Source of the DNA: Roseobacter sp.
GTDB taxonomy: Bacteria; Pseudomonadota; Alphaproteobacteria; Rhodobacterales; Rhodobacteraceae
Assembly (NCBI GenBank): GCA_015665415.1
Contig: JADFAE010000010.1
Location: 248,001 to 312,000 of the forward strand
Length of the DNA: 64,000 nt
Reading direction: 5' to 3'
The notes beneath the pieces were generated by a model. The model had not been told where the DNA came from. It saw only the letters and a program-made list of their open reading frames with translations, and did not search any database. Below are positions 1 to 64,000 of the stretch, piece by piece. How positions within the stretch are numbered: position 1 is the first letter of the stretch; the number at the start of each line of letters is the position of its first letter. The translations under genes were made by a program, and so were the position numbers.

Positions 1-843
1 GGTTTCGTCCTTTTTGCGAATGACGCGGATGATCTTGGAGAGTTCCTCCATCAGATCGGCGCGGTTTTGCAAGCGCCCGGCCGTGTCGATCATCAACAGG
101 TCCGCGCCCTCTTCCTGGGCCCGTGTCATCGCGTCAAAGGCCAGGCTGGCTGGATCCGAGCCCTCGGGGGCGGTCAGGACCGGAACCCCTGCACGCTCCC
201 CCCAGACCTGCAGCTGTTCGACGGCAGCCGCGCGAAACGTGTCGCCCGCCGCGATCACCACGTTTTTGCCCGCAGCCTTGAACTGGCTGGCCAATTTGCC
301 AATCGTGGTGGTCTTGCCGGAGCCATTGACCCCGACCACCAGCACCACCTGAGGCCGATGCGCGTAGATCGGCATCGGTTTGGCCACGTTTTCCATTACC
401 CGGGCGATCTCAGCTGCAAGCAGCGCCTTGATTTCGCGGGCCGACAGTTTCTTGCCCAGACGTCCCTCTGCCATATTGGCGGTCACGCGCAGGGCGGTAT
501 CGACCCCCATATCGGCGGCAATCAACAGCTCTTCCAGCTGCTCCAGCATGTCATCGTCCAGAACCCGGCGCGCGGCAGGCCCGCTGTCGCGTCCCATGAG
601 GCGGCCCAGAAGACCTGCGGGTTTGACCGGTTGCGCGACCGGTTCTTCTTTGGAGGGTCCTGGCGCGGCGGATGCGGGCCCCGGATCTTGAGACAGCGCA
701 TCGGCTGGCGCACTGACGTGGGGGGCCACTGATGGGGCGGCCTCAGAGATCTCTGCGCCCTCTTCGACAATCGCTTCCAGACCTTCGTCCAGTTTCGACG
801 AAGACTTGAACAAACGCTCTTTGAGCTTTGAGAAAAACGCCAT
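1..843 (-). CDS. ftsY: Signal recognition particle receptor FtsY (C-terminus beyond window)
   Basis: SRP receptor GTPase that docks ribosome-nascent chain-SRP complexes at the SecYEG translocon. The first 281 codons are present and the frame runs off the left edge. Residues 1-75 form an acidic, Pro/Ala-rich A domain. The N domain helices follow (about 90-155). The NG GTPase P-loop GVNGSGKTTT is at about 171-180, and DTAGR (G3) lies near residue 257. The missing part should be roughly the last 110-120 residues. The start ATG at 843 gives MAFFSKLKERLF, a typical basic amphipathic FtsY N-terminus. A YhhN-like gene on the same strand lies upstream. Confidence 0.95.
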   Translation of the reverse strand, partial: MAFFSKLKERLFKSSSKLDEGLEAIVEEGAEISEAAPSVAPHVSAPADALSQDPGPASAAPGPSKEEPVAQPVKPAGLLGRLMGRDSGPAARRVLDDDMLEQLEELLIAADMGVDTALRVTANMAEGRLGKKLSAREIKALLAAEIARVMENVAKPMPIYAHRPQVVLVVGVNGSGKTTTIGKLASQFKAAGKNVVIAAGDTFRAAAVEQLQVWGERAGVPVLTAPEGSDPASLAFDAMTRAQEEGADLLMIDTAGRLQNRADLMEELSKIIRVIRKKDET

Positions 844-919
844 CAGGGCCTCCGCAACAGGGTATCCCCCTCACCTAATGCGGATTGCACCCGGTTGCAA
901 AGCGGATGCAGCGCCACAC

Positions 920-1567
920 TCAGGAAAAAGACAGATAAAACCCGGCCTGCGCGCCCCAATAGAGCGGCCAGACCACATAGGGTGTCATCCGGCGCAGCCG
1001 ATGATCCTGGTCCAGTACAAAGGTTTCAAAGGCCAGAACCACATCCGAAACCATAAAGGCCAGGGCCGCGGGCAAGACCCAGGGCAGCGCGCGCTCTGGC
1101 AGGCTGAGGGCCGCAAGCCCCATGGCAAGAATGATTGGGATATAGATCATCACCGGGATCTTCAGATCCCCCGCGCGCGGAGCCAGCACCCGGATCATAC
1201 CCAGGCCCAGCGCCAGCAGGGCCAGCGTAAGCAGCAGATCTGGCAGCTGCCAGATCTGCGCGAAATCACCACTTGGGCCCTGCAAAAACAGTATGACATA
1301 GGCCAGATGTCCCGCCGCAAAGGCGCCGACGCCCGCCATAAAGGCCTGCTCTCCCTGGCGCGACAGGCAGAAATCCCCCAATGCACAGAAAGCCAAGGCA
1401 AGAACCAGCCAAAGGGGCCCACTTGCCAGCAGAGCCGCAACAGCCAAAAGCGCCACCGAAGTGGTTTTCGTCACGCTGCGCAACGGGGATGGATCCCGGG
1501 CGGTCAGCCCGAGGTAGGCCAGCGCCGCCAGGGCTGCTGCAAATTCCAGAATTGTCACCAATGGCAT
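920..1567 (-). CDS. YhhN/lysoplasmalogenase-like membrane protein
   Basis: A 215-residue, very hydrophobic protein with about seven or eight predicted membrane spans. It resembles the YhhN/TMEM86 family (lysoplasmalogenase in animals; the bacterial role is unclear). Family-like features include the ALGDFCLSRQGEQAF segment in the middle and the MVSDVVLAFETF segment near the C-terminus, both with conserved Asp residues inside helices. The open frame continues upstream to 1789. I chose ATG 1567 because GGGGAGAG lies just before it and the hydrophobic N-terminus begins there; the upstream 74 residues look like non-coding sequence. It lies upstream of ftsY on the same strand. Confidence 0.85.
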   Translation of the reverse strand: MPLVTILEFAAALAALAYLGLTARDPSPLRSVTKTTSVALLAVAALLASGPLWLVLALAFCALGDFCLSRQGEQAFMAGVGAFAAGHLAYVILFLQGPSGDFAQIWQLPDLLLTLALLALGLGMIRVLAPRAGDLKIPVMIYIPIILAMGLAALSLPERALPWVLPAALAFMVSDVVLAFETFVLDQDHRLRRMTPYVVWPLYWGAQAGFYLSFS

Positions 1568-1718
1568 ATGGCTCTCCCCTGCGTCTCCAATTGCCCCATG
1601 TTTGCCCCGGTTGTCGTGAGTGGTCAAAGGTGACCCAGGGACAGGTACCGCCCGCGCCTCGCGTGTCTTACAAAGGAAAGCCTTGGCTTTGGACGGCGCG
1701 CTCTGGCACAATTTCTCC

Positions 1719-2120
1719 ATGCGTTCCTTGCTGATTCTCTGCGCCACCCTGGCTGCCCTGCCCTTTGCGGCGCAGGCAGGCGAACCCATGGATGCAGAGG
1801 AATTTGATCACTACACCCGTGGCAAGACGTTGTTCTACGGGTTTGGCGGGACCGCCTACGGGGTTGAACGCTACCTTCCGGACCGCAGAGTCATCTGGTC
1901 CTTTCTCGACGGGCGCTGCCAAGAAGGCACCTGGTATGAGGACGCCGGCCAGATCTGCTTTGTCTATGAGGATCGCAGCGACCCGCAGTGCTGGAGCTTT
2001 TCTCTCACTCCGGAAGGTCTGAGTGCGCGGTTTCAAAACGACCCCGAGGCCACCGAGCTATATGAAGCCGGAGATGTGGACGAAGAAATGCTGTGTCTCG
2101 GACCCGAAGTCGGCGTTTGA
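1719..2120 (+). CDS. Small secreted protein of unknown function
   Basis: A 133-residue protein with a clear Sec signal peptide: MRSLLILCATLAALPFAAQA, with AQA as the probable cleavage site after residue 20. The mature part is acidic and Trp/Tyr-rich, with four Cys residues in GRCQEG, GQICF, DPQCW and EMLCLG, so two disulfides in the periplasm are plausible. I do not recognise a named domain, although similar small secreted proteins are common in Rhodobacteraceae. The open frame reaches back to 1620, but the signal peptide fixes the start at 1719. It is convergent with xseA, with only two bases between the stop codons. Confidence 0.75.
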   Translation: MRSLLILCATLAALPFAAQAGEPMDAEEFDHYTRGKTLFYGFGGTAYGVERYLPDRRVIWSFLDGRCQEGTWYEDAGQICFVYEDRSDPQCWSFSLTPEGLSARFQNDPEATELYEAGDVDEEMLCLGPEVGV

Positions 2121-2122
2121 AG

Positions 2123-3664
2123 CTAGAACAGAGCACCCTGATCATCGCCCGCTTCCGTGGAATTGTTGTCCGGCTTGCTTGGGTCAGATTTGCCAGCCCC
2201 GGCTTTGCCAGATGTTTTTGCGGGTCTTGTCGACTCCCCGCGCGTAGAAAGATCAAGACTGCCATCCGCAAATTCGATGCTGAGCGCTACCGCCTGTGCA
2301 GCGGCGGCACGGCTGGTGACGATCTCTGCCCCGCTGCGCACCACCGCATAGCCACGCTCCAGTGTTGCCTTGTAGCTGAGGATGTCCAATTGGCGGCCCG
2401 TGGCCTGCAGATTTTGGCGATGACGTTCGATCCGCAACCCCTGGGCCGCATCCAAGCGCTGTGACAGCTGGATCAGGCGGTCTTTTTGCCGACTGGCCTC
2501 TTGGGTGATCGGGCGCAGGCTGAGGCGGGAGGACAGATTGCGCAGCCTGTCGCGGCGGCTGTCGACCAACTGGCGCAGGGTCGCGGGGCGCAGCGCCGCC
2601 GAAGCCCGGCTCAGGGCTACATGCCAGTTCTGCACCCCCGCAATCAAGGCGCGGGGCAAACGGTCCGCCACATGGTCCAGCCGCTGGCGCGGCGTGTCCA
2701 GCAGGCTTTCGGGGCGTGGCATGGCGCGGGCCAGATCATTCAGCCGCTGACGCCGCATCTGTACCGCCTGGCCGGTGCCACGCAGCAGGCGTGCGCCCTG
2801 ATCTTCGACCCAGCCCATCAGCTCTAGCCGCACCGGCACCGCCAGCTCGGCCGCGGCGGTAGGGGTTGGGGCCCGGCGATCAGAGACAAAATCAATCAGC
2901 GTGGTATCGGTCTCATGCCCGACGGCGGAGATCAGCGGAATCTCTGAGGCAGCGACAGCACGGGCCACCACCTCTTCGTTAAAGCCCCACAGGTCCTCAA
3001 TCGCGCCGCCCCCACGTGCCACAATGATCAGATCCGGGCGCGGCAGCGCGCCCCCCGGGGTCAGCCGGTTGAAGCCCTCGATGGCCCGGGCCACCTCTGG
3101 GGCGCAATTGCTGCCCTGTACCGCAACGGGCCAGACCAGAACCTTGCGCGGGAAACGTTCACGCAACCGGTGCAGGATATCGCGGATCACCGCGCCCGAA
3201 GGCGAGGTCACCACGCCAATGATATGCGGCAGATAGGGCAGCGGCTTTTTACGCTCGGGCGCAAACAGGCCTTCGGCCTCCAGCTGTTTCTTGCGCTTTT
3301 CCAGCAGCGCCATCAGCGCGCCCTGGCCCGCGACAGCCACCTCATCGACGTTCATGTTGTATTTCGACTGCGCCCCAAAAGCAGTGAGACGGCCGGTAAC
3401 AACCACTTCCAGGCCTTCCTCTGGCACCACGGCGAGATTGGAAATCTGACCTTTCCAGGTGGTGCAGGCCAGCACTGAGCGATCATCCTTGATGTCATAA
3501 TACAAATGACCAGAACGCGCCTTGAACACCCGTCCCACTTCGCCGCGCACGCGGATGCGGCCAAACGTGCCCTCCAGCGTGCGCTTCACCTCGCCGGACA
3601 GTTCCGAGACGCTGAATTCAGGCGCATTCTGGCCGGGCTTGGGATCATCAAAAAGGTCGGACAA
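2123..3664 (-). CDS. xseA: Exodeoxyribonuclease VII large subunit
   Basis: Catalytic subunit of exonuclease VII, which degrades single-stranded DNA in both directions during repair and recombination. The N-terminal OB-fold lies at about residues 15-110 (VRGEVGRVFKARSGHLYYDIKDD). The nuclease domain follows, with VVTSPSGAVIRD and ARGGGAIEDLWGFNEE, then ISAVGHETDTTLIDFVSDRRAPTPTAAAE, all hallmark XseA segments. A long coiled-coil region follows (about 290-440). The last 50 residues are a Lys/Ser/Gly-rich, probably disordered tail (AKTSGKAGAGKSDPSKPDN), which makes this 513-residue protein somewhat longer than the E. coli enzyme. The small subunit gene xseB is not in this window. Confidence 0.96.
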   Translation of the reverse strand: MSDLFDDPKPGQNAPEFSVSELSGEVKRTLEGTFGRIRVRGEVGRVFKARSGHLYYDIKDDRSVLACTTWKGQISNLAVVPEEGLEVVVTGRLTAFGAQSKYNMNVDEVAVAGQGALMALLEKRKKQLEAEGLFAPERKKPLPYLPHIIGVVTSPSGAVIRDILHRLRERFPRKVLVWPVAVQGSNCAPEVARAIEGFNRLTPGGALPRPDLIIVARGGGAIEDLWGFNEEVVARAVAASEIPLISAVGHETDTTLIDFVSDRRAPTPTAAAELAVPVRLELMGWVEDQGARLLRGTGQAVQMRRQRLNDLARAMPRPESLLDTPRQRLDHVADRLPRALIAGVQNWHVALSRASAALRPATLRQLVDSRRDRLRNLSSRLSLRPITQEASRQKDRLIQLSQRLDAAQGLRIERHRQNLQATGRQLDILSYKATLERGYAVVRSGAEIVTSRAAAAQAVALSIEFADGSLDLSTRGESTRPAKTSGKAGAGKSDPSKPDNNSTEAGDDQGALF

Positions 3665-3757
3665 GGACGTGTGCCTCCAGCGATTTCTCGCATATTCTTA
3701 TTGTTTTGCGCGGCGGATCTTACTGCTATGTCGCGGTGAGGCCAAGACTTGAAAACC

Positions 3758-4378
3758 TCAATCCCCGCCGCAACTGCTGCAACTCGACCCATCACTTTCG
3801 TGCACGAATCTACCACCGGATACTCGCACAAATGGCAGCTGCACCCAGAAGCTCAGACCGTAAACGGCGCCCAGTGCAGCGGCGATATAAATCGCCACCG
3901 GTTCCTTGGCAATAAAACCAAGCAGCAGCGTCAGCAAAGCGCAGGCTAGGAAAATGGTATCCGGAGCCTTGCGTGCCGAAGTGGGCCAGTGATCATAGGG
4001 AGGTGAGAAGCCAAATTCTTTTCGATACAACGCCAAGGTAACCGCGTAGTCAGGATGCTCATAATACGCACCTTGACCTGGGGCATGATGCAGCCGACGC
4101 CCTAGGGTCTCACCACAAAAGCGATCCCAATAGTCCCGCGTAAGAGTGAGGTGCAGGTGCCAGACCTTATCTACCCGAGGAGAAGGAACAAGGGGCCGAT
4201 CCGCAACCTGGGTCAGATAGGCAAAACGCCGGTACTCATCAATGGCATCTTCAGCCAAGCTTTGCGTGAATTTTGTGTCGCGCCGCAAGAGATCGACAAA
4301 ACTCACGCCACCATCAACTGTAGGAAAGTCATATCCGGAAATCCGCTCCCACAAATCGGGTCTGCTCAAATGAGACAT
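3758..4378 (-). CDS. TIGR04222-like membrane protein with Cys-rich C-terminus
   Basis: A 206-residue protein. Residues 1-135 form a soluble domain with YRRFAYLTQV, VDKVWHLHLTLTRDYW (69-84) and RRLHHAP, then FGFSPPYDHWP. This VDxxWHLH pattern resembles the N-terminal part of the TIGR04222 membrane-protein family and glycine-rich-domain proteins. Two adjacent membrane helices follow (about 141-157 and 161-180). The protein ends in SSCSSCGGD, a Cys/Gly tail typical of that family. Function is unknown; the His cluster could bind metal, but that is inference. It lies between xseA and purD and is divergent from purD. Confidence 0.75.
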   Translation of the reverse strand: MSHLSRPDLWERISGYDFPTVDGGVSFVDLLRRDTKFTQSLAEDAIDEYRRFAYLTQVADRPLVPSPRVDKVWHLHLTLTRDYWDRFCGETLGRRLHHAPGQGAYYEHPDYAVTLALYRKEFGFSPPYDHWPTSARKAPDTIFLACALLTLLLGFIAKEPVAIYIAAALGAVYGLSFWVQLPFVRVSGGRFVHESDGSSCSSCGGD

Positions 4379-4452
4379 CTCTGAATGCGTCCCTTGCCTG
4401 TTTCCGCGTCAACTACTAGACCTCGCACAAAGCTTAGCAAGTGGAGAGCGAC

Positions 4453-5718
4453 TTGAATATCCTTATCCTCGGCAGCGGCGGGCGTGAACATGCCTTGGCT
4501 TGGGCTGTGATGCAGAACCCCAAATGTGACAAACTGATCGTGGCCCCGGGCAATGCCGGCATCGCCCAGATCGCGGAATGCGCCAGCCTGGACATCATGG
4601 ATGGGGCGGCTGTCACCGTCTTTGTCGAAGAAAACGCCATCGGATTTGTCATCATTGGCCCTGAAGCGCCGCTGGCCACAGGTGTTGCGGACCGGCTGCG
4701 CGAGGCAGGCGTTCTGGTCTTTGGCCCCTCCGAGGCCGCCGCCCGCCTGGAAGCCTCCAAAAGCTTTACCAAAGAAGTCTGCGATGCCGCCAAGGCACCA
4801 ACGGCGGGCTATGGCCACTTCACCGAGGCCGAGGCCGCCAAGGCCCATATCCGCACCCATGGCGCCCCCACTGTGGTCAAGGCCGATGGTCTGGCCGCCG
4901 GCAAAGGCGTGATCATTGCCATGAGCGAGGACGAGGCGCTGGAAGCCATTGATGATATGTTTGGCGGCGCCTTTGGTGGAGCCGGTGCGGAAGTGGTGAT
5001 TGAAGAGTTCATGGAGGGCGAAGAGGCTTCGCTCTTTGTGCTGGTCGATGGCGAAGAGGTGCTGTCGATCGGCTCCGCCCAGGATCACAAGCGCGTCGGC
5101 GAGGGCGACACCGGCCCCAATACTGGTGGCATGGGGGCCTATTCCCCCGCCCCGGTTCTGACACCCGAAATCGAAGCCAGGGCGATGGAGGAAATCGTCA
5201 AACCCACGATGAGGGTCATGGCCGAGCGCGGCATGCCTTATCAGGGTGTTCTCTATGCCGGTCTGATGATCAAGGATGGCGCCCCCCGCCTGGTGGAATA
5301 CAACGTGCGCTTTGGGGATCCTGAATGCCAGGTTCTGATGATGCGCCTGGGCGCACAGGCGTTGGATCTGATGCAGGCCGCCGCCGAGGGTCGCCTCGGC
5401 GAGGCCCAGGTGAACTGGGGCGATGATCACGCCATCACCGTGGTGATGGCTGCCAATGGCTATCCCGGCACTTACGAAAAAGGCACTGTCATCAAGGGTC
5501 TGGAAGCACTCCCCGAGGACAGCGCAAACATGGTGTTTCATGCCGGCACTGCCACAAAGGATGGCGAGACCATCGCCACGGGGGGACGCGTTCTCAATGT
5601 CACGGCGCGGGGCAACAGCCTGAAAGAGGCCCGCGACCGCGCCTATGCGATGACGGATCAGATCGACTGGCCTGAGGGGTTCTGTCGTCGCGATATCGGC
5701 TGGCGCGCGCTGGACTAG
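4453..5718 (+). CDS. purD: Phosphoribosylamine-glycine ligase (GAR synthetase)
   Basis: ATP-grasp enzyme joining phosphoribosylamine and glycine in the second step of purine synthesis. Visible landmarks are NILILGSGGREHALAW at the N-terminus, GPEAPLATGVADRLR, VVKADGLAAGKGV, VVIEEFMEGEEASLF, TGPNTGGMGAYSPAP and VEYNVRFGDPECQ. Length (421 residues) is normal. The frame can also be opened at a GTG at 4441, but GGAG at 4443-4446 sits six bases before a TTG at 4453, and that TTG gives the canonical MNILILGSGG start. I therefore call TTG. The gene is followed by a hairpin-rich intergenic element. Confidence 0.95.
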   Translation: MNILILGSGGREHALAWAVMQNPKCDKLIVAPGNAGIAQIAECASLDIMDGAAVTVFVEENAIGFVIIGPEAPLATGVADRLREAGVLVFGPSEAAARLEASKSFTKEVCDAAKAPTAGYGHFTEAEAAKAHIRTHGAPTVVKADGLAAGKGVIIAMSEDEALEAIDDMFGGAFGGAGAEVVIEEFMEGEEASLFVLVDGEEVLSIGSAQDHKRVGEGDTGPNTGGMGAYSPAPVLTPEIEARAMEEIVKPTMRVMAERGMPYQGVLYAGLMIKDGAPRLVEYNVRFGDPECQVLMMRLGAQALDLMQAAAEGRLGEAQVNWGDDHAITVVMAANGYPGTYEKGTVIKGLEALPEDSANMVFHAGTATKDGETIATGGRVLNVTARGNSLKEARDRAYAMTDQIDWPEGFCRRDIGWRALD

Positions 5719-6045
5719 GAGCAAAAACCAACTGTGGTCGCGGGGGCGCTGCCCCCGTCGCCCAAGAGGCGACTCCCCCGGGATATTTTTGGCCAAATGA
5801 AGCCGGTAGCAGAGCCTGAGCCTTGTGGGTCTCACATATGGCGCGCAGATATCTTTGCGCGCGGGGAGGCCCCCTCCCCAGACGACGCAACTCTCATGGC
5901 CTATTCAGCAGGCGCAGGCAGCAGGTACAGGCGCAGACAGCCGCTAAGGCGCTGAAACGTCACGTTTACATCCTCCCTTTGCCCATCATAGCTGTTTGCA
6001 TAAAAGCACATAGCGGCTAAGCTTCGGTCAGTTTTGGGAGGCACG
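5719..6045. other. Gene-free stretch with four hairpins after purD
   Basis: This 327-base gap holds no credible gene. It carries four compact inverted repeats in a row: CGGGGGC/GCCCCCG (5741-5757), GTCGCC/GGCGAC (5758-5774), GCGCGCA/TGCGCGC (5841-5862) and GGGGAGG/CCTCCCC (5863-5879). The end of the gap should contain the promoter for the PAS-LuxR gene, but I could not define a convincing -35/-10 pair. Confidence 0.6.
5741..5805 (+). repeat. Double-hairpin intergenic element, probable purD terminator
   Basis: Two adjacent stem-loops (5741-5757 and 5758-5774) are followed by CCCCCGGGATATTTTT and GGCCAAATGAAG. From memory, this arrangement (G/C-rich hairpins, then GGGATATTTTTGGCCAAATGAAG-like sequence) recurs between genes in many Rhodobacteraceae chromosomes. 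The position after purD and the T-run at 5786-5790 suggest it ends purD transcription. Only one copy is in this window, so the repeat status is from recall. Confidence 0.5.
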
Positions 6046-6663
6046 ATGCAACAACAGCCCGGCTCTGATACACTCGACCCGCTTTTTACGGCGCGCGATC
6101 TCGCCAGCCTGGCCTTTGACTTTGCACCTGTGGGTCTTGTCGTCACCGAAAACAGAGTTCTGCGGGAATGCAACCCGCGCTTTTGCGAGATGTTCGGCTA
6201 TCCCCGAGAAGAGCTGTTGGATCAGCTTTTTGCCTTTCTCTACCCCTCGGATGAAGAGTTCCAAAACCTTCGCAATCGCGGCGACAAGATCCTGGGCGCG
6301 GGCAACCCCTATTGGGACGAGCGGGTGATGCGACGCAAGAGTGGCGAGCTGTTCTGGGTGCGGGTGCGCGGCCATACCTTCACACCAGATGCGCCGCTTG
6401 GGCGCGCAGTCTGGAGTTTTGCCGATCTCTCTGCGCTGCGCCCCTATCTGCCCCTGACCCGGCGCGAGCGAGAGGTCTATTCGCTTTTGGGGGAAGGACA
6501 GACCAGCAAGGAGATCGCTCGCACGCTGTCTCTCAGCTATCGCACCGTCGAGGTGCATCGTGCCCGGTTGTTGAAGAAGATGGGGGTGAACAATACCGCC
6601 AGCTTGTTTTCATCGCTTGGCGACATTGGTGGCGATCATGTGGTGCGCAATGACAGCCCCTGA
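6046..6663 (+). CDS. PAS-domain LuxR-type transcriptional regulator
   Basis: A 205-residue two-domain regulator. Residues about 20-130 are a PAS fold ([31 protein letters not shown], a PAC-like [13 protein letters not shown]). Residues about 140-195 are a LuxR/NarL HTH ([41 protein letters not shown]). There is no kinase, receiver or autoinducer domain, so it probably couples a small ligand or cofactor in the PAS domain directly to DNA binding. GGGAGG at 6036-6041 supports ATG 6046 over the TTG at 6034. The GNAT gene overlaps its 3' end. The sensed signal cannot be read from sequence. Confidence 0.9.
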
Positions 6664-7222
6664 GGATCGATCGAAGCCAACAAACGGAAAGGCCAGCGGC
6701 AGGCTGCCGGGCTCAACAGAGCCTCGTTCTCATTCCAGGCCCCCAGGCAACCGCGCGCCGATGCCACCGCGCAGGCTGTTGCCTGACGCAGCAGAATTGC
6801 CACAGATCCTGAGCCTGATTCACCGCAGCTTTGCCGCAATGGAGGGGCGCATCAATCCACCTTCTTCGGTGCATCAACTGACAGCTGCGACCCTGGCGGA
6901 ACAATGTCAGCAAGGAGAGGTCTGGTGTCTGGGCGATCCGCCCCAGGCCTGTGTTTTCCTGACCCCGCATAGCGACTGCCTCTATCTGGGCAAGCTGGCG
7001 ACAGAAACGCACTGCCGAGGCCAGGGACTGGCACGCCGCCTGATCGATCTGGCTTGCCTGCGGGCGCGAGATCTGGGCTATAACGCCTTGGAGTTGCAGG
7101 TCCGCATCGAGTTGATAGAGAACCAACAGATCTTTTCCCGACTTGGCTTTGCAAAAACAGCTGAAACCGCACATGCCGGGTTTAATCACCCCACATCGGT
7201 CACCATGCGGCGCAGCTTGTAA
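6650..7222 (+). CDS. GNAT-family N-acetyltransferase
   Basis: Acetyl-CoA dependent N-acetyltransferase of unknown substrate. The acetyl-CoA binding motif is [25 protein letters not shown], with the Q/R-x-x-G-x-G/A signature RGQGLA. The terminal motif is [12 protein letters not shown]. The ATG at 6650 overlaps the 3' end of the PAS-LuxR gene by 14 bases, consistent with co-transcription. It would add a 37-residue polar N-terminal tail. An alternative ATG at 6761 starts directly at the fold, and neither has a strong ribosome site. Family confidence is high, start confidence is low. Confidence 0.8.
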
Positions 7223-7307
7223 AACCAACCGCAACCGGCCCGAAACCAAGTCAGGGGGTTCTCCCGCGCGCGCAGGCATTCGCCGAATGCCACCGCCCTT
7301 GGGCCTG

Positions 7308-7336
7308 GCGCCCTGCTCCCATTGGGCGCAGGGCGC
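7308..7336. terminator. Hairpin between convergent genes
   Basis: A 9-bp stem, GCGCCCTGC (7308-7316) with GCAGGGCGC (7328-7336), lies between the convergent GNAT and FG-GAP genes. It has no following T-run, so it is only a candidate terminator or RNA-end stabiliser. Confidence 0.35.
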
Positions 7337-7383
7337 GGCTGCAGCTGCCGCTATCTTTGGGTCAGGACCGGGTCAGGATGTCA

Positions 7384-8180
7384 TCAACAGCCCAGCGCCC
7401 TCTGCAGGCTGTTGCTTCCTTCAAAAGCGCCAATGTCGTGACTTTGAATCTGACCCGCGATCAATCGCGATGCGACAAGCCTTTGCCAGTTGGCGTCGAC
7501 AGTGATCAGCTGCGGCCCCTGCCCGCAGTTGCGCAGACCGGAGGTGATGAAATCCTCCCCGATGCGATGGTTGGTCAAACCTGTTGCGGATGCAACTTGG
7601 CTGAGCTTGCCAGCTTCAAACCGCCAGATCCGCAGGGTCTTGGCCAGGTGGGGGCGGTCGATATAGGCAATCTCGACATGCCCGTCGCCATCCAGATCCG
7701 CAGCTCCGATCGGGGCCAGCCAGCGAAACCGGGTTCCAATTGGGGGCGTTGCCGCAATCTTATCACCGCTCTGGTCGTAGATCGCCAGCTGTGCTCCCAG
7801 CCTGGCATCACTTTCCACAACAAGGACTTCGCTCCGGCCATCACCGTCCAGATCCACCAAACGAGGCGCAAGGTCTTCAAACACCCGCGATTGTGGTAGG
7901 CTGACAACAGTCGTCCCTTGCCGTGCCACGGCATCGTAGCGCAGCCTCTTGTCATTGGTATTGCGCCAATGAATGAGAAGGCTGCCATATTCGACGCTAT
8001 CCCCAAGCACGCCATGGGGATATCGGGTGGTCGGTTCAGCAAATTCGACCGCCCTGATCTCTGCTGCCAGCGGCCATGCGGCTGCTAGGTCAACCAAAAG
8101 CATCACCGCCAGAGCCGCGCGGCGGGCGAAACGGGACCACGGGCGCAACAGATGACGCCGCGCCTTGGTCCCAGCTGTCA

Positions 8181-8181
<1 letters not shown>
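7384..8181 (-). CDS. Secreted FG-GAP/VCBS repeat protein
   Basis: A 265-residue protein with a basic N-terminus and one hydrophobic segment (about residues 20-40, AALAVMLLVDLAAAWPLAAE), a signal peptide or anchor. The exported part contains at least two FG-GAP-like calcium motifs: DLDGDGRSEVLVVES and DLDGDGHVEIAYID, typical of beta-propeller blades. The short length implies a partial or small propeller. Its ATG shares one base with the TGA of the upstream ferredoxin gene (TGATG at 8179-8183), so the two are probably translationally coupled. Function is unknown; a surface or periplasmic binding role is inference. Confidence 0.8.
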
Positions 8182-8875
<694 letters not shown>

Positions 8876-9430
8876 ATGACCCAAGCCCTTCGCAATTTTG
8901 TCGCCCCCCTGTTGCGGGTGACCCTGCCCAGTCTCACAACTGGGGTGATGGTTGGCCTGATGATTGGCCTCGGGGCCTGTGTGCCACAAACCCCGGTGCA
9001 GGTCCCGATACAGGCGCAACCAGAAGCCCCGCCCGGTGCGCCCCCGGGCACCTGCTGGCACCGCAACACCAGCCCCGCCGTGATCGAAACTGTTACCGAT
9101 CAGGTGCTTATCCAGCCCGCCCAGGTGAATGAAGCAGGTCAGATCACCCGCCCGGCGGTGTTTCGCACCGTCACCCGCCAGGAGATCGTCCAGCCCCGCC
9201 GCGATGCCTGGGTGGAAACCCCCTGCCCGGATCAATTAACCTCCGGCTTTATTGCCTCGCTGCAACGAGCCCTCGCTGCACGTGGCTTTTATCAGGGCGC
9301 CATCACCGGGCGCATGGATCGCGCCACCCGGATCGCCGTGCGCCGCTACCAGAAAGACTCCGGGTTGGACAGCAGCACCCTGTCGCTGGCGACAGCACGG
9401 CAACTCGGCCTGGTCGCCATTGCCCAATGA
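8876..9430 (+). CDS. Lipoprotein with C-terminal peptidoglycan-binding domain
   Basis: A 184-residue exported protein. The N-terminal hydrophobic region ends in LGACVPQ (Cys about residue 35), a lipobox, so a membrane-anchored lipoprotein is likely. Residues about 40-115 are Pro/Gln-rich with paired VTDQVLIQPAQV and VTRQEIVQPRR segments. The C-terminal 65 residues match the PG_binding_1 fold (IASLQRALAARGFYQGAITGRMDRATRIAVRRYQ). It probably tethers the outer membrane or a partner to the wall. A small hairpin (9448-9464) follows the stop codon. Confidence 0.85.
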   Translation: MTQALRNFVAPLLRVTLPSLTTGVMVGLMIGLGACVPQTPVQVPIQAQPEAPPGAPPGTCWHRNTSPAVIETVTDQVLIQPAQVNEAGQITRPAVFRTVTRQEIVQPRRDAWVETPCPDQLTSGFIASLQRALAARGFYQGAITGRMDRATRIAVRRYQKDSGLDSSTLSLATARQLGLVAIAQ

Positions 9431-9652
9431 TGGCCCACCCGGATACACGCGGCAGCTTGCCGCGCGCGCCCAGAGCCTAGCGACCACAAAATAGCATCGT
9501 CTCCCCTTGCCGCGACACTGCTATTGAACGGCTACAAAACCGCATCAGACAGCACGGAGTTTCCCAAAGGCCAAAGCTCTGCTAGAACCGCGATCAGACC
9601 AGCGTAAAACACCACCCCAAAGGCCCGCGCGCGAACCTGCGCGGGATCCCAG

Positions 9653-10342
9653 ATGACGGAGCCCAGTGAGACCATGCGATTTGACCGCCTGCCAGAAACC
9701 GGCTTTCTCTCTGCCGCCTCCGCGCCGCTGCGGGAGATGCTGGAAAGCCAGGCCAGCGAAGTGCGTCTTTCCAACGGCGAGGTGCTGTTTGAGCAGGGTG
9801 ACACCGGAGATGCCTTTTACGCCATCATCGAAGGATCGTTGGAGTTTTCCATCCTCTCCGCCTCGGGGCGCAAACTCTCGCTGGACCTGATGCGCCCCGG
9901 TGCTGTCTTTGGCGAGATCGTGCTGTTTGATCCCGGTCTGCGCACCGCCACCGCCACCGCTGCCGAACCCAGCCGATTGCGTCGCCTGCGCAACCGGGAT
10001 ATCCTGGCCCAGATCAAAGAGCACCCCGAATTGGCGGGTGATCTCTTGCGCCTGGCCGGGCAGCGCATGCGATGGATGAACATGCAACTGAATGAGCAGG
10101 TCTTCCTGCCGATGCCGGTGCGCCTGGCCCGCAAGCTCTTGTATCTGACCCCCGAGACCGGCAACGGGCGGCTCTCCCTGTCGCAGGCAGAACTGGCGGA
10201 ATATGTTGGCGCCACCCGCGAGGCGGTCTCCAAAACCCTGTCAAACTGGAAACGCAGCGGATTGATCGAGATCAGCCGCGGCGGGTTGCAGATCCTGGAC
10301 CGCAACGCTTTGGGCCTGCTGGCCGAACCTGAATCCATTTAA
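9653..10342 (+). CDS. Crp/Fnr-family transcriptional regulator
   Basis: A 229-residue regulator with an N-terminal cyclic-nucleotide-binding-like beta barrel (about 20-135; GEVLFEQGDTGDAFYAIIEGSLEF, MRPGAVFGEIVLFDPGLRTATATA). A C-terminal winged helix follows (about 165-220; LSLSQAELAEYVGATREAVSKTLSNW). The N-terminal Cys cluster of FNR is absent, so it is not an oxygen-sensing FNR; cAMP or another ligand is possible. ATG 9674 is an alternative start seven codons in. A GC-rich hairpin follows at 10385-10412. Confidence 0.9.
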   Translation: MTEPSETMRFDRLPETGFLSAASAPLREMLESQASEVRLSNGEVLFEQGDTGDAFYAIIEGSLEFSILSASGRKLSLDLMRPGAVFGEIVLFDPGLRTATATAAEPSRLRRLRNRDILAQIKEHPELAGDLLRLAGQRMRWMNMQLNEQVFLPMPVRLARKLLYLTPETGNGRLSLSQAELAEYVGATREAVSKTLSNWKRSGLIEISRGGLQILDRNALGLLAEPESI

Positions 10343-10384
10343 CCCCGGCCTGATACGGAAATACCAACATAATCGCTTCGTGTG

Positions 10385-10412
10385 GGGCGGCGAGCGCTAG
10401 CCGTCGCCCTTT
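10385..10412 (+). terminator. Probable terminator of the Crp/Fnr gene
   Basis: Stem GGGCGGCG (10385-10392) pairs with CGTCGCCC (10402-10409), one G-U pair, followed by TTT. It lies 43 bases after the regulator's stop codon. Confidence 0.45.
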
Positions 10413-10651
10413 CCTGCAGGTGTATCGGCCCACGCGTGGATCGCTCTTGCACAGCAAGGCGACCCACAAGAAGCCTTGACCGAAAGCCAAATGGAAACTA
10501 ACCAAGGTGCAGGTTGTAGACGCCTGCCTCCCGCCGACATGTGTCATGGTAAAGTTCTGCGCGATTACATTTCTATCTCTTTCCGCATGTCGCGCGGATG
10601 GCAATGCGGGCCCCATCTCAATCACGCGATTTGATCAGAGAGAATTGGGAT
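10413..10651. other. Upstream region of the MATE gene
   Basis: Together with the terminator before it, this is part of a 309-base gap. No gene is supported. It should contain the promoter of the MATE transporter, but no clear operator was recognised. Confidence 0.4.
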
Positions 10652-12043
10652 ATGTCTACCGCCCCCACCAATACATTCACCGATGGCCCACTTGCTGCCA
10701 TCTATCTGAAAACCGCGCTGCCCATCATCCTGGTGATGGCAATGAACGGTCTGCTGTCTGTGGCCGACGCGCTTTTTCTTGGCCTTCACGTTGGCCCTGA
10801 GGCCCTGGCCGCCGTCACTTTGATGTTTCCGCTCTACATGCTGATCGTGGCACTTTCCACGCTTGTATCAGGCGGGATGTCCAGCCTTTTGGCGCGCGCC
10901 TTCGGTGCTGCGGATATAGAGAAGGCGCGTGCTATCTTTGCAGGTGCACATGGGCTCGCTCTCTGTTTGGGCCTGAGTCTCATTCTTCTGTTCGCCTGCC
11001 TTGGCCAGTCGATGGCCTTACTGGCAGCCGGCGGGTCAAGTGAACTGGCACAGATGGGGGTGATCTACCTGCGGATCACTGTGCTGTTTTCGCCGCTGCT
11101 GTTTGTGCTCTCCGTCAACTCCGATGCCCTGCGCAACGAAGGACGAGTTGGTTTCATGGCCGCCATGAGTCTGCTGGTTTCCCTGGCAAACATCTGTTTC
11201 AACTACGTTCTCATCGTCGGTCTTGAAATGGGAGTTGCTGGATCTGCCTATGGTACGGCAGCCGCGCAAACCTTGGCCTTTGCGATCATTTTTGGGTTCC
11301 GCCTCATCGGGGAGACCCCACTGCGGCCCTCTGGCTTGCGACGGTCTTCGATGCTGCTGTACTGGGGAAGAATTCTCGCACTCGGCGCGCCGCAAAGCCT
11401 GAATTTCATCGGTCTAGCACTCGGGTCGGCTGCAATCATTACCGCCCTCCAATGGTTTGGTGGCCCAAATTATGCCAATACGGTAACGGCCTACGGGATC
11501 ATCACCCGCGTTATCACCTTTGCTTTCCTCCCCCTTTTGGGGCTGTCCTTTGCAATGCAAACCATCACTGGCAACAACTACGGTGCAACACTATGGCAAC
11601 GGTCAGATGCAAGTCTGCGTATCTCTCTTTTGGTTGCCTTCCTATATTGCGCCTTGGTCCAAGTCATTGTGATGAGCGCCCCCAACCGGATAGCCAGCGC
11701 CTTTGTGAGCGACCTTGCCGTAATCTCAGAGGTAGAACGCATCCTGCCGGTGATGACCTGCGTCTTTTTCCTCATGGGACCGTTGATGATGGTGGCCAGC
11801 TACTTTCAAGCGATAGGATCTGCCGCAAAGGCGGCTCTCTTGGGGCTAAGCAAACCCTATGCCTTTGCAATCCCCCTGACGTTTCTGCTGCCGTTTCCTT
11901 TTGGTGAAATCGGGATCTGGTATGCCGGTCCATTGGCCGAAGTCATGTTGTTCATCTTGACGGCTTTTGTGCTTTGGCGGGTGATGCAAGAGCACAAATT
12001 GAAATGGGGTCTCTTCCACAAAGAAAAAGGCGATGCGCTTTAA
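10652..12043 (+). CDS. MATE-family multidrug/cation efflux transporter
   Basis: A 463-residue integral membrane protein with about 12 predicted helices in two homologous halves, typical of MATE Na+/H+-driven exporters. The N-terminal half begins IYLKTALPIILVMAMNGLLSVADALFLG, followed by LSTLVSGGMSSLLARAFGA. The second half begins GAPQSLNFIGLALGSAAIITAL. The frame opens at ATG 10598; I chose ATG 10652 (MSTAPTNTFTDG) because the added 18 residues look non-coding, but the start is not certain. Substrate is unknown. An imperfect hairpin (12071-12103) follows. Confidence 0.88.
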   Translation: MSTAPTNTFTDGPLAAIYLKTALPIILVMAMNGLLSVADALFLGLHVGPEALAAVTLMFPLYMLIVALSTLVSGGMSSLLARAFGAADIEKARAIFAGAHGLALCLGLSLILLFACLGQSMALLAAGGSSELAQMGVIYLRITVLFSPLLFVLSVNSDALRNEGRVGFMAAMSLLVSLANICFNYVLIVGLEMGVAGSAYGTAAAQTLAFAIIFGFRLIGETPLRPSGLRRSSMLLYWGRILALGAPQSLNFIGLALGSAAIITALQWFGGPNYANTVTAYGIITRVITFAFLPLLGLSFAMQTITGNNYGATLWQRSDASLRISLLVAFLYCALVQVIVMSAPNRIASAFVSDLAVISEVERILPVMTCVFFLMGPLMMVASYFQAIGSAAKAALLGLSKPYAFAIPLTFLLPFPFGEIGIWYAGPLAEVMLFILTAFVLWRVMQEHKLKWGLFHKEKGDAL

Positions 12044-12070
12044 GCGCTTCAAGATCTTGCAGATTCAAAA

Positions 12071-12103
12071 GAGGCACGCCCACCTACAAGGGGGGCGCGC
12101 CTC
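12071..12103 (+). terminator. Imperfect hairpin after the MATE gene
   Basis: GAGGCACGCC (12071-12080) pairs with GGCGCGCCTC (12094-12103) with one mismatch. There is no T-run after it, so it is a weak terminator candidate. Confidence 0.3.
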
Positions 12104-12198
12104 GATAGGCCCGTCAGGGCCAAAGCTTTGCAAGCATTCGCGCCCCATCCCCACAGTCAAAAGGCCTCAATAGGGGGATCTAGTCGAAACGTTCAAAC

Positions 12199-12780
12199 TC
12201 AGTTTTGGCTGCGCCATTCCCAGGGCGGCAGCGTCTCTGCTTGCCAGATGCCGAGGTTCTCGGCCTGTGCGGCCTCGACTTCCGGCTGGTAATACCCCTG
12301 TTCGCGATTGGGCCAGGCCAGGCCTTCTTCGACCAGACGGGCACCAATATCCTGCCCATCCGCCTGACAGGACGCAACATAATGGCCATAGTTGTCGCGA
12401 CTGTTGCTGAAACATTCCACCAACTCAGCCGACCGCAGCATCTCTCGCATGCGATCCTCGGCTTGTGCCGCGCATTCCCAAAAGCCCCCGTCGGACCCGG
12501 TGCATTGCTGGGCCATCTCTGGGGCATCAATGCCAACCAATCGAATCTTCAAATTGCCCAGAGCGACAAAATCGCCTTCGATGACACGAAAGGCCTCGCC
12601 GGGCACCGAGAGCAATGGCTCCATCACACCGGCGAGCTGCTGAATGTTGCGCAGCTCCAGAAACACCTTTGCCGAAGCCGGATCCGCCAGGAGAGGAAGC
12701 TCTGTGGCAGATGCTGTGCTCGCCGTCATCGCTAAGGCGAGGCCTGCCAGGGTTCGTTTTATCATCATCTTATTGACCAT
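12199..12780 (-). CDS. Secreted thermonuclease-like (SNase-fold) protein
   Basis: A 193-residue protein with a signal peptide (about residues 1-25, GLALAMTASTASA). A staphylococcal nuclease-like OB fold follows: GDFVALGNLKIRLVGIDAPEM is the family's strand with Asp and Glu, then ECAAQAEDRMREML and DNYGHYVASCQADGQDIGARLVEEGLAW. The canonical second catalytic Arg that usually reads D-x-Y-G-R is HYVASC here, so catalysis is uncertain. ATG 12780 has no clear ribosome site, and internal ATGs five and six codons in are alternatives. Confidence 0.8.
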   Translation of the reverse strand: MVNKMMIKRTLAGLALAMTASTASATELPLLADPASAKVFLELRNIQQLAGVMEPLLSVPGEAFRVIEGDFVALGNLKIRLVGIDAPEMAQQCTGSDGGFWECAAQAEDRMREMLRSAELVECFSNSRDNYGHYVASCQADGQDIGARLVEEGLAWPNREQGYYQPEVEAAQAENLGIWQAETLPPWEWRSQN

Positions 12781-13046
12781 TCTGGATAGGAGAGTGGGGT
12801 GTAATCAGGCTGAAGACTGCCTGAAAAGTATCCAAAAACGGTTAACTGGGCTGCGCAGTCTTCACATGTTTGGCCCCAAAGCACCGCCAATTGACCTATT
12901 CCCAGGGCCAGACAAGGGGCCCGAACCCAGTGCCGCAAGCTGCCTGTATAGCTCTGATTAGATTTGAAAAGGTCAAATCCCGTCGCAGCCCTGCCGCGCC
13001 CTAAATCTCGCTTCAATTTGAACAAATCTTGCGCTTCGCTCATCGC
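12781..13046. other. Gene-free stretch before the predicted small RNA
   Basis: Part of a 502-base gap between the nuclease-like gene and degP. No credible ORF is seen. The rest of the gap holds the CRP-type site, predicted small RNA and degP terminator listed separately. Confidence 0.5.
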
Positions 13047-13062
13047 TGTGAACCAGATCACA
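13047..13062 (+). promoter_or_regulatory. Exact CRP-type site TGTGA-N6-TCACA
   Basis: TGTGAACCAGATCACA is a perfect match to the CRP half-site arrangement TGTGA-N6-TCACA. Its centre (13054.5) lies 41.5 bases before a predicted start at 13096, the class II activator position. A CATAGT hexamer (13084-13089) stands at the matching -10 place. A Crp/Fnr-family regulator gene is at 9653-10342, but a direct link is not shown. Confidence 0.55.
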
Positions 13063-13095
13063 GAACGCGCGCCTCAGATCTGCCATAGTGATCTC

Positions 13096-13177
13096 AAGAC
13101 AGGGACCTTCATTCCATCCCAATGAAAACCTGTTCCATACAAGAGCCATATGCCCGCCAGCATATGGCTCTTTCCTT
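13096..13177 (+). ncRNA. Predicted small regulatory RNA (about 80 nt)
   Basis: There is no ORF, but a complete small transcription unit can be read. Upstream is a CRP-type site and a CATAGT -10-like hexamer. The predicted RNA begins near 13096 and folds a 5' hairpin. ACAGG (13099-13103) pairs with CCTGT (13129-13133). Inside it TTCATT (13108-13113) pairs with AATGAA (13121-13126), exposing the C-rich loop CCATCCC. The 3' end is a 12-bp perfect stem AAGAGCCATATG/CATATGGCTCTT (13141-13152, 13161-13172) followed by TCCTTTTG. C-rich loops in alphaproteobacterial sRNAs often pair with ribosome binding sites. Expression is inferred only. Confidence 0.5.
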
Positions 13178-13180
13178 TTG
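13141..13180 (+). terminator. Intrinsic terminator with no upstream ORF
   Basis: A perfect 12-bp stem with an 8-base loop CCCGCCAG is followed by TCCTTTTG on the + strand. The nearest + strand gene upstream (MATE) ends about 1.1 kb earlier and has a reverse-strand gene in between, so this terminator needs its own transcript. Confidence 0.75.
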
Positions 13181-13227
13181 TCCCCTCCCGAATGCCCATT
13201 GCTTTGCTCATCCGAGAGCCCGACGTG

Positions 13228-13253
13228 CAAAAGGCCGGGCAATACCCGGCCTT
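13228..13253 (-). terminator. degP transcription terminator
   Basis: Reading the - strand, AAGGCCGGG and CCCGGCCTT form a 9-bp stem with loop TATTG, followed by TTG. It lies about 30 bases after the degP stop codon. Confidence 0.7.
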
Positions 13254-13282
13254 CCAACGCAGATCCTAGCGACCTGACGGTT

Positions 13283-14821
13283 TTATTTGAGCAGGTTCAG
13301 CGCCACAAAACGCGGCTCGCCATTGCGACGGACCAACAGCAGCAGGGATTTGCGCCCCGCCTCCTTGGCCTCAGAGATTCGGGCCTCCAGGTCACGGATG
13401 CTGGTCACCTTCTGCTGGCCTGCCTCGGTGATCACATCGCCAGCCCGCAGCCCTTTCTCCCAGGCCTCGGAGACCTCGTTGACAGAGAGGATGACCAGAC
13501 CGTCCGTCTCAGCAGAGAGGTTCAGTTCCCCCCGCAGCGTATCGGTCAGGGTGCCGATCGTCAGACCCAGAAGTTCCTTTTCGGTCACCGAAGGTCCGTC
13601 TTCTTCTGTGGAGGGCGCCGGGCTCGCCTGGCGCTCGGCATCCTCGCGGCGGCCCAGAGTGACCTTCAAGGTCTCTGTCTTGCCTTCCCGATAAACCACG
13701 ACGCGCACCGTCTTGCCCACTTCTGTATTGCCAACCGTGCGCACCAGGCTGCGGGTGTTCTTCACCTCGGTGCCATCAAAGCTGAGGATCACATCCCCGG
13801 CCAGCAGGCCGGCCTCCTTGGAGGGCCCCTCTGGCACATCGGTCACCAGCGCGCCCTTGGCATCCTCCAGCCCCATGGCCTCGGCTACGTCATCGCTGAC
13901 ATCCTGAATGCGCACGCCCAGCCAACCGCGGCGGGTCTCACCAAATTCCTTGAGCTGATCGACAACCTTGGTCACCACGTTCGAGGCCATGGAAAAGCCG
14001 ATGCCAATAGAGCCGCCATTGGGAGACAGGATCGCGGTGTTCACACCAATGACATCCCCATCCATATTGAACAGCGGCCCGCCAGAGTTGCCGCGATTGA
14101 TCGCTGCATCGGTCTGAATGTAATCATCATAAGAGCCCGAGAGTTCGCGATTTCGGGCGGAAACAATACCGGCAGAAACGGAAAACCCCTGCCCCAGAGG
14201 ATTGCCCATCGCCACAACCCAATCGCCCACGCGGGCTGTATCGCTGTCACCAAAGATGACAAATTTCAGCGGCGAAGGCGCTTCGACCTTGAGCAGGGCG
14301 ATATCGGTATTTGGATCGGTGCCAATGACCTTGGCCGGCAGCAGGGTCTTTGGCTGGCCTTCGCCGGGAAAGAACTCGATCTCGATTTCATCGGCATCGG
14401 CAATCACATGGTTGTTGGTGACGATATAGCCGTCTTCGGAGATCACAAACCCCGAACCCAAGGCTGAAGACCGCTGTGGGCGATTGCCATTGCCCCCGTT
14501 GCGATCCTGAAACTCACGAAAGAAATCCTCAAACGGAGAGCCCTCGGGGACGATGCCCTGGGGGCCGGTACGGCCTTCGATCACGGTCGAGGTGGTGATG
14601 TTCACCACCGCCGGGCTGACCTCATCCGCCAATGGTGCCAGGCTTTCGGGACGCGCCTGCGCCGACAGCGTCTGGGCCAAGATCAGCCCCAGGCCAAGCA
14701 CGGCCAGCCACAGCAGGCGCCAATAGCCTGCCTGCCTGTCCTGATCTGTTGAAACTGCAATTGCCTGAGCCTGAGCCTGCACCGATCTACTCCTTGTCAT
14801 CACCATTCCTGTTGTCGTCAT
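13283..14821 (-). CDS. degP: Do-family (DegP/HtrA) periplasmic serine endoprotease
   Basis: Envelope protease and chaperone for misfolded exported proteins. From ATG 14821 it has 512 residues. An N-terminal membrane/signal segment lies at about 34-55. The trypsin-like domain carries His138 (VTNNHVI), Asp173 (NTDIALLK) and Ser246 (GNSGGPL). Two PDZ domains follow (about 290-375, GWLGVRIQDVSDDVAEAMGL; and about 410-505, GLTIGTLTDTLRGELNL). The frame opens as far as 14923, but a GGTGAGGA site upstream and signal-peptide context support 14821. It lies downstream of hflK-hflC, a common alphaproteobacterial order that joins FtsH regulators and envelope proteolysis. Confidence 0.94.
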   Translation of the reverse strand: MTTTGMVMTRSRSVQAQAQAIAVSTDQDRQAGYWRLLWLAVLGLGLILAQTLSAQARPESLAPLADEVSPAVVNITTSTVIEGRTGPQGIVPEGSPFEDFFREFQDRNGGNGNRPQRSSALGSGFVISEDGYIVTNNHVIADADEIEIEFFPGEGQPKTLLPAKVIGTDPNTDIALLKVEAPSPLKFVIFGDSDTARVGDWVVAMGNPLGQGFSVSAGIVSARNRELSGSYDDYIQTDAAINRGNSGGPLFNMDGDVIGVNTAILSPNGGSIGIGFSMASNVVTKVVDQLKEFGETRRGWLGVRIQDVSDDVAEAMGLEDAKGALVTDVPEGPSKEAGLLAGDVILSFDGTEVKNTRSLVRTVGNTEVGKTVRVVVYREGKTETLKVTLGRREDAERQASPAPSTEEDGPSVTEKELLGLTIGTLTDTLRGELNLSAETDGLVILSVNEVSEAWEKGLRAGDVITEAGQQKVTSIRDLEARISEAKEAGRKSLLLLVRRNGEPRFVALNLLK

Positions 14822-15140
14822 GTTCTTTTTATCCTCACCACAAGCGGATCTCGCCCATGGGGTCCTTTTGCTGCTGCACTGCCCGCATCCGGTGATCCCT
14901 GCGATCACCCCGCTATTGGGCACCTACAATACATTCATAATCCTGCTCTCTATGTAGGGGGAGAATTTCCCTTCGCAACACCTGTAGGAGCGCTTCAATT
15001 CACTGTGAAATACCATCCCAGCGCGCTGGGGCAACCCAAGGCGGGGCTTTGGAACGGAGTTTAACAGCATTGCCCGTGAAAACAGCCCGGAAAAATCAAG
15101 AGGGCCGGTAAATGCTGCAGACATCGGGTTTCTTCACTAT
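14822..15140. other. Upstream region of degP
   Basis: With the hflC terminator this forms a 377-base gap. No gene is supported. It probably carries a degP promoter separate from hflKC, because a terminator stands between hflC and degP; no clear envelope-stress motif was recognised. Confidence 0.4.
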
Positions 15141-15178
15141 GAAAAAGGGGCCGACCCTGCGGCCAACCCCTTGTTTGT
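15141..15178 (-). terminator. hflKC terminator
   Basis: On the - strand AAGGGG (15172-15167) pairs with CCCCTT (15150-15145), with an inner CCG/CGG pairing, followed by TTTTTC. It lies about 20 bases after the hflC stop codon. Confidence 0.6.
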
Positions 15179-15198
15179 TTTGACAATAGGCCCTTCGA

Positions 15199-16080
15199 TT
15201 ACTGCCCGACAGAGCTCCCACGGGAGTCTTTCAGATAGTTGAAGAACTCGGAGTCCGGAGACAATACCAGCGAGGAATTGTTGCCTTTCAGCGCGCCTTC
15301 ATAGGCATTGAGGCTGCGATAGAATTCAAAGAATTCCGGGTCGCGGCCATAGGCCTCAGCAAAGATGGCGTTGCGTTCCGCATCCGCTTCACCGCGGATC
15401 ACCTCGGCTTCGCGTTCCGCCTCGGAGACCAGCTCGACCTCGGTCCGGTCTGCCAAAGCACGGACACGCTGCGCCGCCTCGTCACCACGGGCGATTTCAT
15501 CCGCCGCTTCCCGTTCACGCTCAGCGCGCATCCGGGCAAAGGTGGCTTCCAGGTTGGCCTGCGGCAGGTCGGTCCGCTTCAGACGCACATCAACCACCTC
15601 AAGCCCAAAACCTTCGGCCTGAGAGATTGCCCCGTTGCGAATCCGCAACATCAGGGCTGCACGATCCGAAGACAGGATGTCATTGGAGCTGACAGAACCC
15701 AGAACCTCGCGGGTTGCGGCCCGCATGATCTTGTCCAGACGCGTTTCTGCACCGCTGATACCGCTGGCACCAACCGCTTGGCGGAACTGCTTGACGTCAA
15801 CGATCTTATAGCGGGCAAAGGCATCAACCACCAGACGGCGGTCATCCAGCGGGGTGATTTCCAGCGGACCAACCTCAAGGCTGAGGATACGGTCATCATA
15901 GGTCACCACTTCGTCAATCAGCGGAACCTTGAAGGCGAGACCGGGGTCTTCCTTCACAGCAACCACACGACCAAAGCGCAAGACCAAAGCCTTTTCGCGC
16001 TCATCGACAATAAAGATCGACGACAGCAGGCCGACAACGACAAGAACCAATACCGGGAGTAAAAATGTTGTCTTATTCAT
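15199..16080 (-). CDS. hflC: HflC, SPFH-domain regulator of FtsH protease
   Basis: A 293-residue partner of HflK in the inner-membrane HflKC cage around FtsH. One N-terminal transmembrane helix (about 5-25, FLLPVLVLVVVGLLSSIFIV) is followed by the SPFH/band-7 domain (VDEREKALVLRFGRVVAVKEDPGLAFKVPLIDEVVTYDDR). A long Ala/Glu/Arg-rich coiled coil comes next (ARMRAEREREAADEIARGDEAA). Its ATG shares one base with the hflK TGA (TGATG at 16078-16082), so translation is coupled. A hairpin terminator follows. Confidence 0.96.
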   Translation of the reverse strand: MNKTTFLLPVLVLVVVGLLSSIFIVDEREKALVLRFGRVVAVKEDPGLAFKVPLIDEVVTYDDRILSLEVGPLEITPLDDRRLVVDAFARYKIVDVKQFRQAVGASGISGAETRLDKIMRAATREVLGSVSSNDILSSDRAALMLRIRNGAISQAEGFGLEVVDVRLKRTDLPQANLEATFARMRAEREREAADEIARGDEAAQRVRALADRTEVELVSEAEREAEVIRGEADAERNAIFAEAYGRDPEFFEFYRSLNAYEGALKGNNSSLVLSPDSEFFNYLKDSRGSSVGQ

Positions 16081-17240
16081 CAGTTATCTCCCGACCGGCG
16101 CAGTTCATTGAGCGGCAGATAGGGCACGACGCCCTGGCCAGTCTCACCTGTCGACTGATCCAGGATGATCTTGTCGACGTTGCCTAGGACCGTTTCCATG
16201 GTTTCCAGATACAACCGTTTGCGGGTAACCTCAGGAGCCTTCTGGTATTCGGTCAGAACTGCGGTAAAGCGGCTGGCTTCACCCTGTGCCTGGTTGACCA
16301 CCTGAGCACGGTAGCCTTCGGCCTCTTCCAGAGTCTGGGCAGACTGGCCTCGCGCAGCAGCAAGCTTACGGTTGGCATAGGCATCCGCCTGTTTTTCCAA
16401 CCGGTCACGTTCCTGACCCGCTGACTGAACGTCGCGGAAAGCATCTTTTACCGGTTCTGGCGGATCTGCTCCGTCAAAGTTGACCCGAACGACGTTCACG
16501 CCACTGTCGTAGCTGTCGAGCGTCGACTGGACCAGTTCTTCGAGACGCGCGGTAATCGCACCACGATCCCGGTTCAGGATTGGGGCCAGTTCCGACTGCG
16601 CGATGATTTCACGCATCGCCGACTCGGATACCGCCTGAATTGTCGCCTGCGGATCTCGCAGGTTGAACAAATACAGGGCCGGATCATTGATGTTCCAAAC
16701 CACCTGGAAATCGACATCGATGATGTTTTCATCACCCGTCAACATCAGGCCGGCGTCACTGCCGCGCGAGCCTGCACCGATGTTTTCGGTCTGCTCAACC
16801 CGCACCGGGATCACCTCATAGGTGACAAAAGGCCAGGGCGCAAAGTTCAAACCCGGCAAGCCAGTATCAAGATAGTCACCCAGGAACAGCTCAACAGATT
16901 GCTCTTCGGTCTTGACCGAATAAAAGCTCGCCATGCCCCAAAGCACTGCACCCGCAAGAAGTCCCAGGCCAATGGTGCCTTTGGTGAACAGGGGCGAACC
17001 GCCACCCTGGCCGCCACGGCCACCGCCGCCCTGGCCAGTGCCGCCGCCACGGCCGCCCATCAGGACGCGCAGCTGCTCCTGGCCCTTTTTGACCAGCTCA
17101 TCAATTTCAGGGATCTGGGGGTCCTCGGGACGACGGCCACCGCCGCCACCACCGTTGTTACCGCCACCGTTGTCTCCCCGGTTACCTCCGCCGCCGGAAG
17201 AGCCTCCGCCCCCCCAGGGGCCACCGCTATTGCCCGCCAT
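16080..17240 (-). CDS. hflK: HflK, SPFH-domain regulator of FtsH protease
   Basis: A 386-residue inner-membrane protein that assembles with HflC. The N-terminal 75 residues are extremely Gly/Asn-rich (GGPWGGGGSSGGGG), as is usual for HflK. One transmembrane helix lies at about 86-106 (GTIGLGLLAGAVLWGMASFYSV). The band-7 domain follows (EEQSVELFLGDYLDTGLPGLNFAPWPFVTYEVIPV), then a coiled coil with AYANRKLAAARGQSAQTLEEAEGYRAQVV. It is the first gene of the hflKC pair; gor ends 73 bases upstream on the same strand. Confidence 0.96.
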   Translation of the reverse strand: MAGNSGGPWGGGGSSGGGGNRGDNGGGNNGGGGGGRRPEDPQIPEIDELVKKGQEQLRVLMGGRGGGTGQGGGGRGGQGGGSPLFTKGTIGLGLLAGAVLWGMASFYSVKTEEQSVELFLGDYLDTGLPGLNFAPWPFVTYEVIPVRVEQTENIGAGSRGSDAGLMLTGDENIIDVDFQVVWNINDPALYLFNLRDPQATIQAVSESAMREIIAQSELAPILNRDRGAITARLEELVQSTLDSYDSGVNVVRVNFDGADPPEPVKDAFRDVQSAGQERDRLEKQADAYANRKLAAARGQSAQTLEEAEGYRAQVVNQAQGEASRFTAVLTEYQKAPEVTRKRLYLETMETVLGNVDKIILDQSTGETGQGVVPYLPLNELRRSGDN

Positions 17241-17313
17241 GTGTCTCCTATCCCATTTCTGCCGCCTCAGTGGCGGCCCGTTGCGTCTAACCTGTGACCG
17301 GAATCTTGTGAAT

Positions 17314-18669
17314 TCAAGTCGTTCGGCTAGGTTGTTTCATCGTTACCAATTCTTCGGACATGGTCGGATGTACCGCCACGGTCCGATCGAAGTCTTCCTT
17401 GGTGGCGCCCATCTTGATGGCAATACCCGCCAGCTGGATCATCTCGCCTGCGCCTGGTGCCACGATATGGCAGCCCAGAACCTTGCGGTTGGCTTTGCTG
17501 ACGATCAGTTTCATCAGCACCTTTTGCGCCCGGCCTGCAAAACTCTGCTGCATCGGCTTGAACGAGGCCGCATAGACCTCGATCGGCTCCTGCGCGGCGG
17601 CCTCTTCCTCCGACAGACCCACGGTGCCCATTTCTGGCTGGGTAAAGATCGCCGTCGGGATCAGCTCATGGTCGGGGCTGGTGGGATTGCCCTTAAAGAC
17701 GGTCTCGACAAAGGCCATGCCCTCGCGGATCGCCACCGGTGTCAGATTGGCCCGGTCGGTCACATCGCCAACAGCATAGATCGAGGGTACCCCGGTCTGG
17801 CTGTATTGATCCACCAGGATCTCGCCTTTTTTGCCACGTTCAACGCCCAGCGCCTCAAGGCCCAGATTGTCCGCATTGGGATGACGACCGGTGGCATACA
17901 TCACCTGATCAAACAGAGTCTCATTGCCTTTGGTGTCGGTGACGCGGATCTTGTCGCCCTCTTTTGCCATCGAGACCACATTGGTCTCCAGCTGCAGATC
18001 GACGCCATTCTCGACCATGCCGGCCGCAACCACATCGCGGGCCTCTTGATCAAAGCCACGCAGGATCTGCGTGCCGCGATAGAATTGCGTCGTCTTGACA
18101 CCCAGCCCATTCATGATGCCTGCAAACTCAGACGCGATATAGCCACCGCCCACGATCAGGATGCTGTCGGGCATGTTTTCCAGATGGAACATCTCATTGG
18201 AGGTGATCGCCAGCTCCGATCCGGGGAAGTCCGGCACCGTGGGCCAGCCACCAGTGGCGATCAGAATATGTTTGGCGGTCTTTTGCGAGCCATCTGCCAG
18301 CGCCACTGTGTGGGCATCGACCAATGTGGCACGGCTGTCGTAATTGGTGACCGAATTGTTTTTCAAAATGCCACGGTAAATGCCTTCCAGGCGATCCAGT
18401 TCGGCATGCAGCTTGCCCTTGAACGTATCCCAGTCAAAGGCTCCGGGCTGGATATCCCAGCCATAGGCCTGGGCATCATCCACCATCGCCGAATACTCGG
18501 AGGCAAAGACCATCAGTTTTTTGGGCACGCAGCCGCGAATAACGCAGGTGCCGCCATAGCGATCTTCCTCGGCCAGGGCCACTTTCGCACCTTCTTGCGC
18601 CGCAACCCGTGCGGCGCGCACCCCACCGGATCCACCACCGATAACAAAAAGATCGTAGTCAAAGCTCAT
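17314..18669 (-). CDS. gor: Glutathione-disulfide reductase
   Basis: FAD/NADPH flavoenzyme that reduces glutathione disulfide. The FAD-binding GGGSGGVRAAR is at 11-21. The redox pair Cys42/Cys47 lies in GGTCVIRGCVPKK. The NADPH-binding motif is ILIVGGGYIASEFAGIMNGLG. The second FAD motif is GVPSIYAVGDVTDRANLTPVA. The C-terminal active-site base region is TVAVHPTMSEELV. Length (451 residues) is normal. The start lies 12 bases after the rpiA stop on the same strand, so the two are probably co-transcribed; RpiA feeds the pentose pathway that supplies NADPH. Confidence 0.96.
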   Translation of the reverse strand: MSFDYDLFVIGGGSGGVRAARVAAQEGAKVALAEEDRYGGTCVIRGCVPKKLMVFASEYSAMVDDAQAYGWDIQPGAFDWDTFKGKLHAELDRLEGIYRGILKNNSVTNYDSRATLVDAHTVALADGSQKTAKHILIATGGWPTVPDFPGSELAITSNEMFHLENMPDSILIVGGGYIASEFAGIMNGLGVKTTQFYRGTQILRGFDQEARDVVAAGMVENGVDLQLETNVVSMAKEGDKIRVTDTKGNETLFDQVMYATGRHPNADNLGLEALGVERGKKGEILVDQYSQTGVPSIYAVGDVTDRANLTPVAIREGMAFVETVFKGNPTSPDHELIPTAIFTQPEMGTVGLSEEEAAAQEPIEVYAASFKPMQQSFAGRAQKVLMKLIVSKANRKVLGCHIVAPGAGEMIQLAGIAIKMGATKEDFDRTVAVHPTMSEELVTMKQPSRTT

Positions 18670-18681
18670 CTTGTTCTGCCC

Positions 18682-19470
18682 TTATTCGGAGAGATCGGAA
18701 AACAGGTTGTCGCTTTCGACAAAATCCAGCTTTTCCCGCTCTACCGTTCCTTCGTTGATATCTCGCACTTCCACATTGCCATCGCCATGTCCAATGATGA
18801 CGGTGTCACAGATATCGATGAACAAGCCGTTTTCAACCACACCAGGGATCTGGTTCACCACCAGGGCCAACTGTCGGGCGTTGCCGATCCGGTTGAGATG
18901 CAGGTCAAGGATATGGTTGCCCTCATCGGTGACAAAGGGCGCATCCCCATTCATTCGCAGGGTGGCGGAACGCCCCAGAACATCCATGGAAACAAGGGTT
19001 TCCTCGATCAGGGCCTGGCTGGTCTGCCAGCCAAAGGGAATGACCTCGATCGGCAGGGGAAAGGCCCCGAGATGTTCCACCTCTTTGCCCGCATCCGCGA
19101 TCACCACCATTTGATCAGAGGCAGTGGCGACAATCTTTTCCTGCAGCAGCGCGCCACCGCCGCCCTTGATCAAGTTGAGGTCGGTGTCGAATTCATCGGC
19201 CCCATCGATTGTCAGGTCTAGCCACTTGGCCTCATCCAGCGAGGTGACATGAATGCCGACCTCGCGGGCCAGCTCTGCGGTACGGGTCGAGGTCGGAACG
19301 GCGGTGATTTTCAACCCCTCGTCACAGACCATCTCGCCGAGGCAGCGCACCAGCCAGGCAGCGGTCGAACCGGTGCCCAGCCCTACCCGCATTCCATCCT
19401 CGACCAAGGCGGCGGCCCGTTTGGCAGCGACAAATTTGGCCTTGTCGATGGGGGATAGTTCTCCGGTCAT
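18682..19470 (-). CDS. rpiA: Ribose-5-phosphate isomerase A
   Basis: Interconverts ribose-5-phosphate and ribulose-5-phosphate in the pentose phosphate pathway. Family landmarks are MRVGLGTGSTAAWLV, WLDLTIDGADEFDTDLNLIKGGGGALLQEKIVA and DAGKEVEHLGAFPLPIEV. ATG 19470 is preceded by CGGAG and gives 262 residues, close to the family length; the open frame reaches 19512 but the extra 14 residues are unlike RpiA. It is the first gene of the rpiA-gor unit and is divergent from the GST gene. Confidence 0.95.
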   Translation of the reverse strand: MTGELSPIDKAKFVAAKRAAALVEDGMRVGLGTGSTAAWLVRCLGEMVCDEGLKITAVPTSTRTAELAREVGIHVTSLDEAKWLDLTIDGADEFDTDLNLIKGGGGALLQEKIVATASDQMVVIADAGKEVEHLGAFPLPIEVIPFGWQTSQALIEETLVSMDVLGRSATLRMNGDAPFVTDEGNHILDLHLNRIGNARQLALVVNQIPGVVENGLFIDICDTVIIGHGDGNVEVRDINEGTVEREKLDFVESDNLFSDLSE

Positions 19471-19609
19471 GGCGGTGGCTCCGTCAAAGGCGTTTGCAAG
19501 CCTTATAAGCAATGCCCAGCCTAAGGGCGAGTAGCAATTCCACCGCCCGCAGTGTTGCAGCCAAGCCGGGGCAAAAGATGAGCGCCAGATGCCTCTAAAA
19601 GGCGTGTTT

Positions 19610-19621
19610 CCTATTGGAAAC
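19610..19621 (+). promoter_or_regulatory. Candidate operator upstream of the GST gene
   Basis: TTTCCTATTGGAAA is a palindromic element (19608-19620) about 50 bases before the GST start. The 12-mer CCTATTGGAAAC within it occurs again on the opposite strand at 31997-32008, just upstream of another small gene. A binding protein cannot be named. Confidence 0.35.
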
Positions 19622-19669
19622 GCCGGAAACGGGCACTATTTGCCAGAGGGCAGCCTTTAGAACGGGTCC

Positions 19670-20377
19670 ATGACGCAAACCTATCGCCTCCATTATGCTC
19701 CCGACAACGCCTCGCTGGTGATCCGCCTGGCGTTGGAGGAGCTTGGCCTGCCCTATGAAACCGCATTGGTCGATCGCCGTGCAGGGGCGCAAAACAGTGA
19801 GGCCTATCGCCAGATCAATCCAAATGGGCTGATTCCCGCATTGGAAACGCCCAAAGGGGTAATCTTTGAAACCGCCGCCATCCTGCTGTGGCTGGCGGAT
19901 CGCCATGGGCGGCTGGCCCCGGCACCGGACACATCCCAGCGTGGCGATTTCCTCAAATGGCTGTTTTTTGCCTCCAATACCCTGCATGCGGATCTGCGGA
20001 TCTCCTTCTATCCACAGAAATACATCGGCGCCGATCTGGCGGATCAGGTGGCGTTGACACAGGTCATCCAGCAGCGCCTGGCCCTACATCTGAGCCATCT
20101 CGATGATCTCGCCGCCAGCACGCCCGCCTGGTTGGGTGCCGCACAGCCTTCGGTGTTGGATTTCTACCTCGCCTGCATGATGCGCTGGATGGCGCTCTAT
20201 CCGGCCAAAGGCGACCGCAGCTGGTTCCGCCTGAGCACCTATCCGCATCTGCAGGCCATCCTGCGCCAGCTCGAAACCCGCCCCGCCGTCCTCACCGCCG
20301 CCAGTGCCGAGGGTTTGGGCGACGGCCCCTTTACCCGCCCTCATCTCGCACATCCCCCAGAAGGATCAGCCACCTGA
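19670..20377 (+). CDS. Glutathione S-transferase family protein
   Basis: A 235-residue GST. The N-terminal thioredoxin-like domain includes YRLHYAPDNASLVIRLALEELGLPYETALVDRR, the cis-Pro segment NPNGLIPALETP, and FETAAILLWLADRHG for the glutathione gamma-glutamyl site. An all-helical C-terminal domain follows (about 90-210). The Ser in DNASL may be catalytic. Substrate is unknown. Its stop overlaps the sdaA start by one base (TGATG at 20375-20379), so it is in an operon with sdaA. Confidence 0.88.
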   Translation: MTQTYRLHYAPDNASLVIRLALEELGLPYETALVDRRAGAQNSEAYRQINPNGLIPALETPKGVIFETAAILLWLADRHGRLAPAPDTSQRGDFLKWLFFASNTLHADLRISFYPQKYIGADLADQVALTQVIQQRLALHLSHLDDLAASTPAWLGAAQPSVLDFYLACMMRWMALYPAKGDRSWFRLSTYPHLQAILRQLETRPAVLTAASAEGLGDGPFTRPHLAHPPEGSAT

Positions 20378-21750
20378 TGTTCCTCTCCGTTTTCGACATG
20401 TTCAAAGTGGGCATTGGCCCGTCCTCCTCGCATACAATGGGGCCAATGGTGGCCGCCGCACGGTTCCTGGACATGATGCGCGCCTCTCCCTTTGTGTTCC
20501 ACGGGCTGCGCGCCTCGCTGCATGGCTCGCTGGCCTTTACTGGTGTTGGCCACGCCACCGACCGCGCCACCATTCTGGGGCTGGGCGGCTTTGTTCCCGA
20601 CAGTTATGACGACGACAAGGCAGAGGCCTTTTTGGCGGAGCTGGGCAAGACCCACATCATGCAGCCCGAAGGCCTGCCTGAGCTGCATTTCGACCCCAAG
20701 GCGGATATGATCTTTGACTATGATCACGCACTTGAGGGCCACGCCAATGGCATGATCCTGATGGCAACGGATGCCCAGGGCGACGTTATCTTGCGGCAGG
20801 TGTTCTACTCCATCGGCGGCGGCTTTGTCGTCACCGAAGAAGAACTGGCCCAGGGCAAGGCAACCGAAGAAGGCGATCCGGTCCCCTATCCCTTCAAATC
20901 CGCCACTGAGATGCTGGCGATGGCCAAATCCAGCGGTAAATCCATTGCCGATATGAAACGCGCCAACGAAGTCTCCCGCGGCTGCACCGAGAGCCTGTCC
21001 AAGGGCACAGCCCGGATCTGGCAGGTGATGAACGACTGCATCAACCGCGGGCTCGAACGCGACGGCATCCTGCCCGGCGGGCTATTTGTGCGCCGCCGCG
21101 CCAAGGGCATCCATGACAGTCTGATGGCGGAACGCGGCATGAACCTGACCGCGCCCCATACCATCAACGACTGGATGAGCGTCTATGCCATGGCGGTAAA
21201 CGAGGAAAACGCCGCCGGTGGTCAGGTGGTCACCGCCCCGACCAATGGCGCAGCAGGCACCTTGCCTGCGGTGATCCGCTACTATCTGGACCACGTGCCC
21301 GGTGCGTCGGAAAGCCACGTCGAGGACTTTTTGCTGACCGCGGCTGCCATTGCGGGTCTGGTCAAATACAACGCCTCGATTTCCGGGGCCGAAGCAGGCT
21401 GTCAGGCCGAGGTCGGCTCTGCCGCTGCAATGTCGGCTGCGGGTCTTTGTGCGGTCATGGGTGGCACTCCTGAGCAGGTGGAAAATGCCGCCGAAATCGC
21501 GCTGGAGCATCACCTTGGCATGACCTGTGATCCGGTCAAGGGTCTGGTGCAGGTGCCCTGCATCGAGCGCAATGGTCTGGCTGCGATCAAGGCGGTTTCC
21601 GCCGCCTCGCTGGCGCTGCGCGGCGACGGTCAGCATTTTGTGCCGCTGGATGCCTGCATCGAGACCATGCGCCAGACCGGGGCCGACATGCACGAAAAAT
21701 ATAAGGAAACCTCATTGGGCGGTCTGGCTGTCAATGTGCCCAATTGTTGA
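20377..21750 (+). CDS. sdaA: L-serine ammonia-lyase (single-chain, iron-sulfur)
   Basis: Deaminates L-serine to pyruvate using a [4Fe-4S] cluster. Residues about 1-150 match the beta domain (SVFDMFKVGIGPSSSHTMGPM, GHATDRATILGLGG). The alpha domain follows (EVSRGCTESL, VVTAPTNGAAGTLPAVIRYY, GAEAGCQAEVGSAAAMSAAGL, EIALEHHLGMTCDPVKGLVQVPCIERN), containing the conserved Cys residues. Length (457 residues) matches fused-chain SdaA. It starts inside the GST stop codon. An EamA exporter follows 86 bases later on the same strand and may share transcription. Confidence 0.96.
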   Translation: MFLSVFDMFKVGIGPSSSHTMGPMVAAARFLDMMRASPFVFHGLRASLHGSLAFTGVGHATDRATILGLGGFVPDSYDDDKAEAFLAELGKTHIMQPEGLPELHFDPKADMIFDYDHALEGHANGMILMATDAQGDVILRQVFYSIGGGFVVTEEELAQGKATEEGDPVPYPFKSATEMLAMAKSSGKSIADMKRANEVSRGCTESLSKGTARIWQVMNDCINRGLERDGILPGGLFVRRRAKGIHDSLMAERGMNLTAPHTINDWMSVYAMAVNEENAAGGQVVTAPTNGAAGTLPAVIRYYLDHVPGASESHVEDFLLTAAAIAGLVKYNASISGAEAGCQAEVGSAAAMSAAGLCAVMGGTPEQVENAAEIALEHHLGMTCDPVKGLVQVPCIERNGLAAIKAVSAASLALRGDGQHFVPLDACIETMRQTGADMHEKYKETSLGGLAVNVPNC

Positions 21751-21835
21751 GCGGAAAACACGTCAGAGCAAAGACGTAAGGGCAAAAAGGCAAGCTGCGC
21801 TTGTACCTTTGTGGGGCCGCGCCTAGCGTGGCGCC

Positions 21836-22777
21836 ATGACAGACCACCGCACCCTTGATCGCCCGCTGCTCGGCATTGCATTGATGCTGGGCTTTTGCCT
21901 GCTTATTCCGCTTGGCGATGCCATTGCCAAGCTGCTGGCCTCCCGGGTACCGGTCGGGCAGATCGTCTTTGTCCGTTTTGCCACCCAGGCCTTGATCCTG
22001 ATTCCGGTTTCCTGGGCCCTGGGGCAATCGCTGCGCATTCCCAGACGTCTGCTGCCTGCGGTGCTCTTGCGCACGGTACTGCAGATGGCGGGAATCACAG
22101 CCATGTTCAACGCATTGCGCTATCTGCCCCTGGCCGATGCGGTGGCGATTGCCTTTGTGATGCCTTTCATCATGCTGCTGCTTGGAAAATACGTGCTCGG
22201 CGAAGCGGTGGGCATCCATCGCCTGGGCGCCTGCGTCATCGGCTTTGTCGGCACCTTGCTGGTGATCCAACCCAGTTTTGCGGTGGTCGGCCTCAATGCG
22301 CTCTGGCCGCTGGCGGTTGCCTTCATCTTTGCCTTTTTCATGCTGGTCACCCGCAAGATTGCCAAGGACACCCAGCCCATTCCGCTTCAGGCCGTCTCCG
22401 GCCTCCTCGCCACTGGGTTGATGCTGCCGCTGTTCTGGCTGGGAAATAGCGCCGGCATCGAAGGGTTAAGCCTTGCACTACCGCACCGCGACACCTGGCT
22501 CTTGCTGGCGGCAGCCGGTGTTCTGGGCACCGTTGCCCATCTGATGATGACCTGGAGCCTGCGCTATGCCCCGGCCTCGACGCTGGCAAGCATGCAATAC
22601 CTTGAGATCCCGATCGCCACAGTGGTGGGCTGGCTGATCTTCAGCGAATTGCCCAATTTGCTGGCCAGTCTCGGCATCTGTCTCACGGTGGCAGCGGGGC
22701 TTTATGCCATCCTGCGCGAACAGCGCGCCAGCAAGGCGGCCCCACCTGATGCGGACAGGGCAGCCCCTATTGCCTGA
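21836..22777 (+). CDS. EamA/DMT-superfamily transporter
   Basis: A 313-residue membrane protein with ten predicted helices in two EamA repeats. The first repeat carries LLIPLGDAIAKLLASRVPVGQIVFVRF and ALRYLPLADAVAIAFVMPFIMLLLG; the second carries GVLGTVAHLMMTWSLRYAPASTLASMQYLEIPIATVVGW. Family members export amino acids, nucleosides or other metabolites. Its position after sdaA could suggest amino-acid export, but that is only context. The 3' end overlaps the convergent thiamine pyrophosphokinase gene by 11 bases. Confidence 0.9.
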   Translation: MTDHRTLDRPLLGIALMLGFCLLIPLGDAIAKLLASRVPVGQIVFVRFATQALILIPVSWALGQSLRIPRRLLPAVLLRTVLQMAGITAMFNALRYLPLADAVAIAFVMPFIMLLLGKYVLGEAVGIHRLGACVIGFVGTLLVIQPSFAVVGLNALWPLAVAFIFAFFMLVTRKIAKDTQPIPLQAVSGLLATGLMLPLFWLGNSAGIEGLSLALPHRDTWLLLAAAGVLGTVAHLMMTWSLRYAPASTLASMQYLEIPIATVVGWLIFSELPNLLASLGICLTVAAGLYAILREQRASKAAPPDADRAAPIA

Positions 22778-23429
22778 CCAGTGCCGACATCAGCTCTGGC
22801 AGGTAGCGGCGGGGAACCATCCCCAATAGCCCCGGCCCCTCCACCCTGAGCGTGACTGGCCCAAGCGCGCGATTTGAGGTGCCGATCTGCCCGCCCGGCT
22901 GCATCCGCACCCCCGCAAGCGGCCACTCCAGCCCGTCTGAGCACGCCTGCACCTGCCGCAGAGGAAACAGCGACACGATGTCCCCCGGCACCAGCGGCAG
23001 CGAGATCTCTTGGGGCAGATGAAAGATCACCTCATGTCTGCCGATCAGGATGCAGGCGGGGCCGAGATCCTGTACCAGCGTGTTGAGGACCGCCAGCTGA
23101 TGATCCAGACGCCCGCCCAGAAACCCCACCGCCAGGACCAAGGGCGCGCGGATCGAGCGCAGGGCCTTGTCAAAATCGGTGCTGTCCTGTTCGGCCATGT
23201 GAAACAGATGATCGGCCGGAATTTGGTCGCGGATTTCGGGCGAAATCGAATCAAAATCTCCGATAACAGCCTTTGGCACATGGTTCTGGGCCAGCGCATG
23301 CGCCGCACCACCATCCGCCGCAACCAGGCAAGGCGCCAGGGAAAGCGCCCATTTCAGGTCCTGTGGCTCCAGTTCTCCGCCCCCAACAAGGGTAATTGGC
23401 CGCGTTTCGTCTACAATTAGCTTGTTCAT
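22767..23429 (-). CDS. Thiamine pyrophosphokinase
   Basis: Transfers pyrophosphate from ATP to thiamine, giving the cofactor TPP. The catalytic domain includes VAADGGAAHALAQNHVPKAVIGDFDS, HMAEQDSTDFDKALRSI and AVGFLGGRLDHQLAVLNTL, all TPK landmarks. The C-terminal thiamine-binding beta domain includes SLFPLRQVQACSDGLEWPLAG. The frame reaches 23474, but ATG 23429 (MNKLIVDETRPITLVGGG) fits the family start. Convergent with the EamA gene and divergent from the large acidic protein. Confidence 0.9.
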   Translation of the reverse strand: MNKLIVDETRPITLVGGGELEPQDLKWALSLAPCLVAADGGAAHALAQNHVPKAVIGDFDSISPEIRDQIPADHLFHMAEQDSTDFDKALRSIRAPLVLAVGFLGGRLDHQLAVLNTLVQDLGPACILIGRHEVIFHLPQEISLPLVPGDIVSLFPLRQVQACSDGLEWPLAGVRMQPGGQIGTSNRALGPVTLRVEGPGLLGMVPRRYLPELMSALVRQ

Positions 23430-23568
23430 GCCGAGATTATTCGCAGATCTAGAAACCGGCCACAATCTAAACACAAAATGATACGATCAATTGCACGGTT
23501 TCGAGCAGAATTTGTCGGGCTAGCCGATATTGTTAACAGCAATTGCTTTGGTGAGGACGAGCGAACCG

Positions 23569-25914
23569 ATGGTACATAACAACAAAGTTCTGACGGTTTC
23601 CTATGGAACCTTCTCCTGCACCCTGGAAGGGTTCGAGGATTCATTCGGCACCATGCAGGCGATTGCAGAGTATTTCCGCGATCTGGCCGCTGATGACCGC
23701 TACTTTGGGGCAGAACCCCCGCAGCCCGATGCCCAGATGTTGGCCCAGATCGCCCAGCGCGAAGTGACCCGCCAGGTCGAGGCCCGCACCAGCAGCGAAG
23801 GCATTCACCTGCGTGCGGCCTCTCCGGCCCTTGCGACGGTCACCGATGCGCCAGCGCCCCACGCGCCGCCTGCCCAGCCTCCTGTCGAGACCGCTCCAGC
23901 AGCCGAACAGCCCGCACCACAGTCCATTGAACAGGACATCCCTGCCGAGGAGGACGCAATCGATCTCAGCTCGGTGGATCTGTTTGAGGACAGCGCGCCT
24001 GAGGCACCAGCTGCTGCCACAGCAGCGGATGACATCGAAGTTGAAGACGAAAGCCCCGCCCAGGCTGGTACCGCCCAGACCAATACCGACCAGGCCAGCG
24101 CCGCTGAAGAAGACGCAGCCCCGGTTGCAGGTGCCGCCTCGGTCGATATGAAAACGATTGCCGCCATTTCGGCTGCAGTGGCTGACAAACAGGCTGCAGA
24201 CGACAGCCTGGAAGAGGTCGCGCCCGGTGCCGCTGAATTCTTTGCCGAAGCCGAAGAGACAGAGCCCGAAGCCAAGCCAGATACCAAAGACGCATCTGCC
24301 AAATCCGCCAGTGCCGACCCGGCCCCCTCTGCCGATAGTATTGCTGCAAAACTGCAGCGTATCCGCGCCGTTGTTGCACAGACCCCGGAAGAGGAGTTTT
24401 CCGAGGATGAGCACGCCGAGAGTTTTGTCGAATCCGCCCGGGCCGAACTGACCCAGAGCGACGCTGAAGGCGAGGCAGAGGTCGAAGCCACTGCTGAAGC
24501 GGCGGCTGATGACGGGGACGATGAAATCTCGCGCGTTCTGGACCGGCTCGACCTGTCCGGACATCTGGCTGCTCCCGCGCAAGACGATGCAGAGACCGAG
24601 ACCTCCCTCTTTGACGACAGCGCCGCCGAAGAGGATGAGGAACCAGACCTGGATCAGGTCTCCTTGTTGGCACAAGAGTCCCAGGATGAGGCATCTGAAC
24701 AGGCCCAGGAAGACGCCGCCCCTGCCCGTCCCAGACGCAGCATCCGGATGTCTGCGCGCCAGCCAGGTACCGAGGAAAATGCCCCTGCCGCCTCCGAGGC
24801 CCTGCCCGAACCGCAGCCCGCGCAATCACAGTCGGAGCAGTCAACAGGCAGCCCAGCAGAACCCGCCGAATCCGACGCTGCAGCCACATCGCCGCAACTG
24901 CGGGCTCGCATCGTCAAGATGAAACGGTCTGAGCTCGAAAAAATCATTGCCTCCGGCAATCTGGAAGAGGTCGAGGACGAAGGCGAGAGTAGCAGCGCTT
25001 CGGCCCCCAGCTCGCTGGACGCCGATGAAGAAGCAGACCTGCTGCGTGAATTGGCCGCTGTCGAGGCCGACCTCTTGGCCAGCAGCGCGCAAGAACCTCA
25101 GTCACAATCCGACAGCACTGCTCCTGATGCGGAGGTCGATGCGCCAGAGGTCGGTGAAACTGAAATCGCCGATAGCGGCACGGCCAGTGACGAGGGGACG
25201 GGTCCTGTCGCCCAGCCAAACGCGCCCCGCAATGCAGCCTCCTCTCCGGATAGCGATGTCTCCCGTCTCATGGCGGCTGCCGAAAGCAAACTCGAAGACC
25301 CCGACAATGCCAAGTCGCGGGAAACCTACAGCCATCTGCGCGCTGCCGTTGCCGCAGCGGCGGCGGATCCCGCTGCCAAGGGCAGCGGAGCCACCGATGC
25401 CGAGCCCTATCGGGAAGCGCTTGCCAGTGTTGTGCGGCCACGCCGCCCCGAAGCGGGTGCCACCGCCAAGGCCCCGCGTCCATCTGCCTCCGGCAGCCGT
25501 CCGGCTCCGTTGAAACTGGTGGCCGAACAACGCATCGATCCCAATCCCAATGTGCCGGCGAAACCGGTTCGGCCCCGGCGGATCGCAGCGCTGGACGATG
25601 GTCCTGCCCCGGCAAAAACCGAAATTTCTGGCACCTTTGAAGACTACGCCCAGGAGCGCGGTGCCGCCGAGTTGCACGAACTTCTGGAAGCAGCGGCCTC
25701 TTATCTCAGCTTTGTTGAGGGGCGCGATCACTTCTCGCGGCCACAGCTGATGAACAAGGTGCGCGGGCTTGGGCTTGCCGACTTCAACCGCGAAGACGGG
25801 CTGCGCTCTTTTGGGCAGTTGCTGCGGGATGGCAAGATCGAAAAGGCTGAAAATGGCCGCTTTGCTGCCACCGATGATATCGGCTTTCGTCCCTCCACAC
25901 GCGCGGCAGGCTAA
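23569..25914 (+). CDS. Large acidic, mostly disordered protein of unknown function
   Basis: A 781-residue protein with three parts. Residues 1-75 are a compact conserved-looking head (VLTVSYGTFSCTLEGFEDSF, MQAIAEYFRDLAADDRYFGAE). The long middle (about 80-640) is dominated by Glu, Asp, Ala and Ser and is probably disordered. It holds short helical islands such as ISRVLDRLDLSGHL, LRARIVKMKRSELEKII and EEADLLRELAAVEADLLA. The last 95 residues form a second compact domain (TFEDYAQERGAAELHELLEAAASYLSFVEG, FSRPQLMNKVRGLGLADFNREDGLRSFGQLLRDG), winged-helix-like in pattern. GAGGACGAG precedes ATG 23569. Relatives are sometimes labelled CheA, but no kinase domain is visible. Confidence 0.85.
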   Translation: MVHNNKVLTVSYGTFSCTLEGFEDSFGTMQAIAEYFRDLAADDRYFGAEPPQPDAQMLAQIAQREVTRQVEARTSSEGIHLRAASPALATVTDAPAPHAPPAQPPVETAPAAEQPAPQSIEQDIPAEEDAIDLSSVDLFEDSAPEAPAAATAADDIEVEDESPAQAGTAQTNTDQASAAEEDAAPVAGAASVDMKTIAAISAAVADKQAADDSLEEVAPGAAEFFAEAEETEPEAKPDTKDASAKSASADPAPSADSIAAKLQRIRAVVAQTPEEEFSEDEHAESFVESARAELTQSDAEGEAEVEATAEAAADDGDDEISRVLDRLDLSGHLAAPAQDDAETETSLFDDSAAEEDEEPDLDQVSLLAQESQDEASEQAQEDAAPARPRRSIRMSARQPGTEENAPAASEALPEPQPAQSQSEQSTGSPAEPAESDAAATSPQLRARIVKMKRSELEKIIASGNLEEVEDEGESSSASAPSSLDADEEADLLRELAAVEADLLASSAQEPQSQSDSTAPDAEVDAPEVGETEIADSGTASDEGTGPVAQPNAPRNAASSPDSDVSRLMAAAESKLEDPDNAKSRETYSHLRAAVAAAAADPAAKGSGATDAEPYREALASVVRPRRPEAGATAKAPRPSASGSRPAPLKLVAEQRIDPNPNVPAKPVRPRRIAALDDGPAPAKTEISGTFEDYAQERGAAELHELLEAAASYLSFVEGRDHFSRPQLMNKVRGLGLADFNREDGLRSFGQLLRDGKIEKAENGRFAATDDIGFRPSTRAAG

Positions 25915-25941
25915 CCGCTGAGGCAAGATCGCATTTGTTAG

Positions 25942-25985
25942 ATGGAAACGTCCCAAAGGTCACAGACCCTTTGGGACGTTTCCAT
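25942..25985 (+). terminator. Very strong hairpin terminator after the 781-residue gene
   Basis: ATGGAAACGTCCCAAAGG (25942-25959) pairs perfectly with CCTTTGGGACGTTTCCAT (25968-25985), an 18-bp stem with an 8-base loop, followed by TT. It probably ends the forward transcript. Confidence 0.75.
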
Positions 25986-26020
25986 TTCAGGCCTCCGGCT
26001 GAAATGGCCAAAGCCTGAGA

Positions 26021-26063
26021 AAAGCAAAAGGCCCGGCAGGAGAAACGCTCCCACCGGGCCTTT
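26021..26063 (-). terminator. Terminator of the purA-DUF2842 unit
   Basis: On the - strand AAAGGCCCGG and CCGGGCCTTT form a 10-bp stem (arms 26054-26063 and 26027-26036), with an inner GGGAGCG/CTCC pairing, then TGCTTTTC. It lies just after the DUF2842 stop codon. Confidence 0.75.
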
Positions 26064-26084
26064 GGTGTGTTTCAACCGGCGATG

Positions 26085-26333
26085 TTACTCGTCGCGGGCC
26101 TCCGGGGTGGCATCCGGGTCTTCCTTGCCGACGCCGCGAAAGACAAATTTGAACGGCAGCACCCAAAGTACCCCCAGCACTGCATAGATCAGCAGCTCCA
26201 CCAGGATCGGTGGCCGCTCAAACAGGCTGACGACATTGACCGCAGCGATCACATAAAGCGGCATCCCGACCAGCAGAATGACCAGCGACCAACGGCGGCG
26301 GGCCTTGTAGCTGAGACCAGGTTTATCCGCCAT
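26085..26333 (-). CDS. DUF2842 small membrane protein
   Basis: An 82-residue protein with two membrane helices (about 16-36, VILLVGMPLYVIAAVNVVSLF; and about 43-64, LLIYAVLGVLWVLPFKFVFRG). Basic residues precede the first helix and an acidic tail follows (GKEDPDATPEARDE). The pattern matches the alphaproteobacterial DUF2842 family; function is unknown. Its ATG shares one base with the purA TGA (TGATG at 26331-26335), so it is translationally coupled to purA. Confidence 0.85.
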   Translation of the reverse strand: MADKPGLSYKARRRWSLVILLVGMPLYVIAAVNVVSLFERPPILVELLIYAVLGVLWVLPFKFVFRGVGKEDPDATPEARDE

Positions 26334-27646
26334 CAGTCAGCAAAAGGGTCGGTCACCAGAATGGTGTCTTCCCGCTCCGGGCTGGTGGACAAAAGCGCAA
26401 CCGGGCATTCGATCAGCTCTTCGACGCGTTTGACGTATTTGATTGCATTGGCAGGCAGATCATTCCAGCTGCGCGCTCCTTCGGTGCTTTCGGACCAGCC
26501 GGGCATCTCTTCGTAGATCGGGGTGCAACGGGCCTGCTGATCCGCCGCAGTGGGCAGATAGTCCAGACGGGTGCCGTCCAGATCATAGCCGGTGCAGATC
26601 TTCAGGGTTTCGAACCCATCCAAGACGTCCAGCTTGGTCAGCGAAATGCCAGTGATGCCGGAGGTGGCACAGGTCTGGCGCACCAGGCAGGCATCAAACC
26701 AGCCGCAACGGCGCTGACGGCCGGTGGTGGTGCCAAACTCATGACCGCGCTCGCCCAAACGTTGACCGTCTGCATCCGGGGTGCCATCGGCACCCAGCAG
26801 TTCGGTTGGGAAGGGGCCTTCGCCAACGCGGGTGGTATAGGCTTTGACGATGCCCAGAACGTAATCGATAGAGCCCGGGCCAATGCCAACACCGGTGGAG
26901 GCCTGACCCGCGATCACATTGGAGGAGGTGACAAAGGGATAGGTGCCAAAATCGATATCCAGAAGCGCGCCTTGGGCGCCCTCAAACAGGATCCGTTTGC
27001 CAGCTTTGCGCTTTTCGTTCAGCACTTTCCAAACCGGAGCCGCAAAAGGCAGGATCTTGGGCGCGATCTCTTTCAGCTGCGCCACCAGAGCGTCGCGGTC
27101 AATGGCGTCGATGCCCAGACCTTTGCGCAGCGGATCGTGATGCTGCAGCGCGCGATCAACGCGAGCCTCCAGCGTGGCTTCATCCGCCAGATCGGCGACA
27201 CGGATGGCACGACGGCCCACCTTGTCCTCGTAGGCGGGGCCGATGCCACGGCCGGTGGTGCCGATCTTGGTGCCCTTGGAGGCGGCCTCTTCGCGGGCGC
27301 GATCCAGCTCACCGTGCAGCGGCAGAATCAGCGGCGTGTTTTCCGCGATCATCAGGGTCTCGGGCGAGATTTCAACGCCCTGGGCCTGCACCGTCTCGAT
27401 CTCTTTCAGCAGATGCCAGGGGTCCAGCACGACACCATTGCCGATAACGGAGAGCTTGCCGCCACGCACCACACCCGAAGGCAGCGCGTGCAGCTTGTAG
27501 ACTTTGCTGTCAATGACCAGCGTATGGCCGGCATTGTGACCGCCCTGAAAACGCGCAATCACATCGGCGCGTTCGCTGAGCCAGTCAACGATCTTGCCTT
27601 TTCCTTCATCGCCCCATTGGGCGCCGACTACCACGACATTGGCCAT
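26333..27646 (-). CDS. purA: Adenylosuccinate synthetase
   Basis: Joins IMP and aspartate with GTP in the first committed step of AMP synthesis. The phosphate loop is [14 protein letters not shown] near the N-terminus, with the catalytic Asp in it. GGHNAGHT contains the catalytic His. [44 protein letters not shown] and [15 protein letters not shown] follow, then [11 protein letters not shown]. Length (437 residues) is slightly above the usual 430. The start ATG is at 27646. The DUF2842 gene is coupled downstream. Confidence 0.97.
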
Positions 27647-27762
27647 CTCAGGTCCTTTGTATGCTGGTTTAAGTGTATGCTGGTGGAAACCAGAGCCCCG
27701 TATAGCGATGCTGCGCCCGCGAGGGAACCGCTAAATCGACGCAGAAGCGTTACAAAGGAGAC

Positions 27763-28119
27763 CTAACAGGTCGTGTCAGCGGCTCTGGTCCCAGCCAGAT
27801 GCACAGGTTCACCATGTGGGGTGCTGAGATAGGCCTCTTCCCAGTGCCGCCGAACCAATTCCACCTCCTGCGGATTGGCGCTGCCGGCCTCCGACAGAAT
27901 CGCCTCCAGGGTCGCAAGCCAGGCGGTGAAATAGTCGTCGCCCCCGTCCAGGTCCCGATCCAGCCCATGGTGTTTGAGCGTCGCGGAAAACCGCTCCACC
28001 CATTGCGCCCAGGAAAACCGCCCCTGCTCATTCAAATGCACGGTCAAGGCAAAGGCCTGCGCGTGCCAGGGCTGCAGGAACACCGGCTCCGGTGCGTCAT
28101 AACTGATACAGTCGCTCAT
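27763..28119 (-). CDS. Nitrile hydratase accessory/activator protein
   Basis: A 118-residue protein of the small activator family (P14K-type) thought to help deliver metal or swap the alpha subunit in cobalt nitrile hydratases. It resembles the N-terminal part of the beta subunit: PEPVFLQPWHAQAFALTVHLNEQG, FSWAQWVERFSATL, then DDYFTAWLATLEAIL. The ATG at 28119 overlaps the nthB stop by four bases (ATGA), and GGGGGG precedes it. It is the third gene of a tight alpha-beta-activator operon. The frame extends to 28158 but the extra 13 residues are inside nthB. Confidence 0.85.
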   Translation of the reverse strand: MSDCISYDAPEPVFLQPWHAQAFALTVHLNEQGRFSWAQWVERFSATLKHHGLDRDLDGGDDYFTAWLATLEAILSEAGSANPQEVELVRRHWEEAYLSTPHGEPVHLAGTRAADTTC

Positions 28120-28808
28120 GATGCCCCCCGCAGGTCCGGTTCTAGATAGCTTTGCCACAGGTCCAACACGACCTCATCCTCGGGATTTTCGGGATGGATC
28201 CAGAGCTCTGCCGCCTTGAACACAACGGCATAAAGGGGTTCGGGCGCTTCGCCCAGACCGTGGGCATGGCTATCCGGCAGCACATGGGCCCCGTGCTGCA
28301 GCAAGATCTTGCCCCGCGTGCCAGCGGCATAATTGGGCAAACGGGTATGACCGCCCTTCACGAGTGTATTGCCATTTGGATGACGGGTAGTGACAGCATC
28401 GCCAGGCTGAAACTGCACAGGCACCGCACTGTCGCGATTGGCCGGTCCCCCCTTGGCCAGGACAGATGCCACCGCCTCTGCCTTGAGCACCTTGCTGGCC
28501 AGAGCGTGCAGATCATCGCTTCCCTGCCCCATCAGGTCGGCGCGTGTCAGCACGCCGGTTTCCACCAGCAGATCCGCCAGTGCCGAGACCCATTTCTCAT
28601 AGTAGCTAAAACGGGTGTAATCCTTGGGCGAAAGCCGCTCGCGGGCGTGGCGCGAAATATCGATATTCCATCTCCCCAAAGCCCCGCAGGCCAGGGTCAC
28701 CGCCAGAGCGCGGGCATGCCAATCGGTTTCAAAGACCGGCGCATCCGGGGCCTCGGGCACCACTGCCCCATCACCGATTCGCCCGCCCATGTCGTGCAGC
28801 CGACTCAT
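28116..28808 (-). CDS. nthB: Nitrile hydratase beta subunit
   Basis: A 230-residue non-catalytic chain that shapes the active site with the metal-bearing alpha subunit. Family landmarks are MSRLHDMGGRIGDGAVVPE at the start, FETDWHARALAVTLACGALGRWNIDISRHARE, then FSYYEKWVSALADLLVETGVLT. The C-terminal SH3-like barrel includes FQPGDAVTTRHPNG, HTRLPNYAAGTRGKILLQHG and PEPLYAVVFKAAELW. It overlaps nthA upstream and the activator gene downstream by four bases each, showing strict co-translation. Confidence 0.93.
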   Translation of the reverse strand: MSRLHDMGGRIGDGAVVPEAPDAPVFETDWHARALAVTLACGALGRWNIDISRHARERLSPKDYTRFSYYEKWVSALADLLVETGVLTRADLMGQGSDDLHALASKVLKAEAVASVLAKGGPANRDSAVPVQFQPGDAVTTRHPNGNTLVKGGHTRLPNYAAGTRGKILLQHGAHVLPDSHAHGLGEAPEPLYAVVFKAAELWIHPENPEDEVVLDLWQSYLEPDLRGAS

Positions 28809-29440
28809 GCGTCAGCCCCGGGACTATGCTTTGGTGCCGCGACCAAAGCCGTACCAATCATCGCGTCCCGCGAGACCAGAGCTGCCAGCGCAGCCTCGTC
28901 CATGTCTTCAGTGCCTTCGGGACGCATGGGCAGCACCATATAGCGCACCTCGGCGGTGGAATCCCAAACCCGCACCGCGCTTTCGACCGGCAGGGAGACG
29001 CCAAAATCGGCCAAGACCCCGCGTGGCTCTCGTACCACGCGGGCGCGATAAGCATCGGATTTGTACCATCCCGGCGGAATACCCAGCAGCGGCCAAGGGT
29101 AGCAACTGCACAGGGTGCAGACGACCATATTGTGCAGCATAGCCGTATTCTCGACCACCACCATATGTTCGCCCTGTCGGCCATAATATCCCAGCTCAGC
29201 CAGCACCGGATCCGCGTCCTGCAGCAAAGCCTGCCTAAAGTTAGGATCCGTCCAGGCCTTGGCCACCACACGGGCCCCGTTCTGCGGACCTATCTTGTTT
29301 TGATAGGTGTCGATGATTTCATCCAGTGCGGCGGGGTCAATCAGCCCTTTGCGGGTGAGAATCGTTTCCAGAGCTTTGACGCGCAAAGCGGGGTCTGGCG
29401 GCAAAAGAGCATGCGGGTGGTCAGCGTGATCATGTGGCAT
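28805..29440 (-). CDS. nthA: Nitrile hydratase alpha subunit, cobalt type
   Basis: Metal-binding catalytic chain that hydrates nitriles to amides. The metal claw is VCTLCSCYPWPLLG, with Cys108, Cys111, Ser112 and Cys113; Thr109 is the residue usually found in cobalt enzymes (Ser in iron enzymes). Upstream are VVAKAWTDPNFRQALLQD and GEHMVVVENTAMLHN, and downstream RARVVREPRGVLADFG, all typical. The ATG at 29440 gives 211 residues and a His-rich N-terminus (MPHDHADHPH). The nthA-nthB-activator order is compact. No amidase gene lies beside it. Confidence 0.94.
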   Translation of the reverse strand: MPHDHADHPHALLPPDPALRVKALETILTRKGLIDPAALDEIIDTYQNKIGPQNGARVVAKAWTDPNFRQALLQDADPVLAELGYYGRQGEHMVVVENTAMLHNMVVCTLCSCYPWPLLGIPPGWYKSDAYRARVVREPRGVLADFGVSLPVESAVRVWDSTAEVRYMVLPMRPEGTEDMDEAALAALVSRDAMIGTALVAAPKHSPGADA

Positions 29441-29613
29441 GGTACCAGCCTGCCCTGAGGGTAAGCCCCGCGTCCAGTCACTTTTGCCGTGAAATCCACC
29501 ACTTTGACACCGCGTCACCTCCCGTATTCAGACAAAGCAAACTGAGCTCTTGCCCCTGTCGGCATTCTTGCCTATTTACCGCCCGATAGTTTAGCCAACA
29601 GCCGCAGGAACCT

Positions 29614-29985
29614 ATGGAAAACGTTGTTCTCATCATCCATCTTCTCTTGGCTCTTGGCCTGATTGCCGTCGTGCTGTTGCAGCGCTCCGAAGGTGGAGGC
29701 CTGGGCATGGGCGGCGGTGGTGGCGGTGGCGCCATGTCGGGCCGTTCCGCAGCAACCGCGCTGAGCAAGGTGACCTGGGTCCTGGCTGCGGCCTTTATCG
29801 TGACCTCGATCACCCTGACCGTTCTGGCCGCGCAAAAATCCGCTGGCTCCTCGGTTGCGGATGGCATCGAAGCCCTCACAACCCAAGACGGCGAAACAGC
29901 GGATGCACCTATTGCCCCGCTGGGCAGCGATCTGCTGCCACCGGCCGAAGGCGACAATGCGCCGCTGGTGCCCAGCGCCGACTGA
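29614..29985 (+). CDS. secG: Preprotein translocase subunit SecG
   Basis: A 123-residue inner-membrane subunit of SecYEG. Two transmembrane helices (about 3-22, NVVLIIHLLLALGLIAVVLL; and about 51-73) flank a Gly-rich loop (LGMGGGGGGGAMSGR), the hallmark of SecG. QRSEGGGLGMGGG is conserved. The C-terminal tail of about 45 residues is acidic and Pro-rich, longer than in E. coli but usual in alphaproteobacteria. It is followed by pyrG on the same strand, a common order. Confidence 0.95.
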   Translation: MENVVLIIHLLLALGLIAVVLLQRSEGGGLGMGGGGGGGAMSGRSAATALSKVTWVLAAAFIVTSITLTVLAAQKSAGSSVADGIEALTTQDGETADAPIAPLGSDLLPPAEGDNAPLVPSAD

Positions 29986-30007
29986 TCAACAAGACCTAGA
30001 ATTCTGG

Positions 30008-30040
30008 AAGGGAACCGTAACAGCATCTTGCGGTTCCCTT
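30008..30040 (+). terminator. Hairpin between secG and pyrG
   Basis: AAGGGAACCG (30008-30017) pairs perfectly with CGGTTCCCTT (30031-30040) over a 13-base loop. There is only a weak T-run, so it may be a leaky terminator or an RNA-processing element upstream of pyrG. Confidence 0.45.
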
Positions 30041-30146
30041 GCGCATGCTGCGCGAATCCTTTATATGTGAAGCCCCGTGATGCCGCGGTTTTTCGGAACC
30101 GCCGGGCAGCTTTATTCTGACTTCTCACGGGGGCAGCCGAACACTC

Positions 30147-31790
30147 ATGGCGCGTTTCATCTTTATCACTGGTGGTGTGGTTTCATCGCTCGGCAAGGGC
30201 CTGGCGTCTGCCGCGCTTGGGGCTCTTTTGCAGGCACGCGGCTATTCCGTCCGTCTGCGCAAACTGGACCCCTACCTGAATGTCGATCCCGGCACCATGA
30301 GCCCGTTTGAACACGGCGAGGTCTTTGTTACCGACGATGGTGCCGAGACCGATCTGGATCTCGGCCACTACGAGCGGTTTACCGGTGTGCCTGCGCGCAA
30401 GACCGACTCGATCTCCTCTGGCCGCGTCTACACCAATGTTTTGGAAAAAGAGCGGCGTGGCGATTACTTGGGCAAAACCATCCAGGTGATTCCGCATGTC
30501 ACCAATGAGATCAAGGATTTCATCTCGATCGGCGAAGATGAAGTCGATTTCATGCTCTGTGAGATTGGCGGCACCGTCGGCGACATCGAAGGTCTGCCCT
30601 TCTTTGAAGCCATCCGCCAGTTCAGCCAGGACAAAGAGCGTGGCCAGTGCCTGTTCATGCACCTGACCTTGTTGCCCTATATTAAGGCCAGCGGCGAGCT
30701 GAAGACCAAACCGACCCAGCACTCGGTGAAAGAGCTGCGCTCTATCGGTCTGGCACCGGACATTCTGGTCTGCCGCTCCGAGGGGCCGATCCCGAAGAAA
30801 GAGCGCGAAAAGCTGGCGCTGTTCTGCAATGTGCGTCCCGACAGTGTGATTGCGGCGCAGGATCTGAAATCGATCTACGAGGCCCCGCTGGCCTATCACC
30901 GCGAAGGTATGGACCAGGCGGTTCTGGATGCCTTTGGCATCTCCCCGGCCCCAAAACCAAATCTGGCGCGCTGGGAAGATGTGGCCGACCGCATCTACAA
31001 CCCCGAAGGCGAAGTCCGGGTGGCCATCGTTGGCAAATACACCCAGCTGGAAGACGCCTATAAATCCATCGCCGAAGCCCTCACCCATGGTGGCATGTCC
31101 AACCGGGTGAAGGTCAAGATCGAATGGGTGGATGCCGAGCTGTTCGACCGCGAGGATGCCACCCCGCATCTGCAGGGCTTCCATGCGATCCTGGTTCCTG
31201 GTGGATTTGGCGAGCGTGGCACCGAGGGCAAGATCAAGGCGGCGCAATATGCCCGCGAACATCAGGTCCCCTACCTGGGCATTTGCCTTGGCATGCAGAT
31301 GGCCGTCATCGAGGCGGCCCGCAATGTGGCCGGCATTTCTGAGGCCGGCTCGGAAGAGTTCGACCACGAGGCCGGCAAGAAACGGTTCGAGCCGGTTGTC
31401 TATCACCTCAAGGAATGGGTGCAGGGCAACCACAAGGTTCAGCGCAAGGCCGATGACGACAAGGGCGGCACCATGCGTCTGGGGGCCTATGATGCCACCC
31501 TCACCGAAGGCTCCAAAGTGGCGCAAGTCTATGGCAGCAGCCATATCGAGGAACGCCACCGTCACCGCTATGAGGTCGACACCAAATACAAGGAAAAGCT
31601 GGAGTCCTGCGGGCTCAAGTTTTCCGGCATGTCGCCGGATGGTCGCCTGCCCGAGATTGTTGAGTGGACTGACCACCCCTGGTTCATCGGCGTCCAGTTC
31701 CACCCCGAACTGAAATCGAAGCCTTTCGCGCCGCACCCTCTGTTTGATGACTTCATCCGCGCCGCCAAGGACACCTCGCGTCTGGTTTGA
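30147..31790 (+). CDS. pyrG: CTP synthase
   Basis: Glutamine-dependent conversion of UTP to CTP. The N-terminal synthetase domain carries [40 protein letters not shown] and [15 protein letters not shown]. The class I glutamine amidotransferase domain includes [14 protein letters not shown], the nucleophile Cys in [10 protein letters not shown] and the His/Glu of [10 protein letters not shown]. Length (547 residues) is normal. Two hairpins follow the stop codon. Confidence 0.98.
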
Positions 31791-31815
31791 GCCAAAGGCA
31801 CAAGAAGATCTGTTG

Positions 31816-31846
31816 AAACCGGTGGGGCCTCCCTGCCGGTTTTTCA
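31816..31846 (+). terminator. pyrG terminator 1
   Basis: AAACCGG (31816-31822) pairs with CCGGTTT (31836-31842), with inner GGG/CCC pairing, followed by a T-run (TTTT within the arm and TT after). Confidence 0.7.
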
Positions 31847-31874
31847 TTTGTGAGCCAGAAGTCGGAGGCTCGCC

Positions 31875-31900
31875 CCCGAACCCGCCGGTTCGGGCTTTTA
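31875..31900 (+). terminator. pyrG terminator 2
   Basis: CCCGAACC (31875-31882) pairs with GGTTCGGG (31887-31894) across a 4-base loop, followed by CTTTTAAA. It stands about 30 bases after the first hairpin. Confidence 0.65.
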
Positions 31901-32003
31901 AATGACACTCCCGTGGAAGAATTCCCTACAACTTTTACCTGCGTCAATGCCGCCCTCATGACCAAATCCCAGCCATTGATTTAGTCCCTATTAGGAGTTT
32001 CCA

Positions 32004-32274
32004 ATAGGCAAGTTTCTCTTTGCTCTGCCGCTATTGCTATCCCCCCGCCTTTGCCGCCGATGTCGATCCAGCACGGGCCGACCTGCTGCTTCAGCTGTTT
32101 CGCGACAACGGCTGTCAGATGACCGACCTGGAGGCAGGTGAAATTCTACCGGACAACGGCTTCTCCAAAAAAGAATTTCGCGACATCATTCGAGCCTGGG
32201 ACGACAAGGACATGCTCGCGGTCAAAGGGGCCCTGCGCATGGAGCTGACAGCGGCGGCCTGCGCTGGCGAATAA
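32004..32274 (+). pseudogene. Small secreted-protein gene with lost start codon and frameshift
   Basis: The C-terminal frame (from about 32041 to the stop at 32272-32274) encodes AFAADVDPARADLLLQLFRD followed by NGCQMTDLEAGEILPDNGF, a plausible mature exported protein with Cys near both ends. The matching signal peptide is in another frame: GKFLFALPLLLSP from 32007. The two frames join if one C is removed from the C6 run at 32041-32046, giving LLLSPAFAADVDP. TAGGAG (31992-31997) lies six bases before ATA (32004), where an ATG would be expected. The only formal start in the C-terminal frame is TTG 32020. It is probably a decayed gene, unless the C-run is a sequencing error or phase-variable. 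Confidence 0.55.
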
Positions 32275-32398
32275 GCCTCGTCTCCAAGTCTTGCAGGTTG
32301 CTTTTGTGGAGACAAGCCCCGCCCTGCGGGCCGATCTTTCTCTCTGCGATCACGCCCAAGCGGTAGAGACCGGTTCGAATCCCGCCACCGTTAGCGCA

Positions 32399-32440
32399 AG
32401 CGCCCCCTGCCACAGCTTGTTTCTTGCGACAGGGGCGCTA
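32399..32440 (+). promoter_or_regulatory. Long hairpin in the aldolase leader
   Basis: AGCGCCCCCTG (from 32399) pairs with CAGGGGCGCT (ending near 32440) with one bulged C and a loop of about 20 bases, about 45 bases before the class I aldolase start. It may terminate the upstream transcript or lie in the 5' leader. Confidence 0.3.
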
Positions 32441-32483
32441 TAGACGGGGCCAGAGAAAACGATTTACGCGGAAGGGCCGGCTC

Positions 32484-33380
32484 ATGGCGCAAGAGATCAA
32501 CCAGGAACAGTTTGACCGTATCGCCAATGGCGGTGGCTTTATTGCCGCGCTGGACCAATCCGGCGGCTCCACCCCCAAGGCGCTGGGTCTGTATGGCGTC
32601 ACTGAAGATGCCTATTCCAACGACGACGAGATGTTCGGTGAGATCCAGAAGATGCGCGCCCGCATCATCTGCGCCCCTGATTTCAGCTCTGGCAAAATCC
32701 TTGGCGCGATCCTGTTTGAAAAAACCATGGACAATGCCATCGACGGCACCCCTGTCCCAACCTACCTTTGGGAAAAATGTGGCGTTGTGCCTTTTCTCAA
32801 GGTCGACAAGGGCCTGGCGGATGAGGCCGATGGCGTACAGATGATGAAGCCGATGCCCGAACTGGATGCGCTGCTGTCGCGTGCCGCCGCCAAAGGCATC
32901 TTTGGCACCAAAATGCGTTCGGTCGTCAAAGAGGCCAACCCGCTGGGCATCAAGAATGTTGTCGCCCAGCAGTTCGAAATCGGCAAACAGATCGCTGCTG
33001 CCGGTCTGGTGCCAATCATCGAGCCCGAGGTTGATATCCACTCCCCCACCAAGGGCGAGGCAGAGATCTTCCTCAAGGCGGAACTCAAGGATCAGCTGGA
33101 CGCCCTGGCTGAGGGCACCAAGGTCTCGCTGAAGCTGACCATCCCCAATGAGGCCGGCCTGTATGAAACCCTCGCCGATCACCCTGCCGTGGTGCGCGTC
33201 GTGGCGCTGTCGGGCGGTTACAGCACTGCGGATGCCTGCGAAAAACTGACCCGCAACAACAAGATGATCGCCTCTTTCAGCCGTGCGCTGACCGAAGGTC
33301 TGAACGTCGCAATGTCCGACGATGAATACAATGGCGCTCTGGGTGCCAATATTGACAAGATCTACAAGGCGTCGCTGTAA
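32484..33380 (+). CDS. Fructose-bisphosphate aldolase class I
   Basis: Schiff-base aldolase cleaving fructose-1,6-bisphosphate into two triose phosphates (glycolysis/gluconeogenesis). Landmarks are GGFIAALDQSGGSTPKAL near the N-terminus, APDFSSGKILGAILFEKTM, LWEKCGVVPFLKVDKGL, AGLVPIIEPEVDIHSP, KLTIPNEAGLYETL and VVALSGGYSTADACEKL. The 298-residue length is typical of the bacterial class I form. GGAAGGG precedes ATG 32484; the frame extends to 32424, but the extra residues are basic and unlike the family. A strong terminator follows. Confidence 0.94.
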   Translation: MAQEINQEQFDRIANGGGFIAALDQSGGSTPKALGLYGVTEDAYSNDDEMFGEIQKMRARIICAPDFSSGKILGAILFEKTMDNAIDGTPVPTYLWEKCGVVPFLKVDKGLADEADGVQMMKPMPELDALLSRAAAKGIFGTKMRSVVKEANPLGIKNVVAQQFEIGKQIAAAGLVPIIEPEVDIHSPTKGEAEIFLKAELKDQLDALAEGTKVSLKLTIPNEAGLYETLADHPAVVRVVALSGGYSTADACEKLTRNNKMIASFSRALTEGLNVAMSDDEYNGALGANIDKIYKASL

Positions 33381-33404
33381 ATCCTCGCCTGCGATTTTGA
33401 TTTC

Positions 33405-33438
33405 GGGCCGTCCCCTTTGGGGCGGCCCATTTTTTTTG
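33405..33438 (+). terminator. Aldolase terminator
   Basis: GGGCCG plus CCCC (33405-33415) pair with GGGG plus CGGCCC (33419-33428), followed by A and eight T residues. It is a textbook intrinsic terminator 24 bases after the aldolase stop. Confidence 0.9.
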
Positions 33439-33521
33439 GCTCACTCGACCTAACCGGGGCTGTCATCGTAGCCAGCGACTGCCATATTGGCAGGATCATT
33501 CCGATCAGCCAGAGGCCCCTG

Positions 33522-34280
33522 ATGACATCGAACCGAGAGCTGCTGCAAATCTTCCTCAAAGGGCTGGAAACCGGAGAGGCCATGGCGGCTGCCGTGGTCG
33601 ACGAAACCAAGTATATCCAGCACAACCCGCAAACCCATGAGGGCAGCGAAGGCATCGCCACGCTCTTTGCCCGCCTCGCCAAAACCAACCCAAAGGTCAC
33701 GTTTCAACGGGTCTTTGAGGATGGTGATTTTGCCTTTGCCCATATCGAATATAACTTTTCCAGCCTGCGGGTGGCCTTTGAGGTGTTCCGCTTTGAGACC
33801 GGCAAGGCGGTGGAACATTGGGACAATATCCAGCCCCAGCAGCCGGTGAACCCTTCGGGACGCAGCATGCTGGACGGCGAGACAGAGATTCGCGATCACG
33901 CGCGCACCGAGGAAAACCGCGCGCAGGCGCGGCGCTTTGTGCAGCAGGTCCTGATCGACGGCGCGCAGGATAAGATATTGGACTTTGTGCAAGCCGATCT
34001 TATTCAGCACCACCCCCTGATCGCAGATGGCACCGCAGCATTGCTGGCCGCTTTGTCAGGAGAAAACACGCAAGCTTTGAACCTGCGCTATCAAAAGCTC
34101 CATCGGGTCCTGGCCGAAGGCAACTTTGTACTTTGCGTCAGTGAGGGCTGGCGCGGCACGTTGCATTCCAGCTTCTACGATCTCTTCCGCCTCGAAGCAG
34201 GGCGGATTGTGGAGCACTGGAACACCACCGAAACCGTGCCAGCGCGCCATGAGTGGAAGAACGACAACGGCAAATTCTGA
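33522..34280 (+). CDS. Tandem NTF2/SnoaL-like domain protein
   Basis: A 252-residue cytosolic protein made of two similar halves. The first half (about 1-115) contains TKYIQHNPQTHEGSEGIATLFARL, EDGDFAFAHIEY and FEVFRFETGKAVEHWDNIQ. The second half (about 130-245) contains ADLIQHHPLIADGTAALLAAL, AEGNFVLCVSEG and YDLFRLEAGRIVEHWNTTE. Both keep the IQH-x-P, VFR/LFR and VEHW motifs, an internal duplication. The fold is used by isomerases, hydrolases and binding proteins. Function is unknown. AGAGG precedes ATG 33522. Confidence 0.82.
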   Translation: MTSNRELLQIFLKGLETGEAMAAAVVDETKYIQHNPQTHEGSEGIATLFARLAKTNPKVTFQRVFEDGDFAFAHIEYNFSSLRVAFEVFRFETGKAVEHWDNIQPQQPVNPSGRSMLDGETEIRDHARTEENRAQARRFVQQVLIDGAQDKILDFVQADLIQHHPLIADGTAALLAALSGENTQALNLRYQKLHRVLAEGNFVLCVSEGWRGTLHSSFYDLFRLEAGRIVEHWNTTETVPARHEWKNDNGKF

Positions 34281-34302
34281 TCGGCCTCTTGCCGCAAGAG
34301 GG

Positions 34303-35196
34303 CTACACAGCCGGTGCGTCAAAAATCTCCGCCAGCCAGGTTTCGAACAAATGCACCTCTGGCCGCAGCGGCCCGCGCCCCTGGCGACGAATCAGGTAAT
34401 GCGACTGGGCAAAGGGCATTGCGGGTCCCGCGACCGCCACCCCCAGGCCACGTTCAATCGACAGCCTGGCAAAGCGGGTCAGCACCGTGGCATAGCCTCC
34501 CCCCCCAGCCACCAGCTGCAGGGCTGCCACCGTGGTATCCACAGAAAATCGCGCATGTTCACTGGCATAGGACAGATCATGGGCGGCAAAATAGCGGGCC
34601 CAATGGTCTTCATAGCCCAGGATATGGATCAGCGGCCCCTGCAGCAGGTCTGACACTTGGCGTGGCCTGCTGCTGCCAGTGGCACAGACTGGCACGATGG
34701 TTTCCTGCGACAGCCGGATGGCTGTCACATCCTGCCAATCGCCATGGCCCAGACGTATTTCGACATCGGCATCCACATCATCGCGTGGCTCTGGTTCGGT
34801 CCAGATATTGGAGACCAGGCGGATGTTGATCTCCGGGTGGCGCATCGCAAACTCCGGCAGCAGATGCGCCAGCCACAGCGCCGAAGTTGAGACCGGCACC
34901 CGCACCGTCAGGGTCTGCGCCGCCTCCGCGCCAAACAGCCGGGTGGTCGACAGCGAGATATCCCCCAAGGCCTGACGCACGGTCAGCGCATAGGCCTGGC
35001 CAATCTCGGTCAGCTCCAACCGGCGCGCCTGGCGATAAAACAGTTTGCTGCCCAACCGGGCCTCGAGAGAACGGATATGCAGGCTGACCGCCGTTTGGGT
35101 CAGCCCGAGCTCCTGCCCGGTTTCGGTAAAGTTGAGCAGGCGTGCGGCGGCCTCGAAGGTACGCAGCCAGGTCAGGTTGGAAAGTCGATCATCCAT
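34303..35196 (-). CDS. LysR-family transcriptional regulator (GcvA-like)
   Basis: A 297-residue regulator. The N-terminal winged HTH (about 5-65) includes NLTWLRTFEAAARLLNFTETG and LTQTAVSLHIRSLEARLGSKLF. The C-terminal substrate-binding domain (about 90-290) includes LTVRVPVSTSALWLAHLLPEFAMRHP and ADVEIRLGHGDW, typical of the GcvA subgroup. It is divergent from the dehydrogenase at 35332, so that gene is its likely target. A perfect 14-bp palindrome lies seven bases from its start codon. Confidence 0.92.
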   Translation of the reverse strand: MDDRLSNLTWLRTFEAAARLLNFTETGQELGLTQTAVSLHIRSLEARLGSKLFYRQARRLELTEIGQAYALTVRQALGDISLSTTRLFGAEAAQTLTVRVPVSTSALWLAHLLPEFAMRHPEINIRLVSNIWTEPEPRDDVDADVEIRLGHGDWQDVTAIRLSQETIVPVCATGSSRPRQVSDLLQGPLIHILGYEDHWARYFAAHDLSYASEHARFSVDTTVAALQLVAGGGGYATVLTRFARLSIERGLGVAVAGPAMPFAQSHYLIRRQGRGPLRPEVHLFETWLAEIFDAPAV

Positions 35197-35202
35197 TTAT
35201 CA

Positions 35203-35216
35203 CCAAAAATTTTTGG
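35203..35216. promoter_or_regulatory. Perfect palindrome CCAAAAATTTTTGG in a divergent promoter
   Basis: This 14-bp perfect palindrome lies between the divergent LysR and dehydrogenase genes and next to the LysR ribosome site. LysR proteins commonly repress themselves from such a position. The usual T-N11-A core is only loosely matched, so the binding protein is inferred. Confidence 0.4.
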
Positions 35217-35331
35217 GTATTTCTGGCAATAATTATCATTTTACTTTCACCTCGTCGCGCCTTTTCTTGGCAGCCAGAACAGCTGCGGCCGCCCCAAAGG
35301 GCTGGCACGACACCGATGTGGGAGAACACAG

Positions 35332-36291
35332 ATGAAAGTTGGATTTATTGGTCTCGGCAATGTGGGCGCCAAACTGTCCGGATCCTTGCTACGCAATGGC
35401 ATTGACCTCAGCGTGCATGATCTGAACCCCGATCTGGTGGCACAGTTTGTCGCCAAAGGGGCCAAACCAGGCGGTAGCCCGGCGCAGCTGATGCGCGATT
35501 GTGATGCGGTGATCACCTGCCTGCCCTCGCCTGCCGCTTCGGATGCGGTGATGCAAGAGATGCTGCCCGAGGTCCGCGAAGGCAAGATCTGGATGGAGAT
35601 GTCCACCACGGATGAGGCCGAGGCCAAGCGCCTGGGCGGCCTGGTGATTGCCGCTGGCGGAGCGGCGGTGGATTGCCCGGTCTCAGGCGGCTGTCACCGC
35701 GCCGACACCGGCAATATCGCCATTTTTGCCGGCTGCGACCGCGCCACCTTTGAACGCATCCTGCCCTTCCTCACCACCATGGGTCGCCGCATCCTGCACA
35801 CCGGCGAACTGGGCTCTGCCTCGGTTTTGAAAGTGCTGACCAATTATCTGGCCACCGTGCATCTGGTCGCCAATGCCGAGGCCCTGGTGACCGCCAAGGC
35901 CGCTGGCATGGATCTCAACACCGCCTATGAGGCGATCAAGATCAGCTCTGGCAATTCCTTCTCACATATCACCGAAAGCCAGGTCATCCTGAATGGCAGC
36001 CGCGACATCTCTTTCACCATGGATCTGGTGAAAAAGGACGTTGGCCTGTTTCAGGACATCGCCGAGCGCAATAATGTGCCACTGGAAGTCAGCCCGATGA
36101 TCGTGAAGATTTTTGAGGATGGCATTGCCAAATACGGCGAGCGCGAGCTGTCGCCCAATATCATCCGTCGCCTGGAAGACGCCACCGGGCTAGAGATCCT
36201 TGCCCCTGGCTTTCCACCCGAGATGAGCGATGATGAACCCGAAGAGCCAGGCTACGAAGTGATCCCCCAGGGTAAACTGGCCGCAGAGTAG
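35332..36291 (+). CDS. 3-hydroxyisobutyrate dehydrogenase-family oxidoreductase
   Basis: A 319-residue beta-hydroxyacid dehydrogenase. The NAD(P)-binding motif is KVGFIGLGNVGAKLSGSLLRNG. The substrate signature is DCPVSGGCHRADTGNIAIFAG, near the family DAPVSGG motif but with Cys and His inserted. The catalytic Lys lies in GSASVLKVLTNYLATVHLVANAEAL. The acidic C-terminal tail (EMSDDEPEEPGYEV) is unusual. The divergent LysR gene is its likely regulator. The exact substrate (hydroxyisobutyrate, tartronate semialdehyde or another) cannot be read. A strong terminator follows. Confidence 0.9.
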   Translation: MKVGFIGLGNVGAKLSGSLLRNGIDLSVHDLNPDLVAQFVAKGAKPGGSPAQLMRDCDAVITCLPSPAASDAVMQEMLPEVREGKIWMEMSTTDEAEAKRLGGLVIAAGGAAVDCPVSGGCHRADTGNIAIFAGCDRATFERILPFLTTMGRRILHTGELGSASVLKVLTNYLATVHLVANAEALVTAKAAGMDLNTAYEAIKISSGNSFSHITESQVILNGSRDISFTMDLVKKDVGLFQDIAERNNVPLEVSPMIVKIFEDGIAKYGERELSPNIIRRLEDATGLEILAPGFPPEMSDDEPEEPGYEVIPQGKLAAE

Positions 36292-36313
36292 ATCCAGTTT
36301 GCAAACAGAATTG

Positions 36314-36346
36314 TGGCGGTGCCAGGGACCTAGCACCGCCATTTTT
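36314..36346 (+). terminator. Terminator of the dehydrogenase gene
   Basis: TGGCGGTGC (36314-36322) pairs with GCACCGCCA (36333-36341), a 9-bp stem with a 10-base loop, followed by five T residues. Confidence 0.85.
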
Positions 36347-36429
36347 CTTTTCAACCCATTGTAATGAGAAGAAAAGCATGGGTGGTCCGGGAGGGAAGAC
36401 CACTCAGTCTCATATAGGTCGGCAGTTCC

Positions 36430-37215
36430 CTATTTAAAGACGGCCGCGCGTTTTTGCATCTGCGCCGCGATCACTTCCATCTGCTCGGGCTTGCCGATCA
36501 GCTCTACCTGCTCGGCGCTTTCGCGCAGCAGAACCTCTGACTGGCTGGCGCCGGATTCGGCATAGTCGATCATCCGCTTGGCGGCGCGTATGGCATTGGG
36601 TCCCTTGCCTGCGATCTCTGCTGCCAGCGCCTGCGCCGCCGCCAGGGGATCCGCCGCCAGGGACGTCACCAACCCCCAGCGTTCCGCCTGATCTGCCCCG
36701 ACCTGTGCGGCGGTATAGGTGAGCTGGCGCAACACATCAGAGCGCACAAGCTTTGGCAGCAGCACCATGCCCCCCATATCGGGGATGATGCCCCATTTCA
36801 TTTCCATCACCGAGAGTTTGACATCTGGTCCCGCGATGCGGATGTCGGCACCCAGCGCCAGTTGCAAGCCACCGCCATAGACAGCGCCCTGTAGCGCTGC
36901 AATCACCGGGATCTCGAGGCGGTGCCAGGCCATCGAGACCTCTTGCATTTCATTGGCATCCTGATGGCTGCGCGCCATCAGCCATTCCGTTGGATCGACC
37001 TTGCCCATCTGCATAAAGCTCATCAGATCCAGCCCGGCGCAGAAACTCTTGCCTTCGCCGGCCAGAACCACCACCCGGGCATCCGAACTGGCGACCTCTG
37101 CGGCGGCCCCGATGATGGCCTTGACCATGGCATCATCCAGCGCGTTCATCTTGTCGCTCCGCGTCAGTGTGACATGAGCGATATGATCTTTGATCTCAAC
37201 GGACACCCGCGCCAT
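36430..37215 (-). CDS. Enoyl-CoA hydratase/isomerase (crotonase) family protein
   Basis: A 261-residue acyl-CoA enzyme. The oxyanion-hole segments are LAGEGKSFCAGLDLMSFM and PVIAALQGAVYGGGLQLALGADIRI. The downstream signature is EMKWGIIPDMGGMVLLPKL. The second catalytic Glu of hydratases is replaced near MGGMV by a pattern more like isomerases or hydrolases, so the reaction is uncertain. The C-terminal helical part includes AAKRMIDYAESG. It stands alone on its strand between the dehydrogenase and the strictosidine-synthase-like gene. Confidence 0.9.
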   Translation of the reverse strand: MARVSVEIKDHIAHVTLTRSDKMNALDDAMVKAIIGAAAEVASSDARVVVLAGEGKSFCAGLDLMSFMQMGKVDPTEWLMARSHQDANEMQEVSMAWHRLEIPVIAALQGAVYGGGLQLALGADIRIAGPDVKLSVMEMKWGIIPDMGGMVLLPKLVRSDVLRQLTYTAAQVGADQAERWGLVTSLAADPLAAAQALAAEIAGKGPNAIRAAKRMIDYAESGASQSEVLLRESAEQVELIGKPEQMEVIAAQMQKRAAVFK

Positions 37216-37361
37216 GGTGGCACCTCCTGATTGTTCTGTCAGGACAAGATTGCCTTGGATTCTGTGCGCATACCAGCGTAACGCCGGGGCAAACCGCCTG
37301 CCGCCAGCGCCGCCCCGACGTCATCAGTGCAAAACCCAGTCACCAGCCACAAACCGTTGCC

Positions 37362-38444
37362 TCAGGGAACCGGAGGCAGGTTTTCAGCCGCTGTACGACC
37401 AAAGCTGGGCCCGTCCAGCGACATGAGAAAAAACGCATCGCCGACCACCCGTGCGCTGGTGGTCACCCCAAAGCGGCCCTCGGGATCCTGCAAGTCCCGC
37501 AGGATGGTGCCGTTTTCGTCAAATTGGATGACCCGTCCCTGATGAATGGGCGCGGGGCGCACGAGCGGCCCCAGTCGCCACAGAACTTTGCGCAAAAACG
37601 GATAGGGCATCAGGATCTCGGCAGGGACCCGCGGGCTGGCAAAGGCGAGCCAATAGGTGCCATCGCCCTGAGCCTCGAGATTGTCCGGATAGCCCGGCAG
37701 ATTGGAGAGAAACAGCTCCCGCTCGCCCGCCTTGTCGCCGGTCAGCCACAGTCGATGCACCTGTGCCCGCCCCGTCTCATTGATCAGCAGAAAGTCCTCA
37801 TCTTCCGACAGGGCCACCCCATTGGTATAGACAAAGCCGGTGGCGATTTTCTCGACCGTGCCGTCGGGATTGCGCCGCGCCACATAGCCGCTGTCGGATT
37901 GCTCCCAGACCGTCAACACCGAGGTCGGTTTGGTGCCGCCCATGGTTTCGGGATCGAACCGATCCGAGGAATTGGAGAAATAGACGGTGCCATCGCGCCC
38001 AATGTCAAGTTGATTGGCATAGATCAGCGGCGCGCCGTCGACCTCATCCACCAATGTCTCCAGCGTGCCGGGGCCCGTCCACCGCATCAACCCTCGATAG
38101 CTGTCAGCAATGTAGAGCGCGCCATCCGGTCCCGCCTTGAGGCCCAGCGGGCGACCGCCGAGGTCTTCGATCTTTTCCGGCACCGCCCCATCGATGCGAT
38201 ACAATCCTCCTGCCATATCGGTGGTATAGACCGCACCATCTGGCATCACCGCCAGATCCTCAGGGCCAATCGCCCCATCCGGCAACAAGATCGCCTCCAT
38301 CTCGGCCAAGACAGTTATGTCCTGATGGTCCCCCTGGGGTCCGGGCCCCTGTGCCGGTTCATAGGCCACCGGCGTGACGGGCACCGGCCAGAAGATCAAA
38401 TAGCCAAGGCCTGCAGCCAATAGCACCAACAAGAGTTTCTTCAT
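37362..38444 (-). CDS. Membrane-anchored strictosidine synthase/SMP-30-like protein
   Basis: A 360-residue six-bladed beta-propeller protein with an N-terminal membrane anchor (about 3-21, KLLLVLLAAGLGYLIFWPV). Propeller landmarks include GPEDLAVMPDGAVYTTDMAGGLYRI, GGRPLGLKAGPDGALYIADSYRGLMR, YANQLDIGRDGTVYFSNSSDRFD and FVYTNGVALSEDEDFLLINET. This is the pattern of the strictosidine-synthase-like/gluconolactonase superfamily, probably a periplasmic lactonase or esterase. GGGAGA precedes ATG 38444; the frame runs back to 38792 inside the divergent aminotransferase gene and is not used. It is divergent from that aminotransferase. Confidence 0.88.
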   Translation of the reverse strand: MKKLLLVLLAAGLGYLIFWPVPVTPVAYEPAQGPGPQGDHQDITVLAEMEAILLPDGAIGPEDLAVMPDGAVYTTDMAGGLYRIDGAVPEKIEDLGGRPLGLKAGPDGALYIADSYRGLMRWTGPGTLETLVDEVDGAPLIYANQLDIGRDGTVYFSNSSDRFDPETMGGTKPTSVLTVWEQSDSGYVARRNPDGTVEKIATGFVYTNGVALSEDEDFLLINETGRAQVHRLWLTGDKAGERELFLSNLPGYPDNLEAQGDGTYWLAFASPRVPAEILMPYPFLRKVLWRLGPLVRPAPIHQGRVIQFDENGTILRDLQDPEGRFGVTTSARVVGDAFFLMSLDGPSFGRTAAENLPPVP

Positions 38445-38536
38445 CTCGATGTCTCCCATATTTTGCGCCATTCTGCTCTGGGTTGCGCGGTCAAGCAAGC
38501 CTTGATGGGAGCGGGTAAATTGCGCTAACTGGCTCC

Positions 38537-39643
38537 ATGAAAACGCCTCGCTACACCCCGCTTGCCGCCTCGCTGCCTTCGACCGTGCCCTTTGTCGGCC
38601 CCGAGACACAGGAGCGCCTGCGCGGCAGCGCATTTGCCGCGCGGCTGGGCGCAAACGAGAATATTTTTGGCCCGTCGCCGCTGGCAATCGAAGCCATGCA
38701 GGCCGCCGCCGAGGACATCTGGAAATATGGCGATGCGGAGAGTTACGAGCTGGTCCAGGCCTTGGCCAAGCATTACGGCATTTCCCCGGCAAACATCCTG
38801 GTGGGTGAAGGGATCGATGGGCTGCTGGGCTATCTGGTGCGCCTGCTGATTGGCCCCGGCGATGCGGTTGTCACCTCGTCCGGTGCCTATCCGACCTTCA
38901 ACTACCACGTGGCGGGCTTTGGCGGCGATTTGCACATGGTGCCTTACCGCGACGACCATGAAGACCCACAGGCCCTGTTTGCCAAGGCCGCCGAGGTCGG
39001 TGCCAAACTGGTCTATCTGGCCAATCCCGACAATCCCATGGGCAGTTGGCATTCCGGGCAAAGCATAGTCGATGCCCTGGACCAGCTGCCAGAGGGCACG
39101 CTGCTGCTGCTGGACGAGGCCTATGTCGAATGCGCCCCCGAAGGCACCGCAGCACCGGTGGATATCGAGGATCCCCGCGTCATCCGGATGCGCACCTTTT
39201 CCAAGGCCTATGGCATGGCCGGCGCCCGCGTGGGCTATGCGCTGGCACAGGCGGATCTGATCCGCGCCTTCAACAAGGTGCGCAACCATTTTGGCATGAA
39301 CCGCGCCGCCCAGGCCGGGGCCCTTGCCGCACTCAAGGACCAGGACTGGCTGTCCCATGTGCAGGCCGAAATCGCCACCTCCCGGGCACATCTTGCCGAG
39401 ATTGCAACCGAGAATGGCCTGGTCCCGCTACCTTCGGCGACCAATTTTGTCACCATCGATTGTGGTGGCGACGGTGCCTTTGCCAAGGCGGTGCTCGATT
39501 CCCTGGTTGCACAGGGGGTCTTTGTGCGCATGCCCTTTGTCGCCCCCCAAAACCGCTGCATCCGTGTGAGCTGTGGCCCTGAGGAGGACATTGCGCTTTT
39601 TGCCACCGCCCTGCCCAAGGCGCTGGCCGAGGCACGGAGTTAG
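38537..39643 (+). CDS. HisC-like class I/II aminotransferase
   Basis: A 368-residue PLP enzyme like histidinol-phosphate aminotransferase. Landmarks are FAARLGANENIFGPSPLAIEAM, YGDAESYELVQALAKHYG, VGEGIDGLLGYLVRLL, YLANPDNPMGS, LLLDEAYVECAP and the PLP-binding Lys in RTFSKAYGMAGARVGYAL. No other his genes are adjacent, so it may act on another substrate such as phenylalanine, tyrosine or a related amino acid. It is divergent from the propeller gene. Confidence 0.9.
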   Translation: MKTPRYTPLAASLPSTVPFVGPETQERLRGSAFAARLGANENIFGPSPLAIEAMQAAAEDIWKYGDAESYELVQALAKHYGISPANILVGEGIDGLLGYLVRLLIGPGDAVVTSSGAYPTFNYHVAGFGGDLHMVPYRDDHEDPQALFAKAAEVGAKLVYLANPDNPMGSWHSGQSIVDALDQLPEGTLLLLDEAYVECAPEGTAAPVDIEDPRVIRMRTFSKAYGMAGARVGYALAQADLIRAFNKVRNHFGMNRAAQAGALAALKDQDWLSHVQAEIATSRAHLAEIATENGLVPLPSATNFVTIDCGGDGAFAKAVLDSLVAQGVFVRMPFVAPQNRCIRVSCGPEEDIALFATALPKALAEARS

Positions 39644-39842
39644 AAGCAGGGCCAGACGCCCCAGGCTGAGAGCACGGCAGAGGCCAGGCAGAACGCTGGC
39701 CGCCGCTCTGGGCGAAATTTCGCGCAAAAAGCGCCATGGGATTGAAGGTCCCGCTGTGACACCACCTAATCGCGGTGGTTTTACCGGACTTTCACCTGTC
39801 GTGCGCTAGACTCATTTGGGTAGACACCCAGGAGGGTCAGCC

Positions 39843-40076
39843 ATGAACTATGACAAGGACAATACCCACAGACACAACCACCGCCAGGACGATGAAGACT
39901 CGCTCGATCTCTTCACCGCAGCCATTTCCTTTCTCGGCATCAATCTGATGTGGATCTTCTTTGCCGGTTGGGTGCTGTTTGGAATGGTCCCGGTGCTGCT
40001 GTTGGCGCTGTTTCTCAATCACCTGATTGATCGCCTTGAGATCCGCATCAAAGAAGACCAGGCACGGAATAACTAG
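39843..40076 (+). CDS. Small His-rich two-helix membrane protein
   Basis: A 77-residue protein with a strong AGGAGG site before ATG 39843. The first 22 residues are His/Asp/Asn-rich (NTHRHNHRQDDED), which could bind metal. Two hydrophobic helices follow (about 23-45, LFTAAISFLGINLMWIFFAGW; and about 46-62, VLFGMVPVLLLALFLNHL), then an acidic/basic tail. I recognise no family. It stands alone between two aminotransferase genes. Confidence 0.75.
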   Translation: MNYDKDNTHRHNHRQDDEDSLDLFTAAISFLGINLMWIFFAGWVLFGMVPVLLLALFLNHLIDRLEIRIKEDQARNN

Positions 40077-40187
40077 ATCCAGGGTCGACGTTCAAAACCC
40101 GTCACCGGATAAGGCTCAGAACCCGTTGCCCGGCTCTGAGGTCCTGTTCGCTTGGTCACGCAGTCAGCGACCTGCCTTAGCGTCCCA

Positions 40188-41423
40188 TCACCGCTGGGTA
40201 GGTACCTGTTCGGCCAACACCTTAGCGGCCGTCGCCAAGGCCCCTGCCCCATGTGGGATCTTCAGGGCTTGCAAACCTGTTTCGATCCCACCCAGCAGCC
40301 CCATGATCATCTGACCGTTCACATGGCCCATATGGCCCAGCCGGAAATGGCCGTGCCATTCGGGACTGTCAGGAGGCGCCAGCCCCAGGCCGATCCCCAA
40401 GGTAAGCCCCAGATTTTCCTCAAGCCAGGCGCGCAATGCGCTGGCCATGGGCGACGGCAGATGCAACGCGGTCACCGCATGCGAGCGCAAATCTCGATCT
40501 GCCACATTCAGCCGCAACCCCTGCTGCGGGTCTTCGATCTCTCCCCAGGCTTCGCAGGCCGCCCAGACCGCCTGTGCCAGTCGCGCATGACGGGCCCAGA
40601 CAGTCTCCAGCCCTTCGCCGTGGATCAGGTCCAGCGCCGCGCGCAGACCATAGAGATGATGCGTCGGCGCAGTGCCACCAAAATACTGATAGAAAACTTC
40701 CGGGTTTGCCCGCTCGTTCCAGTCCCAATAGCGGCTGACCCGAGGCTGTCTTGCCCGCGCCGCAGCGGCCCTGTCGTTGAAGAAGACAAAGCTGATCCCG
40801 GCGGGCGTCATCAGCCCCTTCTGGCTGGCCGTGACCATGACATCAACGCCCCAGGCATCCATCTCAAAGCGGTCACAGCCCAGCGAGGCAATGCAATCCG
40901 CCATCAACAGCGCCGGGTGCTGCAGCGCGTCCAAGACGTCACGCAATCCGGCGACATCGTTGCGGATTGAGCTGGAAGTATCCACATGCACGCCCAGAAC
41001 CGCTTTGATCTCATGAGATTTATCTGCCGCAAGACGATCCGAAATTCGGGCCATATCCCAGGCCGCAGCAGTGCCAAAATCCAGAATCTCGATCTCCACG
41101 CCCAGCGCCTCGGCCATTTCGGCCCAACCCAGGGCAAAGCGCCCGGAAGCCGGAACCAGGATCCGATCCCCCGGCTGCAGGGTGTTCGACAATGCCGCTT
41201 CCCAGGCCCCGTGACCATTGGCGATATAGATGGCAACAGAGTGCCGAGTACCTGCCAGAGCCTTCAAATCCGGAACCAGGCTTGCGGTCAGGTCCAGCAG
41301 CTCACCGGCGTAGATGTTTGGCGACGGACGATGCATGGCCTGCAAAACGGCGTCCGGGATCACCGAAGGACCGGGGATTGCCAGATAGGGCCTGCCGCCC
41401 GAAGGGTTTGTTGTCGCGCTCAT
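40188..41423 (-). CDS. Alanine-glyoxylate/serine-pyruvate-type aminotransferase
   Basis: A 411-residue class V PLP aminotransferase. Landmarks are YLAIPGPSVIPDAVLQAMHRPS, IANGHGAWEAALSNTLQPGDRIL, VHVDTSSSIRNDV and the PLP Lys in VMVTASQKGLMTPAGISFV. RLGHMGHVN near the C-terminus is the conserved carboxylate-binding Arg region. Members use alanine, serine, aspartate or ureidoglycine as amino donors with glyoxylate. The donor cannot be deduced here. The end of the gene faces the small membrane protein gene. Confidence 0.9.
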   Translation of the reverse strand: MSATTNPSGGRPYLAIPGPSVIPDAVLQAMHRPSPNIYAGELLDLTASLVPDLKALAGTRHSVAIYIANGHGAWEAALSNTLQPGDRILVPASGRFALGWAEMAEALGVEIEILDFGTAAAWDMARISDRLAADKSHEIKAVLGVHVDTSSSIRNDVAGLRDVLDALQHPALLMADCIASLGCDRFEMDAWGVDVMVTASQKGLMTPAGISFVFFNDRAAAARARQPRVSRYWDWNERANPEVFYQYFGGTAPTHHLYGLRAALDLIHGEGLETVWARHARLAQAVWAACEAWGEIEDPQQGLRLNVADRDLRSHAVTALHLPSPMASALRAWLEENLGLTLGIGLGLAPPDSPEWHGHFRLGHMGHVNGQMIMGLLGGIETGLQALKIPHGAGALATAAKVLAEQVPTQR

Positions 41424-41683
41424 TTATTCCATCCAAATCGTTGCAGAACTGCAAAAGCCGACCTGCGTTCAATGTCTCATTTTCGCAACCCTAGCCTGCG
41501 GCCTGCTGAGGTCAATTGCCGAAAGAGATCCCATTGCCTCTATTTTGAGCTTGCTGGTCGCATGCCCTTCGCGGCAGAAAGCTTGCGCCGCAGGCCCCAG
41601 CTGCTTAAATGGCGAAACCTAGTCACGAGAAGGCGACAAATGACAGTTGTGTTTCAACGCTTTCCCAGCCGGATACCCCTATC

Positions 41684-43543
41684 ATGAGCAAAGAACATAC
41701 CTCCTCTCGCGAGCTTCTGGGCTGGCTCTGGCGTGGCTATCTGCGTCACTACATGGGGCTCTTGGGCATTGCCGTCGTTTTCATGGTGATCGAAGGCGCC
41801 ACCATGGGCGCACTCGGCTACATGATGCAGCCGATGTTCGATTTGGTCTTTGTGGCCGGAAATACCAATGCATTGTTCTGGGTGAGCCTGGCCTTTCTGG
41901 CCATTTTTTCCCTCCGTGGCATCTCCAGCGTTACCCAGAAAGTTTTGCTGAGCAAGGTTTCACAGACCTCGGCCGCACATCTGCGCAAGGACATGCTGGC
42001 GCGGCTGATCCGACAGGATCCGGCGTTTCACCAGACCCACGCGCCGGGATTGCTGCTGCAAAGAGTGCAAACCGATGTCAACGCCATCAATGCGGTCTGG
42101 CAGGCGATGATCACCGGCACCGGGCGCGATTTGGTCGCTTTGGTGGCTGTGCTCAGCGTTGCCATCAGCATTGATTGGCGCTGGACCGCCATTCTGCTCA
42201 TCGGGGTGCCGGTGATGCTATTGCCGATCTCACTGCTGCAGAAATACGTGCGCCGCAAGGCGTCACAGGCCCGCGATCTCGGTGCCGATCAGGCCACCCG
42301 CTTGGACGAGATTTTTCACGGCATTGTTCCAATCAAACTCAATAAGCTGGAAGACTACCAGCATGGCCGCTTTGCCGAACGCACGGACCGCTTTGTCACC
42401 GCTGAGGTAAAAGCCGCCTTTGGCACCTCGGCGATTTCCGGCATGACCGATATCATGGCCGGAGTCGGCTTTATGGCGGTGCTGCTTTATGGCGGCTCCG
42501 AGATCATTGCCGGAGAAAAGACCGTTGGTCAGTTCATGAGCTTTTTCACCTCGATTGGCCTGTCCTTTGAACCGATGCGGCGTCTGGCCAATATTTCGGG
42601 CATCTGGCAGGCCGCTGCCGCCGCCCTCGAGCGGATCAAGGCCTTGATGGATGCGCCCATTCTTTTGACCTCTCCTGAAAACCCCAAGCCCGCGCCCAAG
42701 GGGCTGCCTGCCATCCGTCTGGACAAGGTCAATCTGAACTACGGTGACGCCAAAATCCTGCGCGCGCTGACGCTTGAGGCCGAGGCCGGCAAGACAACTG
42801 CCCTGGTTGGTGCCTCCGGCGCCGGGAAATCCACCATTTTCAACCTGTTGACCCGCATGGTGGACCCCCAGGACGGTGGCGTTCTGATCGGCGACACCCG
42901 GGTCGCGGATCTGGCAACGGATGATCTGCGCGCATTGTTCTCGGTCGTCACCCAGGAAGCCCTGCTGTTCGATGAAACCCTGTATGAGAACATCGTCTTG
43001 GGTCGCACTGATGTCAGCGAAGAAGCGCTGAAAAAGGCATTGGACGCCTCGCATGTCAGTGATTTCCTCGACAAGCTTCCTGATGGGCTGAGCACTTTGG
43101 TGGGGCCGCGTGGCTCGGCCTTGTCCGGGGGCCAGCGTCAACGGGTTGTTATCGCCCGTGCACTATTGCGTGATACCCCGGTGCTGTTGCTGGACGAGGC
43201 GACCTCTGCCCTAGATGCGCAATCCGAAAAAGTCGTGCAACAGGCGCTGGACAGCCTTGCGGGCGGGCGCACCACCCTGGTCATCGCGCACCGGCTCTCC
43301 ACCGTGCGCAATGCCGACAAGATCATCGTGATGGAACGAGGTGAAGTGGCAGATCAGGGCACACATGACGAACTCTTGGCGCGCGGCGGCATCTATGCCG
43401 ATCTGTACCGGCTGCAATTTCAGGACGGCAAGACCCTGCTCGACCGCGAGGGCATGGCCGCCCAGCTGCCCCGGACCGCGGGTCAGGATCAGACCGAACA
43501 ATCCGGCTGGTTCCGCCGGGTGGTTTCCCGGCTGTTGGGCTGA
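41684..43543 (+). CDS. MsbA-type ABC exporter (fused membrane and ATPase domains)
   Basis: A 619-residue half-transporter. The membrane domain (about 1-315) has six predicted helices, starting LLGIAVVFMVIEGATMGALGYMMQPMF. The ATPase domain (about 345-590) has Walker A GASGAGKST, Q-loop VVTQEALLFDETLYENI, signature LSGGQRQRV, Walker B LLLDEATSALDAQ and switch VIAHRLS. The C-terminal tail of about 35 residues is extra. ATG 41684 (MSKEHTSSREL) is preferred to 41609 although the ribosome site is weak. The likely cargo is lipid or polysaccharide; the neighbouring glycosyltransferase fits this weakly. Confidence 0.9.
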   Translation: MSKEHTSSRELLGWLWRGYLRHYMGLLGIAVVFMVIEGATMGALGYMMQPMFDLVFVAGNTNALFWVSLAFLAIFSLRGISSVTQKVLLSKVSQTSAAHLRKDMLARLIRQDPAFHQTHAPGLLLQRVQTDVNAINAVWQAMITGTGRDLVALVAVLSVAISIDWRWTAILLIGVPVMLLPISLLQKYVRRKASQARDLGADQATRLDEIFHGIVPIKLNKLEDYQHGRFAERTDRFVTAEVKAAFGTSAISGMTDIMAGVGFMAVLLYGGSEIIAGEKTVGQFMSFFTSIGLSFEPMRRLANISGIWQAAAAALERIKALMDAPILLTSPENPKPAPKGLPAIRLDKVNLNYGDAKILRALTLEAEAGKTTALVGASGAGKSTIFNLLTRMVDPQDGGVLIGDTRVADLATDDLRALFSVVTQEALLFDETLYENIVLGRTDVSEEALKKALDASHVSDFLDKLPDGLSTLVGPRGSALSGGQRQRVVIARALLRDTPVLLLDEATSALDAQSEKVVQQALDSLAGGRTTLVIAHRLSTVRNADKIIVMERGEVADQGTHDELLARGGIYADLYRLQFQDGKTLLDREGMAAQLPRTAGQDQTEQSGWFRRVVSRLLG

Positions 43544-43564
43544 TCAACCATCGAAAAAGCAAAG

Positions 43565-43604
43565 CTGGCGCGGGTTATTTTTGATAGCTCTGCGCCAGTT
43601 TTTT
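43565..43604 (+). terminator. ABC-exporter terminator overlapping a glycosyltransferase 3' end
   Basis: CTGGCGC (43565-43571) pairs with GCGCCAG (43592-43598), followed by six T residues on the + strand. The loop and right arm lie inside the last codons and stop of the opposing glycosyltransferase gene (43575). Confidence 0.75.
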
Positions 43605-44255
43605 AGGGTCCGCCCCCAAGAGAAACCGCAACAGCGTCAGCAGATTACGTGTCCCCCGCCGCAGCCAGCCCTGGCGCTGATAGCGGGTCGCACTGGTACG
43701 GGCCTCTGCCGCCAAGGGAGTCAATCCCTTGAGGCGACGCACCAGAACCACATCCTCCATCAGGGGCTGATCTGGATATTGTTGGGCGGCAAAATAGCTT
43801 TCGCGGCGGATCAGCAACCCCTGGTCCCCATAGGGCAAGCCAAAGACCCGCGCACGCAGATTGGCCCAGCCAGCCACCCAGGCAGGCCAGCCCCCCTTGG
43901 CGCGAAACCGCAAGCGGAAGTAGGCGGGGTGCCCCTGCCCCTCTTGCAGATGCCGAGCGACTTCCTCTGACCACCCCGGCGACAATTGGGTGTCCGCATG
44001 CAGCACCAGGAACCAATCACCCCGTGCCGCCGCGCAGCCCCGTCGCAACTGCCCCCCGCGCGAGGCCGGACCACTGACAAGATTGGCCCCGGCCTCCTCG
44101 GCCAGTTGCACGGTCTCATCGCTTGAGCCGCCATCGCTGATCACCATCTCGCGGATCAATCCGGCCGCCAGTCCCTCCATCAGGCTGCCCAGCCCCGCTG
44201 CCAGCTCAGAGGCTGCATTCAAGGTTGGAATCACAACACTAATTGGTGCGGGCAT
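43575..44255 (-). CDS. Family 2 glycosyltransferase (TIGR04283-like)
   Basis: A 226-residue GT-A enzyme. The N-terminus is ISVVIPTLNAASELAAGLGSL, followed by EMVISDGGSSDETVQLAEEAGANLVSGPASRGGQLRRG. The metal-binding HADTQLSPG follows, then FGLPYGDQGLLIRRESY and QPLMEDVVLVRRL. This pattern matches the TIGR04283 subgroup often found with small carotenoid or biogenic lipid pathways, but the acceptor is unknown. The C-terminus (KLAQSYQK) is encoded by the arm of a forward-strand terminator. It is divergent from the YgfZ gene. Confidence 0.9.
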   Translation of the reverse strand: MPAPISVVIPTLNAASELAAGLGSLMEGLAAGLIREMVISDGGSSDETVQLAEEAGANLVSGPASRGGQLRRGCAAARGDWFLVLHADTQLSPGWSEEVARHLQEGQGHPAYFRLRFRAKGGWPAWVAGWANLRARVFGLPYGDQGLLIRRESYFAAQQYPDQPLMEDVVLVRRLKGLTPLAAEARTSATRYQRQGWLRRGTRNLLTLLRFLLGADPKKLAQSYQK

Positions 44256-44384
44256 GGTGTTTTCCTGTTCAACTCATGTCTCATTGCTTTATCACTGGAG
44301 CAGGAATTGGCTGTGCTTTGCAACAGCCTGCACCATCCTTACCATCCCCAACCGCAGATCGCGGGTCAATTTGGAGAACAGACA

Positions 44385-45119
44385 ATGCGCGCGCGCAAGA
44401 TCCTTCGCCTTTCCGGGACTGACACCCGCGACTTTCTACAGGGGTTGATCACCAATGATATCAACAAGATCGACCAAGGACTGGTCTATGCTGCGCTGCT
44501 GACACCACAGGGCAAATATCTGGCGGATTTCTTTGTGTCGGCGCAGGGCGACTATGTGCTGCTGGATGTGGATGCAGCGCAGGCAGAGGCCCTGATGAAG
44601 CGACTGTCGATGTATCGGCTGCGCGCCAAGGTCGAGATCACCATGACCGATCTTCAGATCGCCTGCGGCACCGGCCCAGCCCCAGAGGGCGCGCTTGCCG
44701 ATCCGCGCCACGAGGACCTCGGCTGGCGTCTTATCGGGGCAGAAGCGGGCGATGATGGCAGCGATTGGGACGCGCTTCATGTCGCTCATTGCATCCCCCA
44801 AAGCGGCGTTGAGCTGGGACCAGACAGCTATATCCTGGAGGCCGGCTTGGAAGCGCTAAATGGCGTCGATTTTCGCAAGGGCTGTTATGTCGGCCAGGAG
44901 GTCACCGCCCGGATGAAGCACAAGACCGAACTGCGCAAAGGGCTGCGTCGGGTGCAGATCAAGGGCACCGCCCCAATTGGCAGTGCCATCACCGCCGGTG
45001 GCAAGGCGGTGGGGACGCTGTTCACCCAGTCAGATGGGCAGGCCATTGCCTATCTGCGCCTGGATCGTGCCAGTGGCGAAATGCAAGCGGGGGATGCCAT
45101 CCTCCATTGGCAGCCCTGA
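44385..45119 (+). CDS. YgfZ/GcvT-family folate-binding protein
   Basis: A 244-residue tetrahydrofolate-binding protein needed for repair or maturation of some iron-sulfur enzymes. The signature KGCYVGQE lies at 165-172 and contains the redox-active Cys. The N-terminus carries LSGTDTRDFLQGLITNDI, typical of the YgfZ branch. GGAG precedes ATG 44385, and the frame to 44307 is not credible. It lies on its own between the glycosyltransferase and a small secreted-protein gene; the sdaA product in this window is one possible Fe-S client, by inference. Confidence 0.92.
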   Translation: MRARKILRLSGTDTRDFLQGLITNDINKIDQGLVYAALLTPQGKYLADFFVSAQGDYVLLDVDAAQAEALMKRLSMYRLRAKVEITMTDLQIACGTGPAPEGALADPRHEDLGWRLIGAEAGDDGSDWDALHVAHCIPQSGVELGPDSYILEAGLEALNGVDFRKGCYVGQEVTARMKHKTELRKGLRRVQIKGTAPIGSAITAGGKAVGTLFTQSDGQAIAYLRLDRASGEMQAGDAILHWQP

Positions 45120-45296
45120 CCTGAACCCCGACCTGGGCCGCCTGACACACACCACCGGCAAGACCACCGTTTCCGGATTTCGTTTCTGGTTTTGAAACCT
45201 TGTGGCCCCTAGAGTTTGGGTCATCCCAGTCGCACAAAGGCTGGTTCTTTTGACATTTCAGGCCTCAATCAGATCAAATCAATTTTCGGAGACAGC

Positions 45297-45869
45297 ATGC
45301 ACCGCTCTTTCGCCCCCAGCCTCAGCCTCGCCCTTGCAACCCTGGCCGCTTTGCCAGCCACGGCCCAATCTTGGGAATATGGTGCCTGGCGGGTCTACGC
45401 TGCAACCCAGGACACCACCGAACACAGCAGCCGCAGCTGCACCGCCATAACCGGGGGTGACGGCCTCCCGTCGTTGAGCCTGTCGGTGATGAACCTGGAT
45501 GCAGGCCCCCCCGACGACTACCCGGAACCCACCCTGCACGAAAGTGCTGCACGCGGGTATTCAACCCAGCTGCAAAACGGCCAGGCCGTAGGATTTGTCT
45601 TTGATGGTCAGGCCGCGTTTTACGGCATTGCCGATGGCTACCTCGGCGCCGACGGCTTTGCTCAGGCCGTTGTCTCGCCCCGCTGGCAGGACACCATCAA
45701 TATGCTGCTGTGGATGAAGGCCGGGCAGAACATCGACATCCGAACCGTTCAGCCCTATGGTGCCGGTGAACAGGTGATGCAGGTCTCGCTCAGCGGCTTT
45801 ACCGCCGCCTATGGCAAGATGATGGATGAATGCGGCTTTGACATCGAAATCACAGCCCCGGAACAGTAG
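45297..45869 (+). CDS. Secreted protein resembling invasion-associated locus B type
   Basis: A 190-residue exported protein. The signal peptide is MHRSFAPSLSLALATLAALPATAQ (cleavage after about residue 24). The mature part begins SWEYGAWRVYAATQDTT, contains Cys in SRSCTAITGG and MDECGFD, and ends with a GFTAAYGKMMDECGFDIE segment. A WxVY start plus two Cys resembles IalB-like periplasmic proteins, but the match is loose. Function is unknown. It is preceded by YgfZ on the same strand at 178 bases. Confidence 0.75.
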   Translation: MHRSFAPSLSLALATLAALPATAQSWEYGAWRVYAATQDTTEHSSRSCTAITGGDGLPSLSLSVMNLDAGPPDDYPEPTLHESAARGYSTQLQNGQAVGFVFDGQAAFYGIADGYLGADGFAQAVVSPRWQDTINMLLWMKAGQNIDIRTVQPYGAGEQVMQVSLSGFTAAYGKMMDECGFDIEITAPEQ

Positions 45870-45949
45870 CCCCAAAACCTGGTACCACCCAATGCAACGA
45901 CCCTGAGGCAACTGCGCCAGAGACAGTACAAACCAACCTGACACCGCCC

Positions 45950-45986
45950 CAAAGGAAAAGGCCCCCTGTGCAACAGGAGGCCTCTT
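45950..45986 (-). terminator. efp terminator
   Basis: On the - strand AGGCCTCCTG pairs with CAGGGGGCCTT (one mismatch) across a short loop, followed by TTCC. It lies about 40 bases after the efp stop codon. Confidence 0.7.
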
Positions 45987-46024
45987 GGAAAACATGTCGA
46001 TTCCAATACGTATCGATCGCTGGA

Positions 46025-46588
46025 TCAGGCGCGTTCGGAATAGTCCATGGTATCGGTGTTCACCACAATCATTTCGTCCTGGCCAACAAAGGGAGGCACC
46101 ATGACTTTGACGCCATTGTCCAGGATCGCAGGCTTAAAGGAGTTGGCAGCGGTCTGCCCCTTTACCACGGGCTCTGTCTCGACAATTTTGCAGATCACTT
46201 TCTGTGGCACAGTCGCGTTCAGCGCTTCTTCGTCGTAGAATTCCACCACGATGGTCATGCCATCCTGCAGAAACGGGCGGCGATCTCCCAACAGCTCGGA
46301 GGGCAGTTCGATCTGCTCATAGGTTTCGGTGTCCATGAACACCAACATGCCGTCGCTCTCATAGAGGAACTGCTGGTCTTTCTGCTCAAGACGCACGCGC
46401 TCGACCTTGTCCGCAGAGCGGAAACGCTCGTTCAATTTGGAACCATTGCGCAGGTTACGCAGTTCCACCTGAGCAAAGGCACCGCCCTTGCCGGGTTTGA
46501 CGTGATCGACCTTGACTGCGGCCCAAAGCCCGTCGTTGTGCTCCAGGACATTGCCGGGGCGGATCTCGTTACCATTGATCTTTGGCAT
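46025..46588 (-). CDS. efp: Elongation factor P
   Basis: A 187-residue translation factor that relieves stalling at polyproline stretches. The N-terminal KOW-like domain reads [16 protein letters not shown] and [17 protein letters not shown], with Lys34 as the modification site at the loop tip (beta-lysylation in many bacteria). The middle OB domain carries [14 protein letters not shown], and the C-terminal OB domain ends [22 protein letters not shown]. The modifying enzyme genes epmA/epmB are not in this window. A terminator follows. Confidence 0.97.
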
Positions 46589-46693
46589 CTGAAAAATCCT
46601 TCTGGGAAGGTTGATGATATATTAAGGCACCCTATATCTGTCGTGGTCTTGGCTGGCAAGACAACGATATCTCGTAGTTTCCCCGGATTAGAT

Positions 46694-46720
46694 ATGCAAA
46701 ATTTGCATGAAAGCTATGCA
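46694..46720. promoter_or_regulatory. Two overlapping palindromes upstream of efp and the DUF6280 gene
   Basis: ATGCAAAATTTGCAT (46694-46708) is a perfect palindrome around a central A. It overlaps TGCAT-N7-ATGCA (46704-46720). It sits about 100 bases from both divergent starts. It resembles, from memory, AT-rich TGCAAAT-type boxes bound by Fur/Mur-type metal regulators, but this is a weak comparison. Confidence 0.4.
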
Positions 46721-46806
46721 TCTGCGGGCTACCCGAATCGTCACAGTTCCGTCATAAGGAACGCCACGCCAAGAATTGCAATAGCAAGAAAAACAAAGGA
46801 AACCAG

Positions 46807-47124
46807 ATGCGAGATTTCGTTGACGGCACCGCCTACAACAATGAACAGGGCAACCGGGCACGCAAGCTCTTTGCCGCTGTTGTCTTGGCTGCGCTGGACG
46901 ACGCCATTGCCGACGACAAGAAATATGGCAATGGCCCCGAACAGATCGCCCGCTGGGCACGGTCACGCGATGGGCGCGAAGTCCTGAGCTGCGCCGGTAT
47001 TGACCCCAATGAACGGGTTGTTGGTGGGCTGATGGAATTTGTCGGACGCGGTGTGCGGACCTCTGTTGCGCTGTCGCGCGAAGAAAGCGAACGCCGCAAC
47101 GCAGCCCAGGCCGAAGCCGCCTGA
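46807..47124 (+). CDS. DUF6280-like small protein
   Basis: A 105-residue soluble protein with GNRARKLFAAVVLAALDDAIADDKKYGNGPEQIARWARSRDG, then REVLSCAGIDPNERVVGGLMEFV. This resembles a conserved Rhodobacteraceae family (DUF6280) of unknown role. The helical first half and the single Cys are conserved-looking. ATG 46807 is preceded by GGAAACCAG. A terminator follows the stop. It is divergent from efp. Confidence 0.8.
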   Translation: MRDFVDGTAYNNEQGNRARKLFAAVVLAALDDAIADDKKYGNGPEQIARWARSRDGREVLSCAGIDPNERVVGGLMEFVGRGVRTSVALSREESERRNAAQAEAA

Positions 47125-47174
47125 GCCCGATCTGGCCTAGATGGGCCAGAGATCTGACAAACAGTCAAAAGAAA

Positions 47175-47200
47175 GACGCGTCCTGGGGGGCGCGTTTTTC
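47175..47200 (+). terminator. Terminator of the DUF6280 gene
   Basis: ACGCG (47176-47180) pairs with CGCGT (47191-47195), with an inner CC/GG pairing, followed by TTTTCTTTTTC. It is about 50 bases after the stop codon. Confidence 0.75.
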
Positions 47201-47361
47201 TTTTTCTGGGCCCCTGCCTTGTGTCGTGCTCGGGCAAGGATTGGCCGATTTTGCCAGGCGCGCGTGCCATCCCTGCGCTAGGGTAGACAAAAAAAGCGCT
47301 TTTCCTTGCCGCACAGATCGGCAATCACGGGGAAACGATAGGCTCAGCTTGGGGATCCGCT

Positions 47362-48825
47362 ATGGCGACACGCGCACTGATGATACAGGGCACCGGCAGC
47401 AATGTCGGGAAATCCATGCTGGTGGCGGGTCTGGCGCGGGCCTTTACCCGTCGTGGCCTCAAGGTGGCCCCGTTCAAATCGCAGAACATGTCCAACAATG
47501 CCGCCGTCACCCCGGAGGGCGGCGAGATCGGCCGCGCCCAGGCCCTGCAGGCGCGCGCCGCAGGGCGGGAACCGCATGTGGATATGAATCCGGTGCTGCT
47601 CAAGCCCGAGACCGACACCGGCGCCCAGCTGATCGTGCAGGGCAAGCGCCGCGGCACCCAGGCTGCCGGGTCCTTCATGCGCGACAAGACCGGACTGATG
47701 GAGGCGGCGCTCGACAGTTATTACCGTCTGGCCGCCGATGTGGATCTGGTCCTGATCGAGGGGGCCGGCTCTCCCGCGGAAACCAATCTGCGCAATGGCG
47801 ACATTGCAAATATGGGCTTTGCCTGCGCGGTCCAGGCCCCTGTTGTGCTGGTGGGCGATATTCATCGCGGCGGCGTCATTGCTCAGATTGTTGGCACCCA
47901 GGCCGTGCTGGAGCCGCAGGATCTGGACCGTGTGGTCGGCTTTGCCGTCAACCGATTTCGCGGTGACATCAGCCTGTTTGACGCCGGGCGGGACGACATT
48001 GCCCAGCGCACCGGCTGGCCTGCGCTGGGGGTGATCCCCTGGTTTTGGGAGGCCTGGAAACTGCCGGCCGAGGACATGATGGATATCGCCTCCCGCAAGG
48101 GTGGTGCCTGCAAGATTGTGGTGCCACAGCTGGAACGGATGGCAAACTTCGACGATCTCGATCCGCTCGCTGCCGAGCCAGAGGTCAGTATAGAGATCAT
48201 TCCCCCCGGCAAGGCCCTGCCCGGCGATGCCGATCTGGTGCTGATCCCCGGCAGCAAATCCACCATCGGCGATCTGGCCTATCTGCGTGCTCAGGGCTGG
48301 GACATCGACATTCTCGCCCACCATCGCCGTGGTGGCCATGTCATCGGGCTCTGTGGCGGCTATCAGATGTTGGGCCAAACCATCGATGACCCAGAGGGCG
48401 TAGACGGTCGCCCCGGCAAGGTTGCAGGGCTTGGCCTGCTGGATGTGGAGACCGTCATGGCAGGTGAAAAGCGGGTAACCCTGACCCAGGCCAGCAGCGT
48501 CGCGGGCGATCTTCCGGTCAGCGGCTACGAGATTCACATGGGCCGGACCAGCGGCCCGGATTGCGATCGCGCCTGGCTGCGGATTGGCGACCGCTTGGAA
48601 GGTGCTGCCTCTGCCGATGGTCGGGTGCTTGGCTCTTATTTGCATGGGCTGTTTGCCTCTGATGGCTTCCGGGCAAACTTTCTATCCGGCCTCGGATACG
48701 CCAGCGACAGCGCCTATGACGCCGGGGTCGAAGACACGCTGGATGCTCTGGCCGACCATCTGGAACAGCATATGGATCTGGATCAACTGCTGGCACTTTC
48801 GGCACGTGTACCAACCCGCCCCTAG
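47362..48825 (+). CDS. cobQ: Cobyric acid synthase (CobQ)
   Basis: Amidates adenosyl-cobyrinic a,c-diamide four times in cobalamin synthesis. The N-terminal P-loop domain carries [22 protein letters not shown] and [30 protein letters not shown]. The class I glutamine amidotransferase-like domain contains [19 protein letters not shown], the nucleophile Cys in [12 protein letters not shown] and [14 protein letters not shown], then [15 protein letters not shown] with the catalytic His. Length (487 residues) is normal. No other cob genes are nearby. Only the B12-dependent-enzyme chaperone meaB elsewhere in the window gives functional context. Confidence 0.96.
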
Positions 48826-48925
48826 CCTTCACAGCGCTCCACAACCACTCAGAGCCAGCATATTGATGGCACCCGGGCCCAGGAATACGGGTCGCGCCGC
48901 GCCCTGCGCGGCGCCAGACCCAACG

Positions 48926-48956
48926 AAAAAGCCGCTCCCATCGGGAGCGGCTTTTT
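48926..48956. terminator. Bidirectional terminator between cobQ and the PopZ-like gene
   Basis: AAAAAGCCGCTCCC (48926-48939) pairs perfectly with GGGAGCGGCTTTTT (48943-48956) around ATC. The A-run and T-run make it functional on both strands, ending both convergent genes. Confidence 0.9.
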
Positions 48957-49010
48957 GGGCGGGAGCCCCCCGCCAACCTGTTTCCATCGAACCAAGAAGG
49001 ATCAAACGGG

Positions 49011-50144
49011 CTAGATCAGATCCTGGGCGGCAAGGGCACGCTGTATTTCCCGGCGCACCAATTTGCGCACATTGCGGGTGATCCGCTCCCCCAGAGCCCC
49101 CTGGAGTTCACTTCGGACGATATCGGCAACCAGTTCGCGCAGGCTTTCCTCGTCCAGATAGCTCTCATCGCTGGCCAATCCTTCAACGGCGTCCAGAGTC
49201 TCGTCCAATGCAGCCTCTTCGGCCAGCTGCCGCGCCTCCAGTTCCGCATCTGCAAGATCCGCATCATTCCCCTGCGGCGCGCCTGTCTCCAAAGGCATCT
49301 CGTCCTCAGCCAAGGCCTCCTCGACGTGATCCTTCCATTCGAGCGTCTCGATATTGGTACCCGCATAGGGATCGCTGGAGCTTCCATCCGGCTCCCATTG
49401 CCCTTCGGCGCGGGCCACCTTGGCTTCCAGCTCTGCAATCTTCTGCACCACCGATGACACCCGCTGACCGCTCTCACCCGTGTCCTCAACAGCATGTGTC
49501 ACACCGCCTTGCGGCGGCTCTTCCGGCTCAAACGGCGCAGTGTCCTCACGCACCGGCGCATCGCCGCTGGCTGCGGCTTCATAAAGTGTTGCCGCAGGAT
49601 CGTGCCAAGGCGCAGCCTCCGCCCCCACTTCAGAGCTGAGGTCGCTGCCCTCGTCCTGCAACGCCTCCGCCAGCTCCGTCACAGCGGCCAGATCCAGGCC
49701 CGCCTCAGGGCCAGTTTCAGGGCCAGTTTCGGTGGCTGGCTCGGTGCCTTCCATCTCAGCCTGGTATGCAGACGTCTGCGCACCCTGCTCCGTCGCATCG
49801 CCACCTGCTTCGGCATCCCAGCCTTCTGGATCCCAGCCTTCTGGATCCCGGGCCATGGCATCTCGGTTTTCAGGCGTGCCTTCAGGCTGGCGCGCGTCAA
49901 CCGCTCCTGCCGGTGCTGCGGTCGCCTGCTCAAAAACGGGTTGATTTTCGACCGGCCCGGCCTCTTGCGTCTGCGCAGGCTCTGCGGCGACGCGCAAAGA
50001 CGGCGTCAGAACCAGGCGCGGAGCGGCTTGGCGGCTCTCTTTCACCGGGGCCACCGGAGGGGTCACGCGCCCATCTTCGCTCACCAATCGGCGAATGGAG
50101 GACAGGACATCTTCGATTTCAGCCTGGCTTACAGGATCGGACAT
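49011..50144 (-). CDS. PopZ-like protein with disordered acidic linker
   Basis: A 377-residue protein. The first helix EIEDVLSSIRRLVSED (9-24) matches the N-terminal partner-binding helix of PopZ (DUF2497). The last 50 residues (LRELVADIVRSELQGALGER, ITRNVRKLVRREIQRAL) resemble its C-terminal oligomerisation helices. Between them is a long Pro/Ala/Glu-rich acidic linker. This includes small tandem repeats (DPEGWDPEGWDAE, encoded by a duplicated 15-mer near 49817-49849; TETGPETGPEAG). PopZ builds a pole-located scaffold in Caulobacter; a polar hub role here is inference. It lies downstream of tolC and pcm. Confidence 0.75.
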   Translation of the reverse strand: MSDPVSQAEIEDVLSSIRRLVSEDGRVTPPVAPVKESRQAAPRLVLTPSLRVAAEPAQTQEAGPVENQPVFEQATAAPAGAVDARQPEGTPENRDAMARDPEGWDPEGWDAEAGGDATEQGAQTSAYQAEMEGTEPATETGPETGPEAGLDLAAVTELAEALQDEGSDLSSEVGAEAAPWHDPAATLYEAAASGDAPVREDTAPFEPEEPPQGGVTHAVEDTGESGQRVSSVVQKIAELEAKVARAEGQWEPDGSSSDPYAGTNIETLEWKDHVEEALAEDEMPLETGAPQGNDADLADAELEARQLAEEAALDETLDAVEGLASDESYLDEESLRELVADIVRSELQGALGERITRNVRKLVRREIQRALAAQDLI

Positions 50145-50288
50145 ATTGTTAAAACCACTCTAGCCTTTGCGGCGAGTGTAGCTCTCCCGCCGCAATCACA
50201 CAACATTTAGAGAGACTTTTCAGCTTTTCCCTAAGGCAAAGTTCATACTCTGCCTCAGGACCTCTGCCGAACGCTGTTATTGTGGGCC

Positions 50289-51701
50289 TCAGTTCCGGCC
50301 CAGTGCCTTGAGAACCCGGTCCAGATCCCGGCTCTGGCGACTGACCTGCGCAGGCGCACCCTTGACCAGGTTGTAATAGAGCGTCGGATCGTAGATCTCG
50401 ACCGCCAATCCCAGGTGTTCAGCCGTCAACAGACCCTGTGCCTGCAGCAGCGAATAGGCAGCCGTCGCCTGATTGGCCCGCGACTGCACCCGCGCTGTCA
50501 GCGCATCCAGCAGATCCTGTTCGGCCTGCAGCACGTCCAGCGTGGTGCGCGCGCCCAATGTGGCCTCTTCGCGGATACCGTCAAAGGCAACCTGTGCGGC
50601 CCGCACGCTTTCGTTGGAGGACACCAGACTCGCCGTCGCCGCCTCGAGCGTTACATAGGCCGCCGCCACAGATTGCGTGACCCCACGTTGGGTTGTGAGC
50701 AAAAGCCCCCTTGCCGCATCGACTCGGGCAATGCTGGCCCGAAGGGTCGAGGCAAGTGCCCCCCCTGCATAGATAGGCTGCTTAAAGTTTATGCTGGCCC
50801 CCGAACCATGGTAGTCGCGAGTATTAATACCCCCCAAAACGGTGCTGACATCCGCAGTCAACGACACGCTAGGCCCCAATCCTTTTCGCGCAGATTCCAC
50901 GCTATAGTCCGCAGCTTTGACGGCGTGCCGCTGTGACAAAAGGCTGGGATGATTGCGGGCTGCAATCGCCTCCGCAGCCTGCAATGAGCCAACACGCTTT
51001 GGCAACGGCGGCTGCCCTGCAACCACACCAATTGGATTGCCCACAGCTTCGACATAGGAGGCTTTCGCCGCCAGCAGGTTGCCGCGACTTTCGATCAAAT
51101 TGGCGCGCGCCGAGGCCACCCGGCTTTGCGCCAGGGCAACATCCGTACGGGTCACTTCACCCACATCAAAACGATCTTGTGAGGCCTTCAGTTCCTCCTG
51201 CAACAGACGCAGGTTGTTGCTTTGCAGGCGCACCGTCTCTTGCTGCAGCAGGACATTCACATAGGTCTGTACCGCCTGGAACAGTACCTGCTGTTCGATA
51301 TCAAGTAGGCCCTGACGGGTAGCCAGGACAGTTTCCTGCGCCGCCAGTTGGCTCAACCGCGACGCACCACCGTCATACAACAGCAAAGACAGCTCAAGCC
51401 CCATCGAGACCTGCGATGTTGTGGTGCCTGCACTGGTGAACCTTGAGGCGTCATTGCGGGCCCTTGCAGAAATCACCCAATCGACAATCGGGCGCAACCG
51501 GGCAACCGCAGACGCAACATTTTCGTCCTCGACCCGCAACAGCGCCCGGTTCTGCTCCAGCAAGCCGCTGGTTTTGTATGCGCCAATCAGCGCATCGGAC
51601 AGATTGTCGGCACTTGCCGCCTTTGGCAGGGCAAAGGCAACCGCCGCCGCCCCTGCAAATACAAACGTCTTAAACAAACTCGCCGAATTTTTCCTAATCA
51701 T
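50289..51701 (-). CDS. TolC-family outer membrane efflux/secretion protein
   Basis: A 470-residue outer-membrane channel protein. A signal peptide (about 1-32, FAGAAAVAFALPKAASA) precedes two TolC repeats of long helices, e.g. LLRVEDENVASAVARLRPIVDW, AQETVLATRQGLLDIEQQVLFQAVQTYVNVLLQQETVRL and RTTLDVLQAEQDLLDALTARVQSR. The NP-rich ends are usual. It belongs to the type I secretion/TolC group and provides the outer-membrane exit for tripartite pumps. Pcm lies upstream on the same strand and the PopZ-like gene downstream, a recurring alphaproteobacterial order. Confidence 0.93.
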   Translation of the reverse strand: MIRKNSASLFKTFVFAGAAAVAFALPKAASADNLSDALIGAYKTSGLLEQNRALLRVEDENVASAVARLRPIVDWVISARARNDASRFTSAGTTTSQVSMGLELSLLLYDGGASRLSQLAAQETVLATRQGLLDIEQQVLFQAVQTYVNVLLQQETVRLQSNNLRLLQEELKASQDRFDVGEVTRTDVALAQSRVASARANLIESRGNLLAAKASYVEAVGNPIGVVAGQPPLPKRVGSLQAAEAIAARNHPSLLSQRHAVKAADYSVESARKGLGPSVSLTADVSTVLGGINTRDYHGSGASINFKQPIYAGGALASTLRASIARVDAARGLLLTTQRGVTQSVAAAYVTLEAATASLVSSNESVRAAQVAFDGIREEATLGARTTLDVLQAEQDLLDALTARVQSRANQATAAYSLLQAQGLLTAEHLGLAVEIYDPTLYYNLVKGAPAQVSRQSRDLDRVLKALGRN

Positions 51702-51924
51702 CGGTAGTCCTATCGTTTGCCGCGCCGCCAGCCGCGGTGGTTTGAATGTTCATACAAGTAGTACATTCAGCACAACTTGCCAGAGTCTTTTAACATCTGG
51801 TTCTTCTGGTTACGCATCGGAACGGGAGATTTTTACCCCGATACCATCAGCTCCCCCAAAGCCGTCCCAAGTACGCGCCATTTTGGCACCATCCAGGTCT
51901 CGGCATTAAACCCACCCCCAAGTC

Positions 51925-52578
51925 TCAAAGGGCGAAGGTTGCATCCTTTTCAAAGCCGGGCATCACCAAGGCACCGGCATTAAAGGCAAAGCGCCAGGAG
52001 ATCTGAGCGCCACGCTTGTGGCCGATCTTCACTTCGCCCAGAGCACCGCTCATGAAGATAACGGCAATGCGGCCACCATCCTTGAGCTGGTCCAACAGTG
52101 CCTGCGGCAGATCTTCGACCCCCCCCTGCACCAGAATGACGTCATAGGGGCCGTGCTCGGCGGCGCCCTCAGCCAGCGGTCCCACATGCACGATGGCATT
52201 GTCGGCCCCGGCCTCGGCCAGTTGCGCCTGTGCATCAGAGGACATCATCTCGTCCTCCTCGACGCCAATGACCATCTCTGCCATCCGCGCCGTCACGGCT
52301 GTGGAATAGCCCAACCCACAGCCAACATCGAGTACCAGTTCGTCGCCTTGGATATCCAGCGCATCAAGCATCTTGGCCAGGGTACGCGCCTCGATCAGGG
52401 TCCGGCCTGCGCCAAGATCCATATTGCGATCCGCATAGGCCGCCTCACGCTGGGCATCGGGCACAAAGTCTTCACGCGCCACAGCCAGCAGGGCCTCGAT
52501 GATCGGGTATTTGGTCACATCCGAAGGGCGGACCTGGGTATCCACCATCATGCGGCGACGTTCGGCAAAATCGGTCAT
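51925..52578 (-). CDS. pcm: Protein-L-isoaspartate O-methyltransferase family protein
   Basis: A 217-residue SAM-dependent methyltransferase that repairs isoaspartyl damage in aged proteins, or a paralogue. The SAM-binding motif is VLDVGCGLGYSTAVTARMAEMVIGVEEDEM. FVPDAQREAAYADRNMDLGAGRTLIEARTLAKMLDAL and YDVILVQGGVEDLPQALLDQLKDGGRIAVI follow. The usual DGT/S-x-x-T/S substrate motif is not obvious, so function could differ from classical Pcm. It is upstream of tolC (223-base gap) and may not share transcription. Confidence 0.85.
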   Translation of the reverse strand: MTDFAERRRMMVDTQVRPSDVTKYPIIEALLAVAREDFVPDAQREAAYADRNMDLGAGRTLIEARTLAKMLDALDIQGDELVLDVGCGLGYSTAVTARMAEMVIGVEEDEMMSSDAQAQLAEAGADNAIVHVGPLAEGAAEHGPYDVILVQGGVEDLPQALLDQLKDGGRIAVIFMSGALGEVKIGHKRGAQISWRFAFNAGALVMPGFEKDATFAL

Positions 52579-52716
52579 AAGCTAAACTCTTTTGTTCAGT
52601 CTGTTAAACGGGGTTGTGCCATATCCCGTCATCCACGGCAACGGGCCTAGAGCAATTTGAAGATGCTGTTGCTCAGGGATCGGAACTGACGCCAGAACCG
52701 GTACCTACTCCGGCAC

Positions 52717-53244
52717 CTATTTCTTTTTCACAAACTTGGTCAAAATGACAATCCGCTGGCCTTCGACTCGGCCCTCGATATGGTCGGGGTTGTCCTGCAC
52801 CAGCGAAATACCTCGCACCGCAGTGCCGCGTTTGGCAGTAAAGCCCGCGCCCTTGACCGGCAGATCCTTGATCAGCACCACATTGTCCCCTGTCGCCAGC
52901 GCCGCGCCATTGGCGTCGACATGACCGCCTGCGTCAGCGTGGCCATCTGCCACGGCCTGATTGTCGGCCCAGGCACGGGTCTCGTCATCAAGCCAGAGCT
53001 GATCCGCCAGGTCCCGCGCCCAGTCCTGATCCGCCAGCCGCATGAGCAGTCGCGCCGCCAGCACCTGTACGGCCGGCTCCTGCGACCACATGGAGGAGGC
53101 AAGACAACGCCAGTGGTTCTCCTCCAGATCCTCCTCGATCTGGCTCTGGCAGGTTGTGCAGATCTGCACCCCAGCCCCCTGCGGGCCGCCGGTGACAGCA
53201 TAAAATTGGGTGGTTTCTTCGGCAGAACACAGATCACAGGTCAC
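52717..53244 (-). CDS. PhnA-like zinc-ribbon protein
   Basis: A 175-residue protein. An N-terminal zinc ribbon carries CDLCSAEE and VQICTTCQSQ, a CXXC pair set. The C-terminal PhnA domain is LATGDNVVLIKDLPVKGAGFTAKRGTAVRGISL and VEGQRIVILTKFVKKK. PhnA proteins are small and of unsettled function; they are not needed for phosphonate cleavage. The first frame start is TTG 53250, but GTG 53244 is better placed, with GGAG eight bases upstream. The central 40 residues (Asp/Gly/His-rich, DGHADAGGHVDANG) are an unusual insert. Confidence 0.85.
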   Translation of the reverse strand: MTCDLCSAEETTQFYAVTGGPQGAGVQICTTCQSQIEEDLEENHWRCLASSMWSQEPAVQVLAARLLMRLADQDWARDLADQLWLDDETRAWADNQAVADGHADAGGHVDANGAALATGDNVVLIKDLPVKGAGFTAKRGTAVRGISLVQDNPDHIEGRVEGQRIVILTKFVKKK

Positions 53245-53329
53245 GGGCAAAGCTCCGGTTGGTTGGGATGCCTCGCACTATCGCCTTGGCGCCGGAAAGA
53301 AAAGCCTGAGGTCCGCCTGCTGCCCAACC

Positions 53330-53644
53330 CTAGGAGGCGCAGCCACTGCAGAATGGCGTCGCAGGCAAGAGGTCCAGCCGCTTGGGCGTGATGGCATCAC
53401 CGCAGATCTGACAAAAGCCGTAGTTCCCCCCCTCCAGCCGCGCCAGCGCCCCATCAATCTGGCGCAACTCCTCCAACTCGTTCAGCCCAAGCGTCTCCAG
53501 CACCTCATCGCCCTGACGCTCAGAGGAGCGGTCCTCCCAATCCTTTGGCATCGGCGCATCCAGCGCGTGCTCGACCTCGACCAGATGTCCGGCAAGTGCT
53601 TTACGCCGGGTTTCAAGTACTTGCCTTCGTGCTGCAAAATCCAT
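53330..53644 (-). CDS. TraR/DksA-family zinc-finger protein
   Basis: A 104-residue protein of the DksA/TraR C4 zinc-finger group. A coiled N-terminal region (about 1-70, RRKALAGHLVEVEHALDAP, ELEELRQIDGALARLEGG) is followed by FCQICGDAITPKRLDLLPATPFCSGCAS, with the four Cys ligands spaced CX2C-X17-CX2C. It lacks the long coiled-coil of full DksA, so it may bind RNA polymerase near its secondary channel as TraR does. A TTGAC-N4-GTCAA site is 58 bases upstream on its strand, suggesting FNR/DNR-type control. Confidence 0.88.
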   Translation of the reverse strand: MDFAARRQVLETRRKALAGHLVEVEHALDAPMPKDWEDRSSERQGDEVLETLGLNELEELRQIDGALARLEGGNYGFCQICGDAITPKRLDLLPATPFCSGCAS

Positions 53645-53701
53645 GCGTTCCCTCCCAATTGGTGACCCATTGCCACCTTACTCAAGGACAAGGCTACGGC
53701 A

Positions 53702-53715
53702 TTGACCAAAGTCAA
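53702..53715 (-). promoter_or_regulatory. FNR/DNR-type site TTGAC-N4-GTCAA
   Basis: TTGACCAAAGTCAA is a perfect inverted repeat of the FNR/DNR class (consensus TTGAT-N4-ATCAA for FNR; TTGAC-N4-GTCAA for DNR/NnrR). Its centre is 64 bases upstream of the TraR/DksA-like start. A TAAGGT hexamer on the - strand (53680-53675) would give a start near 53667 with the site at about -41.5. Confidence 0.5.
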
Positions 53716-53928
53716 AAAACTCGCGGGATCTGGGGAGTGTTGCGGTGGGAATGATCCAATATGAGAGTAAATTGGCCACAGCAGCGTCGCCAGGCCCGTT
53801 TTGCTGGGGGCAGTCAGTTTGGGGGCAGAGCGCTGCCATCGGGGATTTGCGCAACCGCAAGCGGCGCGGGTGCCGTGACAGAACAGAGGGGAGCGCCTGA
53901 CCCTGGGTGGGATAAGCGACGTTTCGGA

Positions 53929-53952
53929 AATCGTCCGCGGGACGATTGTTTT
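53929..53952 (+). terminator. Hairpin followed by T-run upstream of the HEPN-like gene
   Basis: AATCGTCC (53929-53936) pairs with GGACGATT (53940-53947) around GCG, followed by GTTTTAC. It looks like an intrinsic terminator but has no + strand gene before it, so it may be a leader element or end of an unseen RNA. Confidence 0.45.
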
Positions 53953-54006
53953 ACTCCCTGTTCTCCCACAATATCTTTCTGCGTCATTTCGAGAGCGAGA
54001 ACACAT

Positions 54007-54594
54007 ATGCCAATTCACAACGGAAAACTGGCTGTCGAGGACATTTTACCTGAGGACTTTTTTCACAGCCTGGGTGTCTACCTTCAAACCTGTGCCCATG
54101 TTGAAATGTCAGCCTGCGCCTTAATTGCTTGTTTAGAGGGGTTAGATCCGGAAAACGCTGATTGGGAGCTTAGGTATTTCAAACTGCGAAAAATGGGCAC
54201 GACGCCTATGATACAGAGCCTCCGAGTCTCCGTGGAACAGGCTGAAGAATACGGTTTTTCCAAACAACTGGAGGAGCTTTCTGAGTGGCTCCACAATTTC
54301 AAGTCCAACCGGCATCAAGCCGTTCACGGAGCATTCATCGCTACAGGCCGGTACTACAAAGTTGACTATGTGCAGCAGGTTGGGAAGGGGGAAAAAGCTC
54401 AATACAAACGCACCCGAACTCTCGTGATTGAACCCGGAATTGACGAGGTCTGCACTGATGCGAACCGCATTTTTTTGCTGCTTGTTGAAATGTTGGAGAC
54501 CGTCGAGGAAGGTCTATGGGACAAAGTGCGCCGGACGTCTATGCCATCTGTAGGCCACCCAAAGTGGCCCAACCCGACACCTGTCGAAAAATAG
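54007..54594 (+). CDS. Unknown protein with HEPN-like RX4H motif
   Basis: A 195-residue, largely helical protein not assigned to a family by reading. The segment LSEWLHNFKSNRHQAVHGAF contains Arg102 and His107 in the RX4H spacing of HEPN ribonucleases, followed by Gly as in many HEPN and DUF4145-like proteins. The AT-richer codons and gene-poor flanks differ from neighbouring housekeeping genes, suggesting acquisition. ATG 54007 (MPIHNGKLAVED) is preceded by GAGAGCGAGA. It lies on the other strand from lepA and ends 200 bases from it. No partner antitoxin gene is evident next to it. Confidence 0.6.
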   Translation: MPIHNGKLAVEDILPEDFFHSLGVYLQTCAHVEMSACALIACLEGLDPENADWELRYFKLRKMGTTPMIQSLRVSVEQAEEYGFSKQLEELSEWLHNFKSNRHQAVHGAFIATGRYYKVDYVQQVGKGEKAQYKRTRTLVIEPGIDEVCTDANRIFLLLVEMLETVEEGLWDKVRRTSMPSVGHPKWPNPTPVEK

Positions 54595-54669
54595 GTGCGA
54601 TCACATTTGCGGTCGGACGCTGATGGACGTGCCACTGGTTGGGCATTTGCAAGCGCCTGTGAATTGAAA

Positions 54670-54687
54670 ACGGGGCCGAAGCCCCGT
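54670..54687 (+). terminator. Hairpin after the HEPN-like gene
   Basis: ACGGGGC (54670-54676) pairs with GCCCCGT (54681-54687) with loop CGAA, followed by CTAAC. It could end the HEPN-like transcript, though the T-run is absent. Confidence 0.45.
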
Positions 54688-54775
54688 CTAACAACCTCTG
54701 AATAGGTTGCGATTTCACCGCAGAACACCCAGGTGTGGGCACGCTAGTTGGCTGCGCCAACCGCTGTCGCCCACC

Positions 54776-54817
54776 CGCCTTGAAGATGGACAGCTTTAGC
54801 TGTCCATCTTCAAGGCG
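54776..54817. repeat. 19-bp perfect inverted repeat over the lepA stop codon
   Basis: CGCCTTGAAGATGGACAGC (54776-54794) and its exact reverse complement (54799-54817) flank a four-base spacer TTTA that includes most of the lepA stop codon (54796-54798). The right arm codes for the last residues of LepA (ALKMDS). No T-run follows, so it is not a typical terminator. Confidence 0.8.
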
Positions 54818-56595
54818 CTAATAAACGCTTCCTGCGGGATGTCGACCTTGCCGAACTGACGCATCTTTTTCTTACCCTTCTTCTGCTTCTCCAGCAGTTT
54901 CTTCTTACGGGTTGCGTCCCCGCCATAACATTTTGCGGTCACGTCCTTGCGCATCGCCGACAGGGTCTCGCGCGCGATCACCTTGCCGCCAATAGCCGCC
55001 TGGATCGGGATCTTGAACATATGGCGCGGGATCAGGTCTTTGAGCTTTTCGACCATGGCCCGGCCCCGGGCCTCGGCGCGGTCGCGGTGCACCATCATCG
55101 ACAGCGCATCCACCGGCTCATCGTTCACCAGCACCGACATCTTGACCAGATTGTCCTGCTCATAGCCGGTCATCTGATAGTCAAAGGAGGCATAGCCCTT
55201 GGTCACCGATTTCAGCCGGTCGTAAAAGTCAAACACCACCTCGTTGAGCGGCAGGTCATAGACCGCCATGGCGCGGCTGCCGGCATAGGTGAGATCCATC
55301 TGGATCCCGCGGCGGTCCTGGCACAGCTTCAGCACGTCGCCCAGATATTCATCCGGCACCAGAATGGTCGCCTTGATGCGCGGCTCTTCCAAATGATCCA
55401 CGATGGTGAGGTCGGGCATATCGGCCGGGTTATGCAGCTCGATCATCTCACCGTCCCGCATATAGACGTGATAGACCACGCTTGGCGCGGTGGTAATCAG
55501 CTCGATGTTGTATTCGCGCTCGATCCGGTCGCGGATCACCTCCAGATGCAGCAGCCCAAGGAAGCCACAGCGAAAGCCAAAGCCCAGCGCCGCAGAGGTC
55601 TCCATCTCAAAGCTGAAAGAGGCATCATTCAGCGCCAGCTTGTCGATGGCGTCGCGCAGGTCTTCGAATTCGGCGCTGTCCACCGGGAACAGGCCACAGA
55701 AGACCACCGGCTGCGCTGGCTTAAAGCCCGGCAGCACCTCATCGGTGCCCTTTTTCTCATGGGTGATGGTATCGCCCACACGGGTGTCGCGCACCTGTTT
55801 AATCGAGGCGGTCAGGAAACCGATCTCGCCGGGGCCCAGTTCCTCGATCACTTCCATTTCGGGGCGGAACACCCCGATACGGTCCACATGATGGGTGGAG
55901 CCATTGGAGAGCATCTTGATCCGCTCGCCCTTTTTCAGCACCCCGTCCATGATCCGCACCAGAACGATCACGCCGAGATAGGCGTCGTACCAGCTGTCCA
56001 CCAGCATCGCCTTCAGCGGCGCATCGCGGGTGCCGGTTGGGGCAGGCAGATCCTTGACGATGCTTTCCAGTGTTTCGTGGATGCCCTGGCCGGTTTTGGC
56101 CGAGACCTGAATGGCGCCGGTGGCCTCGATGCCGATGACATCTTCGATCTGCTCCGCCACCCGGTCACAGTCGGAGGCCGGCAGGTCGATCTTGTTCAGC
56201 ACCGGCACGATCTCGTGGTCGGCTTCCATGGCGTGGTAGACATTGGCCAGGGTCTGCGCCTCAACGCCCTGGGTGCTGTCGACCACCAGCAGAGAGCCTT
56301 CAACCGCACGCATCGAGCGCGAGACCTCATAGGCGAAATCGACGTGACCCGGCGTGTCGATGAGGTTGAGCACATAGGCCTCACCGTCATCGGCCTTGTA
56401 ATCGATGCGCACCGTGTTGGCCTTGATGGTGATGCCGCGCTCGCGCTCGATATCCATCGAGTCCAGGAGCTGCGCCTTCATATCACGGTCTTCCACCGTT
56501 CCGGTCTCTTGGATGAGCCGGTCAGCGAGGGTGGATTTGCCATGGTCGATATGGGCGACGATGGAGAAATTGCGGATTTTGGCCAGATCAGTCAT
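54796..56595 (-). CDS. lepA: Elongation factor 4 (LepA), ribosomal back-translocase
   Basis: A 599-residue translational GTPase. G1 is [16 protein letters not shown]; the G2/G3 region contains [15 protein letters not shown] and [18 protein letters not shown]4 is VLNKIDLP; and G5 is [10 protein letters not shown]. Domains II, III and V follow, with the LepA-specific C-terminal domain ([73 protein letters not shown]). Its 3' end forms part of a 19-bp perfect inverted repeat, and unfamiliar genes flank it on both sides. Confidence 0.97.
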
Positions 56596-56707
56596 GGTCA
56601 GGCGTATGATTTGGAATCAGCGATTGGTCAAGGTGGGATAACACCCTCATAGGCACCCCCAAAGGGACTATCGTTTCTTACCACAGGCAATCAGGCGCAT
56701 ATTTCTG

Positions 56708-57799
56708 ATGAACTCCCACAAGACAGATTCGCTACAGAAGCTCCCACAAGAGGAATTGCAGCTTCTGCTGGTGCGATACACGCTGCGGGCCTTCCCTGCC
56801 GTCAACCCCGACACAAGCGCCAAATCGTTTGATGAAGTGTTTTTTCTTCGGCACGCTCGTACATTGCTTGCCATGTGCTGTTTTGTCACTGAATCTTCAC
56901 CAGAAATACGACGGGCTGCACAACATGCGGCTTCCTCTGCCAGAGAATACGAACCGTTCAAACTTCAAACTGCAACTTCGATCGCAATCAAGTCCGCTGC
57001 CGATGCCCTTCTTTTGAAGGATGCAAAAAAGAAAAAGCAAAAAGCAATCAAGACAATCGAGTTAATCCCCTTTTCTGATTTTCACGCTCAAGCCCAAAGG
57101 GATCTCGATACTATTAGAAAGACATCAACTTCAGTCATTATTTTCGACCGTCCGCTTTGGACGCATCCCGTGGAGATCATGGATCCTTATCAGCCACTTC
57201 CCTTTCCAGACTTGGAAGAAGTAGTGCTTCAGCTAGGTTTCTGGCAGGACTGGTACAAAGGCTTCCTCGACGGCAAGCCGCTCGACTGGGAGCTGCAACG
57301 CCGGGTGGCGCTGATTGACGATGCCATCTGGGAGGCAGGCCCCGAGGCCGTTGCCAAGGAAATCGAGTGCATTCGGGCGAAGTTTGAGCTGGAGCAAGAG
57401 ATTGCGGCCCTGAAAGAGCAGCTCAGCGCTCAACAACAAATCTCGACCAGAAACCCGCAGATTGGCGACAACGGCGGCCCGCCTTTGGATGGTCCTGCGG
57501 CCAAAGCCTTCAAGAAAGATCTGGTTTTGATCTGGTCGGACATCGAAGAACTGGAATCTGAACTCTCCAAGCCAGAGCCCTCTCCGCCTGTCCTGAAACG
57601 CATTGCCCAATCTTTTTCTGAAATTGCCCTAAGGATTGCGGCTTATTGCGGCACTACACTGGATACCATCGTCAAAGAAGGGGCAAAGACAATCGGGAAA
57701 GGCGCCGGCGGGCTTATCGTAGCTGAATACGTTAAACCCGGTACCGTCGAAGCCGTTGCCAAGGCGATAGGCAAATATCTCTCTACGCATGCAAACTAG
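56708..57799 (+). CDS. Unknown accessory protein with FW-x2-WY and GDNGGPPL motifs
   Basis: A 363-residue protein I cannot assign to a named family. Residues 1-165 are charged and helical, with a Lys-rich stretch (LLLKDAKKKKQKAIK, about 101-115). Residues about 172-220 contain LQLGFWQDWYKGFLDGKPLD and WEAGPEAVAKEIECI, then a coiled coil (225-245). GDNGGPPLD lies at 253-261. The C-terminal 60 residues look amphipathic or weakly hydrophobic (AAYCGTTLDTIVKEGAKTIGKGAGGLIV). The FW/WY segment plus (H/D)NGGPPL combination recurs, by memory, in uncharacterised alphaproteobacterial proteins. It is AT-richer in its first half than its neighbours, and divergent from lepA. Confidence 0.65.
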   Translation: MNSHKTDSLQKLPQEELQLLLVRYTLRAFPAVNPDTSAKSFDEVFFLRHARTLLAMCCFVTESSPEIRRAAQHAASSAREYEPFKLQTATSIAIKSAADALLLKDAKKKKQKAIKTIELIPFSDFHAQAQRDLDTIRKTSTSVIIFDRPLWTHPVEIMDPYQPLPFPDLEEVVLQLGFWQDWYKGFLDGKPLDWELQRRVALIDDAIWEAGPEAVAKEIECIRAKFELEQEIAALKEQLSAQQQISTRNPQIGDNGGPPLDGPAAKAFKKDLVLIWSDIEELESELSKPEPSPPVLKRIAQSFSEIALRIAAYCGTTLDTIVKEGAKTIGKGAGGLIVAEYVKPGTVEAVAKAIGKYLSTHAN

Positions 57800-58142
57800 T
57801 CTTGCCCGTTTCAAATCAGCCCGTCACATCTGTGACGGGCACGCGTCCGCCCGCCCCACGGCGGGCGCGTTCCGCACCCACCCGGGCGAACGCTTGCGGC
57901 TCATTTGAAATGAAGCCCTTTGGTTCGGTCTGTGGCAGTCGAGTGCCCCATCGATCTGCCAAGGCCCCACCAGCCACTCCCCCACCGTTCACAGTCATCC
58001 CATCGCAAATAACGCAAGATTTCCCGGCGAATTCCTGCGCAATTCAGGCTAGGGATTAACCACGATTGAATCCTCTGCGCAGTTTCGGCATATTCCCGCA
58101 AAACCGGATCAAAATCCGGACAGCGATCACGAGGGACATCTG
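57800..58142. other. 343-base intergenic region with two hairpins
   Basis: GCCCGTCACA (57819-57828) pairs with TGTGACGGGC (57831-57840) over a two-base loop. An adjacent imperfect stem ACGCG-CCCGCC/GGCGGGCGCGT lies at 57841-57871. They may end the upstream gene, although neither has a T-run. No ORF is credible, and no operator was recognised before the next gene. Confidence 0.5.
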
Positions 58143-58496
58143 ATGACACTGCCATTTCCCAGCCTGCGCCGCGCAGGGTTTTGTGCCCTGTTGGCTGCTC
58201 AGGTTTTTGCCGTCCAGACCGTTGCGCAATTCGCCATGACACAGCCCGCCCAGGCCGGGGTGATTGAGCGTGCCTGCCGCAGCTCGGACCGCTCCGCAGC
58301 CAATCCCTCGCTCTGCCGCTGCATCCAAAAGGTCGCCAACGCCCGCCTCACCGTCGGCGAACGCAAGACCGTCTCCAAATGGTTTGACGACCCGCACCAG
58401 GCCCAGGTGGTGCGCCAATCCAGCAATGCCCGCGATGAACGCCTCTGGGAGCGCTACAAGCTGTTTGGCGCCACCGCCGCCAAGACCTGCGGCTAG
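58143..58496 (+). CDS. Small secreted four-Cys protein (often labelled arginine transporter)
   Basis: A 117-residue exported protein. The signal peptide is about 1-38 (ALLAAQVFAVQTVAQFAMTQPAQA). The mature domain is VIERACRSSDRSAANPSLCRCIQKVANARLT, then DDPHQAQVVRQSSNARDERLWERYKLFGATAAKTCG, with four Cys residues likely paired in the periplasm. The CxCI and HQAQVVRQS motifs recur in a Rhodobacteraceae family that is sometimes called arginine transporter. Nothing here supports transport: there is no membrane domain. GAGGGA precedes ATG 58143. Confidence 0.8.
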   Translation: MTLPFPSLRRAGFCALLAAQVFAVQTVAQFAMTQPAQAGVIERACRSSDRSAANPSLCRCIQKVANARLTVGERKTVSKWFDDPHQAQVVRQSSNARDERLWERYKLFGATAAKTCG

Positions 58497-58776
58497 GCAG
58501 TTCTTTCCCCATCCCTGTCCTAAAATCCGCACCGGCGCTGGCGCGCTACTTTGACCTCTTGCCTGAATTCAGCGCTCGAGCTGACTGTTGGCACGCCGCC
58601 GGGAACATTTCGTAAAGTTAAAACCACCCATTTCGCGCCTGATCTAGGCAAACGCCGCTTTCCCCCACCCAAACCATACTACTTTAGGGGGAACGGCAGT
58701 TGCAAAGGCACCCTTGACCATAATCTGCCGCCCTAGGAAACTATCGGTAGTTAATCATTTTTTTTGGAGTACCTAC

Positions 58777-59742
58777 ATGTTGATGAAGGGGGTTACCCTC
58801 AGGGGGCTGGAGGTTTTTGAAACCCTGGCCAAGACCGGTTCGGTGGCCCAGACCGCCGAAGCGACTGGCCTTAGCCAGCCGGCCGTCAGCCAACAGTTGC
58901 GCAACCTTGAAAAGGCCCTCGGGACGGATCTGGTCGATCATGGCCGCCGTCCAATGGTGCCAACCTCTGCCGGACGCAGTTTCCTGACCCGCACCGAAGC
59001 CATCCTGTCAGAGCTGCGCCTGGCGCAGAGCGAACTGTCGATGATGGATCTGAGCCACCTGCCTGCGCTCTCCATCGGTTTGATCGATGATTTTGACAAT
59101 GATCTGACTCCCCGCCTGGTCACGGCCCTCGCAGAAAGCCTCACTGAGTGCCGCTTCAAGATGATCACCGCCTCGAGCCATGACATCCTGAGCGCCATCC
59201 TCGCGCGCGAACTTCACATCGCGGTCACTGCCACCACCGGCGAGCCGCAAGAGGGGCTGATCGAATTCCCCTTGGTGCGCGATCCCTTCATTCTGGTGGC
59301 CCCCAAAGGCTTCATCCCTCAGGCAACACAGGCAGAGGCGCTGCTCGATCAGCTGCCCTTGCTGCGCTACGCAGGCGATCAGCTGATATCCCAGCAGATC
59401 GAGGCCCAGCTGCAGCAACACCAAAGTGAATTTGAGAATCGCTTTGAGATCGGCTCGCATCTGGCGCTTATGGCCATGGTCGCTCGCCGCATCGGCTGGG
59501 CGGTCACCACCCCGCTTGGCTATATGCGGGCGGCCCGTTTCCATGACCAGATCGAGGCCTTCCCGCTGCCCTTTGCAGGATCAGCACGCCGCATCTCCCT
59601 ATTTGCCAGCAGCGATTGGGCCGACCAATTGCCGCGGACCGTGGCCCAGACCATCCAAGGGTTGATCAAGCGCCAGATGGTGGATCCGGCCATCGCCCGG
59701 CTGCCCTGGCTGGCAGAGGATTTCAAGCTGATCGAGACCTAG
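58777..59742 (+). CDS. LysR-family transcriptional regulator
   Basis: A 321-residue regulator. The winged HTH (about 5-65) is LRGLEVFETLAKTGSVAQTAEATGLSQPAVSQQLRNLEKALGTDLV. The effector domain (about 95-295) includes LSIGLIDDFDNDLTPRLVTAL and VRDPFILVAPKGFIP. GGAG lies seven bases before ATG 58777; a second ATG at 58783 is close by. No divergent partner gene indicates the regulon. A hairpin terminator follows the stop, and the LMW phosphatase gene converges on it. Confidence 0.9.
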   Translation: MLMKGVTLRGLEVFETLAKTGSVAQTAEATGLSQPAVSQQLRNLEKALGTDLVDHGRRPMVPTSAGRSFLTRTEAILSELRLAQSELSMMDLSHLPALSIGLIDDFDNDLTPRLVTALAESLTECRFKMITASSHDILSAILARELHIAVTATTGEPQEGLIEFPLVRDPFILVAPKGFIPQATQAEALLDQLPLLRYAGDQLISQQIEAQLQQHQSEFENRFEIGSHLALMAMVARRIGWAVTTPLGYMRAARFHDQIEAFPLPFAGSARRISLFASSDWADQLPRTVAQTIQGLIKRQMVDPAIARLPWLAEDFKLIET

Positions 59743-59786
59743 TTCTCAACCGCACACCGCCCTGCGGCATGGCTCTGCCGTGGGGC

Positions 59787-59814
59787 AAACACCTCCCGCC
59801 CGTGAGTGTTTTTT
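59787..59814 (+). terminator. Terminator of the LysR gene
   Basis: AAACAC (59787-59792) pairs with GTGTTT (59806-59811) over a 13-base loop, followed by further T residues to 59814. It lies about 45 bases after the LysR stop. Confidence 0.65.
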
Positions 59815-59825
59815 GGGGGCGCGGC

Positions 59826-60269
59826 TCAGCTCCTGATCCGCTGCTCCAGGCCCTTGGCAGCCTGCTCGATCAGATCCAGGCAGCCATCAAAATCACGGGT
59901 GTAATAGGGATCTGGCACATGATCCACTTCCGATTCTGGCGCGTAGGTGGTGAACAGCTGCACGGGAACGTTCTTTCCCGCTGGGCGCTGCGCCTCAATG
60001 GCTTCCAGGTTGCTGTGGTCCATCGCCAGGATCAGATCAAAGCGATCAAAATCCGCCACACCGAACTGCCGCGCCCGCAGATCGCTGGCATCCAGTCCGC
60101 GCCGGTTCAGCGCTGCCTGCATCGCCCCATAGGGGGGCTCATCGCAATGATAGCCCGCCGTCCCTGCACTGTCGGTTTCGACCTCAGGGCAGAGCCCGCG
60201 AAACACAGCTTCGGCTGCGGGGGAGCGACAGATGTTGCCGAGGCAAACAAACAGAATACGTCTAGGCAT
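59826..60269 (-). CDS. Low-molecular-weight protein tyrosine phosphatase
   Basis: A 147-residue phosphatase. The P-loop CLGNICRS carries catalytic Cys9 and Arg15 (C-X5-R-S). DPYYTRDFDGCLDLIEQA near the C-terminus holds the general-acid Asp. The fold is otherwise complete (DLRARQFGVADFDRFDLILAMDHSNLEAI). Bacterial members act on tyrosine-phosphorylated proteins, often with a kinase that controls polysaccharide export; no such kinase gene is here. The open frame reaches 60437, but MPRRILFVCLGN is the family start. Confidence 0.93.
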   Translation of the reverse strand: MPRRILFVCLGNICRSPAAEAVFRGLCPEVETDSAGTAGYHCDEPPYGAMQAALNRRGLDASDLRARQFGVADFDRFDLILAMDHSNLEAIEAQRPAGKNVPVQLFTTYAPESEVDHVPDPYYTRDFDGCLDLIEQAAKGLEQRIRS

Positions 60270-60425
60270 ATGACTTTGGCTCCCTTTGCCCCCCCTTGAT
60301 AGGAGATCCCGGCGCAATGGCAAAGGCCGCAGTTCGACCTCGGGGGCTGAACCTGGCGAGCTGCCTCGTTGGCAATCCAGCTCGCAACCAGGAGGCAGAG
60401 CGCCACGGCTGATCCTGGGTGGCGA

Positions 60426-60450
60426 AAAGCCCGCCACACGGGCGGGCTTT
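60426..60450 (-). terminator. Terminator of the copper-chaperone gene
   Basis: AAAGCCCGCC (60426-60435) pairs with GGCGGGCTTT (60441-60450), a 10-bp stem. Read on the - strand it is followed by TCGCC. It stands about 70 bases beyond the PCuAC stop codon. Confidence 0.55.
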
Positions 60451-60519
60451 GGGCGCGAAGGAGGGCTGCAAAGCAGCCTGACGCCGCGCCCCCCCCTTCT
60501 CTTGATGATATAGCTGCCC

Positions 60520-60999
60520 TCAGTTCGAATGGGTCATATGGCCGCCCTGACCCGGCTTGCGCTCCAGATCAACGGGGATCTCGATCGCGATTTCACCGGC
60601 GTTTTTGAACACCAGGGTGACCGGCACCATGTCCCCGTGCTTCAACTCCTGGTTCAGCCCCATGAACATCACATGGTCGCCCCCACGCTGCAGCATGTGG
60701 CTGCCGCTCGCCGGGATGGCAAAACCCTCTTCGACATGCATCATCTTCATCACGCCATCACCCGTTTCCATATGCGTGTGCAATTCAACACGTTTGGCAA
60801 TATCAGAGCGCACATCGATCAGCTGGTCAGCCTCAGCGCCCATATTCATGATTTCCATGAAGGCGGCCCCGCTGGTCGACATCTTTGTCGACACCCGGGC
60901 GTATTGATCATGCACCATGATCTTGGCCCCTTCGGCGGTGGCTGCTCCAGCAAAGGACACGGCGGCAACGGCCGCAAGCAATACGGATTTCAGGGACAT
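60520..60999 (-). CDS. PCu(A)C copper chaperone
   Basis: A 159-residue periplasmic protein. The signal peptide is about 1-22 (SVLLAAVAAVSFAGAATA). Copper ligands of the family are visible: HTHMETGDGVMKMM with M/H residues, and HMLQRGGDHVMFMGL with the HxnM pattern. The C-terminus (PGQGGHMTHSN) is His/Met-rich. PCu(A)C hands Cu(I) to cytochrome c oxidase. AGGAGA precedes ATG 60999. The next gene upstream on the same strand (61055) is a copper-type exported protein. Confidence 0.92.
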   Translation of the reverse strand: MSLKSVLLAAVAAVSFAGAATAEGAKIMVHDQYARVSTKMSTSGAAFMEIMNMGAEADQLIDVRSDIAKRVELHTHMETGDGVMKMMHVEEGFAIPASGSHMLQRGGDHVMFMGLNQELKHGDMVPVTLVFKNAGEIAIEIPVDLERKPGQGGHMTHSN

Positions 61000-61054
61000 C
61001 TCTGTCTCCTCTCTTAGGTCAGGTTTCTGTAGAATTTCGGTGTGGGTCTGGACG

Positions 61055-61405
61055 TCAGCCCAGTGCAGGTGGTGCCCGCGCCAAAGCCTGCACCACCGTC
61101 CAATGCCCCTGCAGCCTGGCAGGCCACAAGCGATCAAAGGCCTGCCCACCATAGCTGTGCAACGCCAGCGCATCCGGCACCGACACGGCATCAAGCAGGT
61201 TCATCACGCAGTCGGGGCAAAAATGGGGGGGCTGGATCGGCTGACCTTCATCATCGATAAAGACAATCACCGGCCCACTGCCAGAGCAGATCACCATCTG
61301 CCCGGTCGCATCTCGCGCACCCTTCATACTGGCTGCCGCATGCCCCGTAAGGGTCACAACCAAAGCCAGTGCCAAGACCAGATATATTCGCAAGAGTCGC
61401 GCCAT
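61055..61405 (-). CDS. DUF2946-like exported CxxC protein
   Basis: A 116-residue protein with an N-terminal signal or anchor helix (about 3-25, LLRIYLVLALALVVTLTGHAAA). The mature part carries GQMVICSGSGPVIVFID and PPHFCPDCVMNLLDA, with a CxxC pair. The pattern resembles DUF2946-type proteins that sit near copper genes. It is 55 bases upstream of the PCu(A)C gene on the same strand, so a copper-handling role is likely. ATG 61405 starts the hydrophobic helix; the frame extends to 61441. Confidence 0.75.
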   Translation of the reverse strand: MARLLRIYLVLALALVVTLTGHAAASMKGARDATGQMVICSGSGPVIVFIDDEGQPIQPPHFCPDCVMNLLDAVSVPDALALHSYGGQAFDRLWPARLQGHWTVVQALARAPPALG

Positions 61406-61469
61406 GACACCGGATATGCCCTCGCCATGGCGTCGCTGCAAGTTGTAAATGAAATACGCCTATAACGGC

Positions 61470-61500
61470 AAAACGCCGCACATCTGAGGATGCACGGCGC
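61470..61500 (-). terminator. rpmB terminator
   Basis: On the - strand CGCCG (61499-61495) pairs with CGGCG (61478-61474), with inner CATC/GATG pairing, followed by TTTTG. It is 25 bases after the rpmB stop codon. Confidence 0.65.
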
Positions 61501-61524
61501 TTGGTAATCTTCAGAGAGAAAAGC

Positions 61525-61815
61525 TTAGGCTTCGGCGGACTGCGCCTTGGCGATCTCTTTCTTCACTTTCAGGGCAGCTGTGGACAGCTCTTCGTCTTTG
61601 GCTTTTGCCAGGAAGGCGTCCAGACCACCACGGTGATCAACGGTGCGCAGAGCAGCAGCAGAAATGCGCAGCTTGACGCCACGACCCAGAGTCTCGGACT
61701 GCAGGGTAACGTCGTTCAGGTTTGGCAGAAACCGGCGACGAGTTCTGTTTTTGGCGTGGCTGACATTGTTGCCAGTCATCGGGCCTTTTCCGGTCAGTTC
61801 GCAACGGCGCGACAT
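61525..61815 (-). CDS. rpmB: 50S ribosomal protein L28
   Basis: A 96-residue ribosomal protein. The N-terminus [20 protein letters not shown] and [15 protein letters not shown] are L28 hallmarks, followed by a mixed alpha/beta segment ([28 protein letters not shown]). The start ATG 61815 fits the family; the 19 upstream in-frame residues are ignored. Length is typical for alphaproteobacteria. Confidence 0.96.
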
Positions 61816-62086
61816 AGGTTCATCCTTCGTATCTGGGGCAGCTCCGAGGTATTCCCCCGAATCGTCTGCCATATCTCAAAGGGCGCAGCCAATAGCGACG
61901 CCCGAAAACTGGTTGGATGCATTTAGGAGGAATCGCCCCAAGGGTCAAGCCATATGACGGGGTTTTGTGGCAGTCCCCCGTTGAAATGGCTCAGCCCGTT
62001 CCAACCTGTGATTTTCAAGAGCGCTATAGGCCCTTCCCGCCCTCTTGGCGAGTCCTCTTTACAGAACGCACAGTCAGACAGATGGA

Positions 62087-63067
62087 TCAGCCCGAAACAC
62101 CAAGCCCCGCCAGCAAATCCTGCGCCGCCGCCGCCGGTGAGACAACACCGGATGACACCTGATCCGACAGCTCTGTCATCCGCGACTGCGCCCAAGGGGT
62201 CTCGAGACGCGACAACAGCGCCTGACGCACCTCCTCGCCAAACCAATAGCGGGCCTGCTCTGCCCGCATACGATCCCAATGGCCCTGATCCCGCCGCCAA
62301 GCGGTCAGGGTTTGCATCTCCTCCCAGGCCGCAAGCAGCCCCGCGTCTTCCAGGGCCGAAACGGTCTGCGCCTTGGGAAAGCCCTGCGGATCCTGCACCC
62401 GTTTGCGCAGCAGGCGCAGCGCTCCGGAATAATCCGCACAGGTGCGCATGGCGGCGGATTTCAAATCACCATCGGCCTTGTTCACCAGAATGATATCCGC
62501 CATCTCCATGATGCCGCGCTTCACACCCTGCAGCTCATCGCCGCCTGCGGGCGCCAGCAACAGCAAAAACAGATCCGACATTTGGGCCACCACGGTTTCC
62601 GACTGCCCTACACCCACTGTTTCCACCAGCACCACGTCAAAGCCAGCCGCCTCGCAGACCGCCACCGCTTCGCGTGAACGCCGCGCCACCCCGCCCAGAT
62701 TGGTCTGGCTCGGGGAGGGGCGGATAAAGGCAGCTTTCTCCCGGCTCAAACGATCCATCCGCGTCTTGTCGCCCAGGATCGACCCACCAGAACGGGCCGA
62801 GCTGGGGTCCACCGCCAGCACCGCCACCCGCAGCCCCTGCGCCACCAGCATCATGCCGAAGCTCTCGATAAAGGTGGATTTACCCACTCCCGGCGTGCCC
62901 GACAGCCCAATGCGCAGGGCCTGACGCCCGGAGCTGGCCAGCCGGTCCAACAACGCGCTGGCCTCGGCCCGATGATCGCTGCGGCCGCTTTCCACCAGGG
63001 TAATGGCGCGCGCCAGGGCACGACGGTCGCCCTTCAGGATCTTGTCACTCAGCTCGGCGATCTTCAT
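62087..63067 (-). CDS. meaB: Methylmalonyl-CoA mutase-associated GTPase MeaB
   Basis: A 326-residue G3E-family GTPase that loads and protects adenosylcobalamin in methylmalonyl-CoA mutase. GTPGVGKSTFIESFG is the P-loop. AVDPSSARSGGSILGDKTRM and RAFIRPSPSQTNLGGVARRSREAV are typical, and NKADG is the base-recognition site. DVVLVETVGVGQSE is the G3 region. No mutase gene is nearby. It may belong functionally with the cobQ gene, since both serve the B12 pathway. The start ATG is 63067. Confidence 0.94.
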   Translation of the reverse strand: MKIAELSDKILKGDRRALARAITLVESGRSDHRAEASALLDRLASSGRQALRIGLSGTPGVGKSTFIESFGMMLVAQGLRVAVLAVDPSSARSGGSILGDKTRMDRLSREKAAFIRPSPSQTNLGGVARRSREAVAVCEAAGFDVVLVETVGVGQSETVVAQMSDLFLLLLAPAGGDELQGVKRGIMEMADIILVNKADGDLKSAAMRTCADYSGALRLLRKRVQDPQGFPKAQTVSALEDAGLLAAWEEMQTLTAWRRDQGHWDRMRAEQARYWFGEEVRQALLSRLETPWAQSRMTELSDQVSSGVVSPAAAAQDLLAGLGVSG

Positions 63068-63255
63068 GCCCGGCCTCCAGATTTTGAACAGGTCTCAGAA
63101 ATTTGCGCCCAATTGACGCGGCCCTGCACCGCTTGTCCAGTGCGAAGCCGTCGCAGGGACAGCAAGACGCGCCAAATCCCCTCCAATTCTCCCGGCGTTT
63201 GCAGACCTGCTCTCTGGCTCTGGACCCCGGGGCATGCTTTGGCGATAAGCAAACC

Positions 63256-64000
63256 ATGACACAGCCCAGAATGCCACGCCTGCCGATTGATGACGCACTG
63301 CCTGCCCTGCTGCAGGCGCTGCGCGAGACCAGTCGCGCCGTGCTGCAAGCCCCACCCGGCGCCGGCAAGACCACCAAGGTTCCGTTGGCGATGCTACAGG
63401 CCGGTCTCACCAGCCAGCGCATTGTCATGCTCGAGCCCCGCCGCCTTGCAGCCCGCGCCGCAGCTGAGCGCATGGCCGAAAGCCTGGGAGAGCCGGTCGG
63501 GCAAACGGTTGGCTACCGCATTCGCGGCGAGGCCAAGACCTCGAAATCGACCCGCATCGAGGTGGTCACCGAGGGCATTCTGACCCGCATGCTGCAATCA
63601 GATCCCGACCTGCCCGGCGTGGGCGCTGTGATCTTTGACGAATTTCACGAACGCTCCCTCAATGCTGATCTGGGCCTGGCCTTCTGCCTCGAGGTCGCGA
63701 GTGCCTTGCGCGACGACCTGATCCTGCTGGCGATGTCGGCCACCCTGGACGCCGCCCCAGTGGCCGCCCTGATGCAGGTGCCGTTGATCACCTCAGAGGG
63801 GCGCAGCTTTCCAGTGGAAACCCGCTGGTTGGAACGCCCCCTTGGCCCAAAGGCCCGGCGGGTGGATGCGCTTTGCGATCTGGTGGTCCAGGCCGAAAAA
63901 GACAGCCGCGACACCTCCAAAGGTGCCAAGCTGGGCGGCGGCATCCTGGTGTTCCTGCCTGGCGAGGGAGAGATCCGCCGCGCCGCACAAAACCTCAGCA
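63256..64000 (+). CDS. hrpB: ATP-dependent helicase HrpB (C-terminus beyond window)
   Basis: DEAH-box helicase; 248 codons are inside the window and the rest lies beyond the right edge. Walker A APPGAGKTTKVPL, motif Ia MLEPRRLAARAAAERM, motif GYRIRGE, VTEGILTRML, Walker B DEFHERSL and motif III AMSATLD are present. GGILVFLPGEGEI begins motif IV. The start ATG is at 63256. HrpB helicases occur widely in proteobacteria, and their cellular role is unclear. Confidence 0.94.
   Translation, partial: MTQPRMPRLPIDDALPALLQALRETSRAVLQAPPGAGKTTKVPLAMLQAGLTSQRIVMLEPRRLAARAAAERMAESLGEPVGQTVGYRIRGEAKTSKSTRIEVVTEGILTRMLQSDPDLPGVGAVIFDEFHERSLNADLGLAFCLEVASALRDDLILLAMSATLDAAPVAALMQVPLITSEGRSFPVETRWLERPLGPKARRVDALCDLVVQAEKDSRDTSKGAKLGGGILVFLPGEGEIRRAAQNLS

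Follow-up and report, generated by a model that had tools for sequence, protein, structure and literature searches.

A probable small RNA gene behind a Crp-type promoter in Roseobacter, and a regulator-promoter pair conserved across its family

What is made from the short interval next to the convergent degP frame in this Roseobacter genome, and which regulator might control it? In the stretch of DNA analysed here (the window, 64,000 nucleotides), this interval holds a CRP-type palindrome, an extended -10 and a hairpin-rich sequence closed by an intrinsic terminator (Table 1). The explanation that we regard as probable is a gene for a small trans-acting RNA, the partner of the neighbouring Crp-type regulator. 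A predicted promoter of its own and an intrinsic terminator are present, as for a trans-acting base-pairing sRNA; transcription, binding of the Crp-type protein and the targets of the RNA are what we infer from the DNA sequence.

Table 1. Coordinates of the features discussed, numbered from the first nucleotide of the window.
Feature	Position	Strand	Basis or remark
Crp/Fnr-family regulator gene, proposed activator	9653..10342	+	Pfam PF00027, PF13545, PF00325 above cut-off
MATE transporter gene between crp and the predicted RNA gene	10598..12043	+	Pfam PF01554
SNase-like gene between crp and the predicted RNA gene	12199..12780	-	Pfam PF00565
CRP palindrome TGTGAACCAGATCACA	13047..13062	+	predicted centre at -41.5
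GA extension of the palindrome (TCACAGA)	13063..13064	+	G in 40/49, A in 43/49 aligned promoters
Extended -10, TGC-CATAGT	13081..13089	+	TG 13081-13082, CATAGT 13084-13089
Predicted small RNA, about 80 nt	13096..13177	+	fold z -6.9; covariance-model match in 12/12 genus genomes
5' stem-loop	13098..13134	+	arms 13098-13103/13129-13134 and 13108-13113/13121-13126; double changes across genera
C-rich loop CCAUCCC, proposed pairing seed	13114..13120	+	12/12 genus sequences; 13/13 aligned RNAs from 6 genera
Intrinsic terminator	13141..13177	+	13-bp stem 13141-13172, U-rich tail
Hairpin resembling degP's own terminator, AAGGCCGGG...CCCGGCCTTTT	13227..13257	-	read from sequence; not listed by terminator scan
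degP/Do serine protease frame, convergent neighbour	13283..14923	-	NCBIfam TIGR02037 above cut-off

The promoter elements named in the original prediction are all in place. The exact TGTGA-N6-TCACA that it reported, TGTGAACCAGATCACA, is the single such site in the 64 kb (shuffles: mean 0.02), and no second palindrome with up to one mismatch occurs elsewhere in the window. The CATAGT hexamer lies where it was claimed and is preceded by a TG, and the claimed position of the palindrome, centred at -41.5, holds with the +1 predicted from the sequence at 13096. Class II CRP promoters have a -10 at this spacing from the palindrome, and the window promoter appears to follow that layout: the palindrome is at -41.5, a -10 is present, and a -35 would not be required. 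No TTGACA/TATAAT-type promoter came out of a consensus scan of 12500-13800, which is expected of an activator-dependent promoter without a -35 box. By itself the exact palindrome is not enriched in the window genome, with 4 sites versus 3 for a reversed control pattern. It had been argued that so well-spaced a set of parts is unlikely by chance; what raises the palindrome above chance is its conservation.

The predicted transcript folds as had been proposed, into an RNA of about 80 nt with a 5' stem and a CCATCCC loop; the fold of 13096-13180 has an energy of -30.8 kcal/mol (z -6.9), and 0 of 200 shuffles fell as low. The terminator is likewise present, its stem being one pair longer than the 12 bp first given. 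The claim that the unit holds no ORF is consistent with the genus sequences, 12 in all, among which none is conserved. Translation of a small RNA from the ATG adjacent to the loop would draw on the presence of that ATG in 11 of the 12 sequences and on a frame relative to the terminator that 8 of those 11 share; yet the ATG lies 20, 21 or 22 nt from the terminator, the frame shifts in 3 of the 11 and reads on through the terminator with no stop before it, and the ATG is part of a stem. We give this reading almost no credence and rejected a coding RNA for want of a conserved ORF.

Rfam 15 has no gathering match in the window, and membership of an Rfam family was rejected on that ground; a lax search of 12950-13260 gave five rows at E<=5, all far below the gathering scores. 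A sub-threshold Rfam match to SorX (14.6 bits versus a cut-off of 46.6) falls on the degP-side hairpin, at 13227-13260 of the minus strand, and probably reflects terminator resemblance only. In the titles and abstract openings of the open-access literature searched, no Crp-linked RNA of this group was found, and the description of the element as undescribed can be upheld within the limits of Rfam 15 and that literature. As to size, PMC4809877 gives 101-488 nt for trans-sRNAs of R. pomeroyi.

Conservation may be followed at two depths. When 60 genomes were searched at the DNA level, the unit turned up in 12 of 12 from the genus (the window's included) and in none of the 48 others, and the covariance model gave one full-length match on its own strand in each of the 12; the extra rows in these genomes cover the terminator on the other strand. 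The palindrome half-sites and CCATCCC are invariant in all 12 sequences, and pairwise identity averages 87.9% over the palindrome, 100% over the loop, 96.1% over the terminator, 43.2% over the spacer before the -10 and 53.3% over the -10 hexamer. Across the family, model R1 matched in 12 of 394 genomes (E 0.001) and model R2 in 18 of 394 (E 0.01), two genomes of the window's own genus included; because large searches run under strict filters, these counts are lower bounds. Matches to the terminator only were removed by eye (L027, L029, L031, L166, L172), and L171 is likely a chance match; other matches combine palindrome, C-rich hairpin and terminator. Promoter-RNA sequences from 11 members of the genus and from 6 other genera were aligned; 15 of these 17 have an exact palindrome, the inexact ones being TGTAA...TTACA in G273 and TGTGA...TTACA in G110.

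The stems covary. In 13 RNAs from 6 genera, 90.6% of helix cells are paired (shuffles 86.4, with 0 of 500 as high), where control structures slid along the alignment reach at most 46.4%, and 17 cells are changed on both sides (shuffles 6.1, 0 of 500 as many; slid structures at most 10). Two weaker measures are the 8 pairs with a double change, reached by 2 of 500 shuffles and equalled by the +3 slide (8), and the count of additional pair types, 20, which 26 of 500 shuffles attain. The terminator stem shows an A-U to G-C double change. The window RNA itself deviates, forming 15 of the 23 shared pairs, few of them in the 5' stem, with a shifted outer helix of its own. These observations bear on one alternative, namely a promoter-like palindrome followed by the terminator of degP and no functional RNA. 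Its terminator hairpin is symmetric, and a similar GAGCC/GGCC-type hairpin lies directly after degP in G141, G172, G274 and G127. Nevertheless, conservation with double changes is seen for loop and 5' stem, the spacing between palindrome and -10 is constant in the 49 promoters described below, and the window has a separate hairpin behind degP (Table 1). A mere degP terminator was rejected on the stem covariation and the fixed -10 spacing, and an interval without a functional RNA seems to us very improbable.

Which regulator would act on such a promoter is suggested by the gene order. The original prediction placed a Crp/Fnr-type gene about 3 kb away; Pfam confirms this identity, and the gene ends 2.7 kb 5' of the palindrome. 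In all 14 contexts with a model match (11 other genera and 3 of the window genus), the RNA lies downstream of a crp orthologue on the same strand. The left neighbour of the RNA is crp itself in 11 of the 11 other-genus contexts and in G005, which is why the regulator nearby becomes the central point of our argument. On the other side degP is convergent in 13 of the 14, the contig ending in G010. The conservation that had been proposed as a check, of the unit between the nuclease-like gene and degP, is borne out: the unit is kept in the genus and in other genera with covarying stems, but its left neighbour in the 12 contexts just named is crp and not the nuclease-like gene. Of the two genes that separate crp from the RNA in the window, the MATE gene has no match in the three other contexts of the genus (G003, G005, G010), and the SNase-like gene occupies the same place in G003 and G010 and is absent in G005. 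Since the RNA usually follows crp directly in related genera, it looks like the regulator's own RNA arm, which in some relatives is accompanied or supplanted by a tiny protein.

The regulator itself has a cNMP-binding domain and a Crp HTH, both above the Pfam cut-offs. As it scores 48.1 bits against the cut-off of 266 of the NCBIfam equivalog model for CRP (NF008732), and is no orthologue by that model, we term it Crp-type and not CRP. Its recognition helix, VGATREAVSK, aligns to VGASRETVNK of 3d0s_A (R-E-x-x-x-K), and its nucleotide cassette, fgeivlfdpglrtatat, aligns to the same structure over the pattern FGE...R-T/S; the R-E pair and the nucleotide-cassette residues are those with known roles in Crp proteins.

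The pairing of gene and promoter was then weighed across the family. The Crp regulator of the window type is found in 58 of 394 family genomes (E 1e-45), and a palindrome with at most one mismatch lies within 390 nt behind the match in 49 of the 58, in 36 of them exact; over 100 dinucleotide shuffles the corresponding means were 0.47 (maximum 4) and 0.02 (maximum 1). Upstream of crp, 0 of 30 regions examined had a palindrome. The nine Crp genes without a nearby palindrome at that threshold comprise that of the window, where the MATE and SNase genes come between crp and the palindrome, those of G273 and G079, where it has 2 mismatches, and those of G122, G424, G331, G174, G012 and G293. An alignment of 49 promoters by their palindromes (47 of those just counted, with the weak sites of G275 and G243 left out, plus the window and G273) has C, A and T at -12, -11 and -7 in 40, 43 and 31 cases, and G at -14 in 36. 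At the level of sequence, the regulator gene and a class II palindrome promoter form a pair conserved across the family.

A view from the degP side agrees. Among 90 regions (30 + 60, mostly the best-scoring rows with some skipped, two shorter than 300 nt) out of 195 genera with a degP match, a palindrome follows crp in 13 of the 14 with crp beside degP and is found in 1 of the 76 without; the one is the window, whose crp is displaced. The span searched for the palindrome differed slightly between the two groups. One region seen in passing, L303 (G228), has a fdx-pgb-degP block without crp and is also without palindrome or RNA beside degP. These counts speak to the reading in which a different Crp/Fnr paralogue controls the RNA and its adjacency to the 9653-10342 gene is conserved gene order only. 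Paralogues likely exist, given that a loose first look with the Crp protein yielded between 7 and 29 candidate places in each genome that matched. However, palindrome and crp go together beside degP in the proportions just given, and the pair persists away from degP, for example in G016, G148 and G223; conserved gene order by itself gives no reason for a palindrome between genes to be retained, and we hold control by a paralogue to be unlikely.

What the promoter makes differs between genera. By reading, and from R2 matches on the Crp strand, a C-rich hairpin RNA is present in 17 of 57 genera; seven of the genomes counted had trained R2, and Crp-strand R2 rows that are terminators or ambiguous hairpins were excluded (G274, G163, G172, G280, G127, G389, G122, G145). 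In 14 of these genera the RNA stands without a small ORF (the window genus, G273, G330, G328, G339, G110, G235, G173, G073, G079, G066, G263, G078 and G108), and in the other three, G016, G248 and G141 (L430, L437, L445), palindrome, small ORF, C-rich hairpin and terminator follow one another in one predicted transcript. G079 and G141 fit the loop motif loosely. Including these three, 13 genera have behind the palindrome an ORF of 41-53 aa (about 50 aa) of one family, with the motif roughly W-x5-DR-x-FR-x2-Q-x3-D (L433, L443, L437, L430, L460, L461, L434, L445, L463, L431, L438, L450, L440). Leave-one-out profiles recover 13 of the 13 members at E 2e-16 to 1e-4, the best of 269 other ORFs reaching E 0.016. 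Pfam gave no match at E 1 for the six of the 13 that were tested, NCBIfam none above cut-off for five of five, and DUF1127 had no match in the ORFs of G016 and G248; a DUF1127 identity was rejected for the ORFs tested on the lack of a Pfam or NCBIfam match, and by these comparisons the family is new. In the genera not yet named, different small ORFs or putative RNAs occur. Four loci (L436, L444, L447, L451) represent another output type, an RNA or an ORF, with a GGTCGC-type leader after the palindrome, CCCATCCC or CCAACCCC and later a TCCTCCCC-like stretch.

These outputs invite a reading compatible with an RNA partner of the Crp-type regulator: the ancestral transcript would have combined the protein of about 50 aa with the C-rich 3' hairpin, and the window would keep the RNA part, a specialised remnant of an mRNA 3' end comparable to the ccaF1-CcsR transcript of R. 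sphaeroides. The three genera with ORF and hairpin in one predicted transcript, the 13 with the ORF family at the same place, and the co-transcription of ccaF1 with the CcsR RNAs, as described in PMC10253847, favour such a dual output. Against it stand the window itself, where the small-ORF family has left no trace (best E 0.33), and the other 10 small-ORF genera, in which no full-length match to the RNA model was accepted, although hairpins with C-rich loops are visible by eye in G154 and G145. On balance we put this history at slightly under an even chance.

A broader version, for which the odds appear to us to be level, sees a family-wide cassette in which a Crp-type gene nearly always has its own class II promoter behind it, the output of which was exchanged in evolution (the protein of about 50 aa, that protein with a C-rich RNA in one transcript, or an RNA by itself), with the window RNA at the non-coding end of a protein-to-RNA transition. 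Under this exchanged-output reading, the RNA would have been kept in the window because making it is a main job of the regulator, an idea that draws on the other palindromes of the window genome: among its four exact ones, that of the window is the sole one in which the GA extension and a -10 occur together. Elsewhere in that genome, one palindrome sits within a 565-aa frame, a second overlaps the start region of an S30AE-domain gene of ribosome hibernation type (L197, minus strand), and the third lies between divergent frames (L196, 1501-1516, minus strand), where it has a TATAGG at class II distance before a MarR-family gene and no GA extension. The MarR-family gene is a possible second target of the same regulator.

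Should the locus work as a regulator and its RNA partner, a rise in the regulator's ligand, probably a cyclic nucleotide, would lead it to bind the palindrome, from where it could contact RNA polymerase and switch the RNA on. The single-stranded CCAUCCC loop might then pair with purine-rich stretches resembling GGGAUGG, most of them in ribosome-binding sites, and this pairing would lower translation of the target mRNAs. A search for GGGATGGAA in three genomes gave 25, 36 and 43 sites (7, 8 and 9 for the reversed pattern), one per genome being the RNA gene itself. Of the genes read, amtB alone has such a match where a ribosome would plausibly bind in two of these genomes. At its ribosome-binding site CGGGATGGAAGG, complementary to the RNA loop, is present in 9 of 11 genus species (L411-L421) and changed in the window species (G000) and in G005. 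In duplex energy, 4 of 72 background sites equal or better it in the window species, and between 3 and 45 of 72 do so in each of the ten others; amtB does not stand out by energy and may be taken as a weak lead to a target.

The locus offers a ready-made test system, in which an exact promoter is linked to both the regulator and the predicted RNA and the output is protein or RNA according to genus. Because the same cassette has different outputs in different genera, how the small-protein arm of a regulator turns into an RNA arm may be asked directly. A regulator of unassigned function also gains a predicted ligand class, a predicted site and a first candidate target. Finally, a published network model predicted no CRP-analogous protein for R. 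sphaeroides (PMC4344238), and the 58 of 394 family genomes with the Crp-type regulator, 49 of them with an adjoining CRP-type palindrome, may be set against this if the relatedness of the two groups is assumed.

Several known systems resemble parts of this arrangement; closest in action are CyaR, CcsR/CIN1 and VqmA-VqmR, none of which fits as a family. The window regulator has the cNMP and HTH architecture in common with 3d0s_A, taken to be M. tuberculosis CRP, and 7pza_A, taken to be S. meliloti Clr, and with 3d0s_A also the recognition-helix and nucleotide-cassette residues, although it is distant from both (100 and 76 bits). The ChIP motif of M. tuberculosis CRP is described as similar to the E. 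coli CRP motif TGTGAN6TCACA (PMC4117774). The predicted RNA is like CyaR of the enterobacteria in being a short intergenic RNA with a C-rich, anti-Shine-Dalgarno-like loop and an intrinsic terminator. CyaR is CRP-activated and is not known to be linked to the crp gene in E. coli; the window RNA differs in having no Rfam match, CyaR not being among the five lax rows for 12950-13260. CyaR is named among RNAs with anti-Shine-Dalgarno loops in PMC3927594.

With CcsR and CIN1 the locus shares C-rich hairpin loops and, in three genera here, a small protein gene and a C-rich hairpin RNA in one transcript, as predicted from the sequence. CcsR-type C-rich RNAs and the CIN1 locus (DUF1127 + CcsR-like) are reported from alphaproteobacteria in PMC3927594 and PMC10253847. 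Unlike these, the window RNA has the loop CCAUCCC, where CcsR has CCUCCUCCC, and one C-rich hairpin where CcsR has several; the promoter here is of CRP type and lies beside a Crp gene; the small ORFs tested have no match to DUF1127, which CIN1 has, and the window has none of the ORF family. From VqmR of Vibrio it differs in that no sequence relation to the window RNA was seen, the two being compared via Rfam only. The vqmA and vqmR genes are adjacent, and VqmA is not known to be a Crp-family protein. The likeness is one of arrangement, a transcription factor activating a small RNA gene linked to its own: VqmA does so for VqmR, as stated in PMC13251380, and the Crp-type regulator may do the same for the predicted RNA of the window.
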